Source: Gemmatimonadota bacterium (GTDB lineage Bacteria; Gemmatimonadota; Gemmatimonadetes; Longimicrobiales; Gaopeijiaceae). From it: a stretch of DNA of 64,000 bases. The stretch spans positions 124,001 through 188,000 of the forward strand of contig JAJDYN010000023.1 of the NCBI GenBank assembly GCA_022825135.1. The letters run 5' to 3'. Positions 1 through 64,000 of this stretch are shown one piece after another. Position 1 is the stretch's first letter. The number at the start of each line of letters is the position of its first letter. Made by a program: the position numbers and the translations under genes. The notes beneath the pieces were generated by a model. It had not been told where the DNA came from, did no database searches, and was given only the letters and a program-made list of their open reading frames with translations.

Positions 1-660
1 CGCGGAGAGTTCGCCCGGATCGGTGGCGGTCACGGTCACGGTGGCTTCGCCCGCGGCCAGGGCCGTGATGGTCACCATGGCGCCGTCGGTGGCGACCGTC
101 GCGACGGCGGTATCCGAGCTGGTGGCGGTATACGTCAGTTCGTCCCCGTCGGGATCGCTGAAGTTGGCCGCCACGTCCACCGTAACCTCGTCGCCCACGA
201 CCATGCCCTGGTCGTCGATGATGCCTTCACCCACGGGCGCCTGGTTGACGGCTTCCACCGTCACGCCGATGCTCTGGGTCGCGCTCAGCCCGCCCGGATC
301 GCTCGCCGTCACGGTCACGGTCGCGGATCCCGCCGCGACCCCGTTGATGGTCACGTTGCTCCCCGATACCGAAGCCGTTGCGACGGCCGCGTCGGAAGTC
401 GCCGCCGCAAAGGACAGCGTGTTGCCGTCCGGATCGGTGAAGTTACCGGCCACGTTGACCGAAACGTTCTCCCCGACCAAGACCGTTTGCGCGGTGATGC
501 TGCCCACCGCCGTGGGCGCGCGATTCGCCGGTGGTGGGGGGTCGGGCGGCGTCGGCGGCGCGGGTAGCGGTTCAGTACCGCCGTCACCGCCGCAGGTGGC
601 CACCCCGAGGGCGGCTCCCGACATGATCGAAAACAGGGCCAGGGATCGGATTACTCGCAT
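1..660 (-). CDS. Ig-like/cadherin-like repeat surface lipoprotein (C-terminal part outside window)
   Basis: The frame is open from the ATG at 660 down to base 1 without a stop, so the gene is cut by the window edge. The first ~20 residues form a lipoprotein signal (GVATC, acylated Cys near residue 20), followed by a Pro-rich linker. Then come tandem ~90-residue modules with the pattern NQAPV...FSDPDGDELTY...VTVTATDPGG, which matches putative Ig / cadherin-like domains of bacterial surface adhesins. Two modules are visible. The likely role is an outer-membrane-anchored, extracellular adhesive or scaffold protein; no catalytic domain is visible in the part seen. The plus-strand open frame over the same bases is Val/Thr/Ser-rich antisense noise. 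Confidence 0.8.
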   Translation of the reverse strand, partial: MRVIRSLALFSIMSGAALGVATCGGDGGTEPLPAPPTPPDPPPPANRAPTAVGSITAQTVLVGENVSVNVAGNFTDPDGNTLSFAAATSDAAVATASVSGSNVTINGVAAGSATVTVTASDPGGLSATQSIGVTVEAVNQAPVGEGIIDDQGMVVGDEVTVDVAANFSDPDGDELTYTATSSDTAVATVATDGAMVTITALAAGEATVTVTATDPGELSA

Positions 661-871
661 GTGCGCATGCTCCGTGTAGCGTGGTGAGCGCTCGCATCTT
701 CAAGGGGCGCCGACTGCCGCGCGCCAGGATCATGCGGCGTCACGGCCCGAACACTCGCAAGGCTATGGCATGCGCGCAAAGCACGCAACGCGACGGGCAG
801 CCGCCCCGCCAGCCCGAAGGCGAACTCGTCACGATACGCCGTGGGACGTCCACCCAGCCCATAACTGCCGC

Positions 872-1873
872 TCACTGCTCCAGCAAGGTGTGGGAATCCT
901 TGATTGGTGGGAGAATCCGAAAGACGTAGTCCGTCAGGATCAGCATATTCATGCTGTGCTTGTGAGTCGAATAGGCCACCCGGCCATGCATGGCGGCGTG
1001 ACGATTGGGGACCGGATCCTGCTCGAACCTTGCCACCTCGTCGTCGGTTAATGCCCGCTCGTACGCATGCGTTCTGAGGCGTTGGAGCATGACCCAGTCG
1101 AATAACTCTCTGCACTCGCGATCAGTCGGATCTCCCGAGTCGGTCAGTTGTTGGAGCATCTTCCTCGAACCAACGCGCGGTCCGGCACCGATCATCCGTT
1201 CGATTTCGGGAAACAGCAGGCGGCAGACGCACCGGTACAACCCGGCTTCGTGGGCCGCAAGAGCCTCACGGAACGTTGTCCTCGCCTCGTCGTCGATGTG
1301 GTACTCGGCGAGACCGGACTCCATCTCGTCACGAATCTCAATCCATCGGGTGTGGTAGTAGTCGGCGATGCGGCCGTCGAGACGAGCAAGGTCGTCGCCG
1401 CATCCTTCGATAAGCCGATAGGGTACGGAAGGATGCGGAAGCCAGCCCACCTTGTCCAAAGCGTCGTGGGTTAGTTTCCGCTCGTGGAACTCCTTCAGAG
1501 CGGGTTGAAGCCGCGCCATGGCTTCGGCCGCTACGGCTGCATTGCGGTTGACCTCCTCCAGAATGGGCGCTGCGGCGGCCGACCATTCATTCAGTGTCTC
1601 CAGGACAGGACCGAGCGAACGCTTCGTTTGTCGGATTGCTTCCGAGACCTGCGTTGCGATCGGTGTTGCCGCTTGGGCCATGCGTTCGAAATCGCGGAAG
1701 TAGGTGCGGCCCGAAGCCTCTTGCAAGGCGCGAACGTCCGCGAAGATGGCCGCGATGTCGTGGCCGTGCATTGCTGCATATGCCTCCTTCGCCGCCCGGA
1801 CCGCCGCAATCACCCGGTCGTTCCCCAAGGCCCGCACTGGGGCGATGACCCGGTCGTCCCCATTAGTCTTCAT
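872..1873 (-). CDS. 333-residue protein with C-terminal HEPN-like Rx4H motif, coupled to PIN nuclease
   Basis: Function not recognised with certainty. The protein is helical and soluble-looking, without signal peptide or membrane segments. The N-terminal 130 residues are Ala-rich amphipathic helix. Near the C-terminus sits NRHAAMHG with R291 and H296, i.e. R-x4-H, the catalytic-type signature of HEPN ribonuclease domains, followed by a conserved-looking YSTHKHSMN segment. The ATG at 1871-1873 lies inside the end of the upstream PIN gene (11-base overlap), so the two are almost certainly co-translated. In most VapBC loci the partner is a small antitoxin preceding the toxin; here the partner is large and follows it. 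It could be an antitoxin, a second toxin or an effector of an abortive-infection module. The HEPN call rests on one motif. Confidence 0.6.
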   Translation of the reverse strand: MKTNGDDRVIAPVRALGNDRVIAAVRAAKEAYAAMHGHDIAAIFADVRALQEASGRTYFRDFERMAQAATPIATQVSEAIRQTKRSLGPVLETLNEWSAAAAPILEEVNRNAAVAAEAMARLQPALKEFHERKLTHDALDKVGWLPHPSVPYRLIEGCGDDLARLDGRIADYYHTRWIEIRDEMESGLAEYHIDDEARTTFREALAAHEAGLYRCVCRLLFPEIERMIGAGPRVGSRKMLQQLTDSGDPTDRECRELFDWVMLQRLRTHAYERALTDDEVARFEQDPVPNRHAAMHGRVAYSTHKHSMNMLILTDYVFRILPPIKDSHTLLEQ

Positions 1874-2348
1874 GGCTGGCCTCCATCAGTTCGTTGGGAG
1901 TGCAGATGACGGGAGGCTCGTACCCCTCGCTCCGGCACACCCGCTCGATCCGGGACCGCATGGCCGCATTGGCGATGTGGCGGAAGTTCCAAGTCACAAG
2001 ATAGTGGACACGATTCGTAACAGCGATGGCGATGTGGGCGGCGTCCACCACGGCGTTGGGAGGAATCGCGCGCGAGGCGATGAGTTCGCGCGCCAGTTGC
2101 TCCGCCTCTTCGGTCGCATCCAGGAGCGTGATGCCTTCGAGCCTCATCAGCCGGGCACGAGCAGCACTTGAATCCCCCTGTCCGGCTTCGCGAATCACAA
2201 GCTCCGAAGCGGCGAGGTGGAATCTCTCCCGGGCGGTATGCCACCACTCGCGAGTCACCTGCTGACGGGCCACGATCACGACATCGCGTGACGGGCGAGC
2301 TGTTAAGTAGCTGACGACCGATGTCTCGATATACGCTACAGACCTCAT
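1863..2348 (-). CDS. PIN-domain ribonuclease, VapC-family toxin-like
   Basis: A 161-residue PIN domain. It opens with YIETSVVSYL, a common variant in which Glu8 takes the place of the first PIN Asp. Further acidic positions are E49/E54 and D102 (VVDAAHIAIA), and the family-typical TWNFRHIAN and GYEPPVICTP segments follow. PIN proteins of this kind are Mg-dependent RNases, usually toxins cutting tRNA or rRNA. The start at 2348 is chosen over a longer frame (to 2417) because GGAGGAGG lies about 11 bases upstream and the PIN fold begins directly there. No small antitoxin frame is evident between this gene and the TonB receptor end at 2594. The downstream gene overlaps by 11 bases and is the only obvious partner. 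Confidence 0.85.
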   Translation of the reverse strand: MRSVAYIETSVVSYLTARPSRDVVIVARQQVTREWWHTARERFHLAASELVIREAGQGDSSAARARLMRLEGITLLDATEEAEQLARELIASRAIPPNAVVDAAHIAIAVTNRVHYLVTWNFRHIANAAMRSRIERVCRSEGYEPPVICTPNELMEASHED

Positions 2349-2593
2349 CTTGGCTGTGTAACCCTCCTCCGGGCGTGAGATCGCGACGGAAGCACCGCAC
2401 CCTCCGACAAGCCTCATTCCGTCCAGCGTTCAGGGTGGCGTGCGAACTCGGACGCTGGCAGGCGATCGACGCCCGATTGGATCGGAGCAGATTACGGAAA
2501 ACGTAATTTACGTAATCCTTGATGCAATCCGGGTAATCCGTACCCCGCTCAACCCCGCGCTCGCCGGCGCGCCTTCATCCAACGACCCTTGGG

Positions 2594-5413
2594 CTACCGT
2601 CCTCTCCGCGACCCCCTCCGGTCCATCGGCGTGCCCAGGCGGTACATCACCCGGAGCATGAAGTACTGCCCGAGCGAGTCCGTTCGCGACTCCTCGATGT
2701 AGTTCGCCGAATTGGTGATCGCGACGCCCTGGTTCTGGTTCAGGAGGTCATAGGCCCGCAGTTCGATCTCGGCGCGCTCGTCGAGCACGCGCCGGGAGAT
2801 GGCGGCGTCCCAGCGCGCGACGTTGCGCGCCTCCCCGAAGAGTCCCTGGTCGAAGACCCGGTGGCGGAAATCCGATTCCAGGGTCCAGGCGTCGCCGATG
2901 TGCCAGGTGGCCTCCGCGCGGTACTGGCTGTTGACGTAGCCGCGGTCGAGTTCCTGGTTCAGCGAGTACGCGACGTCGTTGAAGTTGAAGCTGACCGAGG
3001 CGCGCACGTCCAGCCGGTCCTTCTCGCGGTTGTCCACCCCGATCTCGAGCGAGTTGCGCAGGATGCGGCTTTCGTTGGCCGCGTGGTTCACGAGTTCCGT
3101 CCCCTCGGAATAGCTGACGTCGTACTCGAGTTCGACGTCGATGCCGAGCCTCCTGATCGGGGTGTCGAAGTTGGCTCCCAGGCTGCCCGACCACTCGCCG
3201 CTGGTGTTGACCGGCATCCGGGTCTGAAAGCCGCGCTCGTCGAAAACCCGCGACATCGAGATGTTGTTGTCGGTGTAGGTGAAGCGGGTGAAGGTGCGGA
3301 GGTTGATGAAGGTCGCCTCATCGAAGAAGCGATAGTCGGCGTTGACCCGGTGCCGGTATTCCGGGCGCAGATCCGGGTTCCCGGAGTAGATGTTGAGGGG
3401 GTCGGTGTTGTCGGCGTAGGGCTGGAGCTGCGTCAGCGACGGCTCGCGGCTCGAGCCTTCGTAGCGGACCTGGAGCGTCTGCCCTTCCTTGATCTCCTTC
3501 TTCAGCCGTGCGTTGCCGAGCAGGTGCGTGTAGCCGTTGGCGATGGACTGGTCCCGGCCCAGGATGACGCCTTCGAGGTTGGATCTCTGCACGCGGAGCC
3601 CGAGCGTGAGCCAGGAACTCTCGGTGTTGCGGCTGTAGCGCGTGCCGCCCTGAAGATAGGTGTAGGCCCGTTCGAATCCCGAACTCATCCCCGGGTTGTG
3701 AACCAGGGTGCCGTCGACGTGATCGTAGACCGCGTTGTTGCGGTCCTGGTGGGTCGCATTGCGCCGGCCGAACAACTCGATCGTGTGCCCGTCCCCGAGC
3801 GGCTGGGTCAGCGAGAAGCGGGCCGAGTTGGTCCGGGTCCACCCCACGCGCGAGTGGTCCTGCAGGATCTCGCGCGCATCGTCCACATCGTCATCGCCGT
3901 CCCTGGTGCGCCTCTCCCCGGTAACCAGCGAGGACAGGTCGGCGGAGACGTCGGAGTCTTCGAGGTCGCTCGTCAGCTCCGCGACGATGCTGCGGCCCTC
4001 GTCGTTCAGGCGCTTGCGCCAGGTGAGCCGTCCGTCCCCGCCCAGTTCGTTCCCGTCCACCAGGTAGTCGGTGGTGGCGGAATTGAGCATGTCTCCGCCG
4101 AGGGTATGCGTCTGCCGATTGGCGAACGAGGTGAGCGACGACGCGCGCGCGTTCCCTCTCATGCGGACCCGCAACTCGTGTCCCTCCGAGATTTCGAGCT
4201 GCCCGTTGAGGTCCAGGCGATGACTCACGTTGCCGGCTTCCTGTTTGCTGGTCTGGTCGACCAGCGACGCGACATCCGATCCGAAGAGGGCCCGCTGCTG
4301 CAGGCTCCGGTCCTGGAGATTGTCCAGCTGGCGGATGGTGTAGCTGCCCCGCAGCCAGGTCTCCTCGCTGAACTCGCGGCTTGCGTTGACCCCGAGGCTC
4401 ATCGTCTCGGTAAGACCGTCGCTCGACCTTCCGCCGCCTCCACCCGGCATGCCGGCGGCGAGATTCGGGAAGCCACCGCGGGAGCGTCCCTGGTTCACGT
4501 TGTTGGCGTTCGAGGTGAGGGCAAGCTGGACGGTGGGCGAGAAGCGATTCAGGGAAAGCGAACCGTTGTAGCGCGCCTCGGCGCCGACGGGCGCGGTGAG
4601 ACGGGCCCGGCTGCCCCCGTCCCCGCCGACATCGCCCCTGGCGCGGCCGAAGTAGCCGCTCCTCGCCTCTTCCCTGAGCTTCAGGTTGATCGTGCGCTCC
4701 TCCTCGCCGTCGGGGATGCCCGTGAACTCGGCCATGTCCGACTCCTTGTCGTACACGGCGATCTGTTCGATGGCGTCCGCGGGCAGGTTCTCCAGCGCGA
4801 CCGACGAGTCATCGCCGAAGAACTCCTTGCCGTCCACGAGGATCTTCGCGACCGCTTCGCCCTGCGCGGTGATCGACCCGTCGGCATCGACGTCGATGCC
4901 CGGAAGCCGCCGCAGCAGCTCCTCGACGGTCGCGTTGGGCGGGGTCGGAAACGCCTGCACGTTGTAGCTGAAGGTGTCGCGCTGATTCACGAAGGGGACG
5001 TGTTCCACGCTGACCACCACCGAGTCCACTTCCAGCGCCGTGACCGCAAGCATCACTGTGCCGGCGTCCACGCCCGCGTTCGCGACGTCGAAGTCGCGGC
5101 GCAGGGTCCGGTACCCGATCAGCGTGACCTGGAGGATGTAGCCGCCGGCGGGCAGGCCCTCGATGGTGAAGCGTCCGTCCTGGGACGAAAGGGTGTACTC
5201 GGCCAGCACCGAGTCCGGCCTGGAAAGCACGACCACCATGGCGTTGTGCAGCGCCGCGCCCGCCGAGTCGGTGACGACGCCGCGCACCCAGTGCCGCTCC
5301 GGTGTCTGCGCCGCCGCCACAGTGGCCTGCGCGAGCAAGGCCATAACGAGAATGGCAGGAGCCCGACCTCCGACGGTGCGTCGGTGGCGGGCTCTCGCCT
5401 TGTTCCGCTTCAT
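2594..5413 (-). CDS. TonB-dependent outer-membrane receptor with carboxypeptidase-regulatory-like domain
   Basis: 939 residues. A signal peptide (basic KRNKARARHRR then a hydrophobic stretch ending ATVAAAQ) is followed by a carboxypeptidase-regulatory-like beta-sandwich (about 40-125: GVVTDSAGAALHNAMVVVLS, IEGLPAGGY). Next is the TonB plug (VEELLRRLPGIDVDADG, ILVDGKEFFGDD, IEQIAVYDKE) and a long outer-membrane beta-barrel of the type called outer membrane beta-barrel family 3. The substrate cannot be read from sequence; such receptors import oligosaccharides, peptides or metal complexes using TonB. The ATG at 5413 is preferred because the longer frame adds a non-signal leader, though its Shine-Dalgarno is weak. 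The HD-domain gene lies 118 bases upstream on the same strand. Confidence 0.93.
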   Translation of the reverse strand: MKRNKARARHRRTVGGRAPAILVMALLAQATVAAAQTPERHWVRGVVTDSAGAALHNAMVVVLSRPDSVLAEYTLSSQDGRFTIEGLPAGGYILQVTLIGYRTLRRDFDVANAGVDAGTVMLAVTALEVDSVVVSVEHVPFVNQRDTFSYNVQAFPTPPNATVEELLRRLPGIDVDADGSITAQGEAVAKILVDGKEFFGDDSSVALENLPADAIEQIAVYDKESDMAEFTGIPDGEEERTINLKLREEARSGYFGRARGDVGGDGGSRARLTAPVGAEARYNGSLSLNRFSPTVQLALTSNANNVNQGRSRGGFPNLAAGMPGGGGGRSSDGLTETMSLGVNASREFSEETWLRGSYTIRQLDNLQDRSLQQRALFGSDVASLVDQTSKQEAGNVSHRLDLNGQLEISEGHELRVRMRGNARASSLTSFANRQTHTLGGDMLNSATTDYLVDGNELGGDGRLTWRKRLNDEGRSIVAELTSDLEDSDVSADLSSLVTGERRTRDGDDDVDDAREILQDHSRVGWTRTNSARFSLTQPLGDGHTIELFGRRNATHQDRNNAVYDHVDGTLVHNPGMSSGFERAYTYLQGGTRYSRNTESSWLTLGLRVQRSNLEGVILGRDQSIANGYTHLLGNARLKKEIKEGQTLQVRYEGSSREPSLTQLQPYADNTDPLNIYSGNPDLRPEYRHRVNADYRFFDEATFINLRTFTRFTYTDNNISMSRVFDERGFQTRMPVNTSGEWSGSLGANFDTPIRRLGIDVELEYDVSYSEGTELVNHAANESRILRNSLEIGVDNREKDRLDVRASVSFNFNDVAYSLNQELDRGYVNSQYRAEATWHIGDAWTLESDFRHRVFDQGLFGEARNVARWDAAISRRVLDERAEIELRAYDLLNQNQGVAITNSANYIEESRTDSLGQYFMLRVMYRLGTPMDRRGSRRGR

Positions 5414-5531
5414 CTTCCTGTCCACCCCAACCTCTTTCGGGTCCCTCCCAGGGGCGTCGGCCCGTGTTCGGAATCCCGCCGGCGCCCGGAGTTCCGCTCC
5501 GGAAGCACCGGTCAACCTTAAAGACTCTTTC

Positions 5532-6347
5532 CTACAGCGGTCTGTTGGGGTTCGCCATCGTCCGCCACATGTGCGCGACGGGGCTGTTGTCGTAGCCCAG
5601 CCCTTCCCTGGGCTGCCTGAACTGGCGTCCGATGATGTCGGTGAACACCTCGATGTCCACGTCCATTTCGTCCTGGAACGCGTAGGTGTCGTTCACCGTG
5701 ATCAGCCGCGCCTCGCCATACCAGCTGTGGCCGCGGGCGTGCTCGTAGGCCTGCTGGATGTACGGCTCCGGCACGTAGTCGTGGCCGAAGATGCGGTTGT
5801 ACATCTCGGGATACTCGTACCCGAAGTCATCATCGGCGTAGAAGCGCAACGGCCCGTGGTAGCGGATGCCCCAGGCGACGCGCGGGTCGACGTAGGGCTC
5901 GATCAGCTGGGCGCCCCAGAAACCGTGGTCGCCCCTGATGAGGTTCAGCACCACGTCGTGCATCAGGCAGGCGAAGATGGTGCGCTCGGGTTGCCCCGTG
6001 GTGAGCGCGTGCGTGGCGCTCTGCAGCACGTGGTTCGCGGGCGCGAAGCGAAGCCGGAAGAAGTCGAGCAGCGTCGGAGCCTCCGGCATCGGCGGGAACT
6101 CGTCTTCCCGCGGCGTGAAGAGCCGCCCGGTGCCGCGCGGCGCTCGAGGGCCCTCCTGCTCCAGCTCTTCAAGAGTGATGATGGAGCCGGATTCACCGTC
6201 CGCCTCCCCCCGCCGTGCGGCGATCTTCTTGTCCAGCTCGTCTTCCATGTAGTGCTCGAGAGCCTCCGCCTTGTCCTCGTGGGACATGACGGCGAGAGCA
6301 CCCGCGGGAAGGCTTGCGAGGAAGGTTTTGCGATCGACTTCCACCAT
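5532..6347 (-). CDS. HD-domain-like protein, possible metal-dependent phosphohydrolase or oxygenase
   Basis: 271 residues, cytoplasmic (no signal, no membrane helix). The middle reads like an HD fold: an upstream His in NHVLQSATHAL, the pair His-Asp in ACLMHDVVLN, then DHGFWGAQLIEPYVDPRVAWGI with a following His (RYHG), and late acidic residues (TYAFQDEMDVD). This spacing resembles HD proteins such as PhnZ or myo-inositol oxygenase, which bind one or two metal ions; substrate unknown. The N-terminal ~85 residues are charged and family-specific. The ATG at 6347 is preceded by a GAGG element. It is upstream of the TonB receptor on the same strand, but a 118-base gap makes strict co-transcription uncertain. 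Confidence 0.6.
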   Translation of the reverse strand: MVEVDRKTFLASLPAGALAVMSHEDKAEALEHYMEDELDKKIAARRGEADGESGSIITLEELEQEGPRAPRGTGRLFTPREDEFPPMPEAPTLLDFFRLRFAPANHVLQSATHALTTGQPERTIFACLMHDVVLNLIRGDHGFWGAQLIEPYVDPRVAWGIRYHGPLRFYADDDFGYEYPEMYNRIFGHDYVPEPYIQQAYEHARGHSWYGEARLITVNDTYAFQDEMDVDIEVFTDIIGRQFRQPREGLGYDNSPVAHMWRTMANPNRPL

Positions 6348-6556
6348 CTCGACCTCCGGTCAGGGTGAGCGGCCTTCCGTCGCCACCCGTTTCCGGCGAC
6401 GGGAAGAGCCTTTGCATCCAATTGACTAGTACGGCGCGCGCGAGCGCGCGGCAAGAAGCCGACGCAGTCGGTGGCGACGGATGCGTCATGCCGCCATCCC
6501 ATCGCCCCGGGTACGGCCGCAGTGTTCGGTCTAACCAGCATGCTACCGGGAGCGGG

Positions 6557-6820
6557 ATGGGCAACGAGAAGCTACGGGGCCGAATGGCGGCTTCGAAAAG
6601 CGGTTGGGGATGGAGGGATCTTGATCGGCTGTATGCGAGCTACGGCTTTGTGAAGCGCGAGGGAGGCAAGCACACTGTATATTGGCATCCTGAACATCCA
6701 CGGCTGCTGGCGACCGTTGCGCGACACAGATCGTTGCCCGCAGGGTACGTGCGAACCGCGCTGAGGCTCATCGGCCACCTTGAACAACTGGATCGGGATA
6801 CCCTCCATGAAGGACGTTGA
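6557..6820 (+). CDS. hicA: HicA-type mRNA interferase toxin
   Basis: 87 residues with the double-stranded-RNA-binding-like HicA (YcfA) fold: DLDRLYASYGFVKREGGKHTVYWHP with the catalytic His at residue 39, then the basic SLPAGYVRTALRLIG end. HicA cleaves mRNA when not bound by HicB. The frame is open far upstream (to 6314), but the ATG at 6557 has a GGGAG element just before it and fits the family length of 60-90 residues. The hicB start lies 14 bases inside the hicA end, the usual toxin-first overlapping order. The pair is probably autoregulated by HicB binding upstream of 6557; the operator itself could not be identified. Confidence 0.85.
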   Translation: MGNEKLRGRMAASKSGWGWRDLDRLYASYGFVKREGGKHTVYWHPEHPRLLATVARHRSLPAGYVRTALRLIGHLEQLDRDTLHEGR

Positions 6821-7079
6821 GTACTACGCAGGGCTCTCCTACCAGGAAGACGTGAGACTGGAAGATTGCACCGACGGTACCCGGTGCTATCTCGCGCGCG
6901 TCGTCGAGTTGCCCGGGTGCGAGAGTCACGGAGACACTGCGCAGGAGGCGTTGCGGAATCTGCAGGAAGCGAAGCGTCTCTTCATCGAGACCCTGCTGGA
7001 GAACGGGGTCAGACCTTCCGAGCCGGTGAGCCCCCCTGCGGGGGCGGGCCGTGGCTTCCCCGGGAGGTCGTCTTCCTAA
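6807..7079 (+). CDS. hicB: HicB-type antitoxin
   Basis: 90 residues. The partial RNase-H-like HicB fold is visible: YYAGLSYQED, then CYLARVVELPGCESHGDTAQEALRNLQEA, where the ELPGC.S.GDT..EAL pattern is the family hallmark, then FIETLLENG. The last ~20 residues are Pro/Gly/Ser-rich and lack an obvious DNA-binding HTH or Arc domain, so this is the short HicB type. The start at 6807 overlaps hicA by 14 bases. The stop (7077-7079) overlaps the stop of the convergent lipoprotein gene ending at 7076. A GC-rich inverted repeat (CCCCC TGC GGGGG, about 7032-7044) within the tail codons could act as a terminator stem. Confidence 0.85.
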   Translation: MKDVEYYAGLSYQEDVRLEDCTDGTRCYLARVVELPGCESHGDTAQEALRNLQEAKRLFIETLLENGVRPSEPVSPPAGAGRGFPGRSSS

Positions 7080-9085
7080 CCCGCGCCGGCCAGCTCCCGC
7101 ACGGCGTCCGCGAGCCTCTCCACCCTGCCGGAATCCAGCGCCCCGCCCACGTCGCCGTCGAGCGCGTCCGCCAGCGAGCGCAGCGCGGAGGCCCGCGCTG
7201 AACCCGTCATGGCCTCGGCCTCGGACAGCTCATCCCGCGCCGACGCGATTCGGGCGGCGTCCAGCCCGCGGTGCCGCTCGAGCTGGTCCAGGTAGGCCCG
7301 CGCTAGCGCGAAGGTCGCCGGCCACTCGAAGATGGGCTGGCCCTGGGAATTGAGATGGGTCAGGACTACGGCGTTGGCCGCGTCGATTTCGTTCCGGGTC
7401 AGAACCTCGCTCGGGACCAGCTCGAGGATGTCGAGCCCGCGCGCGATCTCGGAGTTGACGATCACGCCGTTGTACCAGTAGACCGACCAGCTGCCGCCCA
7501 TGCGCATCACTTCGCCGTCGACGGGCCCGCGGTCGAAGTACGCGATCTCCACCGGATTCGTGGGGTCGGTCCAGTCGATCAGCGAGATGCCGCCCTGGTA
7601 CCATCCCTGGATCATGATGTCGCGGCCGGGGATCGGAATCAGCGAGCCGTTGTGCGCAACGCAATTCTCCTGCGGCGTTTGCGGCGCCGGCAGCTTGAAG
7701 TAGCTCTGGAACACCATCTCCCCGTCCTCGACGGTGAAGATGGCGTTGGCGCCCCACTCCTTCGGATCCGAGGCACGGCACTTGGGCGCACCGCCGCCGC
7801 CCCACTCGTCGGTGAACATCACGGTCGTGCCGTCGTTGTTGAACGTCGCCGAGTGCCAGTACGAGAAGTTGGAGTCGGCCACCTCGGAGAGCCGCACCGG
7901 GTTCTCCGGATCGCTGATGTCGATCAGCATGCCGTAGCCCTCACAGGCCCCGCCCGCGAGCCCGATGGCCGGGTACACGGTGATGTCGTGGCACTGGGTG
8001 GGGCCGGAAGCCTCTCCATGCGCCCCTCCCGTCATCTCCGCCATGATCGCCGGCAGGGCTTCGCGCAGCGCGGCGCTGTCGGCGGCGGTGGGAGGACCCT
8101 CGCCGCCGCGCTGGGCCACCATCTGCGCCAGCAGCGGCTCGATGTAGCGGTCCGGCAGCACGACCGCCATGCCCATCATCTCTACCACGAAGGCGCCGGT
8201 CTCGCGGGCAGCCTCGATCTCGGCGATATCGTCGGGCGCCAGACCGTGCGTGGGGGGCGCCACCAGGTCCTCGAAGATGCGGGGCGAGCTCACGATGGCG
8301 GCGCTGGCCGGATCCGCCAGGGGCACCTTGATGACCTCGATGCGGAAGAGCGCCGTGTTGGGATCCTCCTCCGGGGGTGCGTCGGAACAGCCGGGGAGCT
8401 CTTCGGCGGGCCGTACCGGAGCCGAGCCGGAGACGTAGACGTAGACGTTCTCGTCGTCGCCGGGGTGCTCGAGCACGGTGTGGGTGTGCGAGCCGCGGCA
8501 GGTCTGCACGTTGGCGACGTATTCGGGCGCGGTGATGTCGGAGATGTCGAAGATGCGGATACCGCGCAGCCGGTCGTGGCTCACGGCCTCCTGGATGCCC
8601 TCCCCGCCGCAGTCGAGCCGCCCGCCGAACCCCTCGCCCGACACGAACAGCAGGTTCTCGTAGACGGAGACATCGCTCTGCGAGGCCGGGCACACGTAGC
8701 TGATCACCGACTCGGGGTTGGCCGGGTCGGAGATGTCCCATATCTGGATGCCGTCGTAGTTGCCCTGGATCGCGTACGGGCCGGTGAAGGCCAGGTCCGA
8801 GTTGGTCTGGCCCACGAAGGGTTCGGTCGGAGGCGTGGCCGAGACCAGCCGCAGGTTCCAGATCGCCTCTCCGGCGTCGAAGAGTCCCGGCGCCAGCCCC
8901 ACGCGCGGGTCGGGCGTGGGCGGACTCACGCTCAGGGGCGCGAGACCTGCAGGGGACATGCCGGAATCGGGCGACGAGTATCCCGCGCAGGCAGGAAGGA
9001 GAACGAGCAGGGCCGCGCAGGCAAAAAGCGCGGACAGGCGCGCCGGGCCTCCCGCGCGGTCACGGGTCGATGGGAGAGAGGTCAT
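7076..9085 (-). CDS. LVIVD-type repeat lipoprotein, paralogue A
   Basis: 669 residues. Lipoprotein signal with lipobox LLPAC and acylated Cys, then LVIVD-like beta-propeller blades of the form GIQIWDISDPANPESVISY, GIRIFDISDITAPEYVANV and MLIDISDPENPVRLSEV. His-rich and Cys motifs (CRGSHTHTVLEHPGDDENVY, QCHDITVYPAIG, NFSYWHSATFNND, NCVAHNGSLIPIPGRDIMIQG) are shared with the two neighbouring paralogues and may bind metal. An Ala-rich helical C-terminus follows. The start at 9085 has GAGGAA six bases upstream. Function unknown; probably periplasmic or surface-anchored. It is last in the set with 34 bases separating it from paralogue B, and its stop overlaps convergent hicB. Confidence 0.85.
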   Translation of the reverse strand: MTSLPSTRDRAGGPARLSALFACAALLVLLPACAGYSSPDSGMSPAGLAPLSVSPPTPDPRVGLAPGLFDAGEAIWNLRLVSATPPTEPFVGQTNSDLAFTGPYAIQGNYDGIQIWDISDPANPESVISYVCPASQSDVSVYENLLFVSGEGFGGRLDCGGEGIQEAVSHDRLRGIRIFDISDITAPEYVANVQTCRGSHTHTVLEHPGDDENVYVYVSGSAPVRPAEELPGCSDAPPEEDPNTALFRIEVIKVPLADPASAAIVSSPRIFEDLVAPPTHGLAPDDIAEIEAARETGAFVVEMMGMAVVLPDRYIEPLLAQMVAQRGGEGPPTAADSAALREALPAIMAEMTGGAHGEASGPTQCHDITVYPAIGLAGGACEGYGMLIDISDPENPVRLSEVADSNFSYWHSATFNNDGTTVMFTDEWGGGGAPKCRASDPKEWGANAIFTVEDGEMVFQSYFKLPAPQTPQENCVAHNGSLIPIPGRDIMIQGWYQGGISLIDWTDPTNPVEIAYFDRGPVDGEVMRMGGSWSVYWYNGVIVNSEIARGLDILELVPSEVLTRNEIDAANAVVLTHLNSQGQPIFEWPATFALARAYLDQLERHRGLDAARIASARDELSEAEAMTGSARASALRSLADALDGDVGGALDSGRVERLADAVRELAGAG

Positions 9086-9119
9086 GCGGGTTCCTCGATT
9101 CGAAATGAACAAGATGGAC

Positions 9120-11120
9120 CTACCCGGCGTCGGCCAGGTCGCGCACCGCGGCTGCCAGCCTCTCGACCTTGGCGGAGTCGAGCGCGCCGCTGGCGTCTGA
9201 GCCGAGGGCGTTCGCCAGAGAACGCAGCGCCGAAGCGCGCGCCGACCCCATCATGCCTTCGGCGGCCGAAAGATCATCCCGCGCCGATGCGATGCGGCCG
9301 GCATCCAGCCCGTTGTGCCGTTCCAACTGGTCCAGGTAGGCCCGCGCCAGCGCGAAGGTCGCGGGCCACTCGAAGATGGGCTGCCCCTGGGAGTTGAGCT
9401 GGGTCAGCGTGACCGAGTTGGCCGCGTCGATCTCGTTCTGCGTCATCACCTCGCTCGTCGTCAGCTCGAAGATGTCCAGCCCGCGCGCGATCTCGGAGTT
9501 GACGATCACGCCGTTGTACCAGTAGACGGACCAGCTGCCGCCGCTCCTCATCACCTCGGCGTCGACCGGGCCGCGGTCGAAGAACGCGATCTCCACCGGG
9601 TTGGCCGGATCGGTCCAGTCGATCAGGGAGATGCCGCCCTGGTACCATCCCTGGATCATGATGTCGCGGCCCGGGATCGGGATCAGCGAGCCGTTGTGCG
9701 CGACGCAGTTCTCCAGTGTCGTCTGCGGGGCGGGCATCTTGTAGTAGCTCTGGAACACCATGTCGCCGTCCTCGATGGTGAAGATGGCGTTGGCGCCCCA
9801 CTCCATGGGATCGGACTCGCGGCACTTGGGGGAGCCGCCGCCGCCCCACTCGTCGGTGAACATCACGGTGGTGCCGTCGTTGTTGAACGTCGCCGAGTGC
9901 CAGTAGGAGAAATTCGAGTCGGCGACTTCGGAGAGCCGGAACGGGGCCTCCGGGTTGCTGATGTCGATCAGCATCCCGTATCCGCCGCAGGCGCCGCCCG
10001 CGAGCCCGATGTGCGGGTACACGGTGATGTCATGGCACTGGGTGGGGCCGCTGTCGCCCCTGGCCGGGACCTGCGCTTCCAACTGGGGAATCATCGCCCG
10101 CAGGGCCGCGCTGTCCGCGGCGGTGGGGGGGCCTTCGCCGCCCCGCTGCTCCACGATCTGTTCGAGCAGCTCGGCCACCTGCCGGTCGCGCATCACCCTG
10201 GGCTGGCCCCGGACCTCCCAGACGAAGGCGCCGCGCTCCCGGGCTTCCTCGATCTCCACCAGGTCCGCCGGCGCGAGCCCGTGCGTCGGGGGCGCCGTCA
10301 GGTCCCCGAAGATGCGGGGCGAGCTCACGATCTCGGCGCTGGCGGGATCGGCCAGCGGCACCCGGATGACCTCGATGCGGAAGAGTGCCGTGTTGGGGTT
10401 CTCCTCGAGAGGCCCATCGGAACAGCCCGGGAGTTCTTCCGCGGGCCGGACCGCGGACGAGCCGGAGACGTAGATGTAGACGTTTTCGTCGTCGCCGGGG
10501 TGCTCGAGTACGGTGTGCGTGTGCGAGCCGCGGCAGGTCTGCACGTTGGCTACGTACTCCGGGGCGGTGATGTCCGTGATGTCGAAGATGCGGATGCCGC
10601 GCAGCCGGTCATGGCTCACCGCCTCCTGGACCCCCTGCTCGCCGCAGTCGAGGCGCCCGCCCAGTCCCTCACCCGACACGAAGAGCAGGTTCTGGTGGAC
10701 GGAGACGTCGCTCTGCGAGGCCGGGCACGGGTACGTGATCACCGACTGCGGGCTGGCCGGATCCGAGATGTCCCAGATCTGGATGCCGTCGTAGTTGCCC
10801 TGAATGACGTAGTTGCCGGTGAACGCAAGGTCGGAGTTGGTCTGCCCGATGAAGCGCTCGGTGGGCGGCGTGGTCGAGATCAGGCGGAGGTTCCAGGCGG
10901 CCTCGCCGGCGTCGAAGAGTCCGGGCGCCAGGCCGACGCGCGGGTCGGGCGTGGGCGGGTTCACGCGCAGGGGCGCGAGGCTGGCGGGAGCCATCCCCGT
11001 GTCCGGAGCCGTGTAGGCGGAACAGGCCGGCAGCACCAGGAGCAGCGCCACGCAGGAGAGGAGCGCACCGAGGCGCGCCGAGGCGGTGACGCGGTGACGC
11101 GTCGATCGGAGAGAGGTCAT
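9120..11120 (-). CDS. LVIVD-type repeat lipoprotein, paralogue B
   Basis: 666 residues, close paralogue of the proteins at 7076-9085 and 11847-13847 along almost the full length. It keeps the lipobox (LVLPAC), the blade motifs IWDISDPASPQSVITY and IFDITDITAPEYVANV, and the shared His/Cys segments. The central insert after THGLAP (about residues 270-330) is the most divergent part among the three. An open frame continues upstream to 11783, but that part is antisense-like Arg/Pro/Gly-rich sequence overlapping the DUF305 gene. The ATG at 11120 with AAGGAAG upstream and a proper signal peptide is the real start. It lies 35 bases after the DUF305 stop, so co-transcription with that gene is likely. 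Confidence 0.85.
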   Translation of the reverse strand: MTSLRSTRHRVTASARLGALLSCVALLLVLPACSAYTAPDTGMAPASLAPLRVNPPTPDPRVGLAPGLFDAGEAAWNLRLISTTPPTERFIGQTNSDLAFTGNYVIQGNYDGIQIWDISDPASPQSVITYPCPASQSDVSVHQNLLFVSGEGLGGRLDCGEQGVQEAVSHDRLRGIRIFDITDITAPEYVANVQTCRGSHTHTVLEHPGDDENVYIYVSGSSAVRPAEELPGCSDGPLEENPNTALFRIEVIRVPLADPASAEIVSSPRIFGDLTAPPTHGLAPADLVEIEEARERGAFVWEVRGQPRVMRDRQVAELLEQIVEQRGGEGPPTAADSAALRAMIPQLEAQVPARGDSGPTQCHDITVYPHIGLAGGACGGYGMLIDISNPEAPFRLSEVADSNFSYWHSATFNNDGTTVMFTDEWGGGGSPKCRESDPMEWGANAIFTIEDGDMVFQSYYKMPAPQTTLENCVAHNGSLIPIPGRDIMIQGWYQGGISLIDWTDPANPVEIAFFDRGPVDAEVMRSGGSWSVYWYNGVIVNSEIARGLDIFELTTSEVMTQNEIDAANSVTLTQLNSQGQPIFEWPATFALARAYLDQLERHNGLDAGRIASARDDLSAAEGMMGSARASALRSLANALGSDASGALDSAKVERLAAAVRDLADAG

Positions 11121-11155
11121 GTCACACTTCCTTCGGGAGGGGTGGGTACTGCGGG

Positions 11156-11833
11156 TCAGTCCTGGAGGCCGGGCCCGGCCATCTGCTCGAGCATCAACTG
11201 CATGCGGGCGATTTCGGTGGCCTGATCGACCTGGATGTCGGAGGCGATCTTGAAGATGAAGTCGCCCTGCGCGGCGCCGTCGCTGGCGAAGAGCTCGTGC
11301 ACCATGGTGACGGCGCCCTCGTGGTGCTGGATCATGTAGGTGAGGAAGAGCCGGTCGAAGTCCGGGCCCCGAGCCGCTCCCAGCTCCTGGAGTTGCTCCG
11401 GGGAGAGCATCCCGGGCATGTTCATCCCGTGCTCCGGTCCGTGGAGCATCAGCGTCGCGCCCTCGATATGGAACTCGGGCACGGGGAGGCCGCGCTCGCG
11501 GAGCCAGCGCTGCATGATGGCGATCTCGTCGCTCTGGGCGTTGATGATGCGGGCGCAGAGGACCTGGACCGCGGGGCTGGCGCCGTTTTCGGGGGCGAAG
11601 CCCGCCATCACCAGCGCCTGGGCGTGGTGCCCGATCATGCCCGTGATGAAGTGCACGTCGGCTTCGTGCGGGTTGAGCAGGAGGCTGTCGGCGCGCGCCT
11701 GGTAGATGGCCTCCAGCCGGGCGATGCGGTCCGCGTCGGGACGCGCGGCGGGCGGGGGAGCGCCGGGTCCGGCGCCGGCGCACGCCTGGGTGGCCGCGAG
11801 CAATGCGAAAAGCAGGAAACGACGAGTGTTCAT
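11156..11833 (-). CDS. DUF305 family lipoprotein
   Basis: 225 residues. A signal of about 18 residues ends at the lipoprotein-type Cys in LLAATQAC. The DUF305 domain has its two hallmark His-rich helices, HFITGMIGHHAQALVMAG and YMIQHHEGAVTMVHEL, plus a Met/His loop (EHGMNMPGM). DUF305 proteins have a ferritin-like four-helix core and are often found with copper-handling genes, so metal binding in the periplasm is plausible but not shown here. Two in-frame ATGs (11839, 11833) are equivalent; the shorter is used. No strong Shine-Dalgarno is visible, and the gene begins 13 bases after the stop of paralogue C, suggesting translational coupling. It interrupts an otherwise tandem family. Confidence 0.87.
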   Translation of the reverse strand: MNTRRFLLFALLAATQACAGAGPGAPPPAARPDADRIARLEAIYQARADSLLLNPHEADVHFITGMIGHHAQALVMAGFAPENGASPAVQVLCARIINAQSDEIAIMQRWLRERGLPVPEFHIEGATLMLHGPEHGMNMPGMLSPEQLQELGAARGPDFDRLFLTYMIQHHEGAVTMVHELFASDGAAQGDFIFKIASDIQVDQATEIARMQLMLEQMAGPGLQD

Positions 11834-11846
11834 GGGCATCAACATA

Positions 11847-13847
11847 CTACATGTCCGCCAGATCCCGCACGGCATCCGCCAGCCTGCCCACCTTGGCGGA
11901 ATCGAGCGCGCCGCCGGCGTCCGAGGCGAGCGCGTCCGCCAGCGAGCGCAGCGCGGACGCCCGCGCCGATCCCATCATGGCCTCGGCGGCGGCCAGCTCA
12001 TCGCGCGCCGACTCGATCCTGGCTTCCGACAGCCCGCGGTGCCGCTCCAGCTGGTCCAGATACGCCCGCGCCAGCGCGAAGGTGGCCGGCCACTCGAAGA
12101 TGGGCTGTCCCTGCGAGTTGAGGTGCGTCAGCTCGACGGAATTGGCGGCGTCGATCTCGTTCTGCGTCATGACCTCGCTCGGCACCAGCTCGAGGATGTC
12201 GAGCCCGCGCGCGATCTCGGAGTTGACGATCACGCCGTTGTACCAGTAGACCGACCAGCTTCCGCCCATCTGCATGGTCTCGCCGTCGACCGGGCCGCGG
12301 TCGAAGAAGGCGATCTCGACCGGATTGGTCGGGTCGGTCCAGTCGATCAGGGAGAGGCCGCCCTGGTACCATCCCTGGATCATGATGTCGCGTCCGGGAA
12401 TCGGGATGAGGGAGCCGTTGTGCGCGACGCAGTTCTCCTGCGGGGTCTGGGGCGCGGGCATCTTGTAGTAGCTCGTGAACTCCATCTCCCCGTCCTCGAC
12501 GGTGAAGATGGCGTTGGCGCCCCACTCCATCGGGTCGGAGGCCCGGCACTTGGGCGCTCCGCCGCCGCCCCACTCGTCGGTGAACATGATGGCGGTGCCG
12601 TCGTTGTTGAACGTCGCCGAGTGCCAGTACGAGAAGTTGGAGTCGGCAACCTCGGATAGGCGCACCGGGTTCTCCGGGTCGCTGATGTCGATCAGCATGC
12701 CGTAGCCCTCGCAGGCGCCGCCCGCGAGTCCGATGGCGGGGTACACGGTGATGTCGTGGCACTGGGTGGGTCCGGCGTTGTCGTCACCGCCTCCCATCTG
12801 GGCCGCCATCATGGGGAGCATCTGCCGCAGGGCCGCACTGTCCGCGGCGGTAGGCGGGCCCTCGCCGCCGCGCTGCTCCACGACCTGTCCCAGGATCTGC
12901 TCGACCACGAAGTCGGGCAACACCATCTCCTGTCCCATCACTTCCACGATGAAGCCGCCGCGCTCGCGGGCAGCCTCCACCTCTGCGAGGTCGTCGGGCG
13001 CCAGTCCGTGGGTCGGCGGAGCCACCAGCTCCTCGAAGATGCGGGGCGAGCTCACGATTGCGGCGCCGGCCGGGTCCGCGAGCGGAACCTTGATCACCTC
13101 GATGCGGAAGAGCGCCGTGTTGGGGTCTTCCTCGGGGGGCGCGCCGGAGCACCCCGGAAGCTCCTCGGCGGGCCGAACCGGAGCCGAGCCGGACACGTAG
13201 ACGTAGACGTTCTCGTCGTCGCCGGGATGCTCGAGAACCGTGTGCGTGTGCGATCCGCGGCAGGTCTGCACGTTGGCCACGTATTCCGGCGCGGAGATGT
13301 CGGTGATGTCGAAGATGCGGATGCCGCGCAGCCGGTCGTGGCTCACGGCCTCCTCAACGCCCTCCGCGCCGCAGTCCAGCCGTCCACCTATGCCCTCGCC
13401 GGAGACGAAGAGCAGGTGCTCGTAGACGGACACGTCGCTCTGCGAAGCGGGGCACACGTAGGTCACCACCGACTCGGGGCTGCCCGGATCCGAGATGTCC
13501 CAGATCTGGATGCCGTCGTAGTTGCCCTGGATCGCGTATTGGCCCGTAAAGGCCAGATCGGAGTTGGTCTGGCCCACGAAAGGCTCGGTGGGCGGCGTCG
13601 CCGAGATGAGGCGCAGGTTCCAGATGGCCTCTCCCGCGTCGAAGAGGCCCGGAGCCAGCCCGACCCGAGGGTCGGGCGTGGGGGCGTTCACGGTCAGCGG
13701 GACGAGGTTCGCGGGCGCCATCCCCGTGTCTGGAGCCGTGTAGGCGGAGCAGGCGGGGAGAAGCGCCAGGAGCGCCGCGGAGGAAAGGAGGGCGCGTGCG
13801 CGTACCGGGGTCGGGACGCGGTCACGTGTCGGTCGAACGGAGGTCAT
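11847..13847 (-). CDS. LVIVD-type repeat lipoprotein, paralogue C
   Basis: 666 residues, first gene of the lipoprotein/DUF305 set. Signal and lipobox LLPAC, then the same propeller-like repeats (IWDISDPGSPESVVTY, IFDITDISAPEYVANV, LIDISDPENPVRLSEV, LIDWTDPTNPVEIAFF) and shared His/Cys motifs as paralogues A and B. The start at 13847 has GAGGA about eight bases upstream. Its 125-base leader (13848-13972) separates it from the DUF4143 ATPase end and is the likely promoter region for all four genes. In these families the repeats form a beta-propeller on the cell surface or in the periplasm; ligand unknown. The central loop containing VVEQRGGEGPPTAADSAALR is conserved in all three. Confidence 0.85.
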   Translation of the reverse strand: MTSVRPTRDRVPTPVRARALLSSAALLALLPACSAYTAPDTGMAPANLVPLTVNAPTPDPRVGLAPGLFDAGEAIWNLRLISATPPTEPFVGQTNSDLAFTGQYAIQGNYDGIQIWDISDPGSPESVVTYVCPASQSDVSVYEHLLFVSGEGIGGRLDCGAEGVEEAVSHDRLRGIRIFDITDISAPEYVANVQTCRGSHTHTVLEHPGDDENVYVYVSGSAPVRPAEELPGCSGAPPEEDPNTALFRIEVIKVPLADPAGAAIVSSPRIFEELVAPPTHGLAPDDLAEVEAARERGGFIVEVMGQEMVLPDFVVEQILGQVVEQRGGEGPPTAADSAALRQMLPMMAAQMGGGDDNAGPTQCHDITVYPAIGLAGGACEGYGMLIDISDPENPVRLSEVADSNFSYWHSATFNNDGTAIMFTDEWGGGGAPKCRASDPMEWGANAIFTVEDGEMEFTSYYKMPAPQTPQENCVAHNGSLIPIPGRDIMIQGWYQGGLSLIDWTDPTNPVEIAFFDRGPVDGETMQMGGSWSVYWYNGVIVNSEIARGLDILELVPSEVMTQNEIDAANSVELTHLNSQGQPIFEWPATFALARAYLDQLERHRGLSEARIESARDELAAAEAMMGSARASALRSLADALASDAGGALDSAKVGRLADAVRDLADM

Positions 13848-13972
13848 GTCGGGGTCCTCGATGGAGGGTGGGATGGGGGGTCACGCAGCGGGCAGGTCGA
13901 GGAGGGTTCTCACGGCCCCAACATACAAGGTTTCGGGGCGGTGTGTTTCGGGTGGGAATCCTCCGCCACGTT

Positions 13973-15139
13973 CTACCAGGTCACCGTTCCCAGTTCCCGC
14001 CAGGGGATCAGTCTACCCGCGGTGCGGTGCTGCCGGCTCTCACCGCCGTAGACCACCGCCACGTCGAGCCCCGTGCCGTGCGGAAAGTGCTTCCTGACGC
14101 GCTCGACCCCCCGATACAGGGTCGCGGACGGCGTCGCAGTGGACTTGGCTTCGAGCAGGGTGAGACCGTCGGGTCGCTCAATCACGAGGTCGACCTCGGC
14201 TCCGTTACGATCGCGGTAGAAGGAAAGACCTCGGCCGTCGCCGCGATTCGCGCGTTGCTTGACGATTTCCGAGACCGCCCAGGTTTCGAATATGGAGCCC
14301 CGAAGCGGATGCGAGCGCAGGTGTGCGGGCTCGCGGATGCCCAGGAGCCAGCAGGCGAGCCCAGTGTCGTAGAAGTAGAGTTTGGGCATCTTCACGAGGC
14401 GCTTGCGCAGGTTGGCGTGGAACGCGGGCAGCCGGAATGCGATGAAGCCGGTTTCCAGAATGCTCAACCAGGCTTTGGCGGTGGGCTGTGAGATGCCGCA
14501 ATCACCGGCCAGGGCGGAGTAGTTGAGGAGTTGCCCTGTGCGTCCGGCGCAAAGCTGCACGAATCGTTGGAACGCCGTCAGGTCGCCGACGTTGCTGATG
14601 GTGCGCACGTCGCGCTCGATATACGTGGCGACGTAGGAGCGGAGCCATCGCGCGGGGTCGAGCACCTGGTCGAAGATGCGGGGATAGCCACCGGAGAACA
14701 GAGCCTCCTCGAGGCACTGGGGGTGACGGTCGAAGCGCCGGATCTCGTTCCAGGTCAGGGGCAGCAGATGGAGGACCTGGGTCCGCCCGGCGAGCGACTG
14801 ACTGACCGACGGGAGCAGCGAGAGGTTCTGGGAACCGGTCAGGATCCAGCGTCCGGGGCGGGGGTCTGTGTCGATGACGCCTTGCAGGTAGGAGAGCAGA
14901 TCCGGAACGCGCTGCACCTCGTCGATGATGGCGCCTTCGGTTAGTTCCGCCAGGAAGGCCCGTGGGTCCTCTCTCGCGAACACGCGAGTGTCGGGGGCCT
15001 CGAGCGTACGGTACGCGTGGTTTGGGAAGAGAGCTCGGCACAGCGTGGTCTTGCCGCTCTGGCGGGGGCCGGTGAGCGTGACGGCGGGGGCCTGGCTGGC
15101 TGCCGTCAGGAGTTCTTGGGCAAGGTCGCGTTGAATCAT
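13973..15139 (-). CDS. AAA ATPase with C-terminal DUF4143 domain
   Basis: 388 residues. The N-terminal P-loop is GPRQSGKTT at 24-32 with Walker B GAIIDEVQ. A sensor-type Asn/Gln (LTGSQNLSLL) and the LPLTWNEI segment match the ATP-binding half of the widespread AAA_14/DUF4143 family. The C-terminal part (RTGQLLNYSALAGDCGIS, AWLSILETGFIAFRLP, KLYFYDTGLACWLLGI, FYRDRNGAEVDLVIE) is DUF4143 with the restriction-endonuclease-like D-x(n)-EVD core. These proteins are common in many bacteria; a role in nucleic-acid processing or as a solitary mobile-type gene is suspected but not established. No partner gene is adjacent in operon spacing on either side (125 bases to the lipoproteins, 50 to the M28 peptidase). 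Confidence 0.93.
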   Translation of the reverse strand: MIQRDLAQELLTAASQAPAVTLTGPRQSGKTTLCRALFPNHAYRTLEAPDTRVFAREDPRAFLAELTEGAIIDEVQRVPDLLSYLQGVIDTDPRPGRWILTGSQNLSLLPSVSQSLAGRTQVLHLLPLTWNEIRRFDRHPQCLEEALFSGGYPRIFDQVLDPARWLRSYVATYIERDVRTISNVGDLTAFQRFVQLCAGRTGQLLNYSALAGDCGISQPTAKAWLSILETGFIAFRLPAFHANLRKRLVKMPKLYFYDTGLACWLLGIREPAHLRSHPLRGSIFETWAVSEIVKQRANRGDGRGLSFYRDRNGAEVDLVIERPDGLTLLEAKSTATPSATLYRGVERVRKHFPHGTGLDVAVVYGGESRQHRTAGRLIPWRELGTVTW

Positions 15140-15189
15140 ACGCGTATTCTAGCAGCGCGCAGTATGCTGATTCAAGGAACGATCTTGGC

Positions 15190-16863
15190 TTAGCGCCCCG
15201 CCCCCTTTCGCGGGATGCGCGCGTCCGCGATCGCCGCGTGGTAGACGAAGGAGGCCATGATGACGGCGTTCTTCATCAACTCGTCAATGGGAAGGGTGTC
15301 GTAGAAGTCGAGGTTGGTGTGGCCTCCGGTGCCGCCCACGCGCGCCTGCAGGAACTGGAAGGCCGGCAGGCCGGCGCGGTCGAAGGGCACGTGGTCGGTG
15401 CTGCCTACGCCCTGGGTCGAGAGGGTGGTCATGCCCATGTCGCGCAGCGGCTCCATCCAGGCCTCGAAGATGGGGCGCACGTGCTCGTTCTCCTGCAGCC
15501 AGACGCCCCGGTACTGGCCGGGGCCGTAGTCCTGGTTGAAGTAGACCGAGAAGGCCTCGTACTCGCGGGTGGTGCCGGACGCCGGACTGCCGAAATGTTG
15601 GCGCACGTACTCGGAGGAGCCGAACAGCCCCTGCTCCTCGCCGGACCAGAGCGCCACCCGGATTGTGCGTCGCGGCCGCGCGCCGATGGCGTTCAGGATG
15701 CGGGCGGCCTCGAGCATCACCGCCACCCCGGAGGTGTTGTCGCTCGCGTTGGGGCTCGCGTGCCAGGTGTCGAAGTGGGCCCCCAGCATGACCACCTCGT
15801 GGGCGAGGTCGGTGCCGGGAATCTCGCCCACCACGTTGCGTGCCTCCGTCACCTCGCCCCCGTGCCGGTTGCGCACCTCCGCCTCCACCGTGACCGGGAT
15901 GCCGCGCCGCAGGATGCGGTACATGCGGTTGTAGTGCTCGGGGGTGACCGCCACGACTGGCACCGAGGCCAGGGTTTCTTCGCGCGACCAGCGGTCCACG
16001 CGGGCGCCGGGGCGGGCGAAGCCGCGCACCGCCCCCGGCCAGCCGCTGTTGGATTCGAGCACCAGGGCGACCCCCTCTTCCACGTAGAATGCGAGCCGCT
16101 CGGCCGCGGTGAGGATGTCGAGGTTGGCGGGCCGGTCGGGGTAGAGGCCGGAGAAGTAGGTGTCGGGCCCGGGCAGGGGCGGGATCACGGCCTCGGCGAG
16201 CGCGCGCATCTCCTCGTCTGTGCGGCGCGGGGTGCCGGTCGCGAAGCGGGTCAGGTCGATGGCGGGGGGCGGGGTGGAGAGCACGGCGCGGCCCCGCAAC
16301 GTCCCCCGGAGCGGGGCCAGGCCGGTCCAGGTGCGCACGTCGGCGATGACCACATCCAGCTCGAGCCTGCCGTCCGTGCCCGGCGTGTGGGCGATGGGGT
16401 AGGCCACCAGGGGCTGGTAGGCGGGCGCGGTCATGTGGACCGACACGTACTCGTTGTCCCAGCTGACCCCGTACGGCATGAAGGGCTCGCGCGCGACGTT
16501 CACGAGGCCGATGCGCTCCATTTCGCCGACCACCCAGCGCTGCGCCCGGTCCATGGCGTCGGAGTTGGTCAGGCGGCCGCCCAGCACGTCGGTCATGTAG
16601 GAGAGGGTGCCCGGCAGTTGCGATCGCTTGAGGCCTTCCTCGCGGATGCGCGCGATCATCGTCCGGTCGACCGGGAAGGCGGCGGCGGGGTCGGCGGGTG
16701 GGGCATTCTGGGCTTCGGCCGCGGCCGGAATGGCGAGCAGAGCCATGAGCAGGGCGGAATGCGGCATCCGCGTCAACGTCCGGCCAGCACGACCTGGGCG
16801 CGAGATGGCCGGGGGTTCCGGGCGGCCGTGGGGGCGTCCGGATGTGGGGGCGTGGCAGGTCAT
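15190..16863 (-). CDS. Secreted M28-family metallopeptidase
   Basis: 557 residues from the start used. Peptidase M28 metal ligands are visible in order: His and Asp in GAHFDTWHASPNASDN (about H363, D375), the catalytic/ligand pair in LWSGEEQGLFGSSEY (E409, E410), Asp in YFNQDYGPG, and His in GGHTNLDFYDT; GSTDHVPFD is also family-typical. An apical/PA-like insert lies between about residues 130 and 300. The family releases N-terminal residues or dipeptides from peptides using two zinc ions. ATG 16863 is five bases beyond the stop of the upstream hydrolase gene (coupling). The alternative ATG 16767 gives a shorter signal peptide (LLMALLAIPAAAEA) and may be the true start. Confidence 0.9.
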   Translation of the reverse strand: MTCHAPTSGRPHGRPEPPAISRPGRAGRTLTRMPHSALLMALLAIPAAAEAQNAPPADPAAAFPVDRTMIARIREEGLKRSQLPGTLSYMTDVLGGRLTNSDAMDRAQRWVVGEMERIGLVNVAREPFMPYGVSWDNEYVSVHMTAPAYQPLVAYPIAHTPGTDGRLELDVVIADVRTWTGLAPLRGTLRGRAVLSTPPPAIDLTRFATGTPRRTDEEMRALAEAVIPPLPGPDTYFSGLYPDRPANLDILTAAERLAFYVEEGVALVLESNSGWPGAVRGFARPGARVDRWSREETLASVPVVAVTPEHYNRMYRILRRGIPVTVEAEVRNRHGGEVTEARNVVGEIPGTDLAHEVVMLGAHFDTWHASPNASDNTSGVAVMLEAARILNAIGARPRRTIRVALWSGEEQGLFGSSEYVRQHFGSPASGTTREYEAFSVYFNQDYGPGQYRGVWLQENEHVRPIFEAWMEPLRDMGMTTLSTQGVGSTDHVPFDRAGLPAFQFLQARVGGTGGHTNLDFYDTLPIDELMKNAVIMASFVYHAAIADARIPRKGAGR

Positions 16864-16868
16864 GTCGC

Positions 16869-18347
16869 TCACATCCCCGCGGGGCGCACGCTGTAGTTGT
16901 CGTTGCGCCACATGCGCATGCTGCCGTCGGGCATATCCTCGAAGATGAACTCCTCACCCAGGTCATCGTTGTCGCGCACCCGGCGGAAGGTGCCGTCCTC
17001 GATGTGGCGCAGCCGGGTCAGCGAGTTGAGCGGGTTGTTGGTGGGGAGCGACAGCACCTGCAGGGCGCCGTCCCACATCAGGACCGCGCTCTCACCGCCG
17101 AGGGGGCGCTGGTAGGTGCCGGTGAAGCGCTGCAGTCCCGCCGCGGTTTCGTCGGTTGCCGGATCGCCCGCGGGCTCTCCGGCGGCCTTGCGCAGGGCGG
17201 GCGCCACGATGTCGAAAGCGGTCTGCGCGAACTGGCGCGAGTTCACCCCCTGGCCGTTGGTCATGAAGGCCGTGGCGACCTTGTCCTGCGGGCGCAGCAG
17301 CAGGTGGCTGCGGTATCCGGGGCAGGAGCCCCCGTGGCCCACGAAGGTGTCGTCGTTGGACTTCCACACCGAGAAGCCCAGCCCGTAGGTCGTGTTGCCG
17401 TCGGGCTCCGACCAGTGCACGCGGTGCATCTCGCGCAGGGTGTTGCGGTCGAGCAGGGCGTCGCCCCCCTCGAGTACCCGGAACTGCCACGAGGCGAAGC
17501 GCCCCAGGTCCTCCACCGTCGAAATGAAGCCGGCCGCCGGGCTGATGCCGCGCACCCAGTAATCGGGAATCACGTGGCGCTTGCCGTCCCGCCCGCGCGC
17601 CGTGTAGCCGGTCGCCAGCCGGTTGCCGCGGAAGCGGTCGTCCAGGTCGGTGAACGTGCTCGACATCCCCAGCGGGTCCAGGATGTTCGCGCGGACATAG
17701 TCGTCGTAGCTCTGTCCGGACGCCTCGGCCACGATCTCGCCCGCGAGCGTGAGCGCCAGGTTCGAGTACTGGAAATACGTCCGCGGCGGGTAGAGCATCG
17801 ACTGCGTGGGCAGCGTCTCCACGATCTTGTCGTGGGTCGGGAAGGGGTAGTCGGGGCCGGTCCAGTAGGGCACGCCGGCCTCGCGCGGCAGGCCCGAGCT
17901 GTGCGTGAGCAGGCCCTCGATGTCGACCGGGCCCGCCTCGGGGAAGTCGTCCAGGATGTTGAACCACTCCAGGTGCTTCGCCACGGGATCGTTCAGCGCC
18001 AGCTTGCCCTGGTCGCGCAGCTGCAGCGCACCGACCGCGGTGAAGAGCTTGGAGATGGAGCATATCGAGTACATGGTCGAGGGGGTCGCGGGCTCTTCGC
18101 TCTCCACATGCGCGAATCCGTATCCCTTCGCCCACACGAGTTCCTGGTCGTGGACCACCGAGAGGGAGGCGCCGGGGATGCCCCCGTAGGCCTGCGCCGC
18201 GTCCATCCAGATGTCCAGTAGATGGAGGGCCTCGGCGACTCCGGGATCGTCCGCGAGCGGCTGCTGGGCGTGGGCCGGCAGCGCGGGAAGCAGCAGAAGC
18301 ACGAGCGCTGTCGCGCCGAAACGGTTGTGGATCCGGGGGTGTCTCAT
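16869..18347 (-). CDS. Exported serine hydrolase, class C beta-lactamase fold
   Basis: 492 residues. A signal peptide ends at PALPAHAQ. Active-site motifs of the beta-lactamase/penicillin-binding/esterase class C family are present: S97-I-S-K100 (SxxK), Y194-S-N196 (YxN) and H338-G-G (HxG in VGHGGSCPGY). The C-terminal ~130 residues form a lipocalin-like domain common in these hydrolases. Likely activities are esterase, D-aminopeptidase or peptide hydrolysis in the periplasm; beta-lactam resistance should not be assumed. The ATG 18347 has GGAGGA eight bases upstream; the longer open frame to 18650 is non-coding leader. The M28 peptidase starts five bases after its stop, so the two probably act together on exogenous peptides. 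Confidence 0.92.
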   Translation of the reverse strand: MRHPRIHNRFGATALVLLLLPALPAHAQQPLADDPGVAEALHLLDIWMDAAQAYGGIPGASLSVVHDQELVWAKGYGFAHVESEEPATPSTMYSICSISKLFTAVGALQLRDQGKLALNDPVAKHLEWFNILDDFPEAGPVDIEGLLTHSSGLPREAGVPYWTGPDYPFPTHDKIVETLPTQSMLYPPRTYFQYSNLALTLAGEIVAEASGQSYDDYVRANILDPLGMSSTFTDLDDRFRGNRLATGYTARGRDGKRHVIPDYWVRGISPAAGFISTVEDLGRFASWQFRVLEGGDALLDRNTLREMHRVHWSEPDGNTTYGLGFSVWKSNDDTFVGHGGSCPGYRSHLLLRPQDKVATAFMTNGQGVNSRQFAQTAFDIVAPALRKAAGEPAGDPATDETAAGLQRFTGTYQRPLGGESAVLMWDGALQVLSLPTNNPLNSLTRLRHIEDGTFRRVRDNDDLGEEFIFEDMPDGSMRMWRNDNYSVRPAGM

Positions 18348-18648
18348 CGGGGCATCCTCCTCGAGATACTGCGGAGCTGGCTTCAGGTGGCGGATGGCGT
18401 GCGGGGGCCGGACGGGTCTGTCCGCGACCCGCGCAGAGTACAGTGTAGTGCGTGCCGTCGGACGGGAACACCGGTGGCTTCTGCTCCGGCGCCCGATGGC
18501 ACGAGGGCCGCCGGGAGGAGCAGGTGCGGGCTCGGCCGGCAGGGACTCCGGAGAGGGGACCAGCCGCGGGCGATCAGGCTCCCGCCGCGCCCGACCGGGG
18601 CGTAGAATACGGGTTCGAGCGAGACCCGTTCCCGACGAGGAGACGAAC
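18348..18648. promoter_or_regulatory. Divergent intergenic region
   Basis: A 301-base spacer between the start of the serine hydrolase (minus) and the start of the BNR protein (plus), so it must carry promoters for both. Two Shine-Dalgarno elements are clear: GGAGGA before 18347 and GAGGAG before 18649. Several frames stay open across it in both directions, but they are Arg/Pro-rich with no signal or domain. I could not identify convincing -35/-10 boxes or an operator palindrome. Confidence 0.5.
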
Positions 18649-21600
18649 ATGAACTCCCATCAGTGGCGCCGTGCGATGTTGACCTGGATGGCTGTGGCCA
18701 CCGCACTGATCCCGGTGTGGTCCGCGGATGCCTCGGCCCAGACGGATGCGGCGCGCGTCGAGGCCGCGGTCGCCAGCCTGGAGTGGCGAAACATCGGTCC
18801 GACCATCATGGGCGGCCGGGTATCCGACCTGGCCGTGGTGGAGTCCGACCCTGCCACCTTCTACGTGGGCACCGCCACCGGCGGCGTGTGGAAGACCGTC
18901 AACCACGGCACCACCTTCGAGCCGGTCTTCGACGACCAGCCGACCACCTCGGTAGGGGACGTCACGGTGGCGCCCTCCAACCCCAACGTGGTGTGGGTGG
19001 GGAGCGGCGAGCCGCAGAACCGCCAGAGCTCGCCGTGGGGGAACGGGGTCTACAAGTCCACCGACGCCGGCCGCTCGTGGAGTCACATGGGGTTGGAGGA
19101 GACGCACCACATCTCCCGCATCCGCATCCACCCGCGCGACCCGTCCGTCGTGTACGTGGCGGCGGTCGGGCGGCTTTGGGGGGCCAGCCCCGAGCGGGGC
19201 ATCTACAAGACCACCGACGGCGGGGAGAGCTGGGAGCTGGTGCTCTTCGTGGACGAGGACACGGGGGCCATCGACCTTGCGATGGATCCGGGCGACCCCG
19301 AGACGCTGTTCGCCGCCATGTACCAGCGCCGGCGCACCGCGTGGGGGTTCAACGGGGGCGGGCCCGGGAGCGGCATCCACCGCACCACCGACGGGGGGGC
19401 TTCCTGGGTGGAGCTCACCGAGGGGCTTCCCGATGGCGACATGGGACGCATCGGGCTGGACATCCATCGGGGCGACGGCAACCTGGTGTTCGCCATCGTG
19501 GAGGCCGACAAGCGCACGCCCGGGCAGGGGTTCGGTGGAGGCGGGGGCGGTTCGTCCCGCAACGGCGTCTACCGCTCCACCGACCGGGGCGAGACCTGGG
19601 AGCAGATCAGCACCACCAACAACCGTCCCATGTACTACAGTCAGATCTGGGTCGATCCCGGCGACCCGGACCGCATCTACACCGCCGGCGCGAGCCTCTA
19701 CAAGTCGCTCGACGGGGGCAACAACTTCACCCCGGACGCGGCCACCGAAGTGCATCCCGATCATCACGCGATGTGGATCAACCCGGACAACTCCGACCAC
19801 ATCATTCTGGGCGGCGACGGCGGAGTCGCGATCAGCTGGGACCGGTCACGGACCTGGCGCCAGCTGACCAACATCCCCCTGGCGCAGTTCTACGAGATCG
19901 GTGTGGACATGCGCGATCCCTACCACGTGTGCGGCGGACTGCAGGACAACGGCTCCTGGTGCGGGCCGAGCGACACCTGGTCCAACCAGGGCATCCGCAC
20001 CCGCGACTGGTACAACGTCGGGGGCGGCGACGGCTTCTACACGGTCATGCACCCGACCAACCCGCGCGTCATGTTCTCGGAGTCGCAGGGCGGCAACCTC
20101 ATGCGCGTGGACCTGGTGACCATGGAGCGCACCCGCATGCGCCCCGTGGGGCGTCCGCTGGAGGATGGGGAAGACCGGGAACTGCGCTGGAACTGGGATA
20201 CGCCCGTGTTCCTGTCGCAGCACGATGAAAACACCGTCTACGTCGGGAGCAACGTCCTCTTCCGCTCGCGCGACCTGGGGATGACCTGGGAGGAGATCAG
20301 CCCCGACCTCACGCATGCCATCGACCGCACCGAGCTGGAGATCATGGGCGTGGCCGGTTCCGAACCGATGATGTCCGCCAACGACGGGCAGGCGTCCTAC
20401 GGCAACCTGGAAACGATCGCGGAGTCGCCGTTCGACGCGGGGCTGCTTTATGTCGGCAGCGACGACGGCAGGGTGCACGTGACGCGTGACGGCGGGGGTT
20501 CGTGGACGGACGTGACCGGCAACATCCCCGGGCTGCCCGAGCGCACCTACGTGAGCCGGGTGGTGGCGTCGGCGCACGACCGGGCCACCGTGTATGCCAC
20601 CTTCGACGGTCACCGCAACAACGACTTCGCCGCACACGTCTACGTGAGCACCGATTACGGTGAGAGCTGGCGGCGCATCGTCGACGGGCTGCCCGCGACC
20701 TCCGTCAACGTCATTGCCGAACACCACCGCACCGCCGGACTGCTCTTCGTGGGCCACGAGCTCGGGGTGTCCTTCTCGGTCGACGGCGGACAACAATGGA
20801 TGGCCCTCGACAACGGGCTGCCCGCGGTGCCGGTCGACGACATCAAGATCCACCCGCGCGAGAACGATCTCGTGCTGGGGACGCACGGGCGCGGCATCTA
20901 CATCATGGAGGACATCGCGCCGCTGGAGGGTCTGACCGCGGAGGTGCTGGCGGCGGACGCGCACCTCTTCCCGGTGCGGCGCGCCACTTCGTACAACCCG
21001 TACACGCCCCAGGGATGGACGCCGGGGGTGTACGTGTCGCCCAACCCGGCTGCCGGGGCGTTGATTCGGTACTACGTCGGCGAGGCCGGCGCGGGGGGTG
21101 GTGTGGTGGCCGCATCGCCGGACGGAAACGGCGGTGACGGCGACGGCGATGGCCAGGGAGCGGCCGCGGACGGCTCCGGGCAGCCGAAGATCGCCATCCT
21201 TGACGACGGCGGCGAGGTGGTGCGCGAACTCAGCGGGCCGGGGGACGCCGGCATCCAGCAGGTGAGGTGGGATCTGCGCATCGAACCGCCCTACACGCCG
21301 TCGGGTCCGCCCCAGCAGTTCGGCGGCGGCTTCGGGGGTGGTCAGGCGCGCGGTCCGCGGGTGCTTCCCGGCACCTACACGGTGAGGCTGGAGGTCGCGG
21401 GCTTGACGCAGGAAGAGCAGGTGGCAGTCCGCCTGGATCCGCGGGTCGAGATGAGCCGCGCCGACCTGGAGGCCCGCCAGGCGGCGCTCATGAGCGCCTA
21501 CGACCTCGCCGGTCCCGTCTACGAGGCCGGGCAGGCCGTCCAGCGCGTCACCACCCAGCTCATGGAGGTCAGCACGCTTCTGCGCGAGCAGGAGGAGACG

Positions 21601-21906
21601 CCGGAGGAGTTGAGCGAAGACGTGAGCGGCCTGCTCGAGGAGGCGCGCGACCTCGGCCGCGACATCAACCAGGCGGCGGCCGGTGCGCGCGGCGCGGGCG
21701 CCATCGAGTCGTCCAGCACCCGCCCCACGGCCGACCAGCTCTGGCAGCTCGACCAGGCCTGGGAGAAGGTGCCTCCGCTCATCGGGCGCCTGAACGAGAT
21801 CGTGACCGACGAGATGCCGGCGCTCTACCGCCAGCTTGACGAGCAGGGGATCCGCCCCGACCCGGGCGACGCGGTGACAATGCCGGTGCGGCGAAGGGGG
21901 GCGTAG
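18649..21906 (+). CDS. Exported BNR/Asp-box beta-propeller protein (sortilin/VPS10-like)
   Basis: 1085 residues. Signal peptide MNSHQWRRAM then a hydrophobic run ending DASAQ. Many Asp-box (BNR) blades follow: STDAGRSW, TTDGGESW, TTDGGASW, STDRGETW, SRDLGMTW, TRDGGGSW, STDYGESW, SVDGGQQW, spread over residues ~60-760. This is the arrangement of sortilin/VPS10-like and exo-sialidase-like propellers. A Gly-rich linker and a small beta domain (GTYTVRLEVAGLTQEEQVAV, ~890-960) come next, then a helical tail. Such proteins are abundant beside peptidases in related bacteria; glycosidase activity is not implied, since the Asp-box is structural. The ATG 18649 has GAGGAG seven bases before it; the frame is open further upstream without coding character. 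Confidence 0.9.
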   Translation: MNSHQWRRAMLTWMAVATALIPVWSADASAQTDAARVEAAVASLEWRNIGPTIMGGRVSDLAVVESDPATFYVGTATGGVWKTVNHGTTFEPVFDDQPTTSVGDVTVAPSNPNVVWVGSGEPQNRQSSPWGNGVYKSTDAGRSWSHMGLEETHHISRIRIHPRDPSVVYVAAVGRLWGASPERGIYKTTDGGESWELVLFVDEDTGAIDLAMDPGDPETLFAAMYQRRRTAWGFNGGGPGSGIHRTTDGGASWVELTEGLPDGDMGRIGLDIHRGDGNLVFAIVEADKRTPGQGFGGGGGGSSRNGVYRSTDRGETWEQISTTNNRPMYYSQIWVDPGDPDRIYTAGASLYKSLDGGNNFTPDAATEVHPDHHAMWINPDNSDHIILGGDGGVAISWDRSRTWRQLTNIPLAQFYEIGVDMRDPYHVCGGLQDNGSWCGPSDTWSNQGIRTRDWYNVGGGDGFYTVMHPTNPRVMFSESQGGNLMRVDLVTMERTRMRPVGRPLEDGEDRELRWNWDTPVFLSQHDENTVYVGSNVLFRSRDLGMTWEEISPDLTHAIDRTELEIMGVAGSEPMMSANDGQASYGNLETIAESPFDAGLLYVGSDDGRVHVTRDGGGSWTDVTGNIPGLPERTYVSRVVASAHDRATVYATFDGHRNNDFAAHVYVSTDYGESWRRIVDGLPATSVNVIAEHHRTAGLLFVGHELGVSFSVDGGQQWMALDNGLPAVPVDDIKIHPRENDLVLGTHGRGIYIMEDIAPLEGLTAEVLAADAHLFPVRRATSYNPYTPQGWTPGVYVSPNPAAGALIRYYVGEAGAGGGVVAASPDGNGGDGDGDGQGAAADGSGQPKIAILDDGGEVVRELSGPGDAGIQQVRWDLRIEPPYTPSGPPQQFGGGFGGGQARGPRVLPGTYTVRLEVAGLTQEEQVAVRLDPRVEMSRADLEARQAALMSAYDLAGPVYEAGQAVQRVTTQLMEVSTLLREQEETPEELSEDVSGLLEEARDLGRDINQAAAGARGAGAIESSSTRPTADQLWQLDQAWEKVPPLIGRLNEIVTDEMPALYRQLDEQGIRPDPGDAVTMPVRRRGA

Positions 21907-21995
21907 AGCCCGACCCTGACGTTACGGCGGAGCCGCCGGGAAGTGAATGACGTACGTGGACGCCGCCGGTTACTCGCGCGCGTGTCGGCCTCCTT

Positions 21996-22646
21996 TCAGC
22001 GGATCTCGTATCGGTCTCCGTCGGGAGAGATCACGGTGATGTAATCCCACGAACTGTATTCTCCCAACTCTTCAACGATCTCCGGGTTTACGTTGCGACT
22101 GTAACCAGTGCGTACCACATACTCCCATCCCGCACGTCGGAAAATGTACGCTTCCTCCCCTCCACCGGAAGCAAACACAGTTGAGACATGGAAAAAACCG
22201 CCAGAGTCCGGCGCCCTCGCTGCGTCGGCTGCCGTTCTTGAGGATACTTCGGCCGACCCCTCCCCACCTCCCTGAGCGACAAACGTCGCCAGCTCTGCCA
22301 AACTGCTGGCGCCCCCTGCTCCCTCAATCGAGGCAAGCAGTGGACCACGGTACTCCAACTCGGGCTCTGTTCCCGGAACACCAAAAGAGTAGGTCAACTC
22401 GGACGAGCCAGCGTTCTCGCAAACCGCAACAGTCTCTCCACTCTCCAACCGAAAACCAATCCGCTCGTCACCGGAGGAGCACCAACTGTCACCAGGTTCG
22501 GATGTGTCCCGTTCAGGCGGTTTATCGCCGTTGACTTGCGTTGCTGCGGTCGCGGGCCTTCCTGAAGGCAAACTGTCCGCCCGCTCGCAGCCGGCTGCAA
22601 CCAGCGGCAACGCAACGACTAAAGCCGCAACCGTTCTGAGGAACAT
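21996..22646 (-). CDS. Hypothetical lipoprotein, 216 residues
   Basis: No family recognised. The start at 22646 has GGAGG eight bases upstream and gives a clean lipoprotein signal ending at Cys20 (LVAAGC), followed by a low-complexity Ser/Gly/Pro linker and a compact C-terminal domain of ~150 residues. Three further Cys residues are present. The C-terminal segment (EEAYIFRRAGWEYVVRTG, WDYITVISPDGDRYEI) looks like a small beta domain. The gene follows the BNR gene convergently with an 89-base gap and is read away from the LRR-metzincin gene end. Base composition is somewhat less GC-rich than its neighbours, which may hint at recent acquisition. Role unknown; probably outer-membrane anchored. 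Confidence 0.7.
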   Translation of the reverse strand: MFLRTVAALVVALPLVAAGCERADSLPSGRPATAATQVNGDKPPERDTSEPGDSWCSSGDERIGFRLESGETVAVCENAGSSELTYSFGVPGTEPELEYRGPLLASIEGAGGASSLAELATFVAQGGGEGSAEVSSRTAADAARAPDSGGFFHVSTVFASGGGEEAYIFRRAGWEYVVRTGYSRNVNPEIVEELGEYSSWDYITVISPDGDRYEIR

Positions 22647-22776
22647 CTCGAAACCTCCATCAATCCCCGCTCCAACATCAGGAAATGACCTCATCGCGCT
22701 CCCGCTGGAGTCTCGGAGCGCGCGGGCCCTCAGTATCGTCATATGCGCCAAGTGCGCCTACCGCTTGATCGTTAGC

Positions 22777-25700
22777 TTACCGCCGCCAGGCGTCGGCAGA
22801 CGGAATGCCCCGGCTGAAGAGCGTTTCAAGTCCCGGCCCGACACGGCGCCCTGCGGCATCCGCAGCGGTCTGGGTCGTGGGAGCCGGATCCCGCACGAAC
22901 CCGCGTATCCGACCGGTCCGGGGATCGCGCAGGATCGCCATCGGAAGATCCGTGTTCTCATCCAGCGTAGCCGAGCCACCGGGCCCGGACAGGGTGATGC
23001 TTGCCAGGTTGCCGCTCCATCCGGGCTCCACCGGCAACGCGAAGACGAAGCTGGTCTCCTCGCCCTCGGCGTCTGCCATGGCCGGCATGCCGAAGGTGAA
23101 CGAGAAGATGGGCGTCCCGTCAGAGGTCACGCCCTCGACGGCATAGTCCCCTCCGGCGACCGGGAGAGAGGGCACGGCGTCAACGACGAAGGCGGGATCC
23201 AGGTACGGAACGCCATCCTCATCCCGTCCGCCCCACAACAGAAGCGTGCGCACGGGATCCGTCTCCGTGGCCATTGCCGCCGCCGCGGCACCGCCCTCGG
23301 CAAGACGGTGGCTAAGCGCCTTGTTGAAGAAAAAGTCGCTGATCCAGCGTGGCGGCGTACAGTAGCCCATCAGGTCCGGCGTGTGTGGCGACACCAACGC
23401 GTTGCGTTCTGAATCGTACCCCCAAGCTCCGATGCTTCCGCCCGCATGCGGGAACCAGGGATCGAGGAGTGCCGGGCTGCCACACGGTGCGTGTCGGAGC
23501 GAAAGATTGTGTCCCAACTCGTGAGCGATAATGTGAGCGATCGGCTTCGAGAAGCTACTCCACCCGCCGAGATGGGCTGTGCCTCCCAACCAACCCCTGG
23601 CGTCTCCTACGCCCATCCAGTGTCCCGAGCCGCCTTCCATGACGCGCATCGCCTCAACCTGCCCGAGTATTTCTCGGGCCAATCCGGTCGACACGATGAC
23701 GGGCTCGCGCGACGCCACTTCGATTTCCGCGACCGGCAGCAGGGTCCGCACATGGCGGAGCAACTCGTGACCGTCGGGATCCTCCGCCATATCGGAGACG
23801 GACTGCACCACGGACGAGTCCGGGTGGGTTTCCGAGATAATCGGGATCAGAGTCAGCTGGAAGGGCGCCACCCGCCGCACGTCAACGGACATTCGGCCCA
23901 CAGCGGGGATCCGCTTCGTCACGCCGAGCGCCGGATCCAGGGTCCGCTCCGGGTCGACCTCGATCACCATTTCCAGGCCGGGGACGATGACCCAGTCGGG
24001 GATCTCGACGTTGGCAGACAACTCGAGAGCGCCTTCAACGATGTCGGGGCTAACGGTCTGCGTGCTGGCAGGGATTTGCACGGCGTGCCGTTCTGCACCG
24101 CGAACGTAGAAGGTGGCTTTGACCTCGGGCATCGTTACAGTGGCGGACTGCGGCGCCGTGACAAAGATCCGAAGCAGTGCCTCCTCTCCGGCCAACAGCG
24201 GCACCGGATCGCCCCACGACTGTACGGTCTGCGTAAGGTATACGTTCGGTCCCTCCCGGCAACGCGCCAGGTAGCCATCGGCTATGGCGCCGAACCATTC
24301 GTCAAAGCTGGCGTCCGCCGGGCGGCACAATCCGGTGCCACCGGCCATCAGCAGTTCGAGGCGGACGAGCCCCGTGATGTCCTCGGACAGCGGTCCAGCC
24401 AATTCCGGGTTGTCCGCGAGGATCAGCGATTTCAGCAGATTGAGATCGCCGAATCCCGGCGGCACTGGACCGGATAGCGCGTTGTCCCGCAGGTCGAGGT
24501 CCTCAAGCTTGGCGGCATGCCCGAGTTCCGCGGGCAGCGGTCCCGACAACTCGTTTTCGCTCAGGTCCAGTGTGGCAAGATTCGGGAGGTCACCCAGCTC
24601 TGCCGGGATCGGGCCGGAGAGTTTGTTGTTGGCCAGGTCCAGCACTCTGAGCCCGGGCAAGGCGCCCAGCCTCGCCGGGATCGAACCCGAGAGATCGTTG
24701 TCGGAGAAGTGGAGTTCGAGGAGGTTGGTCAGGCCGCTCAACTCTGCCGGGATCGGACCGGCCAGCTGATTGCCCGAGAGATCCAGCACGGATACGCGGC
24801 CCAGTGTGCCCAGTTCCGGCGGAATGCGTCCGGTCAAATGGTTGTTGGCGAGGTCGATGGACTCGACCGCGCTGAGTTCGGCAAGTTCCGAGGGAATGCT
24901 GCCGCTGAACTGATTCCATGAGAGGTTGAGGGACGCCAGACCGCTCAAGCGGCCCAGTTCCGACAGCACCGGGCCCGACAGCAAGTTGCCCCCGAGATTC
25001 AGCCGGCTCAGCTTGGCAAGCTTGGCGAGCTCTTGCGGGACCTCGCCTGAAAGGCGGTTGAGAGCAAGATCCAGCCGCTCCAGACGGGTCAGGTCGGCCA
25101 GCTCTGTCGGGATCGAACCCGACAGGCCGTTGTTGCCAAGGTCCAGTACCCTCAGTTCCGCGAGCTGACCAAGCTCAGGAGGGATGTCGCCAGTCAGCCG
25201 ATTCGACCGCAGAGAAAGTGATTCCAGATGGTCCAGGTCAGCCAGGCCAGACGGGATCGAGCCCGACAGGTCATTATTGAGAAGATTCAGGACCTTGAGT
25301 CGGGACAACTCCCGCAGCTCCGCCGGAATCGAGCCGGACAGGAGGTTTGACCCAAGCCTCAGTTCGACGATACGTCCGGCCGCATCGGTAACCACGCCAT
25401 CCCACTCCCCCAAGGGAGCTCCGCTCAGCCAACCTGTCGACCGCCGCCACTGGCGCCCCCCGGCATTCCTGTACAACGATTCGAGTACCTCCCGTTCGGT
25501 GAGCGGAGGACACTGCATTCCGTTCCCGTCATGGCGCGGTATTCCGTTCAGCCATGCCACGAATCCGGCGTCGTCCGCCGCACACAGAGACGTGTTGGCA
25601 TAATCGAACTCGTCCAGGGCCAGGCCGGTGAGCGACAGAGGCAACCGACCGGTCAGCGCATTGTCCCGGATCCGCAGCTCCCTCAGATTGACAAGCCGCT

Positions 25701-27666
25701 CCAGCGCCCCGGGTACATGCCCCGATAACCCGTTTTCGCTCAGGTCGAGTGCGGAAACCCGCCCGATCGAATCGGTCCGCACCCCGTGCCAACGGTCCAG
25801 ATTCTCGTCTTCCAGCCAGCCGTCGGACCGAGTCCAGCTCCCACCGTTCGTAGCCTCGTACAAGTCCTGCAACGCCTGTTTGTCGATCTCGTCGCAGAAC
25901 GGGGCAGTGACCAAACCCTGGATCAAGTCGACCTGGCGGATCCACTCCCTGAACTCGTCCGTAGCCGGCACACACACACCCAAGGTGCCGGCGCATTCCA
26001 CGATCTGCAGACTGGGCAGCCTCGCGAAACTCAGCGGCAGAGAACCGGTCAGCCGGTTGCCTTCCAGGTTAATGGCTCTCAAACTCCCGAGGTTTCCGAG
26101 CTCGGTAGGGACCAGACCAATCAGGTCGTTTCCGGCGAGTTGGAGTATCTCAAGCTTGGCAAGGTTCCCCAGTTCCGGCGGAATCGACCCCGCAAGGTTG
26201 TTTCCCTGCACCTCCAGCCACCGCAGCTCGTCGAGGTTCCCCAGTTCCGGCGGGATTCGTCCCGTAAGGTTGTTGCGGCCGATCAAGAGCATCCCCAGAT
26301 TCGTAAGACTTCCCAGTTCCGGTGGAATCGGCCCGGTGAAGTCGTTGCCTCTGAGCACCAGCCTTGTGAGGCCTGTGAAGTCCGCCAGCCACGGTGGAAT
26401 CGGTCCCGTCAGGCCGTTGCTATCCAGGTCAAAGCTCTGCAGGCGCACGAGGCTGGCCAGCTGCGACGGCATCTGACCCTCCAACTCGTTCTTGTCCAGC
26501 CGGAAGACCCTCAACTCGGTGAGGTTGCCCAGTTCCGGCGGAATCGCGCCCGTGAGCGCATTGTCTCTCAGGTCAAGCACCTGCAGGTCCACGAGACGAC
26601 CGAGTTCCGGCGGGATAACACCGGTCAGCCGGTTGTCGCCGAGGGCAAGGCGCCTCAGGTTCACAAGATTCCCCAACTCCGGCGGAATGGTGCCGGTCAG
26701 ACTGTTTATGGAGAGGTCCAGTTCCTCAAGCCTCGCGAGGTTACCGAGCTCCGGCGGGATGTAACCTTGCAGCCCCCCACCGATTTGTTCTGATCCTTCC
26801 CACCAGCCGCTCAAATCAAGTTCGACTACCCGCCCCGAAGCGTCGGTGTCGACTCCATACCACTCCCCCAGCGGCGCATCGGTCAGCCAGTTGGTGTTGT
26901 CGACCCAGTTCGGACCGTCGGTGGCTTCGTAGAGGACTGCCAGCGCCGCCCGGTCGGTATTCTCCACCGTGGTGATCTCGGCAGCGCCGGAGTAGTCCCC
27001 CCCCGCCGCCGTGATCGTCGCCGTCCCTTGGTCCACTCCGGTCACCAGCCCTGAATCGTCCACGCGGGCCACCAGCGTGTCGCTCGACGACCAGGAGAAC
27101 TCCAAGCCTGCGACCGCATGACCGTTCGCGTCGGTCGCCTCCGCCACCAGCCGCACCGTGTCTCCGAACGCCACCAACGTGTCCGCCGCGGGTGACACGG
27201 CGACGGCAGTCGCTACCTGGGCCACGGTCACCGCCGCGGCACCGGAGGCCGAGCCCGCCGCAGCCGTGATCCTTGCACTACCGTTCGCCGCCGCCGTCAC
27301 CAGCCCGGAGGCGTCCACCGACGCGACTGACGCGTCACTCGTCGTCCACGCCACGGTGGCCCCGGTCATCACCTGTCCGTTCTGGTCGCGCACCTCGGCG
27401 GTCAACCGGGCCGTTTCTCCAAGGGCGGTGAGCGCGGCCGAGCCCGGATTGACCGTTACGGCCATGGCCACCAGAGTCGGAGCAGCCGGCGGCTCCACGG
27501 CACCATCACCGCACGACAGGGCAAGCATGGCGGTCCCGATCACAGCGATTGCCTGGACCGGAAAGTCCGCGTTCGGCCGTCCAGGTCCCGCGCCAGCGGG
27601 CCTCCGGTGAGCGCCTCCCTGCCGCAGCCATGCGCGGCCATCGGTCAGGAGATTTTTCGTTTGCAT
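22777..27666 (-). CDS. Giant exported Ig-LRR-metzincin fusion protein
   Basis: 1629 residues. Lipoprotein-type signal (MLALSC, Cys52), then two bacterial Ig-like group 2 (BIG2) modules (~65-230). Three blocks of plant-type leucine-rich repeats follow (~235-1120), with repeat core L..L.L..N.LTG.IPPELG.L; each block starts with an LRR cap such as ALAVLYEATDGPNW, ALQDLYEATNGGSW or VLESLYRNAGGRQW. The C-terminal ~450 residues carry a metzincin-type zinc site HELGHNLSLRH (H1382, E1383, H1386, H1392) and a Met-turn DLMGYC (M1433). Position 8 of the motif is Ser rather than Gly. The likely role is a surface protease with an LRR recognition arm. ATG 27666 has an AGGAG-type element upstream. Confidence 0.92.
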   Translation of the reverse strand: MQTKNLLTDGRAWLRQGGAHRRPAGAGPGRPNADFPVQAIAVIGTAMLALSCGDGAVEPPAAPTLVAMAVTVNPGSAALTALGETARLTAEVRDQNGQVMTGATVAWTTSDASVASVDASGLVTAAANGSARITAAAGSASGAAAVTVAQVATAVAVSPAADTLVAFGDTVRLVAEATDANGHAVAGLEFSWSSSDTLVARVDDSGLVTGVDQGTATITAAGGDYSGAAEITTVENTDRAALAVLYEATDGPNWVDNTNWLTDAPLGEWYGVDTDASGRVVELDLSGWWEGSEQIGGGLQGYIPPELGNLARLEELDLSINSLTGTIPPELGNLVNLRRLALGDNRLTGVIPPELGRLVDLQVLDLRDNALTGAIPPELGNLTELRVFRLDKNELEGQMPSQLASLVRLQSFDLDSNGLTGPIPPWLADFTGLTRLVLRGNDFTGPIPPELGSLTNLGMLLIGRNNLTGRIPPELGNLDELRWLEVQGNNLAGSIPPELGNLAKLEILQLAGNDLIGLVPTELGNLGSLRAINLEGNRLTGSLPLSFARLPSLQIVECAGTLGVCVPATDEFREWIRQVDLIQGLVTAPFCDEIDKQALQDLYEATNGGSWTRSDGWLEDENLDRWHGVRTDSIGRVSALDLSENGLSGHVPGALERLVNLRELRIRDNALTGRLPLSLTGLALDEFDYANTSLCAADDAGFVAWLNGIPRHDGNGMQCPPLTEREVLESLYRNAGGRQWRRSTGWLSGAPLGEWDGVVTDAAGRIVELRLGSNLLSGSIPAELRELSRLKVLNLLNNDLSGSIPSGLADLDHLESLSLRSNRLTGDIPPELGQLAELRVLDLGNNGLSGSIPTELADLTRLERLDLALNRLSGEVPQELAKLAKLSRLNLGGNLLSGPVLSELGRLSGLASLNLSWNQFSGSIPSELAELSAVESIDLANNHLTGRIPPELGTLGRVSVLDLSGNQLAGPIPAELSGLTNLLELHFSDNDLSGSIPARLGALPGLRVLDLANNKLSGPIPAELGDLPNLATLDLSENELSGPLPAELGHAAKLEDLDLRDNALSGPVPPGFGDLNLLKSLILADNPELAGPLSEDITGLVRLELLMAGGTGLCRPADASFDEWFGAIADGYLARCREGPNVYLTQTVQSWGDPVPLLAGEEALLRIFVTAPQSATVTMPEVKATFYVRGAERHAVQIPASTQTVSPDIVEGALELSANVEIPDWVIVPGLEMVIEVDPERTLDPALGVTKRIPAVGRMSVDVRRVAPFQLTLIPIISETHPDSSVVQSVSDMAEDPDGHELLRHVRTLLPVAEIEVASREPVIVSTGLAREILGQVEAMRVMEGGSGHWMGVGDARGWLGGTAHLGGWSSFSKPIAHIIAHELGHNLSLRHAPCGSPALLDPWFPHAGGSIGAWGYDSERNALVSPHTPDLMGYCTPPRWISDFFFNKALSHRLAEGGAAAAAMATETDPVRTLLLWGGRDEDGVPYLDPAFVVDAVPSLPVAGGDYAVEGVTSDGTPIFSFTFGMPAMADAEGEETSFVFALPVEPGWSGNLASITLSGPGGSATLDENTDLPMAILRDPRTGRIRGFVRDPAPTTQTAADAAGRRVGPGLETLFSRGIPSADAWRR

Positions 27667-28122
27667 GTCCGTCTCCGCTCCTACTGCTTGCTTTGCTATT
27701 TCGAGCTTCCGTCCCGCTCACACGCGCGCTGATGATATCACGAGCAACTGGTATTAGCGATTACAAAGAGAGTTATTGGTCTCTAAACACGATATTTTCG
27801 TGATCGGCCGGCATCCCGCAAGGCCGTCGGGTGGCGCCAACACAGTGGCCCGGGGGCATCTTCGGACGCCCTCAAGCTCAAATCGGACAGCCGGCGCGGC
27901 GTGGCGCAGCGCGCACGAGATCGCGCAGGTGCGGATCGACGTGACCGCCGAGATGGTAGACCGGCGGGTTGACATCGCGGTGCTAGAGAAGTGGGTCGCA
28001 GACCTTGAATACGACCTGCCGCTCTCTGGGGAGGGATGAGCTGCTGCCCCGGCCCGGCTCGATGGCGTGGGAGCGGACCGAGCCGTGACACCGCGGCCGC
28101 AGGCCGAGGGTAACCGCTTCCG
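27667..28122. other. 456-base intergenic region, no confident gene
   Basis: Lies between the start of the LRR-metzincin gene and the end of the CDP-alcohol phosphatidyltransferase. The first ~130 bases are AT-richer than the surroundings and probably hold the promoter of the LRR gene. A plus-strand frame at 27776-28039 (87 codons) ends in a regular charged segment (EMVDRRVDIAVLEKWVADLE) that looks protein-like, but its N-terminal half is unlike any domain and it has no Shine-Dalgarno; it could be the tail of a decayed gene. No hairpin with a T-run was found. Confidence 0.4.
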
Positions 28123-28857
28123 CTACGTCAGTCTTCGCGCGATCCACACCGTACGGAAGACGGCGGTGGCCACCGTCCCCACCGCGGTCACCACCAGCAC
28201 GGCCAGCAGGACCGTGCCCGGGTCGCGCCCCAGGAGCGCGGAGCCGGTGCCGTCCAGGATCGCGCCGAACCCGATCAGCAGGAGCCGCTCCGCGCGCTGC
28301 ATGACACCCGCCGTGCACAGGACGCCCTGGCTCTCCCCGCGCGCGCGTGTGTAGCTGACCAGTAGCGAGCCTCCGAGCGCCGCGGCCACCACCGCCAGGG
28401 CGGCGCCGGAGTCCCGAAAGGCCACCGCCAGACCCACGAAGGCGGCCACCTCGGCGAACCGGTCGATGGTCGAGTCCAGGAACGCCCCCCGCGGCCCGGC
28501 AAGGCCTCGCGCCCGCGCCACCCGTCCATCCATGGCATCCGCGACGCCGCTGAGCAGGACCGCCCAGCCTCCCATCGCGAACCGCCCCGAGGCGAAGAAC
28601 CACCCCGCCGCCGCGCCGAAGGCGAACCCCAGCAGGTTGTAGAAGAGGGGCGAAAGTCCGAGAAGCAGGGACGCCCGCTCCACCGGCCACACGAACCAGT
28701 AGAACCAGCGGCGCACGAAGGAGCCGAGCACGAACTTTCCCCGGGTGGACGACTCGAGCGCGTCCACCGCGCGGCTGGCGGCGCTCAGCGCGAAGACCGG
28801 CATGGTGGCGAGCGCGAACCCCACCACCACGACCAGCGCCGTGAGCTCAGGCCTCAT
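28123..28857 (-). CDS. CDP-alcohol phosphatidyltransferase
   Basis: 244 residues, integral membrane. The family signature D-G-x2-A-R-x8-G-x3-D-x3-D is complete: D110, G111, A114, R115, G124, D128, D132, with the extra D107 upstream. Six or so hydrophobic helices surround it, and the YTRARGE motif follows, as in phosphatidylinositol/phosphatidylglycerol-type synthases. It transfers a phosphatidyl group from CDP-diacylglycerol to an alcohol acceptor; acceptor not determinable. The start codon overlaps the stop of the upstream Tam41-like gene (ATGA), which itself overlaps plsC by ATGA, so all three are translationally coupled in a phospholipid operon. The longer open frame to 29910 is antisense-like. 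Confidence 0.92.
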   Translation of the reverse strand: MRPELTALVVVVGFALATMPVFALSAASRAVDALESSTRGKFVLGSFVRRWFYWFVWPVERASLLLGLSPLFYNLLGFAFGAAAGWFFASGRFAMGGWAVLLSGVADAMDGRVARARGLAGPRGAFLDSTIDRFAEVAAFVGLAVAFRDSGAALAVVAAALGGSLLVSYTRARGESQGVLCTAGVMQRAERLLLIGFGAILDGTGSALLGRDPGTVLLAVLVVTAVGTVATAVFRTVWIARRLT

Positions 28858-29873
28858 GGTGTCCGGGCTTCCCGCGCCCGGGCCGCCTGCCGCCCCCGAC
28901 CGTCCCGCGATTCCCGGTTCTCCCGCGACTCCCGGTTCTCCCGCGACTCTGCGCGCCCGGACCGCAACACACGAAACGCCTTGGGAAGGAGCAGCGGGAA
29001 GGGGAAACGCCGCTCCAGGGGCGTGATCTCCACCGTCATCCCCGTGCGCCGCTCCACCTTGCGCACGATGTAGGGGAACCAGCGGTCGAACGTAAGCATG
29101 TGCTTGACCCAGCGGGTGGTGGCGCGCGCCTTGCTGATGCCGAAGTACGCGTTCAGCCTGAGCTGGGCCGCGGCCGACGCGGGACGAGCCGCGCGGTACT
29201 TCCCGTTCGATCGCTCGAGCACGCCGGATGCCACCCCGGCCTCCAGGATGGGCGTGTAGATGCCTCGCAGCGTCTCCCGCTGGGCCTCGTAGACGGCGCT
29301 CACGCGGCCTCCGCGTTCCGGCCGGATCTCTCCGGCGTACGAAATCTCGAGCATGCGCCGGCAGAAGTCGTCCACGGAGAACGAGCCCTCCAGGAACGGA
29401 AGGGTCCAATCGAGCACCATCCGCCTGGCGCCGGCGACCAGTTCGTCGACCCATGCGGCCGTTTCCGGGTCGCGCGCATGCACGACCGAGATGTGATGCG
29501 CGATGCGGCCCAGGCAGAAGTGGTCGAGGCGGCGCGGCCCCAGTTCCCGCTCGAAGTCGGCGCGCGAAAGCACGAGGCACTTGGCCAGCGGCCCATCGGG
29601 CGGCGCGGGCCAGAAGGCGATGACGGTCGGAGCCAGCACGCGGCTGACGGTCGCCAGCAACCCCGCCTTGCGCGCGGTGTACCCGCCGTCGGAGAGGGCG
29701 CGGTAGAACGCCGGGTAGTCCTCGACCACGACGACCAGGTCGTAGGCGCTGTGCCGGTCCGGGCTTGCCGACACAAGCCGCGAGCCGTACGCCAGCACGG
29801 CGAGCAGGCCGTCGCCGCCCGTCTCCCGCAGCCGCGAGATCAGGTGCCCGATGGGTGCTTCCACCCCCGTCAT
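28854..29873 (-). CDS. Tam41/Mmp37-like nucleotidyltransferase, possible CDP-diacylglycerol synthase
   Basis: 339 residues, soluble. Near the N-terminus is a nucleotidyltransferase-type GS motif (AYGSR, G30-S31), then YDLVVVVEDYPAFY with D45 and the pair E51/D52. The middle has AFWPAPPDG and LVLSRADFERELGPRRLDHF and a helical body follows. This layout matches Tam41 (Mmp37), the peripheral CDP-DAG synthase of mitochondria, which also has bacterial homologues. The operon gives strong support: it sits between an acyltransferase making phosphatidic acid and a transferase consuming CDP-DAG, exactly the missing step. Assignment is by motif and context only; a generic nucleotidyltransferase is the alternative. 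The C-terminus ends in a short degenerate repeat (ESRENRESRENRESRD). Confidence 0.68.
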   Translation of the reverse strand: MTGVEAPIGHLISRLRETGGDGLLAVLAYGSRLVSASPDRHSAYDLVVVVEDYPAFYRALSDGGYTARKAGLLATVSRVLAPTVIAFWPAPPDGPLAKCLVLSRADFERELGPRRLDHFCLGRIAHHISVVHARDPETAAWVDELVAGARRMVLDWTLPFLEGSFSVDDFCRRMLEISYAGEIRPERGGRVSAVYEAQRETLRGIYTPILEAGVASGVLERSNGKYRAARPASAAAQLRLNAYFGISKARATTRWVKHMLTFDRWFPYIVRKVERRTGMTVEITPLERRFPFPLLLPKAFRVLRSGRAESRENRESRENRESRDGRGRQAARAREARTP

Positions 29874-30694
29874 GCGGGCTCCGCTGCCGTGGGGACGCCC
29901 CGCATCTCATCGAGCATTCCGGTCATGACGCCCCGCATCTCCATGATGAAGCCATCCAGATCGGCATCCGCCGCCGGCGACTCGAACGGGCCCCGGCACT
30001 CGACTCGGGTGCGCATCAGCGGTAGGTTTCCGAAGAAGTCCTTGAGTCGCGTCCACTTCCACAGTCCGTCCGCCACCACGACGTACACGCTCCAGCGGCG
30101 TGCCGCCAGAATGGTCGCCAGCCCCAGCGTCTTGAAGGGGCCGATGCGGCCCGTCCTGCTCCGGGTTCCCTCGGGGTAGATGACGAAGGGGTGCGTGGAG
30201 GCGGCCGCTTCCCTGCGGAGCTGCTTCAGCTCACCGCGCAGGGTTGCTCTCGCATCTACGAGGGGGTATCGGTACAGCCTTGTCATGTGGGATATTAGGG
30301 GTACGCCGCGGGCGTACCGCCGGCGCGTCACGATGCGGGGGTACACGCCTTGCATCGACGCGACGACGAGGGGGATGTCGAGCAGCGACTGGTGGTTCAT
30401 GAGCACCAGCACGCCGGGGGTCGCCGGGATGTCCGGCAACTCGCCGAAACGGACTCCGCCCATATGGCGAAGGAAGAAGATGACCACGTGGGCCGTGAAG
30501 CGCTGCCACTCGGTGAGCAGGGCGTCGCGGTTCCCCGGCAGCAGCCGCGCCATGGGCGCGATCAGGAGGCGCTGAATCAGATCGCAGGCCAGCAGCGCCG
30601 CGCCGAGCGCGGTGAGAGTCAAGGCGCCGCGGAGGTCCAATGACGTGTCCTGAATGGCGGGTGTGGTCCGATCGGAAGAACATCGGGCAAACAT
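29870..30694 (-). CDS. plsC: Lysophosphatidic acid acyltransferase (PlsC family)
   Basis: 274 residues. N-terminal hydrophobic segment (LTLTALGAALLACDLIQ), then acyltransferase block I NHQSLLD (N100, H101, D106, the NHx4D catalytic motif), block II around RRYARGVPL, and block III VIYPEGTRSR with the FPEGTR-type substrate motif. It acylates 1-acyl-glycerol-3-phosphate to phosphatidic acid at the inner membrane. It is first of three ATGA-linked genes leading to phospholipid head-group transfer. The ATG at 30694 directly abuts the divergent aminotransferase ATG at 30695, leaving no promoter space, so the real start may be downstream (TTG 30640 or ATG 30553); loss of the N-terminal helix argues against 30553. 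Confidence 0.88.
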   Translation of the reverse strand: MFARCSSDRTTPAIQDTSLDLRGALTLTALGAALLACDLIQRLLIAPMARLLPGNRDALLTEWQRFTAHVVIFFLRHMGGVRFGELPDIPATPGVLVLMNHQSLLDIPLVVASMQGVYPRIVTRRRYARGVPLISHMTRLYRYPLVDARATLRGELKQLRREAAASTHPFVIYPEGTRSRTGRIGPFKTLGLATILAARRWSVYVVVADGLWKWTRLKDFFGNLPLMRTRVECRGPFESPAADADLDGFIMEMRGVMTGMLDEMRGVPTAAEPA

Positions 30695-32104
30695 ATGAGT
30701 GACATTCGAAACGCTAGCAGGAAATCCGCTTCGGCGTCAACGCGACGGGTGGCCCGCGACGGGACCCGGGATTCCTTCGGTGCCGGGACGGAAGGAAGGA
30801 CGGCCGTCGCCGCGAGCCGGGCCGAGCCGGGGGATGAGCGGCCGCCGCTTCGCGGACTGAGCGACTACGACTACACCAACTTCTACTTCGCGGCGGGCAC
30901 GGATCCGTTCGGGATCCTGGAGCCGTTCGGCGAATGGTGGAAGGACGCCGAGTTCGACGGTGGCTACTACCTCTACGGGCTGCCGATGGGCTCCGCGCCC
31001 GCGACGCGTGTCGAGATCGGCGATCCCAAGACGAGCGAGACACGCGAGGGACTGATCAACTTCGCGTCCTACAACTACCTGGGCCTTTCCTATCGTCCCG
31101 AAGTGATCGAGGCGGTCTGCGACGCGGTTCGCAAGTACGGTGCCGGAGCCTCGGGGTCGCCGGTGCTCTCGGGCACCATGGACCTGTACAAGCGGCTGGC
31201 GACGGAGATGGCGGACTTCAAGGGCAAGGAAGGCGCCCTCATCTTCCCGACGGGATACAGCGCCAACGTGGGGCTCATCTCGGGGCTGATGCGTCCCGGC
31301 GACCTGATCGTGGCCGACAAGCTGGCCCACGCCAGCATCGTCGACGGCATGATCCTCTCCAAGGCGACCTCACGCTTCTTCAAGCACAACAACCCGGAGG
31401 ATCTCGACCGCAAGCTCGGCGGATTCAGCGGCAAGAAGCTGGTGATCGTCGAGGGCGTCTACTCGATGGACGGGGATGTGGCCAGGTTGCCGGAGATCGT
31501 CGACGTCTGCAAGCAGCACGGTGCGCGCCTGCTCATCGACGAGGCGCATTCCACTTTCGTCTACGGCCCGAACGGTCGGGGCGTCGCGGAGCATTTCGGG
31601 CTCGACGACGAGGTCGACATCCACCTCGGCACCTTCTCGAAGAGCCTCGGGGGCCTGGGCGGGTTCGTCGCCGGCCCGGCCGAACTCATCTACTACCTGC
31701 GCGGCTTCGCGCGCTCCCGGGTGTTCTCGTGCGCGCTTCCGCCCCCGGTCACGGCCGGCCTGCTGAAGGCGCTGGAGATCGCGAGGGCCGAGCCGGAACT
31801 GCGCGAAAAGCTCTGGGACAACGCCCGCTACATGCACGGGCTGCTGGGAGAGGCCGGCGTGGACGTGGGCGATTCCACCTCGCAGGTGATCTCGATCATG
31901 ATCCGCGACGATGCCGGCATCTTCCAGATCGCCGAGGACCTTCTGCACCAGGGGGTCTACATCAACCCGGTCCGCTTCCCCGCCGTGGGCAAGCACAAGT
32001 CACGCTTCCGCATGTCCATCTCGGCGGCGCACACCCGGTCCGAACTCGAGGAGGGCGCCGAAATCATCATCTCCATCCTCCAGAAATACGGAAAATGCCC
32101 CTGA
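30695..32104 (+). CDS. PLP-dependent alpha-oxoamine synthase, serine palmitoyltransferase-like
   Basis: 469 residues. Class II fold-type I aminotransferase of the BioF/KBL/SPT group: FASYNYLGLS, GAGASGSPVLSGT, ADKLAHASIVDG (stacking H212), IDEAHSTFVYG (D282, H285) and the Schiff-base Lys316 in GTFSKSLGGLGG. The N-terminal extension containing YDYTNFYFAAGTDPFG is longer than in BioF or KBL and resembles serine-palmitoyltransferase-type enzymes that load an acyl chain onto Ser. The product would be a 3-keto long-chain base. A 10-base overlap with the acetoacetate-decarboxylase-family gene and the following lipid kinase support a lipid role. Biotin or threonine pathways are less likely because no other bio or tdh genes are near. 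Confidence 0.85.
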   Translation: MSDIRNASRKSASASTRRVARDGTRDSFGAGTEGRTAVAASRAEPGDERPPLRGLSDYDYTNFYFAAGTDPFGILEPFGEWWKDAEFDGGYYLYGLPMGSAPATRVEIGDPKTSETREGLINFASYNYLGLSYRPEVIEAVCDAVRKYGAGASGSPVLSGTMDLYKRLATEMADFKGKEGALIFPTGYSANVGLISGLMRPGDLIVADKLAHASIVDGMILSKATSRFFKHNNPEDLDRKLGGFSGKKLVIVEGVYSMDGDVARLPEIVDVCKQHGARLLIDEAHSTFVYGPNGRGVAEHFGLDDEVDIHLGTFSKSLGGLGGFVAGPAELIYYLRGFARSRVFSCALPPPVTAGLLKALEIARAEPELREKLWDNARYMHGLLGEAGVDVGDSTSQVISIMIRDDAGIFQIAEDLLHQGVYINPVRFPAVGKHKSRFRMSISAAHTRSELEEGAEIIISILQKYGKCP

Positions 32105-32757
32105 CCCGGTATCACTATTCCCAGGCCGTCAGCGCCTTTTTCGAGATCGCCACGTCGGATGCCCGCCGCATCCTTCCTCCGCACCTGCAGCCGCTCGAAG
32201 TGCAGCACGAGGCCAGCATCCTCGCCGTCACGGCCTTCGATTTCACCGGCAGCATGGTCGGCACCTATCAGGAGATCGTGCTCTCGGTGATCGTGCCGCC
32301 GCTGATCGCCCCGAGCCAGGGGATGGCGAAATCGGCATTCTATCCCTTCCTTGTAGGGACGAGCACGGAGGCGTCGCGCGAGCACGCCATCGAGCGCTGG
32401 CACCTGCCGCACTACATGAAGGACCTCGACATCCGCTTCCTGCCTTCGGACGGGCGCATGCGGGTGGAGGTGCGAGAAGGCGACCAGCCGATCCTGGACT
32501 TCGAGATCGCCGACCACCACTCGGATGCGGTCGATCATCTGTACCAGTCGTTCATGGTCAACGGTGAAGACCGCTTCAAGGTGGACATCCACATGCAGGG
32601 GCCGCACAGCGAGCACGAGGAGGAGGCCGGGTCGCTGAAGCTGTACGAGCACCCCATGACCTCCCAGCTGACGCTGGACCAGGTGGCCACCTCCCCGTTT
32701 CGCGAGCAGTGGATGAGAGACGGCGTCCAGGTATTCGAGGAGCTGGAGCGCATCTGA
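32095..32757 (+). CDS. Acetoacetate decarboxylase-family protein
   Basis: 220 residues. The overall plan is that of the acetoacetate decarboxylase-like superfamily: an N-terminal ILPPHLQPLEVQHEASILAVTAFDF segment typical of the fold, a central beta-cone stretch, and a C-terminal strand pattern. The catalytic Lys of true decarboxylases sits in a region that cannot be aligned by eye here, so enzymatic activity is uncertain. It overlaps the SPT-like gene by 10 bases and is itself overlapped by the lipid kinase, so it likely works on the same pathway, perhaps on a beta-keto acyl or keto-base intermediate. The longer frame starting at 30934 is a shadow of the aminotransferase. Confidence 0.72.
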   Translation: MPLTRYHYSQAVSAFFEIATSDARRILPPHLQPLEVQHEASILAVTAFDFTGSMVGTYQEIVLSVIVPPLIAPSQGMAKSAFYPFLVGTSTEASREHAIERWHLPHYMKDLDIRFLPSDGRMRVEVREGDQPILDFEIADHHSDAVDHLYQSFMVNGEDRFKVDIHMQGPHSEHEEEAGSLKLYEHPMTSQLTLDQVATSPFREQWMRDGVQVFEELERI

Positions 32758-33716
32758 GCGTCGGAGCGCGCACCTTCGTCATCTTCAACCCGGCCTCGGG
32801 GCACGGCCGGGGGGCGCGCCGCATCCCGCTCTACCGGGAACTCCTCGACAGGCATCTCGATTTCTGGGAGTCGGCGGCGACCACAGCGCCCGGCGAGGAA
32901 GCCGAACTCGCGGACCGGGCCATCTCCGGGGGCGCGAAGCTGGTGGTGGCGGTCGGCGGCGACGGGACCTGGAGCCAGGTGGCGGATCGGGTGGTGGCAT
33001 CCGGGCGCGCGGATGTCGCGCTGGGACTGCTGGCCTCGGGAACCGGCAACGACTTCGGCAAGAGCCTCGGGCTCAGCTACGGCGACCCGGAGCAGGCGGT
33101 GGCGGCATTGGCGGCGGGCCGGACGCGGCTCATCGATGTGGGGCGGGTGGTGTCGGATTGGCGGCCCGCGCCCTACCCGGAGGTGGAATCCGGAGCCGCA
33201 TGGCGCAATTCCCCGCGCCACTTCCTGAACCTGGTGGGTTTCGGCTTCGACATCGCCGTCATAGATGCGAGCCTGCGGGCACGCTTCCTGCGGGGGGCGG
33301 TGCTGTACAAGCTCACGGCGCTGCAGCAGTTGTTCCTGTACCGGAGTTCGCGGCTCCGGCTGACGGACGGCGGTGGATGGAGCACCGAAGGACGGCACCT
33401 CATCCTCACCATCTCGAACGGACGCATCTTCGGGGGCGGGTTCCCGATCGCCCCGGGCGCGGATCTGCAGGATGGGCGTCTGGACGCGTGCGCGATCGCC
33501 GATTCCTCGCCCCTGGGACGGGCGCGCCTGTTCGGCCTGGCGGAGAAGGGTCGCCATGTGCGCGCGAAGGAAGTCTCCATGCGCCAGGATGCCAACTTTG
33601 CCGTGCAGTTCGACGAGCGTGTACGTTACGAGGTCGACGGCGACGTGCATCAGTCGCGCACGGGCGAGGTTCGGGTGGACGTCGTTCCGTCGGCGCTCCC
33701 GGTGATCGTTCCGTGA
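32709..33716 (+). CDS. Diacylglycerol kinase / sphingoid-base kinase-type lipid kinase
   Basis: Catalytic domain of the DAGK/LCB5/YegS family: [13 protein letters not shown], the nucleotide-binding [10 protein letters not shown] (GGDGT) and [17 protein letters not shown] (GTGND), then the beta-rich C-terminal domain with [17 protein letters not shown] and LDACAIAD. It phosphorylates a lipid hydroxyl using ATP. The listed start is GTG 32709 (335 residues), which overlaps the previous gene by 49 bases and has no Shine-Dalgarno. CTG 32754, which overlaps the previous stop as CTGA and has GAGGAG about ten bases upstream, would place the start right before the kinase fold and may be the true one. 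In the SPT-like context the substrate could be a long-chain base or ceramide. Confidence 0.88.
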
Positions 33717-33726
33717 AGGAGGCTGG

Positions 33727-36700
33727 ATGGATCGCCTTGCTGCCGCCCCGCCGCGCACCGCTCAGCCCATCCGCATAGTCACGGCGGCGTCGCTCTTCGA
33801 CGGGCACGACGCCGCCATCAACGTGATGCGCCGAATCCTCCAGGATTCGGGCGCGGAAGTCATCCACCTGGGTCACAATCGGTCCGCCCTCGAGATCGTG
33901 GAGTGCGCGATCCAGGAAGACGCGCACGCCGTCGCGATCAGCTCGTACCAGGGCGGGCACATGGAGTTCTTCACATACGTGCGCGACCTGCTGCGCGAGC
34001 GGGGCGCGGACATCCGCATCTTCGGCGGCGGCGGCGGGACCATTCTGCCCGCGGAAGCCGAAGAGCTGCACCAGCGCGGCATCGACCGGGTCTTCTCGCC
34101 CGACGACGGGCGGGCGATGGGGCTTCAGGGGATGATCGACGAGGTGCTCGAGGGTGCACGTCGCTCGGTCCGGTCGTCGCTCGCGGATGCGGAGGGGGAG
34201 GTGCGCGCGCTCCGTCAGGGGGACGCGGGCGCGGTGGCACGCCTGATCTCGGCGGTCGAGAACGGCCATGCGGGGGCGGACGAAGCGATGGAGATGGTGG
34301 CCGAGATGGCGACCGCCCGGCGGGTGCCGGTGCTCGGCGTCACGGGCACGGGCGGCTCGGGCAAGTCGTCGCTGGTGGACGAGCTGGTGCGGCGCTATCT
34401 GTCCGGGACCGCCGATGGCAGGGTCGCAATCATCTCGGTGGATCCGTCGAAGCGGCGCACGGGGGGCGCGCTGCTGGGCGACCGCATCCGGGTGAACGCG
34501 GCCTCGAGCCCGCGCGTCTACATGCGCTCGCTGGCCACCCGCGCGTCGACGCTCGGCCTGTCGCCGCACGCTCGCCAGGCGGTGGACATCTGCAAGGCCG
34601 CCGGCTTCGACCTCATCATCATCGAGACGCCCGGGATCGGTCAGTTCGGCGCCGAGGTGGTGGGACACTCGGATGTGTCGCTGTACGTGATGACCGCCGA
34701 GTACGGCGCCGCCAGCCAGCTCGAGAAGATCGACATGCTGGACTACGCGGCCGTGGTCGCCATCAACAAGTTCGACCGCCCGGGCGCGCTCGATGCGCTC
34801 CGCGACGTGCGCAAGCAGTACCGGCGCAACCACCGCCTGTGGAGCGTGCCCGACACGGCGCTCCCCGTGTACGGCACGGTCGCCTCGCGTTTCAACGACG
34901 CCGGCGTGAACCGCCTGTACCTGGCGCTCCTCGACCAGTTGCGGCGCAAGACCGGCGCTTCGCTCGCAACCGAGCGCGACCCCGTCGACGACGACCGGGC
35001 CGAGCACACGCCGATTCCGCCCGAACGCACCCGCTATCTGGCGGAAATCGTGGAGGCGGGCCGCAACTACGGCCAGCGCGTGGACGAACAGGCCGCGCTG
35101 GCCCGCCAGCTGTATCAACTGGACGGGGCGATCCGGCTGCTGCGGGGCGAAGTGGGCGCGGGAGACTCGTCCGGGACCGAAATGGCCGTCGCTGCGGCTG
35201 CGAGCGCGCTCGTTGGCGGCAGCGATGAACCGGACGAGATCGCACCCGAGCTGCCCCCGGCAGCCGGTGAGGACGAACCCCTCGCCCGCCTGATCGACCT
35301 CTACCGGCAGACCCGCGCGCGCCTCGACCGACGCAGCCTGGCCCTGCTCGGGGAATGGCCGGCGGTGAAGCGCCGCTACCAGGCCGACACCTACGCCTAC
35401 CAGGTTCGTGGCCGCGAGGTGGAGCGGAGCCTCTTCAGCGAATCGCTCGCCGGCTCGCGCATCCCGCGGGTGGTGCTGCCCCGCTTCCGCGACTGGGGAG
35501 AGGTGCTGCGCTGGCGGCTCACCGAGAACGTGCCGGGGGCGTTTCCCTACACCGCCGCGGTTTTCCCCCTGCGGCGGCTGGAGGAGCACCCGCAGCGCAT
35601 GTTCGCGGGCGAGGGCGGCCCCGAGCGCACCAACCGGCGCTTCCACTTCCTCAGCCGCGCCAGTCTGGCCAACCGGCTCTCCACCGCCTTCGACTCGGTG
35701 ACGCTCTACGGCGAGGACCCGGACGAGCGCATGGACATCTACGGCAAGGTCGGGAACTCCGGCGTGAGCGTGGCTTCGGTGGACGACGCCAAGAAGCTCT
35801 ACTCCGGCTTCAACCTCGCGGACCCCTCCACCAGCGTATCGATGACCATCAACGGGCCCGCGCCCATGTTGCTCGGCTTCTTCCTCAACGCGGCCATCGA
35901 CCAGCAGTGCGAGCTCCACATCCGCGAAAGCGGGCGCGAAGCCGAGGTGGAGGAGCGCATCGACGCGCTCTATCGCGAGCGCGGAATGGAACGGCCCCGC
36001 TACCAGGGCGCGCTTCCGGAGGGGAACGACGGCCTCGGCCTGATGCTGCTCGGCGTGAGCGGCGACGAAGTACTCCCGGGCGACGTCTACGAGCGCATCC
36101 GTCGCGAGACCCTCGCCGTGGTCCGCGGCACCGTCCAGGCCGACATCCTCAAGGAAGACCAGGCCCAGAACACCTGCATCTTCTCCATCGAGCTGGCGCT
36201 CCGGCTGATGGGCGACATCCAGCAGTACTTCATCGACGAAGGGGTGCGGAACTTCTACTCGGTGTCCATCTCCGGATACCACATCGCGGAAGCCGGCGCC
36301 AACCCCGTCACCCAGCTCGCGCTCACCCTCGCCAACGGCTTCACCTACGTCGAGTACTACCGCTCGCGCGGGATGCGCGTCGACGACTTCGCGCCCAACC
36401 TGTCGTTCTTCTTCTCCAACGGCATGGACCCGGAATACGTGGTTCTGGGGCGGGTTGCGCGCCGCATCTGGGCGAAGGCGATGAAGCACGTCTACGGCGC
36501 AAACGGCCGCTCGCAACGGCTCAAGTATCACATTCAGACCTCGGGGCGCAGCCTGCACGCGCAGGAGATCGCCTTCAACGACATCCGCACCACGCTGCAG
36601 GCCCTCTACGCCCTCTGCGACAACTGCAACTCGCTGCACACCAACGCCTACGACGAAGCCATCACCACGCCCACCGAGGAGAGCGTGCGACGGGCCCTCG

Positions 36701-37224
36701 CGATTCAGCTTGTCATCAGCAGGGAACTGGGGCTGTCCAGGAACGAGAACCCGCTGCAGGGCTCGTTCATCATCGAGGAGCTGACCAACCTGGTGGAGGA
36801 GGCGGTGATGCGAGAGTTCCTGCGGCTGTCGGAGCGCGGAGGCGTGCTCGGGGCGATGGAGCGCATGTACCAGCGCGGCCGCATCCAGGACGAGTCGCTC
36901 GAATACGAGTCGCGCAAGCACAGCGGCGAGCTGCCCATCGTGGGGGTTAACACCTTCCTGGGGCCGGAGGGATCGCCCACGCGGGTTCCCGACGAGGTCA
37001 TCCGCGCCAACCCCGAAGAGAAGGACTACGCCATCGCGTCAAACCGGGCCTTCAGGGCGCGCAACCGGGGCCGCGCCGACGCCGCGCTCGACGAGTTGAG
37101 GCGCGTCGCGCTGGCGGGGGGCAACACCTTCGCCGCGCTCATGGAGGCGTGCAAGGTGTGCACGCTGGGCCAGATCACGGGGGTGCTGTACGAGGTGGGC
37201 GGGCAGTACCGGCGGAACATGTAG
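33727..37224 (+). CDS. icmF: Fused isobutyryl-CoA mutase-type B12 enzyme with built-in G-protein chaperone
   Basis: 1165 residues, the usual IcmF length. Order: B12-binding domain (about 15-145) with [12 protein letters not shown] (adenosylcobalamin-coordinating H27), SSYQGGH and the GGGGG turn. A MeaB-like GTPase domain (about 198-480) follows with P-loop [12 protein letters not shown] (205-215), then ETPGIGQF and NKFD. The mutase catalytic TIM barrel (about 560-1165) comes last. It interconverts isobutyryl- and butyryl-CoA or related branched acyl-CoAs by radical rearrangement; exact substrate not readable. The ATG 33727 has GGAGG seven bases before it. It starts ten bases after the lipid kinase stop, so it may be co-transcribed with that cluster. 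Confidence 0.95.
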
Positions 37225-37252
37225 GAGCCGTGCACGGACTCCCGGAATCCGC

Positions 37253-38083
37253 ATGAAGGTCTTCCTGAAACGTTTTGCGGGACGTTTCGCGCTCACCTTG
37301 ACGCTGGTCGTTCTGGAGGCGGCCGGGTGGGTCCTCTTCCCGCTCGTCATCGGCCGCGCCATCGACAGCGTTCTCGCCGATTCGGCCCGGGGTCTTTACG
37401 AACTCGCGATCCTCGGCGTCGCCACCATGGGGATCGCGGTGGTCCGCCGCCTGGTGGACAGCCGGGCCTACGGGGGCATCTACGCCACGCTGGGCGAAGA
37501 GATGGTGGAGGCGGCCGAGGGCACCGGCACCTCGACCCGGACCGCGCGCCTGGGGATGCTCAGGGAGATCGTGGAGTTCTTCGAGAATTCGATGCCCGGG
37601 CTCATCAACAGCATGCTCGGGTTGGTGGGCACCGTGGTGATCGTTGCGACTCTGAACTTTCGGGTCTTTCTGGGCTGTCTCGCGGCCGCTGCCGCAACCG
37701 TCACCCTCTACGCCCTCACCGGCAGGTTGACCACCCGGTACAATCAGGGGCTCAACGACGAGCACGAACGGCAGGTCGACGCGGTCGACAGCGGCGATTC
37801 CGGCCGCCTGGGCGAACACCTGCGCGCCATGATGCGCTGGAACATCCGTCTCTCCGACCTGGAAGCGGCCAACTTCGGGATCAACTGGGTGTTCATGATC
37901 GCCCTGCTGGTCTTCGCGGTGAGCGCCGCGGTGACGGAGGCGACGGAGTACGGCGCGGTCTTCGCCCTGGTCATGTACGTGTTCCAGTTCATGGAATCCG
38001 TGATGCTGCTGCCGCTCTTCTACCAGCAATGGCTGCGGCTTCGAGAGATCTCGGGGAGGCTGGCGAGCGCGGTGGGGTCGTAG
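37253..38083 (+). CDS. ABC transporter six-transmembrane-domain protein without ATPase domain
   Basis: 276 residues with about six hydrophobic helices: TLTLVVLEAAGWVLFPLVIG, LAILGVATMGIAVV, IVATLNFRVFLGCLAAAA, INWVFMIALLVFAVSAA and others. The loops resemble type I ABC exporter membrane domains (EIVEFFENSMPGLINSML), matching the small family of six-helix ABC membrane proteins lacking the nucleotide-binding domain. No Walker A, signature or Walker B appears within the protein or in the next gene, so an unlinked ATPase or an ATP-independent role must be assumed. The ATG 37253 is 28 bases after icmF; co-transcription is likely but functional linkage is unclear. Confidence 0.78.
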   Translation: MKVFLKRFAGRFALTLTLVVLEAAGWVLFPLVIGRAIDSVLADSARGLYELAILGVATMGIAVVRRLVDSRAYGGIYATLGEEMVEAAEGTGTSTRTARLGMLREIVEFFENSMPGLINSMLGLVGTVVIVATLNFRVFLGCLAAAAATVTLYALTGRLTTRYNQGLNDEHERQVDAVDSGDSGRLGEHLRAMMRWNIRLSDLEAANFGINWVFMIALLVFAVSAAVTEATEYGAVFALVMYVFQFMESVMLLPLFYQQWLRLREISGRLASAVGS

Positions 38084-38139
38084 CAGCTTGTCGGGGGTGG
38101 CGGGTACCCAACGCACCATTATCACTGAGGGGACTTGGC

Positions 38140-38445
38140 ATGAATGCGAAGAACGGCATGAGGCCGGTGCATCCGGGCGAAATCCTGCGTGAGGAACTCC
38201 AGGAACTCGGATTGTCGGCCAATGCGTTGTCGAAGGCGCTTGGTGTGCCGGTCAACCGGGTGACGATGATCCTGAACGGCCAGCGGGGCGTGACCGCCGA
38301 CACGGCGTTGCGGCTGGCGAGGTATTTCGGGACGACTCCGCAACTCTGGTTGAATCTGCAGAAAACCTGGGAGCTTCGCCGAACGGAGATCGAGGCGGGT
38401 CGCGAGATCGCCGAGCAGGTCACGCCCCGGCAGGCGGTCGTCTAG
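38140..38445 (+). CDS. HigA-type XRE-family regulator (orphan antitoxin)
   Basis: 101 residues. HTH of the addiction-module HigA type: MRPVHPGEILREELQELGLS, then ANALSKALGVPVNRVTMILNG (recognition helix) and ALRLARYFGTTPQLWLNLQ, followed by a basic C-terminal tail. HigA normally represses its own operon and neutralises the HigB RNase encoded just upstream. Here the 56 bases before the gene contain no HigB frame and the next genes are a membrane protein and a DUF5107 lipoprotein, so it is an orphan or a repurposed regulator. ATG 38140 is preceded by GAGGGG at about nine bases. The larger frame starting at 37327 is a shadow of the ABC protein. Confidence 0.85.
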   Translation: MNAKNGMRPVHPGEILREELQELGLSANALSKALGVPVNRVTMILNGQRGVTADTALRLARYFGTTPQLWLNLQKTWELRRTEIEAGREIAEQVTPRQAVV

Positions 38446-41400
38446 ATGAGACAAGCCGATCGGCCAATGGCCACAACAACTTGCGGGATGGCATCCGCGG
38501 CCATCCTGTGCGTCGTCCTCACCGCCGCCTCGTGCGCGCCTGCCGGGCCCCGCGCGCGCATCTCCGAGGAAGAGCGCGTCCTCGACACCTACCCGTTCTC
38601 GGACCCGAATCCCGTGCCGGTGCTGGCCACCGACCGCAGGCTGTACCCCTACCACACGTTCGAGGGATACGCCGCGGAGCCGGAGCCCCGGGCATGGAAG
38701 GTCGTGCGCATGGAGAACGATCTCATCGAGGTCTTCGTCCTTCCCGAGGTGGGCGGCAAGGTGTGGGGGGCGGTGGTGAAGGCGACCGGCCACGAATTCA
38801 TCTACCGGAACGAGGTGATGAAATTCCGGGACATCGCCCTGCGCGGGCCGTGGACCTCCGGCGGGATCGAATTCAACTTCGGCGTGATCGGCCACACGCC
38901 GGCCACCGCCACCCCCGTCGACTACGATCTGCGGGAGAACGCGGACGGAAGCGTGAGTGCCATCGTCGGCGCCATGGACCTGCCGTCACGCACCCCGTGG
39001 CGCGTCGAGATACGCCTGCCCCCGGATCGGGCCGCCTTCGAGACGCGCGTGCTGTGGCACAATCCGACCCCGCTGGAGCAGCCGTATTACAACTGGATGA
39101 CGGCGGCGGCCTTCGCGCAGGACGACCTGGAGCTGTTTGTGCCAGGCAACGCCTACCTGGAGCACTCGGGGCGGGTGCGTCCCTGGCCCGCGGACGAGGA
39201 TGGGCGCTTCCTGCCTCTCTACCGCAACAACGCGTTCGGGGGAAGCAAGTCGTACCACGTGGTGGGCGCGCTGAACGACTTCTTCGGCGGCTACTATCAC
39301 GACGATGGCTACGGCTGGGGACACTGGGCGCCGCATGAAGAGATGCCCGGGCGCAAGATGTGGTTGTGGGCGCTGTCGCGCGAAGGCGGGATCTGGGAGG
39401 ACCTCCTCACCGACACGGACGGGCAGTACGTCGAGTTCCAGGCGGGACGGCTGCACGTTCAGTACCAGCCGGGGGCGGATCGCAACCCCATCTCGCAGGC
39501 CGGGTTCGAGCCTCTCTCGGCCAGCCGCTGGACGGAGGTCTGGTTTCCGCTGGAGGGGACCGGCGGTCTCACGGATGCTTCGCCGCTCGGCGCGATGCAC
39601 GTCGAGGCCGAGGAGGGCCGCCTTCGGGTGGTCGTGCAGGCGTTCGGGACCGCTGCCGATACCGTGAAGGCATGGTCGGGCGGTGAGAAGGTTGCGGCGC
39701 GCGCGGTGGCGCTGGAGCCCCTCCAGCCGGTAGTGGTCGAGTTCGACGTCGCACCCGACGGCCCGTGGCGGGTTGCGCTGCCCGGACTGGGTCTGGAGGG
39801 ATGCTCGAATCCGGGCGAGGCCGGTCTCGGTGGTATCTGCGGACTTGATGGCGACCGCGTGGTGTCGCGGCCGTTTGCGACCAACGCCGAGGCGTGGGAT
39901 GCCCTCCCTGAGACGGATCGCCTCGTGTTCGAGGCACGGGAGCTGGCGCGCGGCCGCCGCTACCCTGAAGCGCGGGCGCTATACGACCGCGCGCTCGCAG
40001 CCGAACCGTGGAACCGGGAGGCGCTGCTGGGCCTCGGCGCGCTGGCGCTGAGGTCGGCCCGCTACGAGGAGGGTCTCGTGCACGCGCGGCGTGCGCTCCA
40101 GCTTGACACGTATGATCCGGAGGCCAACTTCCTCGCCGGAAACCTGTACCGCGCCCTGGGGCGCCGCGCCGACGCGTACGATTCGTTCGGATGGGCCGCC
40201 CGCTCGGTGGCCCTCCGCGCCGCGGCGCGCGTTCGACTGGCGGAACTGGCGCTCGAAGACGGAGATCTGGCGGAGGCAAGCCGCCACGCCGCGCTGGCGC
40301 TGGATCACGATCAGGCGAGCATTCCGGCGCGGGAAGTGCTGGCGATCGCGTCGCGTCTGGCGGGGGACGGGATCGGGGCGGCGCGCGTGCTCGCGGAGCT
40401 GCTCGAGTTCGATCCACTCAACCATTTCTTCCTGGCCGAACGGTACTTCGCGGCGCGTGACGACCGGTATGGCGAGTCCGCGGACGGGGCCGCCGCCCGC
40501 CTCGCGGCATCGATGCGGAGCGAGTATCCGGAGCAGACGCTTCTGGAACTCGCCGTGGGCTACGCGAACCGCGGGCTGGCGGACGATGCTCGGCACCTGC
40601 TGGCGCTGGCCGACGAGGTGGGCGGTGGCCCGGTGCCCGCGGCGTGGCGCGCCTTCCTGGCTGACGCTGCGGGGATGCTGAGCGGTGGGATCGATCCCGC
40701 TTTCGCCTTCCCCTACCGGCCCGAAACTTTGCCGGTCCTGCGCTGGGCGGCTGCCGAAGACCCGCACTGGGCCTGGCGCTACCTGCTCGGGCTGAACCTG
40801 TGGGCGCTAGACCGAGACGCCGAGGCGGCTGACGTGCTGGCAGCCTTGGGCGACGAACCCGACTACGGTCCCGCGTACGCTGCGCGCGCGCACCTGACGG
40901 AAGCCATGGGCGGTGACGGGGGACCTGATTTCCGGCGAGCGGTCGCGGTGGACTCCGGCAGCCGCCTCCTTCACGTCGCCCTCGTCCGGCACCTGCAGGA
41001 AGCGGGGCAATGGGCGGAAGCACTCGAGACGTCCGGTCGCGGCCGCGAGCTCTTCCCGGGCGATTTCAACCTCGACCTCCTCCACGTGCGCGCGCTTCTA
41101 CAGGCGGGCGACCACGGCGAGGCGATCCGGATCCTGGCGGACACGCATGTCCTTCCCTCGGAGAACGCCCGCGAGAGCCACCGCCTGTACGAGTTTGCAC
41201 ACGTCGGGGCCGCGCTGGACGAACTCGATGCCGGGAATCGCGAGGCCGCCCGCAGCCACCTCGAGACCGCGCTCGAGTGGCCGGAATCGCTCGGTCAGGG
41301 CCGCCCCTTCGACCCGGACGAGCGGCTGGTGCGGTTCCTGCTCGGGGTTGTAGGGGAAGGCGCCGGAGGTGGGCCCGACGCCGAGCCCGTCAGCGCCGAG

Positions 41401-41523
41401 GCGGTCGCTTCACTGCGCGCCCGCGCCGATTCGCTCGCCGGCGCGGCGTCCCCCACTGAAACGATCGAGCAGGCACTCATCCGGCGGGGGCTTGCCGCGG
41501 CGGCAGGGCTGGAAGGCGGGTGA
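38446..41523 (+). CDS. DUF5107-TPR lipoprotein
   Basis: 1025 residues. Lipoprotein signal ending at Cys30 (LTAASC). The first ~420 residues are a DUF5107 domain: a beta-rich galactose-mutarotase-like sheet with ENDLIEVFVLPEVGGKVWGA, FRDIALRGPWTSGGIEFNFG, RVLWHNPTPLEQPYYNWM and WGHWAPHEEMPG. The remainder is helical TPR-like repeats (ALYDRALAAEPWNREALLGLGALAL; LHVALVRHLQEAGQWAEAL; LDLLHVRALLQAGDHGEAI). DUF5107-TPR proteins are found near carbohydrate-handling genes in some phyla; substrate unknown. The ATG at 38446 follows the HigA stop directly with no gap; ATG 38467 is an alternative giving a tidier signal peptide. Confidence 0.87.
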   Translation: MRQADRPMATTTCGMASAAILCVVLTAASCAPAGPRARISEEERVLDTYPFSDPNPVPVLATDRRLYPYHTFEGYAAEPEPRAWKVVRMENDLIEVFVLPEVGGKVWGAVVKATGHEFIYRNEVMKFRDIALRGPWTSGGIEFNFGVIGHTPATATPVDYDLRENADGSVSAIVGAMDLPSRTPWRVEIRLPPDRAAFETRVLWHNPTPLEQPYYNWMTAAAFAQDDLELFVPGNAYLEHSGRVRPWPADEDGRFLPLYRNNAFGGSKSYHVVGALNDFFGGYYHDDGYGWGHWAPHEEMPGRKMWLWALSREGGIWEDLLTDTDGQYVEFQAGRLHVQYQPGADRNPISQAGFEPLSASRWTEVWFPLEGTGGLTDASPLGAMHVEAEEGRLRVVVQAFGTAADTVKAWSGGEKVAARAVALEPLQPVVVEFDVAPDGPWRVALPGLGLEGCSNPGEAGLGGICGLDGDRVVSRPFATNAEAWDALPETDRLVFEARELARGRRYPEARALYDRALAAEPWNREALLGLGALALRSARYEEGLVHARRALQLDTYDPEANFLAGNLYRALGRRADAYDSFGWAARSVALRAAARVRLAELALEDGDLAEASRHAALALDHDQASIPAREVLAIASRLAGDGIGAARVLAELLEFDPLNHFFLAERYFAARDDRYGESADGAAARLAASMRSEYPEQTLLELAVGYANRGLADDARHLLALADEVGGGPVPAAWRAFLADAAGMLSGGIDPAFAFPYRPETLPVLRWAAAEDPHWAWRYLLGLNLWALDRDAEAADVLAALGDEPDYGPAYAARAHLTEAMGGDGGPDFRRAVAVDSGSRLLHVALVRHLQEAGQWAEALETSGRGRELFPGDFNLDLLHVRALLQAGDHGEAIRILADTHVLPSENARESHRLYEFAHVGAALDELDAGNREAARSHLETALEWPESLGQGRPFDPDERLVRFLLGVVGEGAGGGPDAEPVSAEAVASLRARADSLAGAASPTETIEQALIRRGLAAAAGLEGG

Positions 41524-41530
41524 TATTGCG

Positions 41531-41590
41531 AAAACACGGTTGATGTCGTTGCAAACACACGACTGATGTCGTTGCAAAACCACGATTGAC
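41531..41590. repeat. Short imperfect tandem repeat, about 2.6 copies
   Basis: Just after the DUF5107-TPR stop and before the convergent transketolase stop. Unit of 22-23 bases: copy 1 at 41531-41552, copy 2 at 41553-41575 (both ending TGATGTCGTTGC), and a partial third copy from 41576 beginning AAAACCACGATTGA. Differences between copies are a few substitutions and one indel. Not CRISPR (no spacers). Could be a slipped-strand relic, a protein-binding site or the footprint of a mobile element; no function can be given. Confidence 0.6.
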
Positions 41591-41606
41591 CGATAGAGCC
41601 TGCGCC

Positions 41607-43649
41607 CTAACCCCCCACCGGCTGCGGCACCCGCGCGAGGGACCGCGCCCGTTCGACCACCGCCTCCGCCGTGATCCCGAACTTCTCGAACAGCACCGCG
41701 CCGGGGGCGGATGCCCCGAAGTGGTCGATGCCCACCGAGCCGCCCCGGTCGCCGGTCCAGCGGGTCCAGCCGGCCGTGGTCCCTGCTTCCACCGAGACGC
41801 GCGCGGTCACATCCGGAGGAAGCACCTCGTCGCGATAGCCCTGTGGCTGGCGGGCGAAGAGGAACCAGCTGGGCAGGGAAACCACCCGGGTCGGCACCCC
41901 TTCGGCCTGCAGCACCGCCCGCGCCTGCACCGCCACCCCCAGCTCCGAGCCGCTGGCGATAAGGATCGCCTCCGGGGCGCCGCCGGCCGCTTCCAGCAGG
42001 ACGTAGCCGCCGCGGTGCAGGCCGGCCGCGGGAGCCCTCTCGTCGCGGTCGATGACCGCCACGGCTTGACGGGTAAGGGCGAGGAAACTGGGCCCTTCCT
42101 TGTACGCGAGCGCCGCCCTCCATGCCTCCGCCGTCTCGGGCCCGTCGCCGGGCCGCAGGTCCAGCACGCCCGGAATCGCGCGCAGTGACATCAGCTGTTC
42201 GATCGGCTGGTGGGTGGGGCCGTCCTCGCCCACGCCGATGCTGTCGTGGGTGAACACGTAGGTGACGGGCACGTGCATGAGCGCCGCCAGCCGGATCGAC
42301 GGGCGCATGTAGTCCGAGAAGATGAGAAAGGTGCCCCCGTACGGGCGCACGCCCCCGTGCAGCGCCATCCCGTTCAGGATGCCCCCCATGGCGTGCTCGC
42401 GGACGCCGAAGTGGATCGTGCGCCCGCCGGGCGTCCCGGGCAGCAGGTTGTCCTCCCAGGGCAGGGTCGTCTTGTTGGAGCCGGCCAGGTCGGCCGAGCC
42501 GCCCAGCAGGTTGGGGATGCGTCTGCCCAGCCCCTGGAGCACCTGCCCGGAATACACGCGGGTCGCGAGCGGCTTCGGCGGCGCGCTCAGGTCGGGGATG
42601 TCCGCGTCCCAGCCGGCCGGCAGCTCGCCCGCCAGGGCCGTGCGCAACTCCTCGGCCGCGGCGGGATGCGCCGCCCGGTAGGCCTCCCACCGCCCCCGCC
42701 ACGCCTCCTCCAGCCCCGCCCCCCGCGCCGCCGTCTCCCGCCAGTGCGCCAGCGCTTCCGCTTCCACGTGGAATGGATCGCGGGACGGGTAGCCCAGGTT
42801 GCGCTTGGTCGCGTCCACCTCCTCCACCCCCAGCGGCGCTCCGTGCGCGCTCGACGACCCCGCCTTGCCGGGACTGCCGTACCCGATGGTGGTGCGCACG
42901 ATCACCAGCGAAGGCCGCTCGGCCTCCGCGCGCGCCCCTGCCAGCGCCGCGTCCAGCGCGGCCAGGTCGGTGCCGTCGTCCACCCGGCGTACGTCCCACC
43001 CGTACGCCCGGAAGCGCTGTTCGTGGTCGGTGGAGCACGAGAGGTCCGTCCCGCCGTCGATGGTGACCTGATTGTCGTCGAACACCCAGACCAGCTTGCC
43101 CAGCCGCTGGTGGCCCGCGAACTCCGCCGCCTCGTGCGAGATCCCCTCCATGAGGTCGCCGTCCGAGCAGAGCGCCCAGGTGTGATGGTCCACCACGGCG
43201 TGTCCGGGCCGGTTGAACCGGTGCGCCAGCCAGCGTTCGGCGAGCGCCATCCCCACCGAATTGGCGACCCCCTGACCGAGCGGGCCGGTGGTGGTCTCCA
43301 CCCCGGCTGTGTGCCCGTATTCCGGGTGCCCGGGCGTCCGCGATCCCCACTGGCGGAAGTTCCGTATCTCCTCCAGGGGCAGATCGTACCCGGTCAGGTG
43401 CAGGAGCGAGTAGATGAGCATAGAGGCGTGCCCGGCAGACAGCACGAAGCGGTCCCGGTTGCTCCACCCGGGGTTCGCCGGGTTGTGGCGCAGGTGCCGC
43501 GTCCATAGCAGGTACCCTACAGGAGCCAGCCCCATGGGCGCCCCGGGGTGCCCGGAGTTGGCCTTCTGTACGGCGTCCATGGAGAGGACGCGCACGGCGT
43601 CGATGGCGAGGCGCGAGAGTGCGGGGTCCGGAAGCGCGGAAGCGGGCAT
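41607..43649 (-). CDS. tkt: Transketolase
   Basis: 680 residues, normal length. Thiamine diphosphate motif [12 protein letters not shown] ... [12 protein letters not shown] (GDGx~27N type), N-terminal PYR-side [26 protein letters not shown] and [17 protein letters not shown], and the C-terminal acceptor-binding region [19 protein letters not shown]. It transfers two-carbon ketol units in the pentose phosphate and Calvin-type pathways. ATG 43649 has GAGGAAAG eight bases upstream. Leucyl-tRNA synthetase ends 170 bases upstream on the same strand. The longer frame ending at 41410 is antisense to the repeat region and not coding. Confidence 0.96.
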
Positions 43650-43819
43650 TTCAGTCTTTCCTCAGGATGCGGGTGCGGACGGAGGAGACGCGAAGGGCAA
43701 GGCGGGCGCGCCGACCATCGAAGGCGCCGCGCGCCTGCAAGACGCGGTGGCGATGGCTCACCGCCGAGCCGCGATGCGCGCCGTCAACAGGCGAATTGCG
43801 TAAACCGGGCCGGTCGGCC

Positions 43820-46273
43820 TCACCCGACCACCAGGTTGATCAGCCGCCCGGGCACGTAGATCACCCGTCGCACGGATCCGTTCTCGAGGAAGCGCGCGAC
43901 GTTCTCCTGCGCGCGCGCAAGCGCCTCCGCATCCGCCCGGCTCATCTCCGAAGGACCTTCGATGGTGCCGCGCACCTTGCCGTTGACCTGAACCGCAAGC
44001 TTCACGATGCGCCGCCTGGCCTTCTCGGGGTCGTATTCGGGCCAGCGGGCACGCCCGAAGACGCCGCCTTCGTGTCCGAGCCGCTCCCACAGCTCCTCGG
44101 CGATGTGCGGCGCGAACGGCGCCACCATGAGCACCACGGGCTCGATCTCGGCCCGCGCCGGCCTCCGTCCCCCCGCGCGCACGGCGTTCAGGTACTCCAT
44201 CATCCCCGAGATGCAGGTGTTGTACTGGAGATCCGCGATCTGGCGCGTCACCTGTTCGATGGTGCGGTGCAGTTGTCCCTCGAGGCGGGGATCGGGATCC
44301 GCGTCGTTGTCCGCGGCGCGCAGCACGGCGTCCCAGAGCCTCCTAAGGAAGCCGAGCGGCCCCCGGATGCCGTCGTCGCGATAGTCCCCGCCCTCGGTGA
44401 AGGGTCCCAGGAACATCAGGTACAGGCGGAAGGTGTCGGCGCCGAACTCCTCGATGACCGGATCGGGCGTGACCACGTTGCCCTTCGTCTTCGACATCTT
44501 GCGCCCGTCCTTGACGATGATGCCGTGGGCGCGGAAGCGGGTGAAGGGTTCCTCGAAGTCGAGCAGCCCGATGTCGTGCAGCGCCATGGTGATGAAGCGC
44601 GCGTACATCAAATGCAGCACCGCGTGCTCGTTGCCGCCGATGTAGCTGTCCACCGGGAGCCAGCGCCGGGTGATGTCCGGGTCGAAGGCGATGTCGTCGC
44701 ATCCGACCGAGGGGTAGCGCAGGAAGTACCAGGAGCTGTCCAGGAAGGTGTCCGAGACGTCGGTCTCGCGGCGCGCGGCGCTCCCGCAGCCCGGGCAGTC
44801 CACGCTGTACCACGACTCCACGCGCGCGAGGGGGCTCACGCCGTCGTCGTCGGGCTTGAAGTCCTCGATGCGGGGAAGGATCACCGGCAGCTCGCTCTCG
44901 GGAACCGGCACCGCGCCGCAGGTCGGGCAGTACACGATGGGGATGGGCGGGCCCCAGTAGCGCTGGCGCGAGATGCACCAGTCGCGCAGCTGGTAGTTGA
45001 CCTGCTTCTCGCCCAGCCCGCGCTCCTCGAGGGCCGCGGTGATGGCGGCCTTGCCTTCCGCCACGCTCAACCCGTCGAAGCGGCCGGAGTTCACCATGCG
45101 CCCGGCGGCGTTGTCGATGTAGGCTTCGTCGAGCGGGGTGTCGGCGCCGTCCTCGGGCCCCGCCACCACCCGCACCACGGGCAGCCCGAACTCGTTCGCG
45201 AACTCGAAGTCGCGCTCGTCGTGGCCGGGGACCGCCATGATCGCTCCGGTGCCGTACCCCGCCAGGACGTAGTCCGCGATCCAGACCGGGATTTCCGCCC
45301 CGGTGGCGGGATTCACGCAGTGCCCCCCGGTGAACACGCCGGTCTTCTTCTCCCCGGCGGTCTTCTGGCGGCTGACCACGTCCATGGCCGCCACCCGGTC
45401 GACGTATGCGCGCACCTGGCCGCGATGGGAGGGGGATGTGATGCCGTCCACCAGCGGATGCTCGGGCGCGAGCACCATGTAGGTCGCGCCGAAGATCGTG
45501 TCCGGGCGGGTCGTGAAGACCTCGATCACGTCGTCGGAGCCGGCTACGGGGAAGACCAGCCGGGCGCCCTCGCTGCGGCCGATCCAGTTCGCCTGCGCCT
45601 TGCGCGTCGAGTCCGACCAGTCGATGTGGTCCAGGTTGTCTAGCAGCCGCTGCGAGTAGTCGCTGATGCGGAAGAACCACTGCGCGATCACGCGCTGCTC
45701 GACGGTGGCGTCGCAACGCTCGCACAGGCCGTCCTCGACCTGCTCGTTGGCCAGCACGGTCATGCACGAAGGGCACCAGTTGACCGGCGCCTTCTTGCGC
45801 TCCGCGAGCCCGGCCTCGAACAGCTTCAGAAAGATCCACTGGGTCCAGCGATAGTAGTCGGGGGAAGTCGTGTCCACCGAGTGATCCCAGTCGAACATGC
45901 CCCCGATGCGGCGCAACTGGCGCGTGAAGTTGGCGACGTTGGCCGGGATCAGATCCATGGGATGGGTCCCGTGCTTCAGCGCGAAGTTCTCGGAGTGGAT
46001 GCCGAAGGCGTCGAAGCCGATGGGCTCGAAGACATCGTGCCCCCGCAGCCGCTGGAAACGCCCGTGGATATCCGCCCCCGTGAAGGCGTAGATGTTGCCC
46101 ACGTGGAGCCCCTCCGCGGAGGGGTACGGAAACATCATCAGGTTGAAGTAGGGCGACCGGGAAGCGCGAAGCTCCTCTGCCGAAAAGGAGTTGGCGCCGC
46201 GTTCCTCCCAGATCCGCTGCCACTTCGCTTCGACCTGGGAGGGGGAGTAGCTCGGGGAGGGCCTCTCTTCCAT
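43820..46273 (-). CDS. leuS: Leucyl-tRNA synthetase
   Basis: 817 residues. Class I synthetase: HIGH-equivalent PYPSAEGLHVGNIY, KMSKS-equivalent KMSKTKGN, the connective-peptide editing domain with TRPDTIFGATYMVLAPEHPLV and the Cys-rich zinc segment WCPSCMTVLANEQVEDGLC, and the anticodon-binding C-terminus ending in a VYVPGRLINLVV-type strand. Charges tRNA-Leu and edits mischarged products. ATG 46273 is used because the extra 17 codons upstream (to 46324) are Arg-rich and absent from the family. It precedes transketolase on the same strand by 170 bases, so separate transcription is likely. Housekeeping; no oddity seen. Confidence 0.96.
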   Translation of the reverse strand: MEERPSPSYSPSQVEAKWQRIWEERGANSFSAEELRASRSPYFNLMMFPYPSAEGLHVGNIYAFTGADIHGRFQRLRGHDVFEPIGFDAFGIHSENFALKHGTHPMDLIPANVANFTRQLRRIGGMFDWDHSVDTTSPDYYRWTQWIFLKLFEAGLAERKKAPVNWCPSCMTVLANEQVEDGLCERCDATVEQRVIAQWFFRISDYSQRLLDNLDHIDWSDSTRKAQANWIGRSEGARLVFPVAGSDDVIEVFTTRPDTIFGATYMVLAPEHPLVDGITSPSHRGQVRAYVDRVAAMDVVSRQKTAGEKKTGVFTGGHCVNPATGAEIPVWIADYVLAGYGTGAIMAVPGHDERDFEFANEFGLPVVRVVAGPEDGADTPLDEAYIDNAAGRMVNSGRFDGLSVAEGKAAITAALEERGLGEKQVNYQLRDWCISRQRYWGPPIPIVYCPTCGAVPVPESELPVILPRIEDFKPDDDGVSPLARVESWYSVDCPGCGSAARRETDVSDTFLDSSWYFLRYPSVGCDDIAFDPDITRRWLPVDSYIGGNEHAVLHLMYARFITMALHDIGLLDFEEPFTRFRAHGIIVKDGRKMSKTKGNVVTPDPVIEEFGADTFRLYLMFLGPFTEGGDYRDDGIRGPLGFLRRLWDAVLRAADNDADPDPRLEGQLHRTIEQVTRQIADLQYNTCISGMMEYLNAVRAGGRRPARAEIEPVVLMVAPFAPHIAEELWERLGHEGGVFGRARWPEYDPEKARRRIVKLAVQVNGKVRGTIEGPSEMSRADAEALARAQENVARFLENGSVRRVIYVPGRLINLVVG

Positions 46274-46371
46274 GCCCCTACGTTCGCCCCGGGCGCGGCC
46301 TCTCGCAACCTTCGCGGAGGGCACCGGAGTGACTCTGGTCGCCTGCCGGAGATCGGCGTCTGGCGTCCCCG

Positions 46372-46767
46372 CTACCCGCCTCCCCGTCCCCTCAGGGTCG
46401 AGACCTCGATGAGCCCGTTCGGGAAGCCTGTCCCCCAGCGCATGGTCGCGTCGCCGGGGTTGTGATAGCGAACCGAGTGCACCTCGTTGGGGCGTATCGC
46501 TTCCAGGACCATCCAGTCCTGCGGAACGCCGCCATCCATGATGACGGGCACCGCGGAGCCCATGGCCGAGCCGCGCACGTTCATCCAGCGGGGGCGCAGC
46601 TGACGGATCGCGTCGCCGAGCATCATGGTGGAGTAGTTCGCCAGCTCGTCGGCCAGGATCAGGTCGGGGTCCCGGCGGACGCCATCACTGCCGCCCGTGG
46701 ACACGCACGCCTGGGCAAGCATGATGATCGACACTGCGATCACGAGTCTCATTCCGATTCGTCGCAT
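46372..46767 (-). CDS. Small stand-alone TonB-plug-like lipoprotein
   Basis: 131 residues. Lipoprotein signal MRRIGMRLVIAVSIIMLAQAC (Cys21). The mature part matches the TonB plug fold: LRPRWMNVRGSAMGSAVPVIMDG, AIRPNEVHSVRYHNPGDATMRWGTG, and the terminal FPNGLIEVST beta strand. No beta-barrel is fused or adjacent. ATG 46767 has GGAGG about nine bases upstream and is chosen over ATG 46785. Such plug-only lipoproteins recur in Gemmatimonadota-like genomes; they may interact with TonB or gate a separate porin, but this is inference. It lies 98 bases upstream of leuS on the same strand. Confidence 0.7.
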   Translation of the reverse strand: MRRIGMRLVIAVSIIMLAQACVSTGGSDGVRRDPDLILADELANYSTMMLGDAIRQLRPRWMNVRGSAMGSAVPVIMDGGVPQDWMVLEAIRPNEVHSVRYHNPGDATMRWGTGFPNGLIEVSTLRGRGGG

Positions 46768-46828
46768 GATGTTTGCCTCCGTCAAAGGGGCGGAACGCCG
46801 CCGTGCTCGTCCCGGCGGGGATGTTGTG

Positions 46829-47863
46829 CTACTCGCGGGGATCGGTGCCCAGGAAGCGGATCAGCTCCGCGTTGACGATGTCCGGCGCCTCCTCGTGGGG
46901 GTTGTGGCCGATGTTCGGGATGAGAAAGAGCTCCCCGTTGGGCAGGATCTCGGCGGCCCGGCGCGCGTTGGCGGGAAAGTCCGGTCCGTCGATCTCGCCG
47001 CCGAGGATCAGCGCCTTCGTCCTGATGTGCGGCCAGTCGTCCACGATGGTGTCCATCGAGCGCAGGTTGCCGCCGAGCCGGCGCACGTACGCGAGCCGCG
47101 GCCAGTCCCCGCTCAGCCGCTGGCCGTGCCGGATGCGCAGGTGGTCCAGGTACTCCGGCTTCCACTCCACGTAGCGGCGCGTGTCGGTCCGCACGTCCGC
47201 CTCGTAGGCGCGCTGGAGGTCCGGGTCGGCGTCGATCTCGCCATCGAACGGACGAAACCCGCGCCCGGCGCGGTTGTCGGTCAGACCGATCTGGTTGATG
47301 GTGACCAGATGCGTCGCCTTCTCCGGATACAGGAAGGCGAAACGGGTTGCCATCATCCCGCCCATGGAGTGTCCGATGACGGCGGCCTCGGAGATGCCGA
47401 GGTGTTCCATCAGCCGGGCCGTGTTCGAGGCGTGCAGGCTCATGCTGTACGGCAGAATCGGCTTGGACGATTTCCCCCAGCCGAGCCGGTCCTTCACGAC
47501 GACCCGGTACCCCTCGTTGGCGAGGGCCTCGATCTGGCTCTTCCAGTACCAGCCGTAGTAGCTGCCTCCGTGGTGGAAGACCGCGGCGCGACCGTTCGCG
47601 GGCCCGACAGGAGCGACGTCCATGTAGGCGATCCGCACATCCTGGCCGTAGACGCGCAGGTTCATGAACTCGACCGGATACGGGTACTCGAACTCCTCCA
47701 GGTTGATCGAGATCGGCCCCCACTCGGCGGGCGGCTCGGCGGGCGGGTGATGGGACTGCGCCGCGCCCGGATGCGGCGGGGCGAGGGCCAGCAGCGCGGC
47801 GAGTGACAGTGCGGCGCACAGGTGCGTCGCGGGGCGTGTCGTGGGGCATACGGTGGTGGTCAT
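46829..47863 (-). CDS. Exported alpha/beta-hydrolase
   Basis: 344 residues with a signal peptide (LSLAALLALAPPHPGAAQ). The alpha/beta-hydrolase core has the nucleophile elbow GHSMGG, an acid candidate in GGEIDGPDF, and the catalytic His in NIGHNPHEEAP. The oxyanion-side HHGGSYYGWYW motif precedes the elbow. Likely an esterase or epoxide-hydrolase-type enzyme; substrate unknown. ATG 47863 has AGGAG seven bases upstream; the much longer frame to 48229 runs antisense-like through the neighbouring gene. A 61-base gap separates its stop from the plug lipoprotein start, and the PF10023 aminopeptidase is upstream on the same strand (67-base gap). Confidence 0.9.
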   Translation of the reverse strand: MTTTVCPTTRPATHLCAALSLAALLALAPPHPGAAQSHHPPAEPPAEWGPISINLEEFEYPYPVEFMNLRVYGQDVRIAYMDVAPVGPANGRAAVFHHGGSYYGWYWKSQIEALANEGYRVVVKDRLGWGKSSKPILPYSMSLHASNTARLMEHLGISEAAVIGHSMGGMMATRFAFLYPEKATHLVTINQIGLTDNRAGRGFRPFDGEIDADPDLQRAYEADVRTDTRRYVEWKPEYLDHLRIRHGQRLSGDWPRLAYVRRLGGNLRSMDTIVDDWPHIRTKALILGGEIDGPDFPANARRAAEILPNGELFLIPNIGHNPHEEAPDIVNAELIRFLGTDPRE

Positions 47864-47930
47864 TGGTCTTCTCCTGTCGCTGCATGTCCAATGCCGGGGT
47901 CGGTCGGGGCGAATCTCGTCCATTGTACGT

Positions 47931-48995
47931 CTATCCGGGGTTGCCGAGCACCTCGAACGGGTCCCCGGCTTCCTCGGTCCCCGCCTTGATCGCCGCGATG
48001 GTCGAGCCCAGATCGCCGCCGTGGTCGTCGAGCAGCGCCTGAAAGTCGGGCAGGCGGTGGTAGTAGCGCATGCGCGCCAGCAGCGTGGCGTTGTTGAGCG
48101 GGGTGTCCACGAACCCCGCGTAGGTGCTGGCTTCGAAGGTCGGCTGCACTTCGGCGGTGAAGCGCTCCAGAGCCTCGGCGAAGATCCGTTCACGCGCCGA
48201 CAGGCGTTGCTCGCGGGTGAGCGCGGCATCGCCGTATACGCGCTCCAGGTCCGCCACCAGCCTGTCCAGGAAGACCGAGAACTTCATCGCATCGCCCCAC
48301 CTTTGGCGTGCGCGCGTACAGCGTACGGTCGGGATCTCGCCCGAGTCGGCGCAGAAGAACGCGGCCGCGCCGGCGTCGCCCACGAAGGTGGCGAAGCTCT
48401 CGTTGAAGCTGACGCTCCCCGGCACCCAGAGGTGGGCGTGCGAGACTTCGTGCAGGATGGTCTGCACCACCCCGATCTCGTCCTGGCGCAGCACCGTGGA
48501 CATCAGCGGGTCCGCGAACCACCCCAGGGTGCTGAAGGCGGAGGTGGGGCGCAGCCAGGTGTCGAATCCCTCCTCTTCCAGCTTGCGCTGTTCGTCGAGG
48601 GCGTCGTCCAGGTCGAAGAATCCCCGGTAGGGAACCCGGCCCACCACCGGAAACCACCAGGTCCGCGCCGCCAGGCGGTCCTTCTCGGCCGCGGACAGCA
48701 CCATCGCCAGGGTGTCGCGGTCGAGGTGGGTGTAGGTGGTGTAGGAGTCGCCGACATCGAGTCCCAGCTCGTCGATGGCGAAGGCGCGCGCCAGGCGGGC
48801 GAAGGTGAGCTTGCCGCGCGTGCGCTCGTCGGTGTCCGGATCGACGATGACGTCCTCGATCGGCCGCCGGGCGGTGAGGATGCGCGCCTCCTCCCATCCC
48901 GCGCGCAGGACGTAGAGGGGTGAGCAGGAGGTCGCCGCAGCCACCAGCCCGGTGGCCGCGACCCCCAGCAGCAGCAGGCGCCTTCCCCTTCCCAT
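47931..48995 (-). CDS. Putative aminopeptidase (PF10023-type zinc peptidase)
   Basis: 354 residues. Lipoprotein-like N-terminus ending in ATSC. Zinc-peptidase motif HEVSH (H182, E183, H186) with the downstream Glu ligand in FNESFATFVGDAGA (E199), the order found in the PF10023 aminopeptidase family. The segments RTWWFPVVGRVPYRGFFD and STLGWFADPLMSTVL are strongly conserved in that family. Probably an envelope-associated peptidase; biochemical data for the family are sparse. The start is 25 bases after the SPFH gene stop on the same strand, so it is likely the last gene of the histidine-SPFH transcript. Confidence 0.88.
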   Translation of the reverse strand: MGRGRRLLLLGVAATGLVAAATSCSPLYVLRAGWEEARILTARRPIEDVIVDPDTDERTRGKLTFARLARAFAIDELGLDVGDSYTTYTHLDRDTLAMVLSAAEKDRLAARTWWFPVVGRVPYRGFFDLDDALDEQRKLEEEGFDTWLRPTSAFSTLGWFADPLMSTVLRQDEIGVVQTILHEVSHAHLWVPGSVSFNESFATFVGDAGAAAFFCADSGEIPTVRCTRARQRWGDAMKFSVFLDRLVADLERVYGDAALTREQRLSARERIFAEALERFTAEVQPTFEASTYAGFVDTPLNNATLLARMRYYHRLPDFQALLDDHGGDLGSTIAAIKAGTEEAGDPFEVLGNPG

Positions 48996-49020
48996 CAGCC
49001 GGGCAGCGGTCTGCGGGCCG

Positions 49021-49914
49021 CTAGTCGCTCCCGCCGAGGGACCGCATCAGGGGGATCCCGCCCTCGGTGGGCACGTACACCACCGAACCTGCGGGCAACT
49101 CGCCCAGCTTCTCGATGTAGTGGAACGTCAGGTACTCGGGGGTCAGGCCCTCGGAGATGATCCGCTGGGCCTCGGCGATGCCCCTCGCCTCCTCGATCTG
49201 CTGGCGGGCGCGCTCCTGAATGATCTCGGTCTGGAAGCGCTCCTGAGCCACCTGCTGTTCGCGCTGCTGGCGCTCCTCGATGGCCTGGCGCACGCCCTCC
49301 GGGGCCTGGATGTCGCGCACGAACGCCTGCACCACGTTTATGCGGTCCTCGGCGCTGGCCTGGATGGCGGCTTCTATGTTGTCGGACAGCTCCGCCCGGT
49401 CCGGGGAGAAGATCTCGTTGATCGAGCGCGTCGCCACCGCGTCGCGGACTCCGTTGCGCACGGAATTGAGCACGATGGCCGCGGTGATCTGCCGCTCGGT
49501 CCCCAGTTCCTGAAAGAGCGTGGGGGTGCGGCCCGCTTCGATCTGGTAGAGAACCGAGACCTCGAGCGTCACGTTGAGCTGCTCGCTGGTCTGGGCTTCG
49601 ATGCGCTCGACCGTCCCTCCCGTCGGGAAGCTCTGCTCGCGCACCGACATCTTTTCGATGCTCGCGAGGGGATTCACGACGTGGACGCCCTGCGCGTGCG
49701 GGCGCTGGTTGACGCGCCCCAGAAAGTGTTCCACGCCCACCTCGCCGACATCGATCAGGATGACGGAGTTCATCGCCAGCAGCGCGACGCCCGCGGCCAT
49801 CACCCCGTAGGAGATGAGCCGGGTCATGCCGGGATTGCGGCCGGTGGTGGTGGAAAACAGGCGGATGAGCCCGCCGGCGGCGATGGTGAATATGGCAAGC
49901 AATGCGGACGTCAT
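49021..49914 (-). CDS. Prohibitin-like SPFH-domain membrane protein
   Basis: 297 residues. Two N-terminal hydrophobic segments ([40 protein letters not shown]), then the SPFH/prohibitin domain: GEVGVEHFLGRVN, GVHVVNPLASIEKM, VTLEVSVLYQIEAGR, and a C-terminal heptad helix rich in Gln/Glu/Arg (QAIEERQQREQQVAQERFQTEI). Such proteins form ring or cage assemblies on the inner membrane and often partner FtsH or other proteases; none is adjacent except the PF10023 aminopeptidase 25 bases downstream. Its ATG overlaps the hisIE stop (ATGA), so it is co-translated with the histidine operon, an unusual location. Confidence 0.9.
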   Translation of the reverse strand: MTSALLAIFTIAAGGLIRLFSTTTGRNPGMTRLISYGVMAAGVALLAMNSVILIDVGEVGVEHFLGRVNQRPHAQGVHVVNPLASIEKMSVREQSFPTGGTVERIEAQTSEQLNVTLEVSVLYQIEAGRTPTLFQELGTERQITAAIVLNSVRNGVRDAVATRSINEIFSPDRAELSDNIEAAIQASAEDRINVVQAFVRDIQAPEGVRQAIEERQQREQQVAQERFQTEIIQERARQQIEEARGIAEAQRIISEGLTPEYLTFHYIEKLGELPAGSVVYVPTEGGIPLMRSLGGSD

Positions 49915-50675
49915 GGGTCATTCCTCCTTCCAGGTGGATCGTCGCCCGCGCGGCGAGCGAGCTCGGCGCCGACGGAGTGGAGCGAGACGCCCGCGCCCAT
50001 CAGCGCGACCATCAGGTGGTACAGCAGGTCGGCGGCTTCCCCCGTTATCGCCGCGGGATCACGCCGGGTCAGGGCGACGGTCAGCTCCACCAGCTCCTCG
50101 CCCAGCTTCTTGAGGCGGAGGTTTCTGTCCGCGAGCAGGCGAGCGGTGTTGCTTCCCGGCGGCATCTCCGCGGCCCGGGAGCGCAGGGTGACCCAGAGAT
50201 TGTCCAGCACCTCGCCGCCGCGGAAGGTCGGCTGCCCTTCCGGGTCGTCTTCCTCGGGCGCGGCGACGGCCGGCTCCGGTTCACGGGTTCCCGGTTCGAC
50301 GAAGCAGGTTCGCGCGCCCGTGTGGCATACCGGACCGGCCGGGCGCACCCTCGCCAGCACGGCGTCCGCGTCGCAGTCCACATGCAGCGATACCAGCGAC
50401 AGCACGTTCCCGGATGTCGCGCCCTTGCGCCAGATCTCCTTTCTGCTGCGGGACCAGAAGTACATCTGGCCCGTATCCAGAGTCAGGGCGAGAGAGGTGC
50501 GGTTGGCGTACGCCAGCATGAGCACTTCGCCGGTCCTGGCGTCCTGGGCTATCGTGGGAACGAGGCCATCGGAGTCGAAACTGACGCGGGTCAGGTCGCG
50601 TGTGTGCTGAATGTGCCGGCCGGAAGGCGTGGCCGGCGGCCCGTTTCGGGTCCGTGCATCCGCTGGGACGGTCAT
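49911..50675 (-). CDS. hisIE: Bifunctional phosphoribosyl-AMP cyclohydrolase / phosphoribosyl-ATP pyrophosphatase
   Basis: 254 residues. The N-terminal HisI part has [38 protein letters not shown] and the metal motif VDCDADAVL...GPVCHTG..TCF. The C-terminal HisE part (about 160-245) has the LGEELVEL...[13 protein letters not shown] all-alpha NTP-PPase pattern. It catalyses steps 2 and 3 of histidine synthesis. A Pro/Glu-rich linker (about 125-150) joins the two. The start overlaps the hisF stop as ATGA and the stop overlaps the SPFH start. HisE residues GSNTARLL differ from the usual SYT-x-L, a mild divergence that does not argue against function. Confidence 0.94.
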
Positions 50676-51457
50676 CTCTGGCTGCTCCTTTCAGCGCCGT
50701 TCGATGCGCGCATCGACATCCCGCGCGCCGCGAGTACGGATTTGATGTTCGTCACGGTGGTCACCCCGTCGTGCAGAATGCCGGCCAGGAGCGCGGCTGA
50801 TGCCCTCCCGCGGGTCAGCACTTCCAGCACGTCCTCCGCCGAACCGCCGCCGCCGGAGGCCACCACCGGGACCGATACCCGCGATGCGACCTGCCGGGTC
50901 AGCTCCAGATCGTAGCCGATGCGCGAGCCGTCCCGGTCGATGCTCGTGAGCAGGATCTCGCCCGCCCCCCGCCGCGCGCACTCGGCCGCCCACTCGACGG
51001 CGTCCAGGTCCTTTGGCAACCTGCCCCCATGCGTGTAAACGCGCCATCCATCCCCCTCGCGCGCCGCATCGATGCTGGCGACCAGACACTGGCTGCCGTA
51101 GCGTGCCGCGCACTCGGCGGCGAGCTCCGGCTGGCGGGCCAGGGCGGAGTTCACGCTCACCTTGTCGGCGCCCGCCCGCAGCAGCGCGCCCAGGTCATCC
51201 ACGGTCCGGACCCCGCCCCCCACCGTCAGCGGGATGAAGAGCGCCTCCGCCGTCCTGCGCACGGTGTCGAGCAGCGTGGCGCGACCCTCGTGGGACGCGG
51301 TGATGTCCAGGAAGACCACCTCGTCGGCCCCGTCGGCTTCGTAGCGGCCGGCCAGCTCCACCGGATCGCCCACGTCGCGGAGGTTGACGAAGCGGGTTCC
51401 CTTGACCACGCGTCCGTCGCGGACGTCCAGGCAGACCACGATGCGCGGGCGAAGCAT
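50672..51457 (-). CDS. hisF: Imidazole glycerol phosphate synthase, cyclase subunit
   Basis: 261 residues, (beta-alpha)8 barrel. Catalytic acid in [12 protein letters not shown] (D11) and the second in [10 protein letters not shown]; phosphate-binding VGGGVRT and [12 protein letters not shown]. It forms the HisFH complex that makes IGP and AICAR using ammonia from HisH. The ATG lies 8 bases after the hisB stop and the stop overlaps hisIE as ATGA. The C-terminal 20 residues extend slightly beyond the usual end. Functional in context with hisH at 52815. Confidence 0.96.
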
Positions 51458-51465
51458 GACCGGGC

Positions 51466-52017
51466 CTAGGAGCCGGGCGCGGGGTCTCGGGTCACGCGCA
51501 CCGCGCCCTTGGTGCTGAAGACGCTGTCGCCCTCCTCCAGCGCCTGGCGCAGGGCGAGCCCGGTCGCCTTCACCGCGGCCTCGATGACGTGATGGCGGTT
51601 TCGGCCCCGGACGACGCGGATGTGCAGGGTCGCGGCGAGATGCGCGGAAAGGCTCTGGAAGAAGTGATCGGCGAGGCTGGTGGGAAGATCGCCGACGTAA
51701 TAGGCGCGCCCGCCGGTGTCGATCGCGGCCTGGACCAGCGCCTCGTCCATCGGGACCAGAGCCCAGCCGTAGCGCGCCGCGTGCCCGGGGACGATGTCGG
51801 CCAACGCCATCCCCAGGCCGATGGCCACGTCCTCCACGAGATGGTGGTGCAGGTCGCCGCGCGCCTCGACCTCGAGCTCGAGCCCGGCGTAGCGGGCGAA
51901 CGTCACGAGCATGTGATCGAGAAAGCCGTCCCCGGTGTCGATGCGGGGAGGCCCGTCTCCGCGGTCCACCGCGACGCGCACCCGCGTCTCGCCGGTCTCG
52001 CGCAGGATCTGGCCCAT
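51466..52017 (-). CDS. hisB: Imidazoleglycerol-phosphate dehydratase (divergent)
   Basis: 183 residues, shorter than the usual ~195. Family landmarks are visible: [49 protein letters not shown] and [17 protein letters not shown]. Two normally invariant metal-site segments are altered: the His of the LA-x-HG motif is Tyr (FARYAG), and the DxHHTxED motif is shortened to LHHHLVED. The PMDEAL and NxHHxxE Mn sites remain. It dehydrates IGP to imidazole acetol phosphate. ATG 52017 with AAGGAG upstream is preferred over 52053, which overlaps hisA and has no Shine-Dalgarno. No HisN phosphatase domain is fused. Confidence 0.88.
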
Positions 52018-52045
52018 CGTCACCGCTCCTTGCCTTTCGATTGCC

Positions 52046-52759
52046 TCATCCACCGAACTCGCGCGCCACCGCCTCGACGCGCAGGGTGCCGTCGTAAAGG
52101 GCCATACCCAGGACCGCTCCGGCGGCTCCCATCCCGCCCAGGCGCCGCAGCTCCTCCACGGAACTGATACCCCCGGACATCCATAGGGGATGCGACGACG
52201 CCCGGATGACGGTCCCGGCCCGACTCAGGTCGCTGCCCTGCACGCGGCCCTCGCGCGCCACGTCCGTGCACAGTACGCCCGCCAGCGGAAGATCGTCCAA
52301 CACTCCCAGAAAGTCCTCGATGGTGCGTTCGCTGCTGCGGGTCCAGCCCCGGCGCAGCACCATCCCGTCACGCATGTCGGCCGCGACGACGATCTGGCCG
52401 GGGAATTCCGCCGCCGCGCGGGCGAGCCACGCGGCGTCCTCCACGGCCCGGGTGCCCACGATGACCCGGTCGGCGCCGGCCGCGAGCGCCCGCTCGATGC
52501 CCTCGCGGTCGCGCACCCCGCCCCCGAACTGCGTGACCGCCTCCGTGCGGGCGATCAGCTCGCGCACCAGGGCGCGGTTGTCGCCCCTGCCCAGCGCGGC
52601 GTCCAGATCCACCACGTGCAGGGCGCGGAAGCCCTCGCGCCACCAGCGCGCGGCGACCGCCGCCGGGTCGGGGAGGGAGACCTGCTCGGTTTCGGGGAGC
52701 CCGCCCACCCACTGGACGCAGCGGCCGCCGCTGAGATCTACGGCGGGAACGGCGATCAC
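52046..52759 (-). CDS. hisA: Phosphoribosylformimino-5-aminoimidazole carboxamide ribotide isomerase
   Basis: 237 residues. (Beta-alpha)8 barrel paralogue of HisF: catalytic base in AVDLSGGRCVQWVGG (D8), VVDLDAALGRGDNR, the FGGGVRDREG phosphate loop and the opposing acid in LCTDVAREGRVQG with GGISSVEEL. It isomerises ProFAR to PRFAR, step 4 of the pathway. It lies 55 bases after the hisH stop and 28 before hisB, so it is co-transcribed though not overlapped on either side. No anomaly seen other than a Cys/Trp-containing first strand in place of the usual KxVRL. Confidence 0.95.
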   Translation of the reverse strand: MIAVPAVDLSGGRCVQWVGGLPETEQVSLPDPAAVAARWWREGFRALHVVDLDAALGRGDNRALVRELIARTEAVTQFGGGVRDREGIERALAAGADRVIVGTRAVEDAAWLARAAAEFPGQIVVAADMRDGMVLRRGWTRSSERTIEDFLGVLDDLPLAGVLCTDVAREGRVQGSDLSRAGTVIRASSHPLWMSGGISSVEELRRLGGMGAAGAVLGMALYDGTLRVEAVAREFGG

Positions 52760-52814
52760 GGTGGCGCCCCGGCTGTCGTTTCGAGCCGCCGCCGGGTCGG
52801 GGCCGACCCTCCGG

Positions 52815-53417
52815 TCACCGGGCCGCCTCCGTCAGGAAGTTGGCGATGATGCGCAGCCCGGGCCGGGAGCTCTTCTCGGGGTGGAACTGGGTCCCCCAGC
52901 AGCGCCCGCGGCGTACGGCGGCCGCGAACCGGTCGCCCTCGTACTCGGACCAGGCGGTCACCCGATGCTCGTCCCGGGGGCGACAGACGTAGCTGTTGGC
53001 GTAGTAGGCGATGAGGTCCGGCGTGCCCGCGAAAAGCGGATCGCCGCCCGTGGCCACGTCGTTCCATCCCATGTGAGGCACGATCTCTCCCCGCAGCCGC
53101 TCCACGCGCCCCTGCAGAAAGCCGATGCCCGGGCCGCCGCCCTCGTCGCTTTCCTCGAACAGGATCTGCATGCCGAGGCAGATCCCCAGGCAGGGCAGGC
53201 CCTCCTCCAGCGCCTCTCGCACCTCGTCTCCCGCGCCGGCGAGGGCACGCGCGGCAGTCGCGAAGGAGCCGACCCCGGGGAGCACCAGCGCGTCCGCCGA
53301 CAGCGCCTCGCGGCAGTCGGTGAAGACCCGCGTGGAGGCCCCCGAGACCTCGATCGCCTTGACCAGGGAATGCAGGTTGCCCGCGCCGTAGTCGAAGACG
53401 CCGACGCGCAGCGTCAT
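52815..53417 (-). CDS. hisH: Imidazole glycerol phosphate synthase, glutaminase subunit
   Basis: 200 residues, class I glutamine amidotransferase. Oxyanion PGVGSFATA, nucleophile Cys in CLGICLGMQILFEES, and the His/Glu pair in GTQFHPEKSSRPGL. It supplies ammonia to HisF. Its ATG overlaps the hisC stop as ATGA. Beyond 53417 the same frame continues open into hisC, but as a shadow only. Confidence 0.95.
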   Translation of the reverse strand: MTLRVGVFDYGAGNLHSLVKAIEVSGASTRVFTDCREALSADALVLPGVGSFATAARALAGAGDEVREALEEGLPCLGICLGMQILFEESDEGGGPGIGFLQGRVERLRGEIVPHMGWNDVATGGDPLFAGTPDLIAYYANSYVCRPRDEHRVTAWSEYEGDRFAAAVRRGRCWGTQFHPEKSSRPGLRIIANFLTEAAR

Positions 53418-54541
53418 CCGGCGGCCTCGGCCGCGACGGCTTCCTGGCCGGCATCCCCGGCGGCGGGATGGCAGATGTCCTCCCATGCCTCGATGAACCG
53501 CTCGATGACGGACGGCGGTCCCACCGTCACGCGCAGCGCCTCCCCTGCGCCGGGGACGTTGGGGAAGGGGCGGACGGCGATGCCCCGGGCGATCATTTCC
53601 CGCGTCACTTCGACCGCGGGAGCCGGCACCGGCAGCATGATGAAGTTCGCGGAAGAGGGGAGCGGGTCGCCGCCGCGCCGCCGCAGTTCGGACACCAGGC
53701 GCTCGCGGCAGGCGACGATCTCGCGCACGGTGGGCTCGAGCCAGCCGGACCGGTCGCGCAGTGCCGCCGCCGCCGCCCGCTCCGCGAGCACACCGACCTT
53801 GAAGGGACCGCGGGCCTTCTCGACCTCGCCCAGCAGATCCGGGTGGGCGATGCCGAAACCGGCGCGCAGCCCGGCGAGGCCGTACGCCTTCGAGAAGGTG
53901 CGCGCGATCATGATGCGCGGAACCGCGAGCGCGCGCTCGACGAGCGATGTGTCGCCCGGGTCGTAGCCGGGAGACGCCACGTTGAACTCGTAGTACGCCT
54001 CGTCCAGGATGACCACCGGACCGGTGGATCCCACTCCGTCCAGGAGCTCGTCGATCCAGGCCCGGGAGAGCGCGGTGCCGGTGGGGTTGTTGGGGGTGCA
54101 GACGTAGATCAGGTCCGCGTCGGCGTCGAGCAACTGTTGTGGCGAGGGTGGCTGGCGCGCGTCTCCCAGCGGGACTCCGCGGAGGCTGTTGACGACCAGG
54201 AGGTGCGGGATCATCAGGAAGGTGGGGTTGGGAAACGCCACCCGCGCACCGGGCTCGCATGCCGCCCGGAATGTCGAGTCCAGGACGTCGTCGGAGCCGC
54301 ATCCGGTGATGACGCAGTCGGCCGGCACGTCGAACCTGTCGGCGACGGCGTCGCGCAGCTCGCTCGAGTACGCCTGCGGATAGTTGGAGATGTCGCCGGC
54401 GACCGCGTCTCTCATCACGGCGAGGGCGTCGGGATGGCAGCCCCAGAGGTTGGTGTTGTCGGAGAGCTCGATTTCGACCGGGTCCTCGATCGGGGTGTAG
54501 CGCCTGAGAGCGCGAAGGCCTTCGCGGGGGAACGGGGTCAT
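53414..54541 (-). CDS. hisC: Histidinol-phosphate aminotransferase
   Basis: 375 residues, fold-type I aminotransferase. Substrate-side SDNTNLWGCHPDAL, cofactor-side CGSDDVLD, CTPNNPTGT, VILDEAYYEF, the Schiff-base Lys in ARTFSKAYGLAGLRAGF and the phosphate Arg near the end of the barrel (GIAVRPFPNV). It transaminates imidazole acetol phosphate to histidinol phosphate. ATG 54541 overlaps the hisD stop as ATGA; the stop overlaps hisH. The longer frame to 55618 is antisense-like inside hisD and is rejected. Confidence 0.95.
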   Translation of the reverse strand: MTPFPREGLRALRRYTPIEDPVEIELSDNTNLWGCHPDALAVMRDAVAGDISNYPQAYSSELRDAVADRFDVPADCVITGCGSDDVLDSTFRAACEPGARVAFPNPTFLMIPHLLVVNSLRGVPLGDARQPPSPQQLLDADADLIYVCTPNNPTGTALSRAWIDELLDGVGSTGPVVILDEAYYEFNVASPGYDPGDTSLVERALAVPRIMIARTFSKAYGLAGLRAGFGIAHPDLLGEVEKARGPFKVGVLAERAAAAALRDRSGWLEPTVREIVACRERLVSELRRRGGDPLPSSANFIMLPVPAPAVEVTREMIARGIAVRPFPNVPGAGEALRVTVGPPSVIERFIEAWEDICHPAAGDAGQEAVAAEAAG

Positions 54542-55830
54542 GGGGCGATCCTTGCAAGAGCGGTCTCGGCGTGTCCGGGCAGTCCTTCCAGGCGGGCGAG
54601 GCGGGCCACCGGACGCGCCAGCGAGGCGGCCGCCTCGGGCAGAATGCGCTGCCAGGTGAACGAGCGCACGAAATGGTCGGCGGACAGGCCCGAATACGAC
54701 CGGGACAGGCCCGCCGTGGGAAGGACGTGATTGGCGCCGGTCATGTAGTCTCCGAAGGCGACCGAGCTGGCCGGTCCCAGGAAGACCGTGCCCGCGGTCG
54801 GCACCTGCTCCATGGCGGCGTCCGGGTCGGCGACGTAGAGGGCGAGGTGTTCGGGGGCGTACGCGCGGGCGAAGCCGGTGGCCTCGTCCAGCGAGCGCGT
54901 CAGGACGATCGCGCCGCGGGCGGCCAGCGCCTCGCTGACCACCCGCCGCCGCTCCGCCTTCGCCACGATCACGCCCAGTTCCCGCCGCGCCGCTTCGGCG
55001 AGGCGGGCGCTGGGCGTGATCAGCACGGCCGCCGCGTCGGGGTCGTGTTCGGCCTGGGCGACCATTTCGAGCGCGACCAGCCGCGCGGGCGCGGTGCCGT
55101 CGGCCACCACGGCGATCTCGGAGGGGCCGGCCGGCGCGTCGATGACCACGTCGCCCGCCACCTGCCGCTTGGCCTCGGTGACCCAGCGGTTTCCCGGCCC
55201 CACCACCGCGTCGACAGCCGGCACCGACGCGGTGCCGTAGGCCATGGCCGCCACCGCCCCCGCCCCGCCCACCGCGAACAGCCGGGTGGCGCCCGCCAGC
55301 GCGCACGCCGCCATGACCGGCCCGGGGGGCTCGCCCTCCGGCCCGGGCGGAGAGCATACCACCACCTCCCCGACCCCGGCCTCTCGTGCGGGAATCACTC
55401 CCATCAGGACGCTGGACGGGTAGGCGGCCAGGCCGCCCGGCGCGTACACCCCGGCGGAGGCGAGCGGCGCCCGGCGCCGGCCGACCACCACCCCCGGCTC
55501 GGTCTCCATCTCCCAGTCGGCGGGCAGCTGCGCCCGGTGGAAGGCGGCGATGTTGGTCGCCGCGCGCTCGAGCGCCCCGGTCACGTCGGCGGGAAGCCGG
55601 CGCGCCGCCTCCCTCCACCGGGCGCGCGGAACCTCCAGTGCGTCCAGCTCGACCCCGTCGTGCCTCCGCGCCAGTTCGCGCAGGGCCTCGTCGCCGCGCG
55701 CACGCACGTCGGCGAGGATCGCGGCGACCGCCTCCCGCGCGCCTGCCTCTACGGGAGGGCGGCGCTCCAGCAGCAGCCGGCGTTCGTCGGCGTTCATCGC
55801 CTCCAGGGGCGCGTCGAAGGCCAGCTTCAA
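54538..55830 (-). CDS. hisD: Histidinol dehydrogenase
   Basis: 430 residues, the family length, from a TTG start at 55830 that overlaps the hisG stop as TTGA with GAGAGG about nine bases upstream. Zinc and catalytic residues are present: VAQAEHDPDA (Gln/His ligands), YAPEHLALYV (catalytic Glu-His), GDYMTGANHVLPTAG (Asp ligand) and the terminal GLPGHAETAL His ligand. It oxidises histidinol to histidine through two NAD-dependent steps. An in-frame ATG upstream (55911, inside hisG) would add a spurious leader; an internal ATG at 55797 would remove the first strand. The TTG start is the best supported choice. Confidence 0.94.
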   Translation of the reverse strand: MKLAFDAPLEAMNADERRLLLERRPPVEAGAREAVAAILADVRARGDEALRELARRHDGVELDALEVPRARWREAARRLPADVTGALERAATNIAAFHRAQLPADWEMETEPGVVVGRRRAPLASAGVYAPGGLAAYPSSVLMGVIPAREAGVGEVVVCSPPGPEGEPPGPVMAACALAGATRLFAVGGAGAVAAMAYGTASVPAVDAVVGPGNRWVTEAKRQVAGDVVIDAPAGPSEIAVVADGTAPARLVALEMVAQAEHDPDAAAVLITPSARLAEAARRELGVIVAKAERRRVVSEALAARGAIVLTRSLDEATGFARAYAPEHLALYVADPDAAMEQVPTAGTVFLGPASSVAFGDYMTGANHVLPTAGLSRSYSGLSADHFVRSFTWQRILPEAAASLARPVARLARLEGLPGHAETALARIAP

Positions 55831-56696
55831 GGCATCAGCCTCTCGATCGCGGTGACCAGAATGCCCTCCGCCCCGAGCCTCTTGAGCCGCGGAATCGTCC
55901 TCGACAGGCAATCCGCGTCGACCACCGCGTGGGCCGCGACCCAGGGACCCCCGCCCATCACTTCCACGATGGTCGGCCCCGAAATGCCGGGAATCACCTT
56001 CCTGACTTCATCCAGCCGGTCGCGGGGCACGTTGGCCATCAGGTACCGCTTCTCGCGCGCGAGACGGACCGATTCGAGCGCCAGACAGAGCTCGGAGATC
56101 CTGTCGGCAAAGCCGGCCTGCTCCAGCACCGCTTCGCCCGCGATCAGGCGGGCCGTGGACTCGAGGATGGTCTCCACCTCCCGCATCCCGTTCACGCGCA
56201 GCGTGGAGCCGGTCGCCGTGAGGTCCGCGATGATCTCGGCCACCCCCAGATGGGGCGCGATTTCCGCGGCCCCCGACACGGTGGCGATCTCGACCGCGAT
56301 GCCGAGACGGTCGAAATACGATCGCGTCAGCCGCGGAAACGCCGTGGCCACGCGCGTGCCCGCGGGGATGTCGGTGACGCGGCGGATGTCGCTCTCGTCC
56401 TGCACCGCCACCACCAGCCGGCACCGGCCGAACTCCAGGTCCGCCAGCTCCCGCACCTCGCAGCCGCTCTCGGCGACCAGGTCCGCGCCCGTTACTCCGA
56501 CCTCCGCCGCTCCGTCCGCCACCAGCTCCGGGATGTCGCCCGCCCTCAGGAAGATGGCCTGGTGGTCCCTGCCGAGCGGCGCCGTGAGCGACCGGTTGCT
56601 GCGCATCTGCGCGCGAAGCCCGGCTTTGCGCAGCAGCGCCAGGGCGCTCTCCGACAGGCGGCCCTTGTTGGGCAGCGCGATTCTCAGGGGCGGCAC
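55827..56696 (-). CDS. hisG: ATP phosphoribosyltransferase, long form
   Basis: 289 residues, the HisG-long type with a C-terminal ACT-like regulatory domain (about 215-285: REKRYLMANVPRDRLDEVRKVI, TIVEVMGGGPWVAAHAVV), so no HisZ partner is needed. Catalytic part: LPNKGRLSESAL, RAGDIPELVADGAAEVGVTG and the PRPP loop in LTATGSTLRVNGMRE. First committed step of histidine synthesis and the usual feedback site. ATG 56696 is 27 bases after the STAS gene stop with GGGGAGAAACG upstream. It is the first his gene but not the first gene of the transcript. Confidence 0.96.
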   Translation of the reverse strand: MPPLRIALPNKGRLSESALALLRKAGLRAQMRSNRSLTAPLGRDHQAIFLRAGDIPELVADGAAEVGVTGADLVAESGCEVRELADLEFGRCRLVVAVQDESDIRRVTDIPAGTRVATAFPRLTRSYFDRLGIAVEIATVSGAAEIAPHLGVAEIIADLTATGSTLRVNGMREVETILESTARLIAGEAVLEQAGFADRISELCLALESVRLAREKRYLMANVPRDRLDEVRKVIPGISGPTIVEVMGGGPWVAAHAVVDADCLSRTIPRLKRLGAEGILVTAIERLMP

Positions 56697-56723
56697 GCGT
56701 TTCTCCCCGTCCGGGAATGGCTG

Positions 56724-57062
56724 CTAGCGGGGAAGAGTGGCGAGGGCGTCGGCCCGGGAGGTCGCGACCGGGATGATTCTGTCGAAGCCGCTGATCTGGA
56801 AGACCTCGGAGATCATGGGGGACAGCGAGCAGACCACGAACGGGACGTGCTTCTGGTCGAGATACCGGGTGACCCGGAGCAGCACGCGCAGCCCCGCGCT
56901 GCTCACGTAGCCGAGCTGCTCGCAGTCCAGGATCACGCCCCTGCCTCCCTTGTCGAGGACGCCGTCCATCTCGGACTGGAAGTCGCGCGCGTTGCCGGAG
57001 TCGATCCGGCCGCTCACGCTCACGACGAGTGCCCGGTCCTGGTGTTCGGTCCGGATCTTCAT
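56724..57062 (-). CDS. STAS-domain anti-sigma factor antagonist-like protein
   Basis: 112 residues. STAS fold: ALVVSVSGRIDSGNARDFQSEM, then ILDCEQLGYVSSAGLRVLLRV where S54/S55 align with the phosphorylatable Ser of SpoIIAA-type antagonists, and the C-terminal helix FQISGFDRIIPV. It likely binds and sequesters an anti-sigma kinase in its unphosphorylated state. No kinase (RsbW-like) or phosphatase is adjacent, and the gene is sandwiched between a TauD-like enzyme (ATGA overlap) and hisG. The longer open frame to 59051 is a shadow. Confidence 0.88.
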   Translation of the reverse strand: MKIRTEHQDRALVVSVSGRIDSGNARDFQSEMDGVLDKGGRGVILDCEQLGYVSSAGLRVLLRVTRYLDQKHVPFVVCSLSPMISEVFQISGFDRIIPVATSRADALATLPR

Positions 57063-57883
57063 TCTGGCTTTTCTCCCTGGATGGTTACGCGGTATCCCGA
57101 CCGGGTTGCGGGCCAATAGTCCCAGATCGCGTGATGCTGCGTACAGCGGTTGTCCCACATGGCCACCGAATTGCGGCGCCAGCGGAACCGGCACTGGAAG
57201 TGGGGGCGGCTGACGTGCTCGAACAGGAAGCCGAGAAGGGCCCGGCTCTCGCCGGTGGGGACGCCGACGATGTACTGCGTGAACAGCTTGTTGACGAAGA
57301 GCGCCTTGCGCCCGGTCACGGGATGGGTGCGGATGACGGGGTGCTCCGCCCTCGGGTAGGCGCGTCCTCCGTCGTCCCGGTCGAGGAGCCGATTCACGCG
57401 CTGGTAGTAGGGCGCGCCGTCGTGCACCGCCCGCAGCCCGTCGAGCAGCACCCGCATCCGCTCGGAGAGAGCCTCGTACGCGGCGTACATGCACGCGAAC
57501 AGGGTGTCTCCGCCGGTGTCCGGGACGGTGTGCATGCGCACGATCGAGCCCATGGGCGGCAGCGGGTCGCACGATACGTCGGAGTGCCACTCCTCTCCGG
57601 TCGCACGCACCGAGTTCTCGTCCGCGTGGATCGGCATGACCTCGGGATGACCGTCCACTCCCGGGTCGTTGGGGTGCGCGACCAGCTTGCCGAAGCGCTG
57701 TCCCAGCAGTTTCTGGCTTTCGATGGAGATGTCCTGGTCGCGGAAGAAGAGCGCCCCGTGGGCCATGAGCCCGTCGTACAGGACGGCGAAATCGGAGTCC
57801 GACATATTGCCGAGGTCGATCCCGTCGACGGCGGCGCCGATTACGGGGGTCACCGGCGTGATGGTGATGGCGTTTCGACTCAT
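57059..57883 (-). CDS. TauD/TfdA-family Fe(II)/2-oxoglutarate dioxygenase
   Basis: 274 residues. Ferrous ligand triad: H100-x-D102 in EEWHSDVSC and distal His250 in CTQHHAIWDY; the 2-oxoglutarate Arg is R265 in SGYRVTI. Family-typical THPVTGRKALFVN and FRWRRNSVAMWDNR segments are present. Substrate could be taurine, a sulfonate, an aryloxy acid or a small alkyl amine. Start 57883 is used rather than 57922, because the fold begins directly with the ITITPVTPVIGA strand; no strong Shine-Dalgarno is seen for either. It is the first gene of the long minus-strand operon, divergent from the CocE gene with a 238-base spacer. Confidence 0.92.
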   Translation of the reverse strand: MSRNAITITPVTPVIGAAVDGIDLGNMSDSDFAVLYDGLMAHGALFFRDQDISIESQKLLGQRFGKLVAHPNDPGVDGHPEVMPIHADENSVRATGEEWHSDVSCDPLPPMGSIVRMHTVPDTGGDTLFACMYAAYEALSERMRVLLDGLRAVHDGAPYYQRVNRLLDRDDGGRAYPRAEHPVIRTHPVTGRKALFVNKLFTQYIVGVPTGESRALLGFLFEHVSRPHFQCRFRWRRNSVAMWDNRCTQHHAIWDYWPATRSGYRVTIQGEKPE

Positions 57884-58121
57884 GGCTGAATCCGGTGTCG
57901 ACGACGGTCTGATCCGGCGCAAACGTGGTTTGTCCCGCCCATCGGGCGGTGTTACGGTCTCCGAAGTATGCCGGAATCAGGATCAGGTTCCGGCTCCGGC
58001 CCGCACGGACGGGACCGGACACGCCGGAGTGCGGAAACACGTTGGCACGAACGGTGTTCGCGAGCAACCAACCGGCCCGGGAGCAGGCATGCGGCGACAG
58101 GAGCGGACTCGGGATGGAGCG

Positions 58122-60052
58122 ATGATTCGGAGGGGCCTGGGGCCTGCCGCGGCCATGCTCCTCCCGCTGCTTTGGGGGGGCTGCGGCGCTCCCGTGGACG
58201 GGGGCGCGGCCGGCGAGAACTTCGCGAACCGCACCCGGGACGTCCCGCACGGGGGCGACGCCGCCCACCTCGCGTGGCTCGAGGCCAGCTACGAGAAGAC
58301 CTCGCACATGGTGCCCATGCGGGACGGGGTCGAACTCTTCACCATCGTCTACAGGCCGCGCGGGATCACCGGTCCGCTCCCGGTCATGCTCTTCCGCACA
58401 CCCTACTCGGTCGGGCCCTACGAACCCGGCGCCTACCGCAACCCGCTGGGTCCCTCCGCCGAGTTCGACCGCGCCGGCTACATCTTCGTCTTCCAGGACG
58501 TGCGCGGGCAGTTCATGTCCGAGGGCGACTTCGAGGTGATCCGGCCGCTGGCGCCCACGCCGAAGGGGCCGGCGACCGCCGACGAGAGCACCGACAACTA
58601 CGACACCATCGAGTGGGTGCTCGCCAACGTGGAGGGCCACAACGGCAGGGTCGGGCAGTGGGGCATCTCCTACCCGGGCTGGCAGACGGTGATGGGCATG
58701 GTCGACGCGCACCCGGCGCTCGCGGCCTCCTCCCCGCAGGCCTCCCCGGCGGACATGTTCATTGGCGACGACTGGCATCACAACGGCGCCTTCCGGATCA
58801 TGTACGCCTTCTCCTGGCTCGCCGGAAACGCGCGCCGCCGCGACGGACCGACCGATGCCCGCGGGCAGGCCTTCGACTACGGAACCGACTCCGGCTACGA
58901 CTTCTTCCTCGAGGCGGGCGCCGCGTCCAACATCGACGACCTCTACTTCCATGGAGAAGTCCCGGCCTGGAACGACTTCATGGAGCACGACACCTACGAC
59001 GACTACTGGCAGAACCAGAACGCGCTCGCGCACCTGGGCGGCATCCGCCATCCCATCCTGACGTCGCGGGATGGTTCGACACCGAGGACTTCTACGGCCC
59101 GATGTCCATCTACCGGACCATCGAAGCCGAAAACCCGGGGACGGAGAACACGCTGGCGGCCGGACCGTGGCTGCACGGCGGATGGCGGCGCATGCTGGGC
59201 GATCATCTGGGGTGCATCGAGTTCGGAGACGAGACCTCGATCACCTTCCAGCGCGAGGTGCAGTTCCCCTTCTTCGAGCACCACCTGCGCGGGGCGGAGG
59301 GTTGGACCCCGCACGAGGCCGTCGTCTTCGAGACCGGCACCAATGTCTGGCGCCGGCACGAGAGCTGGCCGCCCGCGGGGGTTGAGCCTTTGGCGCTGTA
59401 TCTGCGGGAGGACGGGATGCTCGCGTTCGAGGCGCCGTCGGAGCCCGGGGGCGCCGACAGTTACGTCAGCGACCCGGACGATCCCGTGCCGTTCTCCGCG
59501 GAGGAGCGGACCACGCTCGGCCACCTGTGGAAGGTGGAGGACCAGCGCTTCGCGTCGGCGCGTCCGGACGTGCTGGTGTACCAGTCCGAGCCGCTCGCGG
59601 AGGACATGACCATCGCCGGGCCCATCCTGGCGGACATCTTCGTGTCGACCACGGGCACCGACTCCGACTGGATCGTAAAGGTGATCGACGTCTACCCGGA
59701 CGACGCCCCGGATTCACCCTTCTGCGAGGTGCCGATGGGCGGCTACCAGATGCACCTGGCGGGCGAGATCATGCGCGGCCGCTTCCGCGAGAGCTTCGAG
59801 CACCCGGTGGCCATGGTGCCCGGCGAGGTGACCCCGATCCACATCGACCTGCGCGACCGCTACCACACCTTTCGGGCCGGCCATCGCATCATGGTGCACG
59901 TGCAGAGCTCGTGGTTCCCCGCCTACGACCGCAACCCGCAGCAGTTCGTGGACACCTACCGGGCGACCCCGGACCAGTACGTCGCGGCCGAGCAGACGGT
60001 GTACCGCTCGCCGGAGTACCCGTCACGGGTGACGCTGGGGGTGGTGCGGTAG
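58122..60052 (+). pseudogene. CocE/NonD-family exported hydrolase broken by a one-base deletion
   Basis: Two frames join to one 643-codon protein. The 5' frame has a lipoprotein signal (LLWGGC, Cys21), the RDGVELFTIVYRP strand and the catalytic Ser183 in GQWGISYPGWQT. The 3' frame resumes with AGWFDTEDFYGPMSIYR (acid) and GPWLHGGW (His), then the jelly-roll C-terminal domain of the X-Pro dipeptidyl-peptidase/CocE type. At 59061-59066 the reading ACG-TCG should be ACG-GTC for the expected ILTVAGWFD: one G is missing. Total length (1931) is one short of a multiple of three. Either the gene is a recent pseudogene or this is a base-call error. Start may also be ATG 58089. Confidence 0.88.
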
Positions 60053-60066
60053 GAAGTTCATCGCGT

Positions 60067-60771
60067 ATGAAGAAACCCGCCCCGCGGATTGCCGCCGCAA
60101 TTTGCGCCATCCTCATGGCGCCGATGCCGCTGTTCGCCCAGTCAACGCTGTCCTTGCGCGTGGCGCCCGAGGCAGGCTGGTTGTCCGTCGAGCACATCAA
60201 GAAGGTGACCATCGGCGGTGGATCCAGTTCGAGCGCCTCATCCGCTTCGGGACCGAGATTGGGCGCGAATCTGACCGCTGGCATCCGTCGGGAATTGCCC
60301 GGGAACTGGCTGCTGGGCGCCGATTTCGAGGGCACCGTCTTCGTGCGCCGTGCGATCGAGGGCACGATCCAGCCGACTCCGGTCGGCAACGTCCACGACG
60401 TCTGGCCGGGCAGCTGGGACTACCGCGACCGATACGGCATCGGCTTCAGCCTCGTGGCCGGCCGCCGGTTCGGTGACGGCGTCTCGCGGGGCTACGTGTT
60501 CGGCGGACCTCGTTGGACCTGGAGCGAGTTCGCCACCGGAGGGGTCGATCCCGCAAACGGGGAAGCCGGCGAGGACCGCGACCGGTTCACGATGATCCCC
60601 TGGACCGTGGGCATCGGCGCCACCCTGGACGGAGCGTGGCCCATCGACATCCGTGCGCGCTACTCACGGTCCTATCTCGACTGGATCATCGAGCAGGGCT
60701 CGCTGAGGCTCGACTACAGGTACAACATCAGCGGGCTGTCGTTCTCGCTGGGGGTGGGGCTGGCCGGTTGA
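60067..60771 (+). CDS. Outer-membrane beta-barrel-like protein
   Basis: 234 residues. Signal peptide MKKPAPRIAAAICAILMAPMPLFAQ. The mature part is almost entirely alternating polar/apolar strands (LGANLTAGIRRELPGNWLLGADFEGT, YRDRYGIGFSLVAGRRF, GYVFGGPRWTWSEF, DIRARYSRSYLDWI, LRLDYRYNISGLSFSLGVGLAG) ending in a barrel-terminal aromatic-rich strand, as in small outer-membrane barrels of the OmpA-like/OMP_b-brl size. A short Ser-rich loop (GGGSSSSASSASG) lies near residue 55. It starts 14 bases after the CocE stop, so co-transcription is likely. Specific role unknown; porin or lipid-handling are possible. No Shine-Dalgarno of full strength is seen. Confidence 0.75.
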   Translation: MKKPAPRIAAAICAILMAPMPLFAQSTLSLRVAPEAGWLSVEHIKKVTIGGGSSSSASSASGPRLGANLTAGIRRELPGNWLLGADFEGTVFVRRAIEGTIQPTPVGNVHDVWPGSWDYRDRYGIGFSLVAGRRFGDGVSRGYVFGGPRWTWSEFATGGVDPANGEAGEDRDRFTMIPWTVGIGATLDGAWPIDIRARYSRSYLDWIIEQGSLRLDYRYNISGLSFSLGVGLAG

Positions 60772-60780
60772 TAGCGCTTA

Positions 60781-62547
60781 CTAGGGTTCCGCAGCGGGAT
60801 TCGCTGCCTCCGCCACGGCGGCAATGGCGTCGAGCTTTTCGGTTATCTCCGGGTCGATCTCGTCATCCGGTACGTATTGCACGAGTTGATGGTAGTTCTT
60901 CTTGGCCATCAGGTTCGGCAAGTCCAGCTTCCGGAAGTACTCTGCGAAGAGGGGGTCCAGGAAGTCGTCGCTGGCCTTCACATCGCCGTCCCAGGGAGAT
61001 CCCTTGCCGAGCTTCGTCATCGCCGACTCGATTTCGGTGATTGCGTCGCGCATGGCGTTCACGCGTCGGTCCTTTTCCGCCGTTGTAGAGCCGGATCTCG
61101 GTGCGTCCTCGGGTGCCGAAGCCGCTGCGAACGCTTCAAGTGTGGCTTGTGAGCAGACGTAGTTCTCGAATTCCCTGCGTTGCCACATCAGGAGCTTCGC
61201 CGGGGATATGTCTCGGGGTTCCCTGTCGAGGCGGTCGAACAGAGCGACTCCGGATAGGTCGGGGAGTGCCTCATGCAAACCGTGATAATGCCGCTGAACC
61301 GCCGTGACCTGGTTTGCGACATAGTGAACGGACGGGCGCTCGAGCGCGTCCTGCGCCGACTCATGCCCCAGTCGCTTGGCTAAAGCTTGGAGCATCGACA
61401 GATCGGTCGAACCCTCAAGATAGAGTACCCACCCTGCCCGCTCGGCCTGGTAATAGTGGTCGAAGGGAATCTCCTTCAACGCCTTCAGGACCTGGCTGCC
61501 ACGCTCGACGGAATGCGGTTTGCCGACAAACGCGACGACCACATCTTGACGCGCGGCTTCCTCCAGCAGCACCTCGGAGTGACTCGCCGCGATGATTTGG
61601 CTGCCGGTTTCCTCTGCCACTTCGGTGAGCAAGCGGTAGGTATGACGTTGGCGAAGGGTCTCGAGGTGAGCATCGGGCTCGTCCAGCAGGAGGACGGCGC
61701 TTCGGTTCGCGTACATATAAGCCAGGAGGAGCAAGGTCTGTTGGAGGCCCCGCCCCGACGCCGACAGGTCGAATTCGCTGCCGCGCTCCCGGTAGCTCAT
61801 CGCGATCTCGCCCCGCTCCCTGATGTATTGTGGCGTCCCGAGTTCAGCCCTGAACAGTTTGTGAATGCGCTTGACGATCTCCTCCCACTTCGATGCCTGA
61901 TTCTCGTGCACACGGAAGCAGAGATTGCGGAGCACCTCGGCGGTCCGTCCCTCTCCGATGCGGACGTTAACGGCACCTCGGTCGAGCCGGGTCTCCGTCG
62001 CCGACAACCCCGACATCGGGGGAAGAAAGGCGACTCGTACGCTAACCGCTTCCTCGGGGACGGGCATCCGCTCTGAGCTTCCCTTCTCAGCCAGCTGTGG
62101 TCGACAATAGACGGACTCCTCGTTCGCGTGCTCGAACTCCAGCCCACAGGTCCAGCGCCGGCCATGGGTGACACCCTCTACCGTGAGGTCGATGTAGACG
62201 CCACGGAACTCGGACGTAATCCCAACTAGGTGAGAACGATAAGTCCTCAGTTTGCGCCACAAGAGGCGGGCCTGCGGGACCGGAATGGCAACGAGATCGC
62301 GCCGATTGATCGTCGCACGCCAGGAGTTGTCCGGCGTCACCAGCAAACCTGCTACTCCCGGCGGTGACAATTGGCCTTGGGATCGCTGTTCGCTCCAACG
62401 CCTTTGACCGATGTCCCACAAGGCCAGCGCCTGCATGGCCGATGTCTTCCCGGAGTTGTTCGGGCCGATGAAGACGACCGGACTTCCCAGTTCGATTTCG
62501 ACCTCGTCGAATCGCTTGAAGTTGCGGATGGTAAGCTTGGTTAGCAT
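60781..62547 (-). CDS. OLD-type ATPase with C-terminal TOPRIM-like nuclease domain
   Basis: 588 residues. N-terminal ABC-type ATPase: Walker A GPNNSGKTS (28-36), signature LSASGRG (261-267), Walker B AVLLLDEPDAHLE (D289, E290), H-loop ASHSE (H323). C-terminal half has TOPRIM features: YLEGSTDLSML with E378 and ALFDRLDRE with D438/D441. This matches the overcoming-lysogenisation-defect (OLD) family, which includes effectors in several phage-defence systems. TAATG links its start to the stop of the upstream HEPN gene, so they form one unit. No flanking UvrD helicase, retron or reverse transcriptase is adjacent, so it is not a standard Gabija, Septu or retron layout. Confidence 0.88.
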   Translation of the reverse strand: MLTKLTIRNFKRFDEVEIELGSPVVFIGPNNSGKTSAMQALALWDIGQRRWSEQRSQGQLSPPGVAGLLVTPDNSWRATINRRDLVAIPVPQARLLWRKLRTYRSHLVGITSEFRGVYIDLTVEGVTHGRRWTCGLEFEHANEESVYCRPQLAEKGSSERMPVPEEAVSVRVAFLPPMSGLSATETRLDRGAVNVRIGEGRTAEVLRNLCFRVHENQASKWEEIVKRIHKLFRAELGTPQYIRERGEIAMSYRERGSEFDLSASGRGLQQTLLLLAYMYANRSAVLLLDEPDAHLETLRQRHTYRLLTEVAEETGSQIIAASHSEVLLEEAARQDVVVAFVGKPHSVERGSQVLKALKEIPFDHYYQAERAGWVLYLEGSTDLSMLQALAKRLGHESAQDALERPSVHYVANQVTAVQRHYHGLHEALPDLSGVALFDRLDREPRDISPAKLLMWQRREFENYVCSQATLEAFAAASAPEDAPRSGSTTAEKDRRVNAMRDAITEIESAMTKLGKGSPWDGDVKASDDFLDPLFAEYFRKLDLPNLMAKKNYHQLVQYVPDDEIDPEITEKLDAIAAVAEAANPAAEP

Positions 62548-62933
62548 TAGTCCACCTCTGCCAGCCGATCCCGGACGTGCCGTACCAACTCTTCGACGCG
62601 ATCCAGCGCCGCTGGCCTGTCGATCGGCTCGTGGCCCGGTCCGAGCCCCTCATAACGGAACTGGACCGCATAGGGCGTGAACGCGGCGAGCGGCCGGAAG
62701 AATCCGACGGCCGTACCTTGGGACGCCAGCAGGTCAAGTAGATCGTCGAGATCCTGCTCGAGTGGATACATCTGCCCGAGGGCACAGAGCCAGGCCTTGA
62801 GTGCCTTGTCCGTGGCCTGCTGCACATGGAATCCGACCGATTCATCCGGTGTGTGAACCGTCATCTCTCTGAGAGTCAGGATGTTGCGGTCGGCGGCCTC
62901 GAGAAGGGCGCGTGCGCACTTGGCATCGCTCAT
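62547..62933 (-). CDS. HEPN-domain protein
   Basis: 128 residues. HEPN fold of the PF05168 type: helix with FHVQQATDKALKAWLCALG (about 35-53), YPLEQDLDDLLDLLASQG, and the FTPYAVQFRYEG end. HEPN partners of MNT nucleotidyltransferases have the same size, and some are RNases. No MNT gene is adjacent; instead the OLD ATPase follows with a TAATG junction. The strict RNase motif Rx4-6H is not present: R93 and H101 are spaced R-x7-H. It may therefore be a regulator, scaffold or nucleotide sensor for the ATPase. ATG 62933 overlaps an upstream minus-strand frame end (ATGA) whose product is not recognisable. Confidence 0.83.
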   Translation of the reverse strand: MSDAKCARALLEAADRNILTLREMTVHTPDESVGFHVQQATDKALKAWLCALGQMYPLEQDLDDLLDLLASQGTAVGFFRPLAAFTPYAVQFRYEGLGPGHEPIDRPAALDRVEELVRHVRDRLAEVD

Positions 62934-63622
62934 GAATCACCGGGCCTTCCCGCAACGTCTGTGACCTCTTGCATCATGGTTTCTGACTTCTTGCCGCCCT
63001 GCCCCGGACGGTCGCCGCTAAAGCGGATGTGCGGACGGGGCCGGCGAGCAACGAGTTGCGCCGCTGATGAAGCAACGGTGGACCGGCGCGATGCGGAGGT
63101 CAAGATGCCCGGTCGGAGTCTGCCATTTTGGCAGAGGGTTGGGGGCCTAAATCACGACAGGAAATCTTCTAAAGTCATATAGGACTGCACGATCTGCGCT
63201 TCCTGCCGTTGAGCCGCGCCGGCTCCCGATGTCCGAAAACAGCAGGGAAATCGTCCCAAACTGCGGGAATCGCTCTTCCCTTCCGGCAACGGTCTACGGC
63301 AACGGCCAACGCCCCTTCCGACTCGGTCCCTGACCCTGTCCGTCAAGCACATTTAATCCCCCCGGGCGGTCGCGCCGTAAGGTACAACGCCGCCTCGACC
63401 AGCCGCTTCTCCATCCAGCGTTATCGGCCGGCTGCCGTGCCTCGCCAGATCCAGATTCTACGGGGAATGGTTGCCACCAAGATGCTCAAGCGAGCCCTCG
63501 TCAGCACCAGTCGCCTTCACAGGCTTCCTTGGAACGCACGCGTATCCGCGCTGCTGTAGACTTGCTCCAAACCACCTTGCGAGCGTTGCTCGTCCAGCTT
63601 CCAGACGCCGGTCCCATGGTTC
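62934..63622. other. 689-base region without a confident gene
   Basis: Lies between the HEPN gene and the ankyrin-repeat gene. A minus-strand frame of about 57 sense codons (approximately 62932-63105, no ATG at its 5' side except a late MM) ends ATGA over the HEPN start, in the position where an MNT antitoxin would end, but no GSxxxG nucleotidyltransferase motif can be read, so it may be a decayed remnant. Other open frames on both strands (such as 63209-63559 plus) are compositional noise. AT content is higher around 63130-63180, a plausible promoter of the HEPN-OLD unit. No hairpin of note. Confidence 0.4.
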
Positions 63623-64000
63623 TCACGGAGGCAAACTCGCTTTGTGCAGCAGCCAATAGGCATCGGAAAACAGAAAGTTGTCGTCCTCCTTGCCACGCTG
63701 CTCGGCGATGTCCCAAGGTGTCTTCCCGTTCTTATCCAACACTCTGACCTCCGCGCCAGCTCGCAGTAACAGGGATACGACAGTAGGGGTGCCCGTGGCT
63801 GCGGCCCTGTGCAGCGGCGTTGCCCGGTCCTCGTCCCAAGCGCGTGTGTCCGCTCCTGCAGCCAACAGCGCCTCCAGAACGTCCGTCAATCCCTTGCCTG
63901 CTGCCAAATGGAGCGGCGTGCCATCCACCCACATTTGGCCAACGTCCACTTCTGCTCCGGCATCGAGAAGCGCCCTCAGCCCGACTTGGTTGTCCGCGGC
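63623..64000 (-). CDS. Ankyrin-repeat protein (N-terminus outside window)
   Basis: The frame is open from the right edge to the stop at 63623 (125 sense codons visible). Three to four ankyrin repeats: LRALLDAGAEVDVG, TPLHLAAGKGLTDVLEALLAAGADTRA, TPLHRAAATGTPTVVSLLLRAGAEVRV, and KTPWDIAEQRGKEDDN as a C-terminal cap. The tail FSDAYWLLHKASLPP follows. Binding-scaffold protein; partner unknown. The in-frame GTG at 63949 is internal to a repeat and not the true start, since repeat residues continue upstream to base 64000. Confidence 0.82.
   Translation of the reverse strand, partial: AADNQVGLRALLDAGAEVDVGQMWVDGTPLHLAAGKGLTDVLEALLAAGADTRAWDEDRATPLHRAAATGTPTVVSLLLRAGAEVRVLDKNGKTPWDIAEQRGKEDDNFLFSDAYWLLHKASLPP

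Follow-up and report, generated by a model that had tools for sequence, protein, structure and literature searches.

A Tam41-fold nucleotidyltransferase in a conserved lipid operon of Gemmatimonadota is a candidate ceramide-1-phosphate cytidylyltransferase

We analysed a stretch of 64,000 nucleotides (the window) from a Gemmatimonadota genome of 3.54 Mb, and found that a gene on its minus strand encodes what is very probably a lipid-phosphate cytidylyltransferase of the Tam41 fold. The gene belongs to a conserved operon that lies next to sphingolipid-type genes. We think it rather likely that the enzyme acts on ceramide-1-phosphate, forming CDP-ceramide for the transferase encoded beside it, which resembles phosphatidylinositol-phosphate (PIP) synthases. 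The genes concerned are the following (window positions).

28123..28857, minus strand: CDP-alcohol phosphatidyltransferase of the phosphatidylinositol-phosphate-synthase type, 244 aa (Pfam CDP-OH_P_transf, E 1e-9)
28854..29873, minus strand: Tam41-fold (CpgC-like) nucleotidyltransferase, 339 aa, the proposed ceramide-1-phosphate cytidylyltransferase
29870..30694, minus strand: PlsC-like acyltransferase (Pfam Acyltransferase, E 8e-13) with HX4D and EGTR motifs
30695..32104, plus strand: serine palmitoyltransferase (SPT)-like alpha-oxoamine synthase, divergently oriented; best PDB match 3A2B
32095..32757, plus strand: acetoacetate-decarboxylase (ADC)-like protein (ADC, E 1e-4, below the cut-off), named also from synteny
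32709..33716, plus strand: YegS/DAGK-family lipid kinase, a candidate ceramide kinase (TIGR00147 above the cut-off; Pfam DAGK_cat, E 4e-25)

A preliminary description of this DNA, which gave no strand, had placed the Tam41-like gene between genes for a PlsC-like protein and a CDP-alcohol transferase, all three linked by ATGA overlaps. The open reading frame and the Pfam matches of its neighbours confirm this arrangement, on the minus strand, and a 4-base overlap can be read from the sequence at both junctions. The same -4 overlap was seen again at most junctions of the Gemmatimonadota loci examined. Since homologues of the Tam41-like gene occur in 49 of 298 Gemmatimonadota genomes (many of them metagenome bins), the pairing with the transferase is constant, the overlap recurs, and the nucleotidyltransferase signature is found in 60 of 60 copies, the set of PlsC-like, Tam41-like and transferase genes is a conserved operon and not a chance assembly. 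Relatives at 86-97% identity come from Gemmatimonadetes/BD2-11 metagenome bins, some of which are labelled Gammaproteobacteria. The annotated starts of the PlsC-like and SPT-like genes abut (window 30690-30700), leaving no space for a promoter; the true start of one or both is probably internal.

The AlphaFold2 model of the window protein (pLDDT 90.6, pTM 0.85) has a bacterial Tam41, 7ECD, as its top Foldseek match in the PDB (E 2.5e-9, TM 0.70 on the target, rmsd 4.7), followed by yeast Tam41 chains (E 2.6e-7 for 6IG4, 1.1e-6 for 6IG2, up to 3.9e-6). Apart from Tam41 entries, the PDB search gave no match at E<1e-3, the first other folds being aminoglycoside nucleotidyltransferases (E 1.4e-3, rmsd >13), and a search of BFVD with the same model gave no match below 1e-3. 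At the level of sequence the assignment to the Tam41/Mmp37 family held only in part: the Pfam profile Tam41_Mmp37 (PF09139) did match the window protein (E 6e-4), but at 19.6 bits, under its cut-off of 24 bits, and 9 of 44 family members matched it at E<=0.1, the best at 4.6e-6. Because the cut-off is missed, we do not accept formal membership of PF09139, though we accept the fold and the reaction class.

An alignment of 44 Gemmatimonadota homologues contains 26 invariant residues, including G30, S31, D45, K98, R123, E182, R184, E186 and R190. Two motifs contain seven of the residues named.

29739..29789, minus strand: nucleotidyltransferase signature Y29-G30-S31 ... D45, invariant in Gemmatimonadota and proteobacterial copies
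29304..29330, minus strand: motif E182-x-R184-P-E186-x3-R190, which aligns with DIR...E...RK of S. pombe Tam41

The first is the N-terminal nucleotidyltransferase layout (YGS, 13 residues, then D), and it is present throughout the 60 family copies. D45 is followed by L-V, so that there is no acid at D+2, as described for Tam41, which retains one of the three usual nucleotidyltransferase acids (PMC11646218). The profile built from the 44 homologues found S. pombe Tam41 as its best PDB match, at E 0.03; when proteobacterial relatives (see below) were added, the same protein was the top match at E 1.4e-4, with YGS, D, K, R and the [DE]xR...E motif in register. A profile from six proteobacterial proteins alone gave no PDB match.

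The window protein has no transmembrane helix (peak 19-residue hydropathy 1.52) and a basic C-terminus (20 K/R versus 10 D/E in residues 265-339), and is thus predicted to be peripheral or soluble. It is like S. pombe Tam41 (6IG2/6IG4) in its predicted fold, in YGS...D with a single classic acid, in [DE]xR...E, and in its soluble character and basic C-terminus, but differs in sequence, with about 17% identity and a score below the Pfam cut-off. The Tam41 from Firmicutes (7ECD), although the best structural match, shares 13% identity in the structural alignment, and its reported product is CDP-DAG. Bacterial Tam41 with CDP-DAG activity is credited to Kimura et al. 2022, as cited in PMC11646218; a bacterial CDP-DAG synthase of this type is therefore already known, and the general idea is not new. 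What sets the window gene apart from Tam41/TAMM41 (Mmp37), the mitochondrial CDP-DAG synthase, is its place in a sphingolipid-type cluster with a CDP-alcohol transferase of its own.

The suggestion that the gene provides an alternative to CdsA was not borne out. The same genome has an intact canonical cdsA (PF01148, E 4e-53) in an frr-uppS-cdsA-dxr cluster, and its product carries the full CDS signature (KDTGSMLPGHGGMLDRLD). That signature (KDx5PGHGGx2DRxD, in the CTP_transf_1 domain) is present in the genome's CdsA and absent from the Tam41-like protein. Elsewhere the genome encodes PgsA-like and PssA-like proteins (named from their sequences) and a second PlsC, more canonical than the operon copy (116 versus 51 bits). 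CdsA and the window protein share a reaction class, CTP plus a lipid phosphate, but CdsA is an integral-membrane CDP-DAG synthase and an unrelated protein, which the genome has retained. The operon cluster is a second, dedicated set beside the housekeeping genes.

We compared the occurrence of the Tam41-like gene with that of its neighbours. At all loci examined, contig ends excepted, the CDP-alcohol transferase gene follows it, and in 48 of 49 genomes orthologues of this transferase (at least 198 bits; the next group scores at most 134) and the Tam41-like gene occur together. The two exceptions to the pairing (G211 and G228) have a contig that ends at the gene. Such strict pairing despite cdsA (checked in the window's genome and assumed in other carriers from its essential role) is the chief argument from the genomes for a separate CDP-lipid serving the pair: with cdsA as a housekeeping gene, a strict partner that needs a cytidylyltransferase to itself suggests a product other than CDP-DAG.

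The SPT-like gene shows the second strong association. Counted at E<=1e-100, it is present in 46 of 49 carriers and in 11 of 249 non-carriers (46 concordant, 3 + 11 discordant; Fisher p 1e-39, a value that ignores shared ancestry); within the genus g2, it is present in 5/5 carriers versus 1/11 non-carriers (p=0.0014). Three carriers (G075, G264 and G127) lack a high-scoring SPT, and these, together with the 11 SPT carriers that have no Tam41-like gene, weigh against the sphingolipid reading. Re-searching the 11 SPT-only genomes with a profile gave short generic nucleotidyltransferase matches and no Tam41-like gene; in one of them, G211, the gene for the partner transferase lies where a contig ends. 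Loci with sufficiently long flanks mostly show lipid kinase, ADC-like and (SPT) in this order, divergent from PlsC, Tam41-like, transferase. Where SPT is missing at the locus, nearly all such genomes have a full-length orthologue (613-666 bits) elsewhere, accompanied by its own ADC-like neighbour. That the Tam41-like gene tracks the SPT-like gene and the PIP-synthase-like transferase makes phosphatidic acid improbable as the substrate, or at least as the sole one, and a sphingolipid phosphate appears to us the likelier acceptor. The ranking of PDB matches for the SPT-like protein itself places Sphingobacterium SPT (3A2B, 291 bits) above the best non-SPT entry (AONS/KBL, 246 bits); among NCBIfam models, however, those for bioF and SPT do not differ in score, and it falls under the curated cut-off for every subfamily.

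Relatives outside Gemmatimonadota were found on plasmids. In tblastn searches, a first round returned Roseomonas only (28.6% identity, E 4e-9), and a second round, started from Roseomonas, returned Diaphorobacter, Qipengyuania and Pseudomonas; a DNA-level search for the operon in plasmids gave no match. All are annotated only as "hypothetical protein". The Gemmatimonadota proteins align over their full length with six of these proteobacterial proteins (hhalign E 1e-38 over 289 columns), and 16 invariant residues are common to both groups. Two further candidates, from a scan of genome contigs of Cyanobacteria (L042) and Bifidobacterium (L043), were set aside as short matches (query residues 279-337 and 305-325, respectively).

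In Roseomonas the order is metallophosphoesterase, CDP-OH transferase, DAGK-type kinase, Tam41-like protein; the opposite strand then encodes a PLP enzyme of the SPT type and ACP, and LptF/LptG and NTP transferase genes are near the locus. This mirrors the Caulobacter genes CC_1158-CC_1163: CC_1158 encodes a phosphoesterase, CC_1159 CpgA (CDP-OH), CC_1160 CpgB (ceramide kinase), CC_1161 CpgC and CC_1162 spt; CC_1163 is likewise counted with the ceramide genes, and close by are genes for LptF2/G2 and a CofC-like protein. The Tam41-like protein thus stands at the cpgC position. In Pseudomonas and Qipengyuania the kinase gene is directly upstream of the Tam41-like gene; Diaphorobacter has two CDP-OH transferases, one of them directly upstream. 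A lipid kinase, SPT and CDP-alcohol transferase, the CpgC-like neighbourhood, are found in both Gemmatimonadota and Roseomonas. CpgC (CC_1161/CCNA_01219) is required after ceramide kinase for the synthesis of ceramide phosphoglycerate (CPG), a step from ceramide-1-phosphate described, as of May 2026, as proceeding "via an unidentified mechanism" (PMC13228409); one group has speculated about an NDP-ceramide, owing to a CDP-DAG-synthase domain. The link of the window protein to CpgC is positional and runs through Roseomonas, and the PIP-synthase-like character of the partner transferase in Gemmatimonadota makes a different head group probable there. The CDP-alcohol transferase CpgA, which a simple CDP-ceramide scheme would need, is dispensable for CpgC-dependent CPG; this counts against our proposal unless Caulobacter has a further transferase, and the chemistry of CpgC may also be different.

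These comparisons bear on one alternative, that the window protein is strictly a Tam41 of bacteria, making CDP-DAG from PlsC-derived phosphatidic acid as a dedicated pool for a second phosphatidylinositol-phosphate synthase; this is the idea of the preliminary description, less the replacement of CdsA. Proteins of this fold are known to make CDP-DAG in yeast and in one member of the Firmicutes, the partner is of the PIPS type, and the PlsC-like gene is translationally coupled; the presence of that gene, which fits phosphatidic acid as substrate, counts against our own proposal. We nevertheless regard this alternative as unlikely, given the cdsA, pgsA, pssA and second plsC of the same genome, the canonical PIP synthase of related genomes, which works without a Tam41-like partner, the strong tie to SPT, and the homology to proteins at the cpgC position of sphingolipid clusters. 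Moreover, no PlsC was detected near the pair at five loci (L027, L047, L049, L051 and L062).

We analysed the partner transferase for its likely head group. In the PDB it is most similar to the PIP synthases of Renibacterium and Mycobacterium. The catalytic motif DxxDGxxAR...GxxxDxxxD is found in 57 of 57 copies. On an alignment to MtPgsA1, with positions counted by hand, the inositol-phosphate residues R94, S132, Y133, R137, R152, R155 and R195 are kept, and K135, replaced by R, is the only listed one that changed. The NCBIfam scores lie below the cut-offs both for archaetidylinositol-phosphate synthase (124.9 of 180 bits) and for PIP synthase (94.8 of 170). MIPS is encoded in 38 of 39 genomes, so its presence alone is uninformative as a marker, and it gains value through the position of canonical PIP synthases. 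In non-carriers such as G058, and in some carriers such as G197, a canonical PIP synthase lies about 1 kb from MIPS; no PIP synthase was found near MIPS in 15 of the 16 carrier MIPS loci fetched, including that of the window's genome. As carrier MIPS loci mostly lack a nearby PIP synthase, the use of inositol-phosphate may have passed to the window transferase, and judging from these residues and loci we would expect inositol-phosphate as the head group rather than another. The Bacteroides inositol-sphingolipid pathway (BT_1522-BT_1526) likewise belongs to an organism that has MIPS, SPT and an enzyme of the PIP-synthase type, but forms phosphoinositol-dihydroceramide via the AUR1-like BT_1522, and its cluster is described without a Tam41-fold protein.

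The Tam41-like protein might instead activate the head group, for example by forming CDP-inositol from CTP and inositol-phosphate, to be joined to a lipid alcohol such as ceramide. CDP-alcohol routes do exist, as in IPCT, CpgD and the Prevotella cluster (PMC9246714). However, CpgD resembles sugar-type cytidylyltransferases such as IPCT, unlike the window protein, whose Tam41 fold and basic C-terminus are of the lipid-phosphate enzyme type; the transferase resembles enzymes that use a CDP-lipid and inositol-phosphate, and the linked lipid kinase would be superfluous. We consider this route improbable. Least probable is an unrelated nucleotidyltransferase (of the aminoglycoside/streptomycin adenylyltransferase or small MNT type) placed by chance among lipid genes: some family members do have weak Pfam matches to Polbeta and Adenyl_transf, and ANT enzymes are the next fold matches, but these fall far behind Tam41 in both E value and rmsd, and the gene is strictly coupled to the CDP-alcohol transferase in 49 genomes.

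Our preferred reading, a cytidylyltransferase acting on ceramide-1-phosphate, draws on gene structure, predicted fold, conserved motifs, synteny and co-occurrence. The linked SPT would start the sphingoid backbone, and the YegS-type kinase would make ceramide-1-phosphate. The Tam41-fold enzyme would bind CTP-Mg in its nucleotidyltransferase pocket and convert ceramide-1-phosphate and CTP to CDP-ceramide and pyrophosphate, CTP being the presumed donor by analogy with the family, and ceramide-1-phosphate the acceptor suggested by gene context and CpgC genetics. The coupled PIP-synthase-type transferase would then pass the lipid phosphate to a polar alcohol, probably inositol-1-phosphate, with release of CMP, and the PlsC-like protein may carry out some acylation. 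In its widest form the proposal is that CpgC and its Gemmatimonadota relatives are a branch of the Tam41 fold making CDP-ceramide, in a CDP-lipid route parallel to that of CDP-DAG, with inositol-phosphate ceramide as the Gemmatimonadota product; for this our expectation is evenly balanced. A text search of 5.39 million papers did not find the term CDP-ceramide, nor a paper joining Tam41 with ceramide-1-phosphate, cytidylyltransferase and bacterial sphingolipid. A Tam41 fold at the cpgC position gives the CpgC step a definite, assayable chemistry (CTP + ceramide-1-phosphate to CDP-ceramide) and widens the range of the pathway to include Gemmatimonadota and alpha-, beta- and gammaproteobacterial plasmids. 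If the proposal is true, bacteria have a broader family of soluble lipid-phosphate cytidylyltransferases, and Tam41 represents a single branch of it.

Large parts of cpg-like loci lie on IncP plasmids, in Diaphorobacter (pDCB2, L169) and Pseudomonas (pPNP1, L168), so phosphosphingolipid synthesis may be horizontally mobile. One IncP plasmid with a cpg-like locus also has mercury resistance genes.

Nearly all SPT loci have the ADC-like gene directly after SPT, and where SPT lies elsewhere a further copy adjoins the lipid kinase gene (paired copies in L094-L112); its product appears to be a component of the Gemmatimonadota sphingoid pathway that has escaped recognition. In loci with SPT, ADC-like and kinase genes that are without the Tam41-like pair (L114-L119), different genes occupy the site of the pair: in the genus g55 (L114, L115 and L116) these encode a DegT aminotransferase and nucleotide-sugar functions, in L117 a fatty-acid hydroxylase and in L118 an acyltransferase. 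These differing replacements suggest different sphingolipid head groups. The lipid operon of the window adjoins a gene for a 1629-aa leucine-rich-repeat protein (window 22777-27666), in whose translation Ig-like N-terminal repeats and, near the C-terminus, a metalloprotease-like motif of the HEIAHELGHN type can be seen by eye. The lipid kinase gene is followed by a co-oriented gene for a fused methylmalonyl-CoA-mutase-type protein (window 33727-37224), which by eye is IcmF-like, with B12-binding, G-protein chaperone and mutase parts.
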